A stretch of DNA of 25,262 nucleotides from a virus, in IMG/VR virus record IMGVR_UViG_3300042874_000675, positions 1 to 25,262 of that record; one strand, given 5' to 3'. Each line of letters begins with the position of its first letter. Positions within the stretch are counted from its first letter, which is position 1. This document shows positions 1 through 25,262 of this stretch, one piece after another. The notes beneath the pieces were generated by a model. That model did not search any database and was not told the DNA's origin. It was given only the letters and a program-made list of their open reading frames with translations. The position numbers and the translations under genes were made by a program.

Positions 1-11
1 CTATAATCGCA

Positions 12-45
12 AAAACGAAATGTACATTTATATAAAACGAAATGT
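12..45. repeat. Two 12-bp repeats, 22-bp period; candidate transposase sites of a phage end
   Basis: The 12-mer AAAACGAAATGT occurs at 12-23 and again at 34-45, exactly 22 bp apart. The stretch lies beyond the stop codon of the last late gene, where the right end of a Mu-like genome is expected. In Mu the transposase binds tandem 22-bp sites (R1, R2) that share a CGAAA core, and both copies here contain CGAAA. The first copy also overlaps the perfect palindrome AAATGTACATTT at 18-29. The terminal TG dinucleotide and the host junction are not identifiable and may lie left of base 1. The role is inferred from position and spacing. Confidence 0.45.
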
Positions 46-52
46 GTATGTT

Positions 53-475
53 TTACCTAGGCACTTCGGATTCTCCAATATAGCCAATGGAATCTAGGAG
101 TATGTCTACGCTTAATATCGCCTTGCGAACTTCATAGGTTTGGTGACTCACTAGATCGGCATCAAGTTTGGTACCGGCGGCATCATATTCTTTGATGAAA
201 TTCCACCAGCCATAAAAACCCTGATCTAACCCGATTACAACATGTTCATAAACATGCCAGATTTCATCTTGAAAAAAGATTGCTCCTTCTTCAACTATTT
301 CGCTCCCTTGCACTTCGAATCGCTTTGTGCAACCCCAGAGTATCTTTGGTCCGTTACCGCCTATTACAGCTTTTACCATATCAGACATGGCAAGGCGTAC
401 AGCGGAATCTATAAAACGCAAATCGTCGCTCTTCAACGAAAATCCGCGATTAAAATTAGTGTCTAATCTATTCAT
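53..475 (-). CDS. Terminal gene of the tail operon, unknown (possible tail or fibre accessory protein)
   Basis: A 140-residue protein encoded last in the late operon, next to the presumed phage end. Its N-terminus contains NRGFSLKSDDLRFID followed by a helical stretch to about residue 35. The central part is rich in aromatics and glycine (EIWHVYEHVVIGLDQGFYGWW, about residues 71-91), which suggests a small beta-rich domain. There is no signal peptide or membrane segment. The start ATG lies 11 bp after the stop of the preceding baseplate-type gene, so it is co-transcribed. The position suggests a distal tail, fibre or fibre-attachment protein. I do not recognise the family with certainty. Confidence 0.6.
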   Translation of the reverse strand: MNRLDTNFNRGFSLKSDDLRFIDSAVRLAMSDMVKAVIGGNGPKILWGCTKRFEVQGSEIVEEGAIFFQDEIWHVYEHVVIGLDQGFYGWWNFIKEYDAAGTKLDADLVSHQTYEVRKAILSVDILLDSIGYIGESEVPR

Positions 476-486
476 AATATTGTTTT

Positions 487-978
487 TTATGCTATGTACG
501 TTTGTATTAAAAATCTTGAGCCTGCTAGTTTAAAAATATTCACAGTGCTCCGCATTTTGTTTTCATCAAAGAGTAGCGCTTCTGGCACAAGTACTATAAA
601 ATCGGTCTCATCAATACTTTCAGCAGTGTTTAATAAAAATAAACTCGCTTCTGATTCGGATGAATTGAAAACAAAGATACTTTCTTCGGTTTCCGTTGCA
701 TTGTAAACCGTTAAAGATGGAACGTAATAACTATCTGAAATTATAATTCTCCTAAGAGTCCCGTCTCCGTAATAGAGATAATTAAGAGCAAATTCTAAGT
801 GCGCTACTTGGCCGCTAAGCTGTACTCTAAACATCTGCTCAGTTCTAAATGTCAAGAAATCGGCATATAGCACTTGAAGTGGATATAGTAAACTGGAAAT
901 CCAGCTTTTAAAAGTGACCGTTCGTAAAAACCAAGGCAATAGGTCGCTTATTAATATTTCAAAATCGATGCTATACAT
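487..978 (-). CDS. Baseplate wedge-side protein, Mu gp48 / P2 gpI position
   Basis: A 163-residue protein directly after the J-like baseplate gene and overlapping its end by 8 bp. This is the position held by gp48 in Mu and gpI in P2, which link the baseplate to the fibres. The N-terminal 60 residues are helical and aromatic. From about residue 91 there are three imperfect units of about 12 residues (VYNATETEESIF, VFNSSESEASLF, LLNTAESIDET), acidic and probably beta-stranded. No catalytic motif is seen. The assignment rests on gene order and size, because the sequence alone is not decisive. It could also be a Bacteroidota-specific tail protein in the same place. Confidence 0.5.
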   Translation of the reverse strand: MYSIDFEILISDLLPWFLRTVTFKSWISSLLYPLQVLYADFLTFRTEQMFRVQLSGQVAHLEFALNYLYYGDGTLRRIIISDSYYVPSLTVYNATETEESIFVFNSSESEASLFLLNTAESIDETDFIVLVPEALLFDENKMRSTVNIFKLAGSRFLIQTYIA

Positions 979-1792
979 AGGCTTCGTATGTTAGTGTTGA
1001 CGAAAGCGGATATAATGGATCTATCTCAAAATAACCGGCTTCAGGTACTTTGCTCACTAAAACAGGAGTATATTCTAACGCCCCGTATTTTTGTGAGACG
1101 TTTACAATATAAACATCTTGTACTCCATCAACACTTATAATTGCTGCCGCTAATTTGCTTAATTGCAACCTCCCGTCAAATGGTAATTGTGTCAAGTAAC
1201 TGTTTATGGCGATCTCAACCGGCTTGCTTCCGTCATTTAAGCTAAGTCCGGTAGCGTTGAGTATCATAGGTTCGTAGTACACCTTCATTTCTACTCGAAG
1301 TAAATTTGCAGGTGAATTGACAATTAATAAGCGTGTGCCGGCATATTTTACCTTTTGAATATATGCCTGAAATGCCCCTTCTTCTACAGGTAATAGTGGA
1401 GAAGGCCTGCCATCTACTGTTTTGGCTATTTTTACAACTAAGCCATCAATGCCATCGCGTACCGCACAATAACTAATAATCTGTTTTGATGCATCAAAAA
1501 CAGAATACCCATATTGCAAATCGCTCCAAACCAATCCATCGGTGTATTGAAAAGCTTTGCTAACTGCCTGATACCAAAGAAGTGTTCCCGGCTTGCGTGT
1601 GGCGATAACCACGCCTAATTCGGATTTAAACAAATCAAACATTATTTCTACCGAAAAGATTACAGCTGACGTTACCCACGCCCATAAACGCCAAACCGCT
1701 GTAGTGCTCGTTGAATCTAAAGCATCTAAATCGGCGTATTCCGACTTTTTGGCTAAGATCAAATCATTAATTTCTGCTATACTTCGTGCCAT
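971..1792 (-). CDS. Baseplate J-like protein (Mu gp47 type)
   Basis: A 273-residue protein in the usual J position, downstream of the hub, spike and gp25-like genes and upstream of a gpI-like gene. The N-terminus (ARSIAEINDLILAKK) is helical and typical of proteins that pack against the baseplate. The middle includes a strand-rich region, and the last third has a segment of the form LSKLAAAIISVDGVQDVYIVN (about residues 211-231), resembling the 'I..v.GV.dv' region of J-family baseplate proteins. It would form the wedge ring around the hub of the contractile tail. The family call is moderate. It is shorter than Mu gp47 (about 360 residues), so a domain may be reduced. Confidence 0.6.
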   Translation of the reverse strand: MARSIAEINDLILAKKSEYADLDALDSTSTTAVWRLWAWVTSAVIFSVEIMFDLFKSELGVVIATRKPGTLLWYQAVSKAFQYTDGLVWSDLQYGYSVFDASKQIISYCAVRDGIDGLVVKIAKTVDGRPSPLLPVEEGAFQAYIQKVKYAGTRLLIVNSPANLLRVEMKVYYEPMILNATGLSLNDGSKPVEIAINSYLTQLPFDGRLQLSKLAAAIISVDGVQDVYIVNVSQKYGALEYTPVLVSKVPEAGYFEIDPLYPLSSTLTYEAYV

Positions 1793-1796
1793 ATTT

Positions 1797-2294
1797 TTAA
1801 ACCTGATTTGCTAATTGTGAAATGTTTATATAAATCGGACTACCCACATTTGGAGTAATCAAAATTTGCCCAGTTCTTTCAACGGCCTCTAAATTTGCTG
1901 CTATAGTAATGGCAAGTGCAGCACTTCCAGCTCCACTTAATGAAGATTCATCTACCCATAGCAATTCAACCGGCTCGGTAATTACCCAAGTAGATGTGGA
2001 TGTAGATGTTAATGTGATGTTATATGTCCCACCCGACGCAGGAATATTGGAGAGTGAAGTTGGGGAAATATAAAAAACCAAAGGTTCAACATGGCTATAC
2101 CCTCTAAAACCATATAGACTATTTGGATATGTTTCTGCCCAAGTTAATATATTTTCGGGCGGAACCAATGGAGATCCCTCTGGTATCAAAACATTAACGC
2201 ACGCCTGTAAATCCAAAAAAGTACCTGCTTGATGGGCTTCAATCTCAGCTCTTACATCTGCTAAAGAAAACGTATTTGTATCCGGAACAGCCAT
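1797..2294 (-). CDS. Tail protein with a BACON-type beta-sandwich domain
   Basis: A 165-residue protein. Residues 1-65 form a helical N-terminus with an ENILTWAETYPNSLYGFRGY stretch. From about residue 72 to the end a BACON-like domain is visible: SGGTYNITLTS, a tryptophan strand STWVITEP, LLWVDESSLSG.G, an ITIAANLE core, ERTGQILI, and a final INISQ strand. BACON domains are Bacteroidota-associated immunoglobulin-like folds found in glycan-active proteins and mucin-associated phage proteins. It lies between the S74-type fibre and the J-like protein with 1-2 bp gaps. A virion surface role in binding host or mucus glycans is inferred. It could instead be a purely structural collar. Confidence 0.7.
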   Translation of the reverse strand: MAVPDTNTFSLADVRAEIEAHQAGTFLDLQACVNVLIPEGSPLVPPENILTWAETYPNSLYGFRGYSHVEPLVFYISPTSLSNIPASGGTYNITLTSTSTSTWVITEPVELLWVDESSLSGAGSAALAITIAANLEAVERTGQILITPNVGSPIYINISQLANQV

Positions 2295-2295
2295 C

Positions 2296-3411
2296 TTATT
2301 GTAATTTTAAAATCTCTATTATTTCATCCATTTTGTTTTCAACTAGTGTGAGTCGGTTATTTAAATCGTGGATTGCGGCATTATTTATAGCTGTTATTTT
2401 GCCATAATCGATGCCTTCATAGCCATTGTCCATCAAAAGCACCAACTCTTTGTTTATTTGCTTCACCTCGTCGGCCAGGAAACCTACATGGATTCCTGGT
2501 CTTTTTTTATCTCGCCACTTATGTTCAACCGGTTTTAATTTATAAGCTAAGGCGGCAGCTAGTGGCTTTATTTTTTTCTTCAGCCTCCTGTCCGACGCCA
2601 AAACAAAATTAGTTCCGGTAAAAATAGCACCTGTAACATTTCCAAATAAAACATTTGATGTCGTGAGCAATTCTTGTACGAGTCCAAGATAAGCACGAAC
2701 TGCAGCAAGCGTACCAAAACGGATGTAATTATCGCTGACATCGTTTCTAAAAGCAATATCAGCCGTGGCGGCAATTCCGGTCTGCTCAGCATACGTACTC
2801 CTAAATAGGCGGCTGGTAATGTCTCCACTCGCATCTCTTAAAGCGAGCGTATTCGCAGTGGCGGCTGACGATTGATACCCTATTTGAGGGCTTGTAATTG
2901 TTTGACTTACATTCTCAAACTCTGTTGACTGAAATCCTATCGACCATCCCGAAGTCCACGTGGCCGAAAATCCCACGAAGCCTATCATTACATCCGTAAT
3001 GGCTATTTGTGGATACGACCATGTAGAGGTCAATTCGCCAATATAAACCACACATTTGCCTCCTGCCGTATATCCAAACCTAATTGTAAACTGTCGGTTA
3101 ATCGTAGGGTTACCAACAATATATCCTGATGGATGCAGCCACTTTGCATATACGATATTATTATAACCCCCTATATTTACTTCAAATGATTCGTTGAGGG
3201 TGTATTCATAAATTTTGACAGTCATGCGCATCATCGAATTTGTCCATCCAACAGGAAGTGTTATGGCTATTGCACCTGTCAGCGTGTCGGTTGTAGTAGT
3301 ATATTGCCCGCCGCTTGGATTATTGATAGTTTTGTAACCGGTTGATGCTACTGCCTTGGCTACAACTACACCGTCAATTGACATGTCTGATTCTACCTTC
3401 TTTATTGCCAT
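2296..3411 (-). CDS. Tail fibre/spike with C-terminal S74 intramolecular chaperone
   Basis: A 371-residue protein. The N-terminal 260 residues are rich in beta strands, Thr, Ser and Gly, as in receptor-binding fibres. The C-terminus carries a peptidase S74 (intramolecular chaperone autoprocessing) domain. It begins with LASDRRLKKKI at about 272-281, with Ser273-Asp274 as the expected self-cleavage site and Lys278-Lys280 near the catalytic position, followed by GFLADEV at 310-316. It ends in a coiled coil (about 345-370) that would drive trimer formation. In known S74 proteins the chaperone is cut off after trimer assembly. It is the best candidate here for a receptor-binding protein. Confidence 0.85.
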   Translation of the reverse strand: MAIKKVESDMSIDGVVVAKAVASTGYKTINNPSGGQYTTTTDTLTGAIAITLPVGWTNSMMRMTVKIYEYTLNESFEVNIGGYNNIVYAKWLHPSGYIVGNPTINRQFTIRFGYTAGGKCVVYIGELTSTWSYPQIAITDVMIGFVGFSATWTSGWSIGFQSTEFENVSQTITSPQIGYQSSAATANTLALRDASGDITSRLFRSTYAEQTGIAATADIAFRNDVSDNYIRFGTLAAVRAYLGLVQELLTTSNVLFGNVTGAIFTGTNFVLASDRRLKKKIKPLAAALAYKLKPVEHKWRDKKRPGIHVGFLADEVKQINKELVLLMDNGYEGIDYGKITAINNAAIHDLNNRLTLVENKMDEIIEILKLQ

Positions 3412-3415
3412 AATT

Positions 3416-4591
3416 TTAGCCTATTATAATTACACGATAAACTTTTAGATTGGCCGGCGCCGTGTTGAAAGTAACCAATACCGTAGTTGTTGTAATAAGC
3501 AAGGCTACATCGATATAATTTCCCGTGCTCTGCTCTACCACCTGTACATGGCAGTCAACTCCTAAAGCGTGAGTGATGCTGAAAGTAGCAAGTGTCCCGT
3601 TCCCGGTTATTGTCCCCACAGTTCTTTTTGTTACGCTTGAATAATTTGCAGCCAGCAGTGCTCCCAGTCCTTGCGGAGTCACTGCACGTGTTGTGTCGCT
3701 TTGAGCTATTGTTTCTGTCGAATCGGCTAGCTCAACTATTCCGGCAGCCGTAGTGGAGGCAGCAACAATATCAGGGATATTTTTATTAACCAACGTCCAG
3801 TGGGCTAATAATGTGGGATCGTTTTGCTTTGCAATCATCATATCGCCAACCTGAACCGTTTCGGTAAAAAACGTGCCGTCAACCGTTACTACATACGTCC
3901 ACCCTGTTTTTATGCCCACCAAAAAAGTAACCGCATCAAGCGAAGGAGTATTCGTCGATGCATCATATCCGCCCTTGTAAATCAGCGATCCGTTAGTTAG
4001 CAGCGCATTATCGATGTATGCTTTAGTGGCTTTGGCGCTTGGTACCGTGTCGGCGGCGGCCGATACAGCAGATAAATCATCATCAATAGCAATATTTTGA
4101 ATATTGCCGGCCACTCTGCCTATTACAGAATTAGTGGCTATTGCTAATGCCACAGGCGTGCCCACAACTGCGGCGGCCAATATCGATTGTGCTGTAAAAT
4201 CAGCATTCATCACGGCACCGGCAGCATCTACATTCGTGGAGTCTGTAACGTCGGCACCGGCTTCTATACCGTCAATTTTTGTTTTATCAGAACTTGACAT
4301 CAGCCCTGCTTCTGTTATTGTTGCTGCAGGAATCAATATGCCGCCGCCTGTGGAGCTGTTTAAAACAAAATCAGTGGCGGTTTTGTTTACAATCGTTAAT
4401 ACAGTACCCAACGGTACATCTCGCCACTCCGTACCCGTCCAAAAATACGCCTTCGAATCGGTTGTATTCCAATAAATAAAACCTTTATCAGTAGCCGCAA
4501 GTGTAGGAGCAGTTGCAAGGTTTTGCAGCTTCATATTTAAAGCTTGGTTTTTGTTCAGGTCCAAATCGACCAAAAAATCTCTTTTTGCCAT
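3416..4591 (-). CDS. Tail fibre protein
   Basis: A 391-residue fibre-type protein. Residues about 35-60 (KGFIYWNTTDSKAYFWTGTEW) resemble the N-terminal module by which Bacteroidota phage fibres attach. The centre is low in complexity and rich in Ala, Thr, Ser and Asp. About residues 287-310 carry the tail-fibre motif GIVELADSTE...TRAVTPQGL seen in many phage fibres. The C-terminal 70 residues form a small beta domain (FSITHALGVDCHVQVVEQST...) that looks related to the C-terminus of the next gene. It is followed 4 bp upstream of the S74-type fibre gene. The exact receptor is unknown. Confidence 0.75.
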   Translation of the reverse strand: MAKRDFLVDLDLNKNQALNMKLQNLATAPTLAATDKGFIYWNTTDSKAYFWTGTEWRDVPLGTVLTIVNKTATDFVLNSSTGGGILIPAATITEAGLMSSSDKTKIDGIEAGADVTDSTNVDAAGAVMNADFTAQSILAAAVVGTPVALAIATNSVIGRVAGNIQNIAIDDDLSAVSAAADTVPSAKATKAYIDNALLTNGSLIYKGGYDASTNTPSLDAVTFLVGIKTGWTYVVTVDGTFFTETVQVGDMMIAKQNDPTLLAHWTLVNKNIPDIVAASTTAAGIVELADSTETIAQSDTTRAVTPQGLGALLAANYSSVTKRTVGTITGNGTLATFSITHALGVDCHVQVVEQSTGNYIDVALLITTTTVLVTFNTAPANLKVYRVIIIG

Positions 4592-4595
4592 GGTA

Positions 4596-4952
4596 TTAGT
4601 TTATATGGGCTTCTCCGCTAAACGCTGCGGAGAAACGTATTGTTAATTCATTTGTATTAAGATACTTCACTTCGCCTTCAATAACGGTTTGAGCAGAGTC
4701 AACTACGGTTACCGATGGGTATTTATTTAAAAAATGCGACACCGACCAAACAGCTTCAGGAGTAGCTTGTAAGTGGCGATAAGTCTTATCGCTGCTTTCT
4801 TTTAAAGACACTTCTTTTGCTTGGTCTGTGTCTGTGCAAATAAATAAATGCGCAGCACTGGTGTCGTCGTAAGCCAATAAAAATTCTCCGGGTGCCAGCC
4901 CCGAGCTTGGCATATTCGCCAACAATCCACGTCTTATTTGAAGCTTTGCCAT
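4596..4952 (-). CDS. Fibre-associated protein with Mtd-N-like N-terminus
   Basis: A 118-residue protein. The N-terminus KLQIRRGLLANMP..GLAPGEFLLAYDDT fits the short module (IQIRRGT...L..GE) at the start of many tail fibres and of the major tropism determinant family, used for attachment to the baseplate. The second half (LNKYPSVTVVDSAQTVIEGEVKY..., ending in FSAAFSGEAHIN) is a small beta domain also seen at the tip of other tail proteins and probably paralogous to the end of the following fibre. The gene joins directly to the LysM-type gene upstream (stop at 4953). The likely role is a fibre connector or short fibre. Confidence 0.6.
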   Translation of the reverse strand: MAKLQIRRGLLANMPSSGLAPGEFLLAYDDTSAAHLFICTDTDQAKEVSLKESSDKTYRHLQATPEAVWSVSHFLNKYPSVTVVDSAQTVIEGEVKYLNTNELTIRFSAAFSGEAHIN

Positions 4953-5405
4953 CTAAAAGTATCCTAAATCTACAACTCCATCGTTTATCATCAAACCTTC
5001 TATAACAATTCCGACACCGCTTGCATCGGCAATTGCATCTGTGCGCAATTCATCTAAAAATGTTTTAATACCATCTACCAGCTCATTCCCGCCGATATGA
5101 ACATAATCAGCATCGCTCAAAGTCGTAGCGCTACTGCTTTGCGTTACACTGCCGGTTAGTGATATCAATTGTATAATGAAAGGCAGGGATGAGGTCAATT
5201 CTGGATTCGTCGAAGCTACGCGTTCTACAATTTTCAGCGGCCACACAAACAACGAATCTCCGGGTACAAGTATTTGTGTGATGCTCATTACCTTGTCTCT
5301 GTTTGCCAGCATAAGTAAAAATACGCCCTCAACTCCGCCATACTCTTGTACGGCAATATCTAATAGCGTTTGATTAGGTAGGCAGTATATCTGTTTTATT
5401 TGCAT
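4953..5405 (-). CDS. LysM-type tail/baseplate protein
   Basis: A 150-residue protein. Residues about 1-55 have a LysM-like pattern: CLPNQTLLDIAVQEYGG, then VFLLMLANRD and ILVPGDSLFV. This matches the 'D.a...yG....l...N' and 'l..G..l.iP' features of LysM and tail protein X domains. The remainder, with DYVHIGGNELVDGIKTF at about 105-121, resembles fibre shaft sequence. LysM-type tail proteins sit at the tail tube end or the hub and can touch peptidoglycan. In P2-like phages gpX has this fold. Here it lies between the gp25-like gene and the fibre genes, which favours a hub or fibre connector role. Confidence 0.55.
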   Translation of the reverse strand: MQIKQIYCLPNQTLLDIAVQEYGGVEGVFLLMLANRDKVMSITQILVPGDSLFVWPLKIVERVASTNPELTSSLPFIIQLISLTGSVTQSSSATTLSDADYVHIGGNELVDGIKTFLDELRTDAIADASGVGIVIEGLMINDGVVDLGYF

Positions 5406-5417
5406 CGCATACTATTT

Positions 5418-5711
5418 TTAAATTTCACGTTCGGCATCAATATTTATTTGATCGATACCAATGCTTATTTTTTTAAGGCGTAATTGATCTTTTTTAAATT
5501 GGAGTCGCACAGTTCTGGTAAGCTCATCAATGGCATTGTCCAATAAATAGTCGCTGATTCCAATACCCACGGTAGGCGATTGTTTATAGTTCCCTGGCAA
5601 AGCTTGCAATAAACAGCCAATTTGCTGATTCAAACAATTTCCCACAAAAAAATCGCCGTTTACAATTTGCATTTCAAATGCCGAATCAAAAAGTATGTCG
5701 TTTAAAATCAT
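5418..5711 (-). CDS. Baseplate protein, gp25/gpW family
   Basis: A 97-residue protein. Its size and order (after the spike) match gp46 of Mu, gpW of P2 and gp25 of T4, small baseplate wedge proteins that start sheath assembly. Visible features are an N-terminal strand region with DFFVGNCLNQQIGCLLQALPG (residues about 20-40), then a helix-rich SDYLLDNAIDELTRTVRLQF, typical of the 'i...l.t..ge.......G' plan of this family. The ATG overlaps the stop of the preceding gene by 4 bp (ATGA), which indicates translational coupling. Confidence 0.6.
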   Translation of the reverse strand: MILNDILFDSAFEMQIVNGDFFVGNCLNQQIGCLLQALPGNYKQSPTVGIGISDYLLDNAIDELTRTVRLQFKKDQLRLKKISIGIDQINIDAEREI

Positions 5712-6211
5712 TTTAAAAGGGTTTTAAACTGGGTTTCAAAATCAATTAAATCTAAAGGAACCGTTGGAGCAACGACAGCAAGAGTAGAACCTTGCACCAA
5801 AACACCTTTTGTTAAGGCATCAATCATATGCTGTATTTTGGTAAATAAATCTTTTAGGGTTATTCCGTTCGAACTTATTTCTATCTTTTTTGCAACTCCA
5901 TCAATATCAATCTTAAGTCCATCAATCTCAATCAAAATTTGTTCGGCCTTATCTACCTTCACAATGCTTAAATCGCGTTGCAAGCCTTTGCTCAAATCGG
6001 CTATTGTTACCATGCTGCCAACCGCCGGTTTTATAAGAAATCCGCCGCCGGCTTCTACACTAAAGAGTTTCACGCCGCTTAATTCCATAGTACCAAGCAT
6101 TACCTTACAATCAACCTCGCTACAACTAAGTACCTCTGCAGTAAACATCTGCTCAAGAGGCCGTTCGCTCATGATGTTGATTAGTCTTTTTATTTCAGCG
6201 TATTCGCTCAT
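5708..6211 (-). CDS. Baseplate central spike (Mu gp45 / P2 gpV-like)
   Basis: A 167-residue protein that follows the hub gene with a 4-bp overlap. After a helical start, residues about 20-90 show an OB-fold-like set of strands (MFTAEVLSCSEVDCKVML, GGGFLIKPAVGSMVTIADL). This is followed by alternating hydrophobic strands (ILIEIDGLKIDIDG, KKIEISSNGITLKDL) that suit the triple beta-helix of a membrane-piercing spike. The last 50 residues are helical (LKDLFTKIQHMIDALTKGVL) and no metal-binding HxH tip is seen. It would cap the tail tube and pierce the outer membrane. The role is inferred from fold pattern and position. Confidence 0.6.
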   Translation of the reverse strand: MSEYAEIKRLINIMSERPLEQMFTAEVLSCSEVDCKVMLGTMELSGVKLFSVEAGGGFLIKPAVGSMVTIADLSKGLQRDLSIVKVDKAEQILIEIDGLKIDIDGVAKKIEISSNGITLKDLFTKIQHMIDALTKGVLVQGSTLAVVAPTVPLDLIDFETQFKTLLK

Positions 6212-7149
6212 AATTTTTTTCCTATTTTTATTGTGCGTTCGCCGCCCGATGCGCTCAATTTGGTTTGTACTTCCAAAACATAATATTTACCCGATTTGTA
6301 TTCGTAATCGGTATCGGTTAGCAGTACGCTGTACCCGGCATCACAATAAGGCTCAAGCCAGCCATCAAACGACCCCGAATAGCCTGTGTAGCTTAGCGTT
6401 TTTAATTGCTCGTTAGCCAAACTGTATAAAGAATCCAAATCGCTTATGCCGTTAATTTTCCATGATAGAACATCTCCGCCTTTTTCGCCAACCATTGCCC
6501 TAAGTACCTTTCCGTCGCGCCCCTTTCCTTCAACCGTAACCTCAAGCTTGCGTTCGTCGGCATTCATATATTTCAAGTCGCTCTCTTCAATATTTTCCTG
6601 AAAACTATATTCGGCAAAGCCGAATATTTCCTGATACTTTGAGTGAACATGCAAAACGGTTCCTTTCAAATAAATATTTGCTTTTGTTTCTTCCTGAATC
6701 TTTTTAAGTACTTGGTAAGAGGTTTGGTCTTTTATAACATATTTGTCGTATTTAAATGCATAGTCGCATTTCAAATCAAATCCATGCGGAAGTACATAGT
6801 TGAGTATGTCGGTTACAGTAGGATTTACCAGCTCTTTGTCCTGAATGGGCACACGAAACGTAAAGAGCGGATCCTCGCATTTCAGGCTTATGCTCCCATC
6901 ATCGGTTGCAATACTCTCCAGATAACCTTCAAACTCAGTGGTGAAGCGTCCATTGTAACCAAGTTGTATAGTTACCTTATTGCCTCGTCGAATCTTTTGT
7001 TCTATTTCGATGGCTTTATTAAAGCAACTTCCGGGCAGCACAATTGTAGCAGTGTCGCTCAACTGTTCCACACTACGAACTATCTCAACGCTGTCGAGCA
7101 TTGTGAGCTTGTAGTTGCCAATGGTGATATGCCAGTTTATATCGAACAT
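6208..7149 (-). CDS. Baseplate hub protein, gpD / T4 gp27-like
   Basis: A 313-residue protein matching the late control protein D type (Mu gp44-like) hub. The N-terminus has a strand-rich domain with the pattern IEIEQKIRRGNKVTIQLGYNG (about residues 47-67) and a following FEGYLESI, typical of the first gp27-like barrel ('G..v.i..Gy.g....f.G.v..i'). A helical insertion with YQVLKKIQEETKANIYLKG (about 144-162) fits the 'l..la...g......g' part of gpD proteins. The protein forms the trimeric hub that joins the tail tube to the spike. Overlaps with both neighbours (1 bp upstream, 4 bp downstream) place it in the core baseplate block. Confidence 0.7.
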   Translation of the reverse strand: MFDINWHITIGNYKLTMLDSVEIVRSVEQLSDTATIVLPGSCFNKAIEIEQKIRRGNKVTIQLGYNGRFTTEFEGYLESIATDDGSISLKCEDPLFTFRVPIQDKELVNPTVTDILNYVLPHGFDLKCDYAFKYDKYVIKDQTSYQVLKKIQEETKANIYLKGTVLHVHSKYQEIFGFAEYSFQENIEESDLKYMNADERKLEVTVEGKGRDGKVLRAMVGEKGGDVLSWKINGISDLDSLYSLANEQLKTLSYTGYSGSFDGWLEPYCDAGYSVLLTDTDYEYKSGKYYVLEVQTKLSASGGERTIKIGKKL

Positions 7150-7688
7150 TATTGCTTAATCAATAGGTTATATACATCATCCGAAAACGCTTTAATTATA
7201 AAAGCTTGATTTTCGAGCCCCTTAGTGTGAGGTAAATCAAACGACTCAATAACAATAGAGAATATATCATGCTGATTGATCAATGAACAGCGCACATCTA
7301 TTTGTCCTCGGTATTCAAAATATTTTCGAAGAGCTTCAACTTCTCTTGGATAAGCCCCGTCTTGACTTGAAAATGCACCATAGATGGATATTTCAACATC
7401 ATCCTCAGTCCAGCGCTCTTTTACCGTGCCGCGTTTGTTGCTTTTGGCTACAGTGCGTCGGGTAATTATGTTTCTAAAGCTAAGCGAAATAATCGGATCG
7501 ATCGGGAATTTAAAGTCGGGCAAACTGTCGCACATCAGCGTGAGTGGATATTGGTTTATTACCTTGGCATCTGCAGCCAAAGACAAATCGCTCTGTATAT
7601 TATTACTCATGTTTAATATTACCACCTTGTCTTTAAAAAGGATAGGAGGCAAGCTGATTCCGGGGGCAAAAACATTTATTTTATCCAT
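7149..7688 (-). CDS. DUF6046-like tail protein
   Basis: A 179-residue protein between the tape measure and the hub gene. The sequence has a central region DPIISLSFRNIITRRTVAKSNKRGTVKERW (about residues 63-92) and a later stretch EVEALRKYFEYRGQIDVRCSLI with FDLPHTKGLENQAFIIKAFSDD near the end. I associate this pattern with the DUF6046 family of Bacteroidota phage tail proteins. In Mu this place holds the N protein (gp43), a hub-cap or tail-tip protein. It probably fills that role. There are no enzyme motifs and no membrane segment. Confidence 0.5.
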   Translation of the reverse strand: MDKINVFAPGISLPPILFKDKVVILNMSNNIQSDLSLAADAKVINQYPLTLMCDSLPDFKFPIDPIISLSFRNIITRRTVAKSNKRGTVKERWTEDDVEISIYGAFSSQDGAYPREVEALRKYFEYRGQIDVRCSLINQHDIFSIVIESFDLPHTKGLENQAFIIKAFSDDVYNLLIKQ

Positions 7689-7699
7689 AATTCTTAATC

Positions 7700-9652
7700 T
7701 TAGGCCGTGGAGTAGGCCATGTTTAATGCTCTAACTAATTCCTGTTCAATCATCCGGCGCATATCCGTTGCATTTTCTTTAAGGGTGCCATTAAAACTGA
7801 TAGTTTCAACCATATTACCAATATTGATATTCAGCGAGGTATTTCGTGTTCCTCCTTGGGCTATGGCGTTCGATGTTTCTTCTACCGGCTTAGTATTATC
7901 TTTTGTTGCTCCCAATATTGCAGGTGTTATACTTGTACCCGGAATGTTAGGCATGGCAATACCCGGAATAATTTCGTTGGCGAGTCCGGCTGCAGCTTTT
8001 TTGGCGTTCACTTCTTCCACTCCTTTGTGGTAGGCCGTGCCCATTTCGCCACCCACTTTTTTAGCAGCATCGATAGCGTTTTTAGAGGCATCAATACCTA
8101 TCAGATCGCCGGCAGCGATTTTAGCTGTTTGCCAGGCATCGGCCCAGTCGCCTTTGAAAAACTGCAACAATGCCTGTGCCATACCACCAAGGCCACTCAG
8201 TATGCCTTTTATCCGGTCAATAATAAAATCTTTAATAATGATACCAAAGCCTTTCACGGCTTCCCAGGCTGCCAACACAGCGCCACGAAACCAGCCAAGT
8301 TTTTCCCAGGCCAATGCTACCGCGGCAACTAAGGCAACAATCCCGACTACAACCCAAACAACGGGGTTAACTGCAAGGGCAGCATTCCATGCCATTGTTG
8401 CTACAGTGAGCAGGCTTATTTTGCCGGTCATAATGCTAACTAATGTGCCCCACGAAGCAATAGCAACGCCCGAAATAGCAAGCCAAGCAGTACGCAATTT
8501 ATCTGCTACGATTTGCCTGTTTTCGGCTATCGAAAGCCAGTCAAAGGCTCGTTTAGTTCCAGTAACAACGTGCCCAAGCCCATTAAAAATGGGGCCTAAT
8601 GATAAAATACCCGAACCCAGTTGGCTACCCATTTGAAGGAGAACCAACATGCCTCCACTATTTTGATAGAGACCAATCCCCATATCATTAATTTTTGCTT
8701 TAAATATGTCTATTTTATGGCCCCATGTATTTGTACGAATAGCAGCCTGTTCAAAGGCCACGTTTGTTCCACTTACCCGATTTGTCATTTCATCAACCAG
8801 AGAAGCGTTTTGAATTAAAAATTGTGCCGCCACCGTGTTTTCCATACCAAATGTTTTGGTCAGAAACGTAACATCGTTCAATTTTGGTTTTAATGCTTCA
8901 AGTGCCTGCGACATAGATGTCATTTTAAAATCAACACCTAAGTCACTTTGCATTTTTAACAAGATATTTCTCATCGCCGTTCCTGCTTCGGCTCCCTTGA
9001 GATTGTTTTTACTTAACACTTCAATTACTCCTGCAGTAGCCTCAACGGAGATGCCGGCAGCATTAGCTGCAGCGCCCACAACCTTGAACGATTGTGCTAA
9101 ATCGGGTATTTCAGCAGCGCCATACTTTGCCCCTGCACCTAAAACATTAATTATTCTAGTTGCCTCCGAGGCTTGTAAACCGAATTGATTAATCGTACCG
9201 GTGAGCGCTTCAGCAGCGGCAGCCATTTCTATTCCCGATGCTTGTGAAAGGGTTATTGTTTCTTTCTGAAGCATCTGAAGCCCACTCATTCCTATCTTTG
9301 TTACATCAATTTGGGATGCTAAAATTTTATACGACTCGGCGGCTTGCTTTGCCCCCAGCCCGCTCTTAATTCCTAATTCGCGTGCCGTTTCGCCTAATGC
9401 TTCCAATTCTTTACCCGCAATACCCGTTATAGCACTCAAATCTGCCATGCTTTGTTCAAATTCTAGTCCGGGCTTGTTTATTTCAGAAAGCGTATTGCCC
9501 ATTCTATCAAATAATTCGGCTGTTTGATTTACCTGCCACATACATTTATTAAGGCGCATCATTGCCAAACCCAAAGCGTTAGATGCCTTTTCAGCCGAAT
9601 TTAATCCTTTCGAAATTAAATCATTGATTTTAATTGTATAGGCAATTTCCAT
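7700..9652 (-). CDS. Tail tape measure protein (TP901 family)
   Basis: A 650-residue protein, the longest in the window. Residues about 60-300 form the conserved tape-measure core: FEQSMADLSAITG (66-78), GAKQAAESYKILASQ (100-114), TLSQASGIEMAAAAEALTG (134-152), GVIEVLSKNNLKGAEAGTAMRNI (208-230). Hydrophobic segments lie at about 389-405, 413-427 and 429-449, as usual in tape measures, which may pass into the host inner membrane during DNA delivery. The protein sets tail length: with about 1.5 angstrom per residue the tail would be roughly 95-100 nm. It follows the chaperone gene as expected, though a plus-strand membrane gene is inserted between the two. Confidence 0.9.
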   Translation of the reverse strand: MEIAYTIKINDLISKGLNSAEKASNALGLAMMRLNKCMWQVNQTAELFDRMGNTLSEINKPGLEFEQSMADLSAITGIAGKELEALGETARELGIKSGLGAKQAAESYKILASQIDVTKIGMSGLQMLQKETITLSQASGIEMAAAAEALTGTINQFGLQASEATRIINVLGAGAKYGAAEIPDLAQSFKVVGAAANAAGISVEATAGVIEVLSKNNLKGAEAGTAMRNILLKMQSDLGVDFKMTSMSQALEALKPKLNDVTFLTKTFGMENTVAAQFLIQNASLVDEMTNRVSGTNVAFEQAAIRTNTWGHKIDIFKAKINDMGIGLYQNSGGMLVLLQMGSQLGSGILSLGPIFNGLGHVVTGTKRAFDWLSIAENRQIVADKLRTAWLAISGVAIASWGTLVSIMTGKISLLTVATMAWNAALAVNPVVWVVVGIVALVAAVALAWEKLGWFRGAVLAAWEAVKGFGIIIKDFIIDRIKGILSGLGGMAQALLQFFKGDWADAWQTAKIAAGDLIGIDASKNAIDAAKKVGGEMGTAYHKGVEEVNAKKAAAGLANEIIPGIAMPNIPGTSITPAILGATKDNTKPVEETSNAIAQGGTRNTSLNINIGNMVETISFNGTLKENATDMRRMIEQELVRALNMAYSTA

Positions 9653-9664
9653 TTCTTATATTTG
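9634..9664 (+). promoter_or_regulatory. Bacteroidota-type promoter of the inserted membrane gene
   Basis: On the plus strand TTG lies at 9634-9636 and TATATTTG at 9657-9664, separated by 20 bp. This matches the Bacteroidota primary sigma consensus (TTG, 19-21 bp, TAnnTTTG). The start codon of the small membrane gene follows 19 bp further on, so the leader would be about 12-15 nt. The promoter lies over the start of the tape-measure gene on the other strand. Confidence 0.65.
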
Positions 9665-9683
9665 AAAAATAATTTTAATCAAC

Positions 9684-9881
9684 ATGAAAATAAATTTTGT
9701 TTCAGCACTGATAATTATTTTATTGGGTATTCCACTTTCAAATTTTATCATTGAGCATTCTTTTGGGCATTTATCTCCTAATTATTGGGCTATACAGGGA
9801 CTGGTTTTTCTGTTAACCTATTTGTTTTGCCTTACAGTTTTAACATACTTGTTTTCGCTAATTCATAAATGGGGTCGCTAA
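9684..9881 (+). CDS. Small two-helix membrane protein, independently transcribed (moron-like)
   Basis: A 65-residue protein on the strand opposite to all surrounding tail genes. Two hydrophobic segments at about 3-24 (FVSALIIILLGIPLSNFII) and 35-60 (WAIQGLVFLLTYLFCLTVLTY) give a hairpin in the inner membrane, with a short loop containing EHSFGHLSP and a basic end (HKWGR). It has its own Bacteroidota promoter 20 bp upstream, so it may be expressed in the lysogen when the late genes are silent. This fits a moron, for example a superinfection-exclusion protein. Topology and size also fit a class II holin, but expression from a housekeeping-type promoter argues against that. The function is inferred. 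Confidence 0.6.
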   Translation: MKINFVSALIIILLGIPLSNFIIEHSFGHLSPNYWAIQGLVFLLTYLFCLTVLTYLFSLIHKWGR

Positions 9882-9903
9882 TTAATCGCATTTGGCCTGT
9901 TTG

Positions 9904-9973
9904 CTCTTCACTCTTCACTCTTCACTCTTCACTCTTCACTCTTCACTCTTCACTCTTCACTCTTCACTCTTCA
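9904..9973. repeat. Ten tandem copies of a 7-bp repeat (CTCTTCA / TGAAGAG)
   Basis: Ten exact head-to-tail copies of CTCTTCA fill 9904-9973. They lie between the end of the plus-strand membrane gene and the end of the minus-strand tail assembly reading frame. Read on the minus strand the unit is TGAAGAG. The first TGA is the stop codon of the frameshifted tail assembly protein, and because 7 is not a multiple of 3 the array gives stop codons in all three minus frames every 21 bp. Plus-strand open frames through the array are repeat artefacts. Copy number is likely to vary by slippage. Confidence 0.95.
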
Positions 9974-10165
9974 CTTATTCCCTTTTGCCTCCTGTTCTCT
10001 CAGCCATTTCAACTCTTTATATCGCATTGCCCACTCTTCATCGCTCAGGCTGTCCGGGTCGGGCAGGTGCAGATAATATCTGATCTGGGCATTTATTATC
10101 CGTACCCATTCCGTCTCTTTTAACTCGGCAGCCGTTATAAGTTTACCAGTTCGGCCTCTTTCACT
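9971..10165 (-). CDS. Frameshift (-1) extension of the tail assembly chaperone
   Basis: This frame is open on the minus strand from 10165 to a TGA at 9971. It encodes about 54 residues after the point where the chaperone frame stops (TAAELKETEWVRIINAQ..., with YYLHLPDPDSLSDEEWAMRY and a helical end). It lies in the -1 frame relative to the chaperone and has no ATG, GTG or TTG until well inside the conserved-looking part. In many tailed phages the gene before the tape measure is extended by a programmed frameshift (lambda G-GT, P2 E-E'). No classic slippery heptamer is visible in the overlap, so the exact site is unknown; an indel in the source sequence is the alternative. Confidence 0.6.
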   Translation of the reverse strand, partial: SERGRTGKLITAAELKETEWVRIINAQIRYYLHLPDPDSLSDEEWAMRYKELKWLREQEAKGNK

Positions 10166-10446
10166 TCAATGAGTTCCGACAGTTTGCCCGATACTCCCAA
10201 AAACAAATCATCTTCTGTTTTTATGGCCTCGCTGCCACCCAGCCAGCAATTGTTGAGTATAATCTCGTTAAACTTGATCGGATCTTTCGCTGCTACCGAT
10301 GTGGCATACGACAAGGTCTTGCGATCCGGTTTTTTCAGGTAGGCAATATGTCCATCTACGATAATGCCAAACACTTTACCGTGTTTAGCTTTCCATTCTT
10401 CAATTTGTTCGCGCGATGCTTCGCCTTTATAGTTTTGGTTTTCCAT
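10135..10446 (-). CDS. Tail assembly chaperone (Mu gp41 position)
   Basis: A 103-residue protein between the tail tube and the tape measure, the standard place of tail assembly chaperones that bind the tape measure while the tube polymerises. The sequence is mostly helical and acidic (SREQIEEWKAKHGKVF, then KTLSYATSVAAKDPIKFNEIILNNCWLGG at about 49-77), a pattern I also associate with gp41-like and DUF5053-like tail chaperones. It ends with a TAA at 10135-10137, past which a second reading frame continues (see the extension entry). The usual arrangement yields two products in a fixed ratio. Confidence 0.7.
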   Translation of the reverse strand: MENQNYKGEASREQIEEWKAKHGKVFGIIVDGHIAYLKKPDRKTLSYATSVAAKDPIKFNEIILNNCWLGGSEAIKTEDDLFLGVSGKLSELIEVKEAELVNL

Positions 10447-10463
10447 GTTTTTCTTTTTAAAGT

Positions 10464-10498
10464 GTTCCGGCTACCAAAAAAAGATCGGCAGCCGGAAC
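10464..10498 (-). other. Strong RNA hairpin between tail tube and chaperone genes
   Basis: On the minus strand the arms GTTCCGGCT and AGCCGGAAC pair perfectly (9 bp), then a G.U pair and two G-C pairs continue the stem to 12 pairs around an 11-nt loop rich in T. The plus strand has A.C at the wobble position, so the structure is better in the minus transcript, which is the tail operon mRNA. No long U tract follows; the chaperone ATG is 18 nt away. It may be an RNA-processing or attenuation site that keeps tube expression high relative to the chaperone. Confidence 0.7.
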
Positions 10499-10509
10499 TT
10501 GGGTTTGGT

Positions 10510-10923
10510 TTATTTTTTCTGATTTTCGATGCGAAGGCATATAAACGGAAGAGTTATCTCCATATATTTATCGCCTTGCTTTAGTTCTTTTCCATCTTCA
10601 GTAAATTCGATGCCGCGTATCTTGTCAACAATCAATACTTCGCCCACATTCTGGCCTCCATAAGTTACTACTGCATCGAGCCGAAGGCCTAATACGCTCC
10701 CCGAACCGGCCAAACGCAATGTTTCCAGCTCGCTCTGCAAAAGCGTTATTTCGCCTTCATAACTGCGGTTTCCGCGCTGTATATGCAGCGGCTCATTGCC
10801 TTTGCCATACACCAGTTCCTTTTCCTGCTTGCTGCTGTATTTGATGCCCCGAAAGCCTGTAATTACTTTGCCTCCTAGTGCTAATATCAAATCAGCAAAT
10901 TCATATTGTCTCGAATCAAACAT
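10510..10923 (-). CDS. Tail tube protein (Mu gp40 / M-like)
   Basis: A 137-residue protein directly downstream of the sheath gene, as in Mu and P2. It is rich in beta strands, with features such as GFRGIKYSSKQEKELVYGKGNEPLHIQRGNRSYEGEITL (about residues 23-61) followed by EVLIVDKIRGIEF (92-104) and a closing strand MEITLPFICLRI. The 'YG.G..P......G...yeG.itl' pattern is typical of Mu-like tail tube proteins. It polymerises into hexameric rings around the tape measure. The ATG has an unusually good Shine-Dalgarno sequence, and a hairpin lies after the stop codon; both fit high output of a major structural protein. Confidence 0.8.
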   Translation of the reverse strand: MFDSRQYEFADLILALGGKVITGFRGIKYSSKQEKELVYGKGNEPLHIQRGNRSYEGEITLLQSELETLRLAGSGSVLGLRLDAVVTYGGQNVGEVLIVDKIRGIEFTEDGKELKQGDKYMEITLPFICLRIENQKK

Positions 10924-10928
10924 ATTTT

Positions 10929-10933
10929 CCTCC
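10929..10933 (-). promoter_or_regulatory. Shine-Dalgarno GGAGG of the tail tube gene
   Basis: On the minus strand GGAGG lies 5 nt before the tail tube ATG, preceded by AAAA. Most genes in this window have A-rich leaders with no such motif, as usual in Bacteroidota, so this is an exception. Confidence 0.6.
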
Positions 10934-10935
10934 TT

Positions 10936-12132
10936 TTAAATTACGGTTTTAAAACCAAGTTCTACATTAATATAGCGCGAATAGCCGTATGGTTTTACCT
11001 GAAGAATTATTTTTAATAATCCGGTAGAAACAATGTTCTGATCGACATCAACAAAACACACCACGCCGGTATCGTTCTGGTTTGCCGGATCATTGCCCAA
11101 CTCTCCATTAGCAGTCATTGAATTAACAATGGCGTTTTCCACTTGGTTTTCAATCGATTTCGCGTAAACAACCGATACTTTACCCTCGTCGGTAACAGGT
11201 ACTTCTTCCAGCAGTTCATTGATCAAGGTGTCGTATGCAATTCGGTAAGCCTTGTCAACGGTGCGTCGCGCTGAAATGTGATTGTAGTCGTCTGTTACAG
11301 GCGCTGCAAGCGTATCGTCATTGAAATAATACCCCGTCCGTCCTGTATGGGTTCTAAAGGTAATATATCCTTTATCGTGTATAGAGGCTACGTCCGACTG
11401 CTCGGCTAAAACCTGTCCCAGATAAACAGCAAAAACGCCTTTAACAGCTCCATCTTTTACCCTGCCTATATTGCGCTGAACCGGTGCTATGGCCAATTTT
11501 CCAGCTACTATTCCAATGGCGCATCCATTGCCCTCTACTGTATCACCAATAACAATTCCAACACGATTATTTGTGGCGAGGCTTAGGTCGGGAAGTAGAA
11601 TAGGATCGGATTGATAATAAAGCCCCGAAATCAAAACAAATACCGGTGCTTTTAGCGTGTCGGTGGCCCATGTTGCAGTTATTTGGCCTTGTAACATAGC
11701 CAAGTTAACATCTGCATCAATACCTGTTGTAGTAACCGGAACATAGGCTAATGCCGGAGTACGGTGAACGATTAATGTTCTGATTTTTCCATTCGCTGTC
11801 AACAATAATTTTTGAACTCCATCAATGGTTGCCAGAGTAAGCATAGTAGTCATGGTTACTGTATCAGCAAAGCCAATTATCCACACTTCAACTCCATCGC
11901 CGCTCTGATCGAACAATTGATTAAGTAGTTTGTAAATTCCCGGATTATTCAGCTCAGTAAGCCCAAGCAAATTAGTTATGTCGGCTCGCTGTGATATTTT
12001 GTAGGGTGTATTGAGAGAGAACATGCCGGAAACCGTGACACCGGTTGCCAAAATACCAATCACCCCATCAGCCGAAGCTGATACTTGGCCCAGGGCCCCG
12101 TTGATAAAATCAATTTTTACTAGTGGTAACAT
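10936..12132 (-). CDS. Tail sheath protein (DUF2586-like)
   Basis: A 398-residue protein, the contractile sheath. The N-terminus LPLVKIDFINGALGQVSASADGVIGILATG (residues 2-31) is the glycine-rich start of DUF2586-type sheaths. Residues about 270-300 contain GYITFRTHTGRTGYYFNDDTLAAPVTDDYNHISARRTVDKAYR, the conserved 'fr...g..gyyfnD......t.Dy..i..rRv.dka.r' block. The C-terminal part has NDTGVVCFVDVDQNIVSTGLLKIILQVKPYGY (about 353-384), the strand that links neighbouring subunits. The sheath contracts to drive the tube through the envelope. The start shares one base with the stop of the upstream small gene. Confidence 0.9.
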   Translation of the reverse strand: MLPLVKIDFINGALGQVSASADGVIGILATGVTVSGMFSLNTPYKISQRADITNLLGLTELNNPGIYKLLNQLFDQSGDGVEVWIIGFADTVTMTTMLTLATIDGVQKLLLTANGKIRTLIVHRTPALAYVPVTTTGIDADVNLAMLQGQITATWATDTLKAPVFVLISGLYYQSDPILLPDLSLATNNRVGIVIGDTVEGNGCAIGIVAGKLAIAPVQRNIGRVKDGAVKGVFAVYLGQVLAEQSDVASIHDKGYITFRTHTGRTGYYFNDDTLAAPVTDDYNHISARRTVDKAYRIAYDTLINELLEEVPVTDEGKVSVVYAKSIENQVENAIVNSMTANGELGNDPANQNDTGVVCFVDVDQNIVSTGLLKIILQVKPYGYSRYINVELGFKTVI

Positions 12133-12344
12133 TATTCAACCTCCCGTTTTTTAACTGTACGAATACCTTTGTCCTGTAACGTTTCGCCATGCATTTGCGC
12201 ATATTGCATCTGAATGAACGCATTATTGTCGCTCGTAAAGTAGATCTCATCTACATTGTGCGTCGCAAATATTGCGCTTGCTGATTTTGGAACACCTGAA
12301 CCAAAATTGGCACTCGGCTCCTTTATTTCTCTTTTCTTTGTCAT
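12132..12344 (-). CDS. Small phage protein of unknown function
   Basis: A 70-residue basic protein between the candidate u-spanin gene and the sheath. It has a disordered N-terminus (TKKREIKEPSANFGSG), a short middle (SASAIFATHNVDEIYFTSDNNAFIQMQYA) and a basic end (IRTVKKREVE). There is no signal peptide or membrane helix. The ATG follows the lipoprotein stop by 2 bp, and the stop overlaps the sheath start by 1 bp, so it is tightly coupled to the sheath. Small proteins of this kind precede the sheath in related phages, but I know of no role. Confidence 0.7.
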   Translation of the reverse strand: MTKKREIKEPSANFGSGVPKSASAIFATHNVDEIYFTSDNNAFIQMQYAQMHGETLQDKGIRTVKKREVE

Positions 12345-12346
12345 TT

Positions 12347-12853
12347 TTAATGTGTTATTTTATAAATAAATAGTAGCCCTATCGAAATCAAAAGCAGTGA
12401 GGCAATGTAAAAACCTTTAATCTCCCATTTTTGGAATTCGGTTAAATAGTTTACTCTTACAATTTTCTCAATATCGCTCTTGCTATATTCTACTTCGGTT
12501 TTATAATGCTTTGAAAATCGATTAAACACAGCCACCGAATCAACGGTGCATTTTGCCGTCAATATATTATTTCTTAAGTTTATGATCGGAATATCTACCT
12601 GTCGTCCGGTTTTATATTCCTGAAGCTCTTTCAAAACTACTTGCCCCTGTTCGTTGCACGCTACCAAAGCTTTCAAAACGGAGCTGTCGGCAGGGGTGTA
12701 AGTAATAGAATCTTTTTGCTCTACATATTCTCGAATCGAATTCGAGGAGCTGTCACGCACCCATTGAATGGGCGGAAACTTGGCATTGCACCTTTTTTGC
12801 GTTGTGCAGCTCACAAGTATTAACAAAATTGAAATAAACAGAAGCTTTCTCAT
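12347..12853 (-). CDS. Lipoprotein with C-terminal membrane anchor; candidate u-spanin
   Basis: A 168-residue protein. It begins with a lipoprotein signal peptide, KLLFISILLILVSC, with lipobox LVSC and the acylated cysteine at 16. The middle is hydrophilic with mixed strands and helices. Residues about 148-165 (FYIASLLLISIGLLFIYKI) form a C-terminal membrane helix. An outer-membrane lipid anchor plus an inner-membrane helix in one chain is the hallmark of unimolecular spanins (phage T1 gp11), which fuse the two membranes in the last step of lysis. It follows the endolysin and a coiled-coil membrane protein, and overlaps the latter by 4 bp. The name is inferred from architecture and context. 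Confidence 0.65.
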   Translation of the reverse strand: MRKLLFISILLILVSCTTQKRCNAKFPPIQWVRDSSSNSIREYVEQKDSITYTPADSSVLKALVACNEQGQVVLKELQEYKTGRQVDIPIINLRNNILTAKCTVDSVAVFNRFSKHYKTEVEYSKSDIEKIVRVNYLTEFQKWEIKGFYIASLLLISIGLLFIYKITH

Positions 12854-13242
12854 TTATCTTCACTTTTTAGCTTATTAATAATACCCTCATCCACGTTGAG
12901 ATTCTTTAATGCGGAAATCACATCTGCATTTACTTTTTGCATCCTGCTTACTTTTTTTTCCAGCACATCAATTCTAAGTGATAGATTCGTTTTCTCCGAT
13001 CGTAATATACTCAGCTCCTCGTGGCTTTGCGTAAGCCGATCAACCAATTTGCCATTTTGATCCATGAGCGAATTAACCGATACCAACATGTTGTTTACCG
13101 CGTCGGTTGCTAAATCAACATTGCTTTTCTGAACACTGTTGTTTTCTTTCGCAATAGACTGCCGAAAGGTTGCTATAGTATATATGGTGCCTCCGGATAG
13201 AAGGGTCGTTACAATAGACAATATAATTTCTAAAACGCTCAT
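12850..13242 (-). CDS. Membrane-anchored coiled-coil protein of the lysis cassette
   Basis: A 130-residue protein. It has one N-terminal membrane helix (about residues 4-25, LEIILSIVTTLLSGGTIYTIAT), then a long helical, coiled-coil region with heptad leucines (about 60-105: LTQSHEELSILRSEKTNLSLRI, DVLEKKVSRM). The start ATG overlaps the amidase stop by 4 bp and its stop overlaps the lipoprotein start. It may be a holin or holin partner, or an i-spanin-like protein; a single N-terminal anchor with a long coil fits the latter shape. Similar coiled-coil membrane proteins are common in Bacteroidota prophages without known role. Confidence 0.6.
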   Translation of the reverse strand: MSVLEIILSIVTTLLSGGTIYTIATFRQSIAKENNSVQKSNVDLATDAVNNMLVSVNSLMDQNGKLVDRLTQSHEELSILRSEKTNLSLRIDVLEKKVSRMQKVNADVISALKNLNVDEGIINKLKSEDK

Positions 13243-13718
13243 CGTTTTATGTTCTTTTGGTTAATCCCTATCTCTTTAAGCCACTTAGGTACATCAAAAC
13301 AAGGACATGCTTTATTGCTGAATTGATTGTGCCCGGCGCACTGCACATCGGGAAATGTTCTCACAAAATCAAGGATGTACTTTTTGAGTGCCTTACGCTG
13401 CTCAATGGTACGGGTATCCTGAGGCTTCTCGCCATCGGCTGTCAATCCGCCTACATAAACAATATGTCTGCTGTATGAGTTCGCTCCGGCAGCGCCATTT
13501 GTTATTTCCCAACCATCTACATACGCATCTTCATTGTTTTCAACCAGGCGTTCTATTCCTCCGTTTAGGTGAAACAGGTCAGTATAGCCTACTTGCTTCC
13601 AGCCTCTTCCTTCGGGTTTGGGCAATAAGTGCCAGCGCCGAATATCGCTGCCGGACACTTCGCGCCCTGCGGCAGTTGCTGTGCAATGAATGATCAGGTA
13701 TTTGATTGGTGTGCGCAT
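13239..13718 (-). CDS. Endolysin: N-acetylmuramoyl-L-alanine amidase (T7 lysozyme-like)
   Basis: A 159-residue enzyme that cuts the amide bond between N-acetylmuramic acid and L-alanine in peptidoglycan. The amidase_2 fold is visible: YLIIHCTAT with His11, GYTDLFHLNGG with Tyr45, and GHNQFSNKACPCFD with His130 and Cys138. The zinc ligands of T7 lysozyme are His, His and Cys, and the eight-residue spacing of His130 and Cys138 matches T7 (His122, Cys130). No signal peptide is seen, so release needs a holin or another route. It lies between the capsid gene and the membrane proteins of the lysis cassette. Confidence 0.92.
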   Translation of the reverse strand: MRTPIKYLIIHCTATAAGREVSGSDIRRWHLLPKPEGRGWKQVGYTDLFHLNGGIERLVENNEDAYVDGWEITNGAAGANSYSRHIVYVGGLTADGEKPQDTRTIEQRKALKKYILDFVRTFPDVQCAGHNQFSNKACPCFDVPKWLKEIGINQKNIKR

Positions 13719-13739
13719 ATTTTTATTGTTTTACCTATG

Positions 13740-13766
13740 AGGGCGAGCTCTTTAAGAACTCGCCCT
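13740..13766 (-). terminator. Hairpin after the major capsid gene
   Basis: Arms AGGGCGAG (13740-13747) and CTCGCCCT (13759-13766) form a perfect 8-bp, GC-rich stem with an 11-nt loop. It lies in the 68-bp gap between the capsid stop and the amidase start. On the minus strand it is followed by an A-rich stretch rather than a U tract, so partial termination or mRNA end protection is more likely than full termination. Confidence 0.65.
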
Positions 13767-13786
13767 AGGCCCATCTATTGATTAGG

Positions 13787-14803
13787 TTATACTTTTGGGC
13801 TATAAACAGCACCCAGTGCTTTAGCACGAAAGGGTAGAGCCACAAATCGCTTTTGAAAGTTAATCACGTCGCCTTTCTGATCCGGATCGCTGTATTTTGC
13901 AAATACTTCAACAGAACCATCGGCGCGCATTACCTCGTCTTTGCTCCAGATTATAGAAGCAACGGTGTCGGTTGCGGCAGCTATAGCCTGAAAAGCTACT
14001 TTAGCGCCTGTGGTTGCGTTCCAACGAGGGGTTTGAGAGTTGGTAAAGTATTTCAAACCAAAGATGTTTCCGGAGGCAATAATGTCCTTATAAAGCTTCA
14101 TATCCTGCGCCATAAGGTCTGATTTGTGAAGCGGGTTAAGCATCAAAGCCAGCGACATAACATCAATATCCATCAAGTCAAACTTAGCCTGCAAGGCAAT
14201 TATATCTTCAAACAATAATTTGCGACGACCATTAACCAATTCACCGGTAGCAGTCAGCACAGGTGTGTATAAACCATCGGAATCAGGCGACCAAAAATGA
14301 GCCGCCAGTTGTATGGCGCCTTTGCGTAAAGTATTGCGGTGTCCTCTTACTACCGATTCCATCTTATTATAAGCAGCTTCCTTCATTTCTAAGTTCCGAA
14401 TAATGGTCGATTCCGTATCCAGAGTACGCAATACAATAGTTTTAGGAACGTCTGAGCGGGTAGCAGCAGCAATCGGATATACGGTGTTGTCAATTAATAG
14501 ATTTGGATCGGCTCCTGCTTCCGCTAAATTTAACGTATTATATTCAACCAACTCACTCATATCGCGGCTCCAAGCCAAAAAATCGTCTTTAGGATAAAAG
14601 CCTTCCATCAATATATCAGTCCATATTTCTTTAGAAATTCCTACACGTAGGATACCGGATGGCATTTTAACAAACGAGCTAATACTGCCCAATGCAATTG
14701 AAGCACCAATGGCAGGCAAGGCGGCTATATTCAAGGCCGTCATCATAACAAAAGCAATCAGCATGTTGAACATGAAATTGCCTAAATTGAATTGTTTTTT
14801 CAT
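13787..14803 (-). CDS. Major capsid protein
   Basis: A 338-residue protein next to the protease-scaffold gene, the usual place of the major capsid. The body contains ISKEIWTDILMEGFYPKDDFL (about residues 56-76), EYNTLNLAEAGADPNLLIDN (87-106) and TLRKGAIQLAAHFWSP (157-172), plus LPFRAKALGAVYSPKV at the end. This resembles Bacteroidota Mu-like capsids. The first 45 residues are strongly hydrophobic (FNMLIAFVMMTALNIAALPAIGASIALG), which is unusual for a soluble shell protein and may be removed by the prohead protease or bind the scaffold. Expression is probably high. A hairpin follows the stop codon. Confidence 0.85.
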   Translation of the reverse strand: MKKQFNLGNFMFNMLIAFVMMTALNIAALPAIGASIALGSISSFVKMPSGILRVGISKEIWTDILMEGFYPKDDFLAWSRDMSELVEYNTLNLAEAGADPNLLIDNTVYPIAAATRSDVPKTIVLRTLDTESTIIRNLEMKEAAYNKMESVVRGHRNTLRKGAIQLAAHFWSPDSDGLYTPVLTATGELVNGRRKLLFEDIIALQAKFDLMDIDVMSLALMLNPLHKSDLMAQDMKLYKDIIASGNIFGLKYFTNSQTPRWNATTGAKVAFQAIAAATDTVASIIWSKDEVMRADGSVEVFAKYSDPDQKGDVINFQKRFVALPFRAKALGAVYSPKV

Positions 14804-14824
14804 AAATTTAAATTGTTGATGTTG

Positions 14825-15298
14825 TTAATATTTAGATTTGTACGAAGCCTTGAGCGCAGCGTGCCCCTCAGGATCTTTTATAGCCATTTCGGCCAGTCCG
14901 GGCTGGTCTTCTTTGAGCCATTTCATATAATCCCAACCTTCGCGGTCGGCGGCCTGCTTGTTATTGCCAAAACCGCCTAATTTTGAACTGAAACTTGTGC
15001 TGCCGGGCAAAGTGTCTAAAATGTCTTTTGCCTGCTTATAATCAGCGATGGCAAGCTTTACATAAGCCTCTTTTTTGTCGGCTGTAATTTTACCCTCGCT
15101 CACTGCTAGGTTAACCAAATCAGTAGCTTGTTTGCTCCGATGATCCGAAAGTTCTTTTTCGGCTTTTTCCTTTTCCTTAATGGATCTTTCAGCCCTTGCG
15201 CTGAGTTCCATAATTGCGGCATTCAACTCGGTAATTTCCGGGTCTTTTGATACGCCAAGCGCTTTTGCAGCCTCGGCGGAAAGCATGATTTTTTCCAT
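14825..15298 (-). CDS. Predicted internal scaffold product of the protease gene
   Basis: An in-frame ATG at 15296-15298 (residue 158 of the protease gene) follows an A-rich stretch on the minus strand (AAACAAAAAAAACAAT), which is the usual Bacteroidota ribosome landing site. Initiation here would give a 157-residue protein, starting MEKIMLSAEAAKAL, with a coiled coil at its beginning and without the protease domain. In Mu the scaffold Z is made in the same way from within protease gene I. The product is inferred; it has not been distinguished from a simple scaffold domain of the full protein. Confidence 0.5.
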   Translation of the reverse strand: MEKIMLSAEAAKALGVSKDPEITELNAAIMELSARAERSIKEKEKAEKELSDHRSKQATDLVNLAVSEGKITADKKEAYVKLAIADYKQAKDILDTLPGSTSFSSKLGGFGNNKQAADREGWDYMKWLKEDQPGLAEMAIKDPEGHAALKASYKSKY

Positions 15299-15769
15299 AT
15301 TGTTTTTTTTGTTTAAAATACTCTCTATTGAGAGCGTGATTTCGTTTGTTGCTAAAGCCTTTCCATTTTTCGCGTACAATCTGAGCGCTCCCTTATTACT
15401 TGGCACTGCCACGGGCGAAGCTTCCAACAGCTCCCACCTGGTTATTACTACCTGATAACCCAGCACAGGCAACTCGCGCATTTCGGCATCAAGAATGATC
15501 AGTCCCATCGAAGCGCCTTTAATGAATCCTCGCTCCACTTTTCCACTGATTTTTAAAGCTTCCGCATCGTCCGCATCAAATTCCGCTTCAGCTTGTAACG
15601 TACTCCCTTCTATTGTCAAATTATGCCAGCGTCCAATTACGCCACGCTCATCGTGCGAATTAAGCATGACCGGATTAGCGCGAAATCGATCAAATTCGCC
15701 ACCTGAATTAAGTATAAGAAAGCCGTGTGAGGTGAGCACAGATTCGTCGTTAAGTATAAATACAGCCAT
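14825..15769 (-). CDS. Prohead protease with C-terminal scaffold
   Basis: A 314-residue protein starting at the ATG at 15769; an upstream TTG two codons earlier is less likely. Residues about 5-130 look like an S78 / HK97-type prohead protease: NSHDERGVIGRW with His39, then VERGFIKGASMGLI with Ser87, and RWELLEASPVAVPSN where an acidic residue (Glu114-Glu116) completes the site. Residues about 155-314 are helical, with a coiled coil at about 180-215 (SARAERSIKEKEKAEKEL), as expected for an attached scaffold. It cleaves scaffold and capsid N-termini during head maturation. This is the first gene of the leftward late operon, with a promoter 20 bp before it. Confidence 0.88.
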   Translation of the reverse strand: MAVFILNDESVLTSHGFLILNSGGEFDRFRANPVMLNSHDERGVIGRWHNLTIEGSTLQAEAEFDADDAEALKISGKVERGFIKGASMGLIILDAEMRELPVLGYQVVITRWELLEASPVAVPSNKGALRLYAKNGKALATNEITLSIESILNKKNNMEKIMLSAEAAKALGVSKDPEITELNAAIMELSARAERSIKEKEKAEKELSDHRSKQATDLVNLAVSEGKITADKKEAYVKLAIADYKQAKDILDTLPGSTSFSSKLGGFGNNKQAADREGWDYMKWLKEDQPGLAEMAIKDPEGHAALKASYKSKY

Positions 15770-15788
15770 TAGCAATTGTTTTAGAAAG

Positions 15789-15820
15789 CAAACTTACTTC
15801 ACGCGATAGAACTGTACAAA
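15789..15820 (-). promoter_or_regulatory. Promoter of the leftward late operon
   Basis: On the minus strand TTTG (15820-15817) is followed by 20 bp and TAAGTTTG (15796-15789), a full match to the Bacteroidota consensus TAnnTTTG with its TTG at -33. Transcription would begin near 15783, about 14 nt before the protease ATG. The element drives the 15.7-kb head, lysis and tail operon. A consensus promoter here implies repression in the lysogen, or a need for an activator at the neighbouring inverted repeat. Confidence 0.65.
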
Positions 15821-15833
15821 TAACTGTATATGT

Positions 15834-15853
15834 GTTAGATGGAAGTGTCTAAC
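15834..15853. promoter_or_regulatory. Inverted repeat operator midway between the divergent promoters
   Basis: GTTAGA (15834-15839) and TCTAAC (15848-15853) form an inverted repeat with an 8-bp spacer. A further half-site TTAGAT at 15856-15861 repeats the first (TTAGAT at 15835-15840) at 21 bp, two helical turns. The dyad centre (15843.5) is exactly 51 bp from the middle of the leftward -7 element and 51 bp from the middle of the rightward -7-like element. It is probably bound by a dimeric regulator of both late operons; which protein binds is unknown. Confidence 0.55.
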
Positions 15854-15890
15854 TCTTAGATAGAAATTATTTTTCTGACAGTTTTTGGAT

Positions 15891-15898
15891 GACTTTTG
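15891..15898 (+). promoter_or_regulatory. Probable weak -7 element of the rightward head operon
   Basis: GACTTTTG at 15891-15898 matches TAnnTTTG in 7 of the 8 positions, with G instead of the first T. No clear TTG is found about 20 bp upstream; the place holds TTAT. The element lies 18 bp before the small terminase ATG. A poor -33 box and a nearby inverted repeat suggest dependence on an activator. Confidence 0.4.
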
Positions 15899-15916
15899 TC
15901 TAAAAGATTCCTAAAT

Positions 15917-16393
15917 ATGGCCAAACAAACTAAACAAGGGAAGGTACAGCCGCGCGATCCTGAAAAATATGAATACGCCTACCTTCTATATATGCAAGGG
16001 GTGTTGCAAACCGATATATGCAATCGCATTAAAGTGTCGCCGCCAACACTTCAAAGCTGGAAAGAATCGGGCGGCTGGGAACACAAACGGGCAAGCCGTA
16101 CTATCAGCATCGACGACCTGGTTCAAAAGGCGCTTAAAATGATTTCCGATATGCTCGACAATAAAGAACATTTTAGTGCCGACGCATTCGCTAAGGCCGT
16201 CTCGCAGCTTAAAACCCTGAAAACCCACAATACGGTTGATGATGATATCAATACATTTATGGACTTTCAGGATTATATTATACGCGAACGCGCCAGTAAT
16301 AAGCAGGTAACTGACGAATTTATTAAGCTTGTTTCTCGCTTTCACGACTCTTACATCCAATATCGCTTAGCCAATGGCAAATTTTCGAACTAA
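15917..16393 (+). CDS. Small terminase subunit (terS)
   Basis: A 158-residue protein, taking the ATG at 15917 rather than a TTG seven codons upstream. Residues about 14-50 contain a helix-turn-helix: YAYLLYMQGVLQTDICNRIKVSPPTLQSWKESGGW, the pattern of HTH terminase small subunits ('q..ia..lgvs..tv..W...g.W'). The rest is helical and ends in a segment near DEFIKLVSRFHDSYIQYRLANG. It binds phage DNA and recruits the large subunit to the prohead. It is the first gene of the rightward operon and overlaps terL by 20 bp. Confidence 0.8.
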   Translation: MAKQTKQGKVQPRDPEKYEYAYLLYMQGVLQTDICNRIKVSPPTLQSWKESGGWEHKRASRTISIDDLVQKALKMISDMLDNKEHFSADAFAKAVSQLKTLKTHNTVDDDINTFMDFQDYIIRERASNKQVTDEFIKLVSRFHDSYIQYRLANGKFSN

Positions 16394-17885
16394 TAAAGAG
16401 CTATGGATAAGATGGGTTGAACGCATCCGATGGATTAATTCAAACGATTTTTCATTCCCGGAAGCGGAACAAGATAAAACACAACGTATCGCACGCGCCA
16501 AGAAAGAGTACGCTTTTTTCGTCGAAACCTATTTCCCTCACTTAGCATCAAAGAAATGTGGCACGTTCCAACTGGATGCTGCAGACTACCTATTGAAACA
16601 TGACCATACAAAAGCGCTCTTTGAGTGGGCGCGCGGCCATGCAAAAAGCACACACCTGAGTCTGTTGATTCCGCTTTGGTTGAAAATTCAAACGCCCGCC
16701 AAACTTTCGGTAATGGTTCTGGTAAGTAAGAGCGAAAATATGGCCGTAAGGCTTCTGAGCGATCTGCAAGCAGAGCTGCAATACAATGGTCCTTTTATTA
16801 AAGACTTTGGAAACCAAGTAAAAACCGGATCCTGGACCGAAGGCGAATTCCACACTTCCGATGGATGCCTGTTTGTAGCACTTGGACGCGGACAGAGCCC
16901 ACGCGGCTTAAAAGATCGTGGCAAAAGACCTGATTATATAGTAATAGACGATATTGACGATGACGAACTGATCCGCAATCCCCGCCGTGTAAGCGATGTA
17001 CTAGAATGGGCTTTAACTGCCCTTGCCGGGACTATGGCCATGGGACGCGGGCGGTTCGTTATGGTCGGTAATCGGATCGGAAAAAATAGCGTGCTGAGCC
17101 GCTTTGCCGAACTTCCCGGTATTTATCACACCATTGTAAATGCGCTCAACAAAAAAGGACTCCCTAGTTGGAGCGAAAATTACAGCGCAGACGAAATCAA
17201 AAAAATGCGCGATTTTATTGGCGAACGACGGTTTCAAAAAGAGTATATGAACAACCCAATTAACGAAGGAGCTGTTTTTCAACGAAAACATATCCTTTAT
17301 GGAAAAATGCTCGATTTGAAGTTTTATAAATCGTTGATATGCTATACAGACCCTTCATTCAAAAATTCAACTACAGCAGACTACAAAGCAACTGTGTTGG
17401 TTGGTAAAACAGCAACCGGCGAATTTCATGTTCTCAAAGCTTTTGTTGATCAAACTTCTGTAACCACCATGGTATCGTGGCACTACCTAATTATGGATTA
17501 CATTGCCGGACGGGTACCAACACTCTACTATATGGAGGCCAATTTTATGCAGGATTTGCTCTTGGACGAATTTAAGACGGTTGGAAATATTGTCGGCCAT
17601 CAAATCCCAATACGTGGCGATCAAAGATCTAAGCCGGATAAATTTGCCAGGATTGAGGCAATGTCGCCTCTTTTTGAACGCGCTCTTGTTTGGCTTAATG
17701 AAAAAGAGAAAGAAAGCCCCGGAATGATGGCTTTAGTCGATCAGCTTCTTATGTTCGAAAAAGGAAGCAAATCGCACGACGACGCTCCCGATGCCCTTGA
17801 GGGTGCCGTTTGGCTGCTGAGTAAACGATCACGTGGCGCCGATGCTCCTTACAGATTAGGCATAAGAGAATCACGAAAATATTAA
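16374..17885 (+). CDS. Large terminase subunit (terL)
   Basis: A 503-residue DNA-packaging motor with an N-terminal ATPase and a C-terminal nuclease. The Walker A-like motif is ARGHAKST at 86-93, lacking the first Gly of the classic P-loop, as in many Mu-type terminases. The Walker B is YIVIDD at 188-193 followed by DIDDDE. The RNase H-like nuclease contributes YTDPSF (Asp326), YYMEAN (Glu388) and DDAPDALEGAVWLL (Asp469, Asp470, Asp473). Length is typical of Mu gp28-like enzymes (about 500-550). It cuts concatemeric or integrated DNA and pumps it into the prohead. A short gap leads to the next gene. Confidence 0.95.
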   Translation: MANFRTNKELWIRWVERIRWINSNDFSFPEAEQDKTQRIARAKKEYAFFVETYFPHLASKKCGTFQLDAADYLLKHDHTKALFEWARGHAKSTHLSLLIPLWLKIQTPAKLSVMVLVSKSENMAVRLLSDLQAELQYNGPFIKDFGNQVKTGSWTEGEFHTSDGCLFVALGRGQSPRGLKDRGKRPDYIVIDDIDDDELIRNPRRVSDVLEWALTALAGTMAMGRGRFVMVGNRIGKNSVLSRFAELPGIYHTIVNALNKKGLPSWSENYSADEIKKMRDFIGERRFQKEYMNNPINEGAVFQRKHILYGKMLDLKFYKSLICYTDPSFKNSTTADYKATVLVGKTATGEFHVLKAFVDQTSVTTMVSWHYLIMDYIAGRVPTLYYMEANFMQDLLLDEFKTVGNIVGHQIPIRGDQRSKPDKFARIEAMSPLFERALVWLNEKEKESPGMMALVDQLLMFEKGSKSHDDAPDALEGAVWLLSKRSRGADAPYRLGIRESRKY

Positions 17886-17902
17886 TCTTAAACACCTGTT
17901 AA

Positions 17903-18196
17903 ATGACTCTTAAAAACACTCCTCTGTTCCGTTTTATAAAACTTGTCTCGAGCTTGTTTCTACAAGTTTATTACTTTCTGTACAAAACACAACATCTATG
18001 GCGTTTAGAACAAAAAGTAAAACAAGCTAATCGGCTTAGCAAACTCGAAAATAGGCGATACATCGTAACTAACATCAACGGAAAACCTCGCTGTATCGCA
18101 AAAAAAACGATGAAAGAAGCCGTTAAACGCCGCCGCTTTCGAAAAGGCGTTACAATTCAAGATATAGAGCTGCACGCTTATTACATAACTAAATAA
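17903..18196 (+). CDS. Basic protein of unknown function
   Basis: A 97-residue basic protein between terL and the gp36-like gene. The N-terminus has a hydrophobic aromatic segment (LFRFIKLVSSLFLQVYYFLY, about residues 8-27) that could be a weak membrane anchor. The remainder is lysine- and arginine-rich (RRYIVTNINGKPRCIAKKTM, EAVKRRRFRKGV) and ends with IQDIELHAYYITK. The form '.RY.V....GK......K' recurs in small Bacteroidota phage proteins, but I cannot name a family. It is co-transcribed with head genes, so an RNA- or DNA-binding packaging accessory is possible. Confidence 0.65.
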   Translation: MTLKNTPLFRFIKLVSSLFLQVYYFLYKTQHLWRLEQKVKQANRLSKLENRRYIVTNINGKPRCIAKKTMKEAVKRRRFRKGVTIQDIELHAYYITK

Positions 18197-18204
18197 TACA
18201 CATT

Positions 18205-18678
18205 ATGTTCCTCACAAGCCCTGAACTAAAATCAGTACTCTACGAGTACCAGTTAAACGAAATTACGGAAGAAAGCCCCGACATTGCCGAAATGGCTATA
18301 AATGCTGCCGTGGAAGAAATGAAAAGTTACCTAAGCCCCACCGGACAAGCCCGCTGGCGCGATGGGCGACCGCGCTACGATGTCGCGGCAATTTTCGCCG
18401 CTCTCGGCTCCGAACGCAATGCATTGATTCTTGAACTAAGCAAATCTATCGCATTGTATTACGTCTGTCGGCTTGCCAATGTTGATATCATGCAAGAGCG
18501 CGTTCAGGAACGATACGACCGCGCTATCGACTGGCTCGAAAAAGTGGCGGGAGTGGGCAAATATGCAAATGCACCAAGTATTGCTCCTAATTTGCCATTA
18601 TTACCGGCCGGCGACGAAGAAACGGCACTGCAAGCTTTCCGCTTTGGAAGCCGAGAAAAATTTAATCATGATTTCTAG
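18205..18678 (+). CDS. DUF1320-like protein (Mu gp36 type), head-tail joining
   Basis: A 157-residue protein. The N-terminal half carries the DUF1320 pattern: an opening FLTSPELKSVLYEYQLNEIT, then IAEMAINAAVEEMKSYLSP (about residues 27-45), NALILELSKSIALYYVCRL (about 72-90) and RYDRAIDWLEKVAGVGK (about 103-119). Such proteins include Mu gp36 and related head-completion or connector proteins that join the portal to the tail. The stop codon is 2 bp before the portal ATG. Placing it before the portal differs from Mu, where gp36 follows the capsid. Confidence 0.75.
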   Translation: MFLTSPELKSVLYEYQLNEITEESPDIAEMAINAAVEEMKSYLSPTGQARWRDGRPRYDVAAIFAALGSERNALILELSKSIALYYVCRLANVDIMQERVQERYDRAIDWLEKVAGVGKYANAPSIAPNLPLLPAGDEETALQAFRFGSREKFNHDF

Positions 18679-18680
18679 AA

Positions 18681-19889
18681 ATGAAAAAGAACCAACAAAA
18701 CCTAAAGACTCAGGCTACAAGCCCAACCGTACCAAAGAAAACCGACGGATATTATCAAAAAATAATACCTAAAAGCTTGAGTAGAACCCGACAGGATATC
18801 GCATCCTGGAAAACGGCGCTAAAGCAGGCCGATAATGTGGATTTGCCCAAGAGAGTGCTTTTGCACAAGCTCTACAAGGATATCATGCTCGACGCGCTGC
18901 TAAGCTCTCAGATTGCCAACCGTAGAATTATTACTACCTCAGCTTCTTTTACGCTTAAAAAGGACGATAAAATAGATGAGCAGACAACAGCTATGCTCAA
19001 ATCGTTGCCTTGGTTTGCAGAAGTGATGGGGTATATTTTAGATACGCAATTGAGCGGTACTGCTTTGATTGAATTTGTAACCGACAAAAATGGCGCCCTG
19101 AAGCCGGTACTAATTCCTAAACAAAATATTATTCCTGAAAAGGGGATTATACTCCTCGACGAAACTGAAACCTATGGCATTGACTACCGAAACGTAAAAG
19201 AATATGGTTCTTGGCTCCTCGAGGTTGGTAAATTGGACGATTTAGGGCTACTAAACAGTGCTATTCCTCACATCTTAATGAAACGCTTTGCGCAAAGTTG
19301 CTGGTCCGAGCTTTGCGAAATATACGGAATTCCGCCACGTGTAATGAAAACCAATACACAAGATCCTGCCATGCTCGACCGTGCCGAAATGATGATGCGC
19401 GACATGGGTGCTGCCGCCTGGTTTATTATTGACGAAACCGAACATTTTGAGTTTGCCAAAGGCGCCGATACCAATGGCGATGTTTACAACAATCTAATTA
19501 GACTTTGCAATAACGAAATTTCACTGCTTATTTCCGGGGCCGTAATTGGCCAAGATACCAAAAACGGAAATGAGAGCAAAGAAAAAGTAAGCATTGAGCA
19601 GCTGAAACGACTTGCCGAAAGCGACAGATATCTGGTGCAAGCTTATATAAACTCAATCATTCTGCCGGGCTTGTACAAGATAGGTTTGATCCCCGATGGG
19701 CTCGAATTCTGTTTCGACCCTCAAGAAGATGTAGGCGATCTTTATACCCGCACAATTGGGCTAATGCCTTTTATGGAAGTAGATCCGGAATGGGTGAAAA
19801 CAAAATTCGGTATCGAAATTACCGGCCTAAAGCAACCCTCCGGAGGCTCATCCTCAAATTTTCAGTCAGACCCGAAAAAGAAGAAATAG
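18681..19889 (+). CDS. Portal protein (DUF935, Mu gp29-like)
   Basis: A 402-residue portal that forms the dodecameric DNA gate of the head. Visible DUF935 landmarks are LHKLYKDIMLDALLSSQIANRR (about residues 61-82), FAEVMGYILDTQLSGTALIEFV (112-133), MKRFAQSCWSELCEIYGIPPRVMKT (about 199-223) and NNEISLLISGAVIGQDTKNG (about 278-297). It is shorter than Mu gp29 (about 510 residues); the C-terminal tail (SGGSSSNFQSDPKKKK) is basic and low-complexity. The F-like gene begins inside its last 100 bp, so translation of the two is coupled. Confidence 0.85.
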   Translation: MKKNQQNLKTQATSPTVPKKTDGYYQKIIPKSLSRTRQDIASWKTALKQADNVDLPKRVLLHKLYKDIMLDALLSSQIANRRIITTSASFTLKKDDKIDEQTTAMLKSLPWFAEVMGYILDTQLSGTALIEFVTDKNGALKPVLIPKQNIIPEKGIILLDETETYGIDYRNVKEYGSWLLEVGKLDDLGLLNSAIPHILMKRFAQSCWSELCEIYGIPPRVMKTNTQDPAMLDRAEMMMRDMGAAAWFIIDETEHFEFAKGADTNGDVYNNLIRLCNNEISLLISGAVIGQDTKNGNESKEKVSIEQLKRLAESDRYLVQAYINSIILPGLYKIGLIPDGLEFCFDPQEDVGDLYTRTIGLMPFMEVDPEWVKTKFGIEITGLKQPSGGSSSNFQSDPKKKK

Positions 19890-21151
19890 CACACTTTTCG
19901 GGTCTGTATAATCAAACGTGCGATTGCTGCGGCAGCGCTGTAAATTACGGTATTCCTACTTTTAACCTTGCAGCAAAAGTAAAACTTGCCTACAAAGCAA
20001 AGGACGTTATTGCTACCGCAAAAGCGGGCAGCACTCCGTTAATAGAGGATTTGTACAGCCATTACTCCAGCTCTTTAAAAAAAGCTGTCGACAGTGTTTA
20101 TTACGAAGATAGCGAAGACGGATTGAGCAATAGGCTTCGCGCTAATGTTTCACGCTTTGCCGCCTACAAGGCGCATTACGTTACCGATGCATTGAAAAGT
20201 ATTTTAAACGATCCACAAATTCCGCTTTCCGATCGCGACAATTACGCCAAAGAAGCTCTAAAAACCTTCGATCGCTGGCACGATGCCGAGTACAATACTG
20301 CCGTTGCCCGAAGCCGTACAGCAAAACAATTTACTGAATTCAACAATCCCGATAGTATCCACCTATTCCCAAGATTGCGCTGGCTCCCAAGCCGAAGCGT
20401 TAAGGTGCGCGTGACCCATACCGCTTTTTACAACCGTGTTTGGGCTAAAGACGATCCTTTTTGGAGTTCAAACTCTCCTGGTACCGAGTGGAACTGTAAA
20501 TGTGATGTAGAGGAAACCAACGATGATCTAACAGATAATAACAAAGTACCTCAACTTACTTCTCCGGCAGGTTTAGAAGGAAACCCCGCATTTACTGCTG
20601 AAATTTTTACTGATAAGGCAAGCTATATAAAAAATTCAGACAAATCAGCCATAAACAGCGTTTCTGAATGCTACTTCCCCGATACCAAAAGTAAACTACA
20701 GATAAGTGTAATGCCTGATTTCTCGGAGCTGAATGACAATATCAGGACAGGCAGGATTTTGGCCAAAATTGAAAACGTGAAAATACGCCCTCATTTCACT
20801 GTACCGGGAGTTAAAAACCCCGAATTCGAAATTAATGAGCTGTTGGCTGATGCTAAAAGAATTGTGAGCTGGAATGTAGCAGCAAGTTTTTCGTGTGCTA
20901 TATCGCAGAAATGTGAAGCAGTGGTAATTGACCTATATAAAATGCAGCGCAGGTCCTTAAATATCGATAAAATTGCAAATCATATAGCCAATAGGTATAA
21001 CGACTTTCTTGCCGGTACAATTCATAACTGCTTCGTAGTTTATAACGATAAATCCGTATCAATTAGCAAGGAATTGTTTACTGAATTTAACCCGAAAAAC
21101 AAATCGGATACAGTAATTAAAATTAAAAAAGAATTGTCCGGGCTAAAATAA
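19790..21151 (+). CDS. F-like minor head protein with toxin-like nuclease C-terminus
   Basis: A 453-residue protein. Residues about 30-245 carry the Mu F / SPP1 gp7 minor head domain, with ARSRTAKQFTEF (173-184), VRVTHTAFYNRVWAKDDPFW (206-225) and a closing WNCKCDVEETND (234-245). A further PDFSELND...GRILAKIENVK segment (309-331) and DAKRIVSWNVAAS..., EAVVIDLYKM and IHNCFVVYNDKSVSI (354-426) form an added domain. It resembles CdiA C-terminal / barnase-EndoU-type (BECR) nuclease toxins, which are known to be fused to phage head proteins. The role would be injection of an RNase into the host or a competitor. The start overlaps the portal gene by 100 bp; no later ATG, GTG or TTG gives a full F domain. 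Confidence 0.75.
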   Translation: MGENKIRYRNYRPKATLRRLILKFSVRPEKEEIAHFSGLYNQTCDCCGSAVNYGIPTFNLAAKVKLAYKAKDVIATAKAGSTPLIEDLYSHYSSSLKKAVDSVYYEDSEDGLSNRLRANVSRFAAYKAHYVTDALKSILNDPQIPLSDRDNYAKEALKTFDRWHDAEYNTAVARSRTAKQFTEFNNPDSIHLFPRLRWLPSRSVKVRVTHTAFYNRVWAKDDPFWSSNSPGTEWNCKCDVEETNDDLTDNNKVPQLTSPAGLEGNPAFTAEIFTDKASYIKNSDKSAINSVSECYFPDTKSKLQISVMPDFSELNDNIRTGRILAKIENVKIRPHFTVPGVKNPEFEINELLADAKRIVSWNVAASFSCAISQKCEAVVIDLYKMQRRSLNIDKIANHIANRYNDFLAGTIHNCFVVYNDKSVSISKELFTEFNPKNKSDTVIKIKKELSGLK

Positions 21152-21173
21152 AAAAAGTGGGCATTACACCCAC
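21150..21173 (-). terminator. Rho-independent terminator of the small RNA
   Basis: On the minus strand GTGGG (21173-21169) and CCCAC (21161-21157) pair with a 7-nt loop and are followed by TTTTTTT. The orientation is wrong for the plus-strand head operon, since the run of A precedes the stem there. It ends at the stop codon of the F-like gene. Confidence 0.65.
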
Positions 21174-21222
21174 CTACCCGGTTAAGCTTGAAGTTGTCGC
21201 GCCACCTTCGGCTTTTAACAGC
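21150..21222 (-). ncRNA. Predicted small RNA between F and G genes
   Basis: A 127-bp gap (21152-21278) without a protein gene holds a complete minus-strand transcription unit: promoter at 21227-21260, about 70 nt, and a terminator at 21150-21173. The transcript has a structured 5' part, in which AAGC...GAAG pairs with CTTC...GCTT around a loop holding GGCGCG, and then the terminator stem. It has no convincing open reading frame. It is antisense to the leader of the G-like gene and runs toward the end of the F-like gene, so it could regulate those mRNAs. It may also act in trans. I do not recognise a known RNA family. Confidence 0.5.
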
Positions 21223-21226
21223 ACTA

Positions 21227-21260
21227 CAAAGATATATAGATTTTACTCATTTTCAACAAA
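21227..21260 (-). promoter_or_regulatory. Bacteroidota-type promoter of the small RNA
   Basis: On the minus strand TTTGTTG (21260-21254) is separated by 19 bp from TATCTTTG (21234-21227), matching TTG and TAnnTTTG with the preferred spacing. No protein gene follows on this strand within reach; transcription would start near 21221. Confidence 0.65.
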
Positions 21261-21278
21261 CACCTTATTTTTTTACCA

Positions 21279-21779
21279 ATGACCCCTGAACAATTTAAAA
21301 ACCACCTCGCACAACTTAAATTAAATGTGAAAACGGCAATAAACCGCGACCTGCCTCGTATTATTGGCAACAAAGCCGCAAGTCTTTTCAGGCAAAACTT
21401 TCAGAAAGAAGCATTCTTTGACGATAAATGGGAGGAGGTGAATAGGCGAAAAACAAAAACAGTTTCTTACAAAACAAAGAAAGGGCTTCGAAAATCAAAA
21501 ATAGTAAAAATAGGAAAAGGAGCCGCCGGAAGCCGCAAGATACTTACCGGCAGCACAGGCGACTTAGGCCGCAGTTTAAAGATTAAAACCGAAACGGGTG
21601 CTGCAATTATATACAGCGATCTAAAATATGCACGCGCACACAACGATGGAACCGCCACAGCCGGTCGTAGCCGAAATACCAAAATACAGCAACGCCGCTT
21701 TATAGGCCATTCGCCCGAACTCGAAAAAGTAGTACTCGCTACAATAGAAGAAACCATGAATAAAATTATTAAGCCATGA
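21279..21779 (+). CDS. Virion morphogenesis protein, Mu G-like
   Basis: A 166-residue protein of the phage virion morphogenesis family (Mu gpG, gp31). Landmarks are an N-terminal helix pair (TPEQFKNHLAQLKLNVKTAINRDLPRIIGNKAA), then FQKEAFFDDKWEEVNRRK (about residues 40-57), KILTGSTGDLGRSLKI (about 87-102), YARAHNDGTATAG (about 116-128) and QQRRFIGHSPELEKVV near the end. It completes or stabilises the head-tail joining step. The 127-bp gap before it holds a predicted small RNA. The stop overlaps the next start (ATGA). Confidence 0.8.
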   Translation: MTPEQFKNHLAQLKLNVKTAINRDLPRIIGNKAASLFRQNFQKEAFFDDKWEEVNRRKTKTVSYKTKKGLRKSKIVKIGKGAAGSRKILTGSTGDLGRSLKIKTETGAAIIYSDLKYARAHNDGTATAGRSRNTKIQQRRFIGHSPELEKVVLATIEETMNKIIKP

Positions 21780-22273
21780 TAAACGACATTTTAACAGCCA
21801 TTATGGAACGGCTCGCTGAAAAAGAGCCTAACCTGAAATACTTAGACGAAGACTACGGGCAACTCAGCTATTATCAGGAAAACGTCCCTGTAAAATTCCC
21901 ATGTGCGCTGCTGGAGCTGCAACAGACCAGCTGGAAAAACCAATCGCAAAAAGCACAAGACGGTGTTTTAAATATTAGTATTCGTGTTGCCGATCTAAAG
22001 CTGTCCAATACCAACTACAAAGCACCAACCACTCAAAAAACGAAGGCAGCCGCCATTTGGATTGTTATTGAAAACATCCATAAAGCACTGCATGGATGGA
22101 GACCTTTAGCAAATCCGGAATTTGGAACCCTTACTCGAATCTCTACCTCCCGCGTGAAACGCGACGACGGCATCCGCGAATTTGAATTGGTATATAGTTC
22201 GCTTTGTACCGATGCAAGCGCTATCAATCAACAATTCGGAACTGCCGACGACATGATTATATCGGTGTATTGA
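21776..22273 (+). CDS. Mu gp37-like protein, probable tail terminator
   Basis: A 165-residue protein. The N-terminus INDILTAIMERLAEKEPNLKYLDEDYGQL is helical, followed by VKFPCALLELQQTSWKNQSQ, LNISIRVADLK, a middle helix (AAAIWIVIENIHKALHGW, about residues 90-107) and RDDGIREFELVYSSLCTDAS. This plan fits Mu gp37 and other minor tail or tail terminator proteins that cap the tube and bind the head. It is the last gene of the rightward operon. It converges on the 96-residue gene, with which it shares 17 bp of opposite strand. Confidence 0.65.
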   Translation: MINDILTAIMERLAEKEPNLKYLDEDYGQLSYYQENVPVKFPCALLELQQTSWKNQSQKAQDGVLNISIRVADLKLSNTNYKAPTTQKTKAAAIWIVIENIHKALHGWRPLANPEFGTLTRISTSRVKRDDGIREFELVYSSLCTDASAINQQFGTADDMIISVY

Positions 22274-22547
22274 AAATGCTTAATTGCTTGATCCCCTGAT
22301 CCCCTGATCCCTTGATCCCCTGATCCCCTGATCCCTTGACCCCCTGATCCCTTGCAGCGATATTTTTGAGCTCTTTGGCTACGGGCGTTCCAAGATAGAT
22401 GTAAAGCGTTGCTATGGATATATGAAACTGGGGGGAAATGTAGGTTCGATAAATGTAGGCGGTAGATACTCCCGGAAGCCGCTGCTTCTGATAAACTTCA
22501 CAAACACGTTGCATCTGGAGTAACTTGTTTTTTCGGTTGTAGGCCAT
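22257..22547 (-). CDS. Possible small DNA-binding protein with repeat-encoded tail
   Basis: A 96-residue protein starting at the ATG at 22547; an earlier in-frame ATG at 22652 overlaps the terminator and is not used here. Residues 1-64 are basic (AYNRKNKLLQMQRVCEVYQKQ), then VSTAYIYRTYISPQFHISIATLYIYLG reads like a helix-turn-helix. Residues about 68-88 are DQGVKGSG-type units of 8 residues encoded by the tandem DNA repeat. I associate this kind of protein with Bacteroidota phages and mobile elements, but the function is unknown. It sits after the terminator, where a middle or late regulator is possible. The stop lies inside the end of the head operon on the other strand. Confidence 0.55.
   Translation of the reverse strand: MAYNRKNKLLQMQRVCEVYQKQRLPGVSTAYIYRTYISPQFHISIATLYIYLGTPVAKELKNIAARDQGVKGSGDQGIKGSGDQGIKQLSIFNTPI
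22287..22350. repeat. Eight tandem copies of an 8-bp repeat containing GATC
   Basis: Units CCTGATCC or CTTGATCC repeat eight times at 8-bp spacing, with a higher order of 24 bp (one CTT unit then two CCT units). Seven units contain GATC and one has GACC. The array lies at the convergent end of the head operon and is translated as 8-residue repeats in the minus-strand gene. Copy number is probably variable. Confidence 0.95.
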
Positions 22548-22598
22548 AGTACAAAAATAACAAACAAAACAAATTAATCTACACCGAGTTTTTAACAC

Positions 22599-22629
22599 AA
22601 AAAAAAACACCTGTGCAGGTGTTTTTTTT
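22599..22629. terminator. Bidirectional rho-independent terminator
   Basis: AAAAAAAAA, then the inverted repeat ACACCTG / CAGGTGT around TG, then TTTTTTTT. With an A run on one side and a T run on the other it acts in both directions. On the minus strand it ends the early operon 23 bp after the DnaA-like gene. On the plus strand it would stop read-through from the head operon. Confidence 0.9.
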
Positions 22630-22652
22630 CGAATCTCAAAAATATTTAGCAA

Positions 22653-23129
22653 TTATACCTGTTTTTCTGCCACGATTAGTCTGGCTAATTTTAAAATTTT
22701 TAGCTTTAAATCCGGATAGATATCAATTAGGTTTTCGATGGTATTTCGGCTATGCATCACCGTTGCGTGATTTTTATGAAATACGCCTCCAATGGCACTA
22801 AAAACATTGTTAGGATTTATCGTCAGAAAGTAAATAATCATCTGCCGCGCCATTACAATTTCTCTCTTCCGGCTTTTTGAAAACACCATTTCAACTGTTA
22901 AGCCCGTTTCGCGCAGAACAACGCTTATTATTTGCCAATAGACTGCTTCTTCTAATGATCCACGTAACGTTTCATCCGGAATACGAGTTCTGCGCCGGTT
23001 ACTTGCTTCCTCTGCATGGCTTATATTATACAAATCAAGCAGCAAATAAAAGGCCTCTTTAAAGCCCAAAGGGTTTCTCTTATCAATATTAAGAATATTC
23101 ACCAATTCTTTTATTTTCAGTTGTTCCAT
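22653..23129 (-). CDS. Free-standing DnaA domain IV-like DNA-binding protein
   Basis: A 158-residue protein. Residues about 64-155 resemble DnaA domain IV: VYWQIISVVLRETGLTVEMVFSKSRKREIVMARQMIIYFL (64-102), then FSAIGGVFHKNHATVMHSRNTIENL (110-134). The KNHATVMHS stretch corresponds to the DHTTVLHA signature that reads the DnaA box, and the arginine-rich region fits its basic loop. No AAA+ ATPase domain is present. It is the last gene of the early operon, before the terminator. It could be a transcription factor or a replication partner. The N-terminal 60 residues are helical and unassigned. Confidence 0.75.
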   Translation of the reverse strand: MEQLKIKELVNILNIDKRNPLGFKEAFYLLLDLYNISHAEEASNRRRTRIPDETLRGSLEEAVYWQIISVVLRETGLTVEMVFSKSRKREIVMARQMIIYFLTINPNNVFSAIGGVFHKNHATVMHSRNTIENLIDIYPDLKLKILKLARLIVAEKQV

Positions 23130-23536
23130 AATTCGCTTTGCAAATAGGTTTCTGCATATTTTTTATATACTCCGCTCTGAATGCTTTTTTCGTAAATAGA
23201 AATAAATTGATAACACTTTATTTGCTCTATCTTCGAAATACGGCTCCACTTGGCTAGCGATTTCTTTTTGCTCGACCGCACTTTTTCGTTATACCTACTC
23301 CAAAACATCTCAAATGTAATATCCGTTTTTAGCTCGTAAAATTTGATTGCCGGGTTATCTTTGAGCAATTTTTCAGCCTCCAGCAATTCGCGCGGAAAAT
23401 TTTTTAATATCCACACTTGCTGCTTTTCACTCAACAGAGCTCTACTGCTGTCAAACCCCTGTAGTAGATCCAAATCATTGTAAACAAACTCTACCTCGCC
23501 TTCAAACGAAGGCGAGGTCATCAAATAGGTTTTCAT
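23117..23536 (-). CDS. Early-region protein of unknown function
   Basis: A 139-residue protein, starting at the ATG at 23536 that overlaps the previous stop (ATGA); a longer reading from 23608 is not supported. The first part is KTYLMTSPSFEGEVEFVYNDLDLLQGFD, then the region SEKQQVWILKNFPRELLEAEKLLKDNPAI, then FEMFWSRYNEKVRSSKKKSLAKWSRISK, a basic stretch that could bind nucleic acid (about residues 79-106). It overlaps the DnaA-like gene by 13 bp. A GGAG motif lies upstream of the start. No known family is assigned. Confidence 0.7.
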   Translation of the reverse strand: MKTYLMTSPSFEGEVEFVYNDLDLLQGFDSSRALLSEKQQVWILKNFPRELLEAEKLLKDNPAIKFYELKTDITFEMFWSRYNEKVRSSKKKSLAKWSRISKIEQIKCYQFISIYEKSIQSGVYKKYAETYLQSELWNN

Positions 23537-23817
23537 AGTTTTATCTCCTTTAGTTCTAATGCCGCAGCCACCAAATATTCGAGGCGTGCGCCTTTGCTCA
23601 TATACCAATCCGGCTGAATGGCTATTGCCTCAGCATCTATCAAGGAGCGCAAGCATATAATGATAGCCTTAGTCCATTCCGTATTCTCAGGCACAATACG
23701 CATCGGATTAATCACATCATACCCTTGTGCTGTTAACAACTGCTCAGACTCCAAAAACTTCAACCACACATCGTGGCGGTTTAGTCCGCTTACTTTTCCT
23801 ATAATTTGTATTTTCAT
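23533..23817 (-). CDS. DUF4406-like protein (nucleoside deoxyribosyltransferase fold)
   Basis: A 94-residue protein, starting at the ATG at 23817 (KIQIIGKVSGL), which fits the family start; an ATG at 23859 would add 14 residues of poor match. The order IQIIGKVSGL, LTAQGYDVINPMRI, then ALI-like ICLRSLIDAEAIAIQPDWYMSKGARLEYLVAAALELK matches DUF4406, small relatives of nucleoside 2-deoxyribosyltransferases, with the 'D.......W..S.GA..E...A' signature. The substrate is unknown. It may alter nucleotide pools during early infection. Confidence 0.8.
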   Translation of the reverse strand: MKIQIIGKVSGLNRHDVWLKFLESEQLLTAQGYDVINPMRIVPENTEWTKAIIICLRSLIDAEAIAIQPDWYMSKGARLEYLVAAALELKEIKL

Positions 23818-23833
23818 CGCTTTTTGGTTTATA

Positions 23834-24448
23834 TTAAAGGCTCGAAAAATTAAGATCAATGTTCTCGTATTTACCCTCCTTATTCTTTACCGATACCCTA
23901 TAATAATTTTTCGAATCCGGGCGACGGATGCTCTCCTTTAAAAGCAAAAGAGCTCTCTGGAAAGTAATATCATTTATCCTGGTCTCATATTTCAACAGGC
24001 TCATCACCTTCTTAGCATCAAGCTTACCACGGCTTGTGCTGAAAGCGTCCTGAATCATATCTTTTACAAAAGCTTGTTTTTCATCGATGTTATTGCTCAA
24101 AAACTCATCAAATTTCTGTTTACAAGCGTTCATCGTAAGATCATCGAAAGTAATACGGTCGTTCACATTTAGCTCCAGTCGGATGCTGCGATCGAAATTG
24201 AACAGCGATACATTCCCTTTTCCTATACGATCAACAGCTTTCTCTTGCATAAACTCCGTTACTATCTTTTCGCAAGCAGCTGCTACATGCCGCTTGTATG
24301 CTATTAATATAGCGTTTATGTGATTGGCTTCTTTTAATATCTTCGCCATTTCCGCTTCCTTCATTATCTCTAATTTGGTCAAGCGGTTAAAAGGGATCTT
24401 AGTCCCTGCTTCATCTACCCAGTGTGGGTCTTTTCGTTTTTGAATCAT
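23834..24448 (-). CDS. DUF3164-like early phage protein
   Basis: A 204-residue protein. It begins with the DUF3164 opening, KDPHWVDEAGTKIPFNRLTKLE, then a helical segment and VSLFNFDRSIRLELNVNDRITFDD (about residues 79-102), a strand pair typical of the family, and ends with LLLLKESIRRPDSKNYYRVSVKNKEGKYENIDLNFSSL. DUF3164 proteins are common in the early regions of Mu-like phages of Gram-negative bacteria, and their function is not established. It follows the zinc protein gene by 8 bp. Its presence is one of the better signs that this is a Mu-type early operon. Confidence 0.8.
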   Translation of the reverse strand: MIQKRKDPHWVDEAGTKIPFNRLTKLEIMKEAEMAKILKEANHINAILIAYKRHVAAACEKIVTEFMQEKAVDRIGKGNVSLFNFDRSIRLELNVNDRITFDDLTMNACKQKFDEFLSNNIDEKQAFVKDMIQDAFSTSRGKLDAKKVMSLLKYETRINDITFQRALLLLKESIRRPDSKNYYRVSVKNKEGKYENIDLNFSSL

Positions 24449-24456
24449 GATTTTAA

Positions 24457-24678
24457 TTATTTTATTGGATTAATACTTACGAATATTTCTTTTTTAATCA
24501 ATACCTTGCCGCTGCCTTTGCATACAAGGCACTCTCTAACCGTATCTATTGTGCCATCACCTTGGTTCGATCGATAATTTACAATGCCGCTTCCGTTGCA
24601 GTTGCGACAAATATCTATATACTCGCTCAGGTATTGCCCGGCAGCTAAACGGTTTGTATGTGTGTTTTGCTTTCTCAT
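24457..24678 (-). CDS. Small zinc-finger protein with two CxxCxGxG-type knuckles
   Basis: A 73-residue protein. Two zinc knuckles are visible: CRNCNGSG at 24-31 and CLVCKGSG at 50-57, with 22 residues between the pairs, as in the central cysteine-rich region of DnaJ. The four cysteines could bind one zinc ion. The N-terminus (RKQNTHTNRLAAGQYLSEYIDI) and the basic end have no known role. Single DnaJ-type knuckles occur as free-standing small proteins in phages. The stop of the upstream gene overlaps the start by one base. Its role is unknown. Confidence 0.8.
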   Translation of the reverse strand: MRKQNTHTNRLAAGQYLSEYIDICRNCNGSGIVNYRSNQGDGTIDTVRECLVCKGSGKVLIKKEIFVSINPIK

Positions 24679-25259
24679 TAGTTATTGGAGGTTAAACCGC
24701 TCCATTGATCGTTTATTTCCCGGTCTTTGACTTCGATGCTGTAAAGCTTTTTAATCAAACCTATTAGTTCCGGTTCGGTGAGCAGATACAAGGGTTTACC
24801 TATTATGCGTGGGTTCATCAGATAGTTATTCACGCGCGCCCAATCGTTATTGGTAGCATACACTCCCAATTTAGTAAGCAGCACCAAAACCCGGCTACGC
24901 AACTTGCGCACTTGCTCGCTAATTGGTCTATTCGACATAGGACTAAAACGCAGCAGAAGCTCATTCAACTGGTCTGTGCTTAAATCGGCGGTACTCAGTA
25001 CGCCATACGCCGATAGTATGCTCTCGCGATATTGATCAATGCCTTGTTTTATCCATAAGGCGCGCAAGCGGCGTACCTTATCGCTTTTTATTTTTGTACT
25101 CATGTCTATAATGTTTATTTGTTCGTTAGTATCGAGCAGCTGCAAAAACCGCTTCTCTCCTTCAAAGCCTATAAAGCCGCCTTTGATATTTCCGTCCACC
25201 AATATTGTTAGCGAGCGGCTGTCGGGATCATAATTGTAGGTGATTGTTTTTGTTTTCAT
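24678..25259 (-). CDS. GemA-like early protein (Mu gp16 type), tentative
   Basis: A 193-residue protein starting 4 bp from the right edge of the window; a longer start beyond the edge cannot be excluded. The C-terminus WARVNNYLMNPRIIGKPLYLLTEPELIGLIKKLYSI (about residues 139-174) resembles the end of GemA/gp16 (DUF1018), with the pattern 'W..v...l....i.Gk....L...eL..li..L..I'. The centre has KVRRLRALWIKQGIDQYRESILSAYGV (about 61-87). In Mu GemA alters host gene expression and DNA topology. The match is by eye and partial; it may be another early protein. Confidence 0.45.
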   Translation of the reverse strand: MKTKTITYNYDPDSRSLTILVDGNIKGGFIGFEGEKRFLQLLDTNEQINIIDMSTKIKSDKVRRLRALWIKQGIDQYRESILSAYGVLSTADLSTDQLNELLLRFSPMSNRPISEQVRKLRSRVLVLLTKLGVYATNNDWARVNNYLMNPRIIGKPLYLLTEPELIGLIKKLYSIEVKDREINDQWSGLTSNN

Positions 25260-25262
25260 ATC

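Follow-up and report, generated by a model that had tools for sequence, protein, structure and literature searches.

The intergenic region at positions 15770-15916 of a Mu-like phage of Bacteroidota was found to contain two outward-facing promoters separated by two tandem 21-bp dyads. In relatives of this phage the distance between the two -7 boxes followed the rule 88+21(n-1) bp, where n is the number of dyads, and the sequence of the dyads varied specifically with that of one small phage protein, here called reg96. The reading that we favour, and regard as probable, is that reg96 is an activator resembling Mu C and Mor, through which a single bidirectional promoter serves both late operons. 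The region would then be the single bidirectional late promoter of the phage, with promoters of the Bacteroidota primary sigma-factor type flanking an array of operator dyads, two in this case. Reg96, probably dimeric, would bind the dyads. On either side the array ends immediately upstream of the -33 region, and from there the bound protein would recruit RNA polymerase in both directions; the leftward protease-capsid-tail operon and the rightward terminase-portal operon would be switched on together. A Mu-like cascade, leading from early genes to activator to late genes, likely lies upstream of this switch. Binding, dimerisation, activation rather than repression and the transcription starts are what we infer from sequence comparison.

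The window, which is the whole stretch of 25,262 bases analysed here, contains head genes of the Mu type in the corresponding gene order (Portal_Mu, 8.4e-63; Gp36, 5e-7; F-like, 7e-5). On these head genes and their order the phage would be classed as a Mu-like transposable phage, its transposase lying outside the window. The late gene blocks diverge from 15770-15916: protease, capsid and tail genes read leftward, with further minus-strand genes to the left of the capsid gene, and genes for small-terminase-like, large terminase, Gp36, Mu portal, F-like and neck-like proteins follow on the plus strand to the right (Table 1). An early block on the minus strand, from 25259 to 22257, encodes a DUF4406 protein, a DnaA-C-like protein and, last, the 96-residue reg96. 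The DnaA-C-like protein (22653-23129) consists of the DNA-binding C-terminal domain of DnaA alone (Bac_DnaA_C, 8.9e-16), and very few relatives encode one. Short repeats that translate as copies of LFTLHSS were observed at 9869-10083, in a gap at approximately 9684-10134; they adjoin a solitary plus-strand ORF within the leftward late block.

Table 1. Coordinates of the late control region, its flanking genes and the candidate regulator
Feature	Positions	Strand	Basis
Window, Mu-like phage of Bacteroidota	1-25,262		IMG/VR virus record IMGVR_UViG_3300042874_000675
Capsid gene	13787-14803	-	leftward block
Prohead protease / Mu I-like protein, leftward late operon gene 1	14825-15769	-	Pfam Peptidase_S78 7.7e-9, Mu-like_Pro 2.3e-5
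Leftward -7 box, TAAGTTTG	15789-15796	-	sequence; distance to dyads fixed in relatives
Leftward -33 box, TTTG	15817-15820	-	sequence; TTTG with 19-21 bp spacer 4/4 in 101/142 relatives
Putative operator dyad 1, ACTGTATAT-GTG-TTAGATGGA	15823-15843		centre 15833, 44 bp from leftward -7 outer base
Putative operator dyad 2, AGTGTCTAA-CTC-TTAGATAGA	15844-15864		centre 15854, 44 bp from rightward -7 outer base
Rightward -33 position, degenerate TTAT	15867-15870	+	20-bp spacer; full TTTG 4/4 in only 19/142 relatives
Rightward -7 box, GACTTTTG	15891-15898	+	sequence; distance fixed in relatives
Small-terminase-like DNA-binding protein, rightward late operon gene 1	15917-16393	+	PHROG 4151 'DNA binding protein' 1.8e-20; PHROG 2538 terminase small subunit 2.2e-5
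Large terminase subunit (TerL), anchor for collecting relatives	16374-17885	+	PHROG 38 6.4e-79
Candidate regulator reg96, 96 aa, four-helix, last gene of leftward-reading early block	22257-22547	-	HMM matches, model, covariation
-7-like box TATTTTTG just upstream of reg96 ATG	22552-22559	-	sequence; similar in some relatives, not all
Probable intrinsic terminator, ACACCTGCACAGGTGT then T-run	22598-22630	-	sequence

Both promoters described in an earlier note on this DNA were located as reported, the leftward as TTTG-N20-TAAGTTTG (15820-15789) and the rightward as GACTTTTG (15891-15898). The leftward promoter matched the Bacteroidota sigma-ABfr pattern TTTG-N19-21-TAnnTTTG in full. The rightward promoter did not; it reads GACTTTTG where TAnnTTTG would be expected, with five of the six fixed positions matched, and has TTAT at the -33 position. 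If the -7 box is taken to be centred at -7 (consensus from PMC7366714), the predicted transcription starts lie near 15785 (leftward) and 15902 (rightward), which would give leaders of approximately 16 nt on both sides and put the dyad centres near -47 (outermost) and -68 (next) of each start.

The inverted repeat GTTAGA-N8-TCTAAC, on which the earlier proposal had centred, is present at 15834-15853 as the sole exact match in the window, and the half-site TTAGAT recurs at a distance of 21 bp (15835-15840 and 15856-15861). The repeat is not, however, the unit; it is made up of the right half of dyad 1 and the left half of dyad 2, the inner pair of half-sites in what are really two tandem 21-bp dyads with N3 centres (consensus AGTGTNYAA-N3-TTRNACACT). 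The symmetry about 15843.5, which is 51 bp from the centre of each -7 box, also held, since this point is the midpoint of the dyad pair. The distance between the -7 boxes is 109 bp (15898-15789), corresponding to n=2. Within the window the dyads were poorly symmetric (4/9 and 6/9) and the tandem-dyad score of 21, although the best, was barely above chance, other places reaching 20. The repeat was raised above chance because its geometry was conserved in relatives.

Relatives were collected by terminase searches, which yielded 80 genome loci and, in three scans, approximately 200 viral loci; single-protein searches with reg96 yielded few. Including the loci from the regulator searches and the copy of the window, the collection comprised 296 loci, some contigs being present twice, from which 171 unique divergent regions were extracted; the non-redundant set contained 140. 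Distances from (G/A)CAAA to TTTG(C/T) were counted in the non-redundant set with no assumption about dyads. The distance between the outward -7 boxes peaked sharply at 88 bp (64 regions), 109 bp (49 regions) and 130 bp (5 regions), compared to 0-4 regions at each neighbouring distance and a mean of 2.4 over all distances, and these peaks fitted the 88+21(n-1) rule. Extra peaks appeared at 60 and 81 bp, a shortening of 28 bp that the left -33 box would account for.

A strict layout was defined by two distances, both measured from the outer base of a -7 box: the dyad centres lie 44+21i bp from the left box, and the final centre lies 44 bp from the right one. It was fitted by 142 of the 171 regions, and by none of 855 shuffled sequences; the remaining 29 regions did not conform. 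The number of dyads was one in 90 regions, two in 46 and three in 6, an assignment that is approximate for weak arrays (L082 and L096 were scored as one-dyad in one scan and two-dyad in another). An independent scan of the two-dyad regions recovered the 44-bp distance on the left in 32 of 33 cases and on the right in 32 of 32, a period scan from 15 to 35 bp singled out 21 bp alone, and an unsupervised motif search of 88 regions recovered the same 21-bp dyad. In none of 70 loci was the phage's own dyad equalled elsewhere in the locus; therefore the site belongs to this promoter region. Close relatives had near-perfect tandem dyads, namely AGTGTGCAACCCTTGCACACT twice in L005, ACCTTTCAAGGGTTGAAAGGT twice in L006, and AGTGTCCAACCGTTGGACACT and TCCGTCCAACCCTTGGACGGT in L035. 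The conservation of half-sites and spacing in related phages, which the earlier note had put forward as a check, was borne out by the strict fits and by the peaks at 88, 109 and 130 bp, and both the anatomy and the spacing rule can be regarded as firm. Among the 142 fitting relatives the left promoters had a full -33 box more often than the right (Table 1), and the -7 box began with TA in 60 left and 18 right promoters.

The choice between the N3 dyad and the N8 repeat as the unit was left undecided by the two-dyad phages, in which symmetry was 5.35/9 within dyads and 4.97/9 between them. The N3 dyad was taken as the unit because in the one-dyad phages, where N3-centred symmetry was 6.6/9 over 90 phages, it alone occupies the exact midpoint. 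The same comparative data already strongly contradict the idea that the region holds two independent promoters and a chance inverted repeat, which in one-dyad relatives would be an intrinsic terminator. This explanation would fit a window score only slightly above that of other places and the terminator-like appearance of one-dyad sites followed by T-runs (e.g. L080), but spacing in 21-bp multiples, tandem copies, best-in-locus uniqueness and the link to reg96 all argue against it, and arrays of two and three dyads are unlike terminators; we regard it as very improbable.

Some groups of relatives had features of their own. The one-dyad sites of the gut relatives L080, L274, L279 and similar phages (CAAAAAGAGTGTAAAACTTTTACACTCTTTTTT) resemble intrinsic terminators and may carry that annotation; they sit exactly midway between two promoters. 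A marine/Flammeovirga-like group (L119, L129, L130, L104, L112-L114, L127 and L132) had the half-sites GTTGTGCAA or GTTGGNCAA, and its reg96 has diverged further (AYNRNNYLK..., with KNIK at the end). Six Bacteroidota-type phage contigs (L041, L052, L053, L062, L069 and L080) were found inside MAGs labelled Alphaproteobacteria, Patescibacteria, Clostridiaceae, Clostridium, Lachnospiraceae and Ruminococcus, and were probably mis-binned.

Covariation between the half-sites and phage proteins was analysed in 70 non-redundant phages by partial Mantel tests, which shared ancestry can inflate. Half-site distance correlated with protein distance most strongly for reg96 (raw r of 0.60, compared to 0.36 for TerL, 0.39 for TerS and 0.32 for the protease), and when each protein was considered given the others the partial r was 0.51 for reg96 and 0.06, 0.08 and -0.17, respectively, for the rest. 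For reg96 the partial r was 0.39 in the two-dyad group and 0.51 in the one-dyad group, 0.50 when four more late proteins were controlled, and 0.55 when one early protein was controlled, compared to 0.23 for that early protein. In the subset of 21 phages with an early protein like that encoded at 23117-23608, the partial r was 0.34 for the early protein and 0.03 for reg96, so the assignment of reg96 is less secure for the close kin of the window.

A profile search detected reg96 in 169 loci of the collection. When only loci extending 9.5 kb or more rightward from the TerL start were counted, 71 of the 81 that bear the site encode reg96; the mismatches were 10 loci with the site and no detected reg96, and 11 with reg96 and no site. 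L005 and L006 are 92% identical in TerL and 86% identical in reg96, yet their half-sites differ (AGTGTGCAA and ACCTTTCAA), and their reg96 proteins differ at several residues of the putative recognition helix (ISIKTLYVYL and ISLTTLYTYL). Residue-by-base covariation between reg96 and the site was weak, gave no clean code and extended beyond helix 3. Reg96 is, on these comparisons, a well-supported candidate for the partner of the dyads. Two of the proteins proposed earlier as regulators fared differently: the 96-residue protein emerged as the best candidate by occurrence and covariation, and the DnaA-like protein was rejected, being present in only 3 of the first 160 loci, all of them close relatives of the window. 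As to the wider proposal that one regulator controls both late operons from a single site, the symmetric control region, the conserved half-sites and spacing and the phage-encoded partner were upheld, but the single site was not, since the window has two tandem dyads and relatives have one, two or three.

Binding sites for small terminases often adjoin terminase genes, and the array could accordingly be a packaging site bound by that protein; alternatively, it could be bound by a host regulator or by an early protein such as that encoded at 23117-23608, which outperformed reg96 in the 21-phage subset. We consider binding by any of these other proteins unlikely. The small terminase was rejected as the binder, its partial correlation with the site being nil (0.08), and the position of the array relative to both -7 boxes is exact to the base pair, a precision that packaging would not need. 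Only 58 loci yielded the 23117-23608 protein, compared to 169 for reg96, and arms that vary between phages would be unexpected for a host factor. Furthermore, in hankyphage, a related phage, DNA is packaged by headful from the genome end (PMC12135933).

The AlphaFold2 model of reg96 was confident (mean pLDDT of 85.7) and consisted of four helices. The nearest solved fold was the DNA-binding I-beta subdomain of MuA (Z of 6.0, rmsd of 3.6 over 62 residues), a match that was not significant in Foldseek (E of 2.0); this resemblance is suggestive of an HTH-like fold. Searches of Pfam, PHROGs and NCBIfam with reg96 gave nothing usable, and an NCBIfam antiporter match (E of 0.002) was discarded, its score being far below the family cut-off. 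A PDB sequence search with the reg96 family profile gave no match, and BFVD gave one short uncharacterised protein that was 40% identical (E of 0.04). The TATTTTTG box is probably the promoter of reg96 itself, and the terminator listed in Table 1 probably separates reg96 from the upstream early genes. In the window the C-terminal tail of reg96 (22257-22340) is a short direct repeat, GDQGVKGSGDQGIKGSGDQGIK, that is missing in most relatives.

Activation by reg96 appears likelier than repression, because the operators lie upstream of the core promoters, the rightward promoter is weak and the position of the gene resembles that of a late regulator. Rightward promoters usually lacked the full -33/-7 consensus, which would be expected if an activator were needed. 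The counter-point is the leftward promoter of the window, which has a near-consensus sequence and could function unaided. The same anatomy and protein could therefore be read with reg96 as a repressor, or dual regulator, that holds both late operons off until it is removed: the leftward promoter would fire alone, operators beside both -33 boxes could obstruct polymerase, and variable arms that change with the protein resemble immunity-type evolution. In contrast to what repression would suggest, the dyads lie upstream of the core promoters instead of covering -33 to +1, the rightward promoter departs from consensus, as would suit an activator, and reg96 is encoded at the end of the early block, apart from the lysogeny end. 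In addition, the lysogeny repressor of hankyphage is a different, CI-like protein encoded at the genome end (PMC12135933). Repression by reg96 is for these reasons judged improbable, and the activator reading is retained.

The divergent arrangement of protease (minus strand) and small terminase (plus strand) is common to hankyphage (Bacteroides phage p00), Flavobacterium phage fF4, Peternella_1 and a P. gingivalis phage. A nucleotide search of the region against named phages gave only one weak match. fF4 has a relative of reg96 (35.6% identity, E of 9e-7) and the 88-bp spacing, but its central dyad is weak (3/9). The strict layout was not fitted by hankyphage, Peternella_1 or the P. gingivalis phage. 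In p00 the -7 boxes are 131 bp apart, and an 89-residue protein with its own terminator and promoter is encoded at the place matching reg96 (15178-15447), a counterpart by position; CTTTAAA recurs approximately 21 bp apart in the middle of the region (L297:8366-8496). By eye the p00 region looks like a variant that is one helical turn longer on each side, and it may represent the same switch in a distant form. In published work, only a CI-like repressor is described for hankyphage (PMC12135933) and only a repressor at ORF01 for fF4 (PMC7761591).

The open-access papers searched did not describe how late promoters are controlled in these phages; how the structural genes are switched on in the widespread Mu-like phages of Bacteroidota, hankyphage included, is undescribed there, lysogeny repressors alone being reported. 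The layout reaches beyond the window, as over a hundred relatives infecting Bacteroidota carry one to three copies of the site. We see about even chances for a broader proposal: in Mu-like phages across Bacteroidota, all late genes would be under the control of very small phage activators, members of a family not described before, which differ from one another in specificity and have no detectable relation to Mor/C. The activators would act at one bidirectional promoter, which would take up operator insertions between its halves only in whole double turns (21 bp), and specificity would have changed repeatedly together with the operators. Together, the spacing rule and the naming of a candidate protein open the late switch to direct testing, and the rule offers a route to annotating late promoters and regulators in unannotated phages. 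The matched protein-operator pairs form a natural set for studying the evolution of DNA-binding specificity, and a compact two-way promoter could serve Bacteroides genetics.

Promoters of the Bacteroidota primary sigma factor, sigma-ABfr, have TTTG at -33 and TAnnTTTG at -7 (PMC7366714). The leftward promoter of the window is fully like these, whereas the rightward promoter, which is alike at five of six positions of its -7 box, lacks the -33 box; both differ from the known promoters in being tied to operator dyads. In Mu there are four C-dependent late promoters, and Mor acts from a dyad at -43.5 on a promoter without a -35 box (PMC4287176). Several likenesses to Mu C/Mor were apparent: the phage is Mu-like, the gene for the activator, here the candidate reg96, lies between early and late genes, and the upstream core elements of the promoters are poor. 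A dyad also lies just upstream of the core promoter, the likeness being one of position only (-43.5 for Mor, near -47 for the outermost dyad here); with its centre 44 bp inward of the -7 outer base, it occupies the place expected of a Mor/C site, which overlaps the upstream core element or lies directly upstream of it. Unlike these activators, reg96 has no detectable sequence relation to either: no match naming Mor or C was found in Pfam, PHROG or NCBIfam, and comparison of the reg96 family with Mu C and Mor by hhalign gave a probability under 1%. The system would therefore appear to work like Mu C/Mor, yet it cannot be filed in the Mor/C family. The contrast with Mu that had been drawn earlier is fair in that one divergent region precedes both late blocks here; in Mu the late promoters are separate and each has its own dyad, whereas in these phages the single region carries one to three dyads in 21-bp steps.
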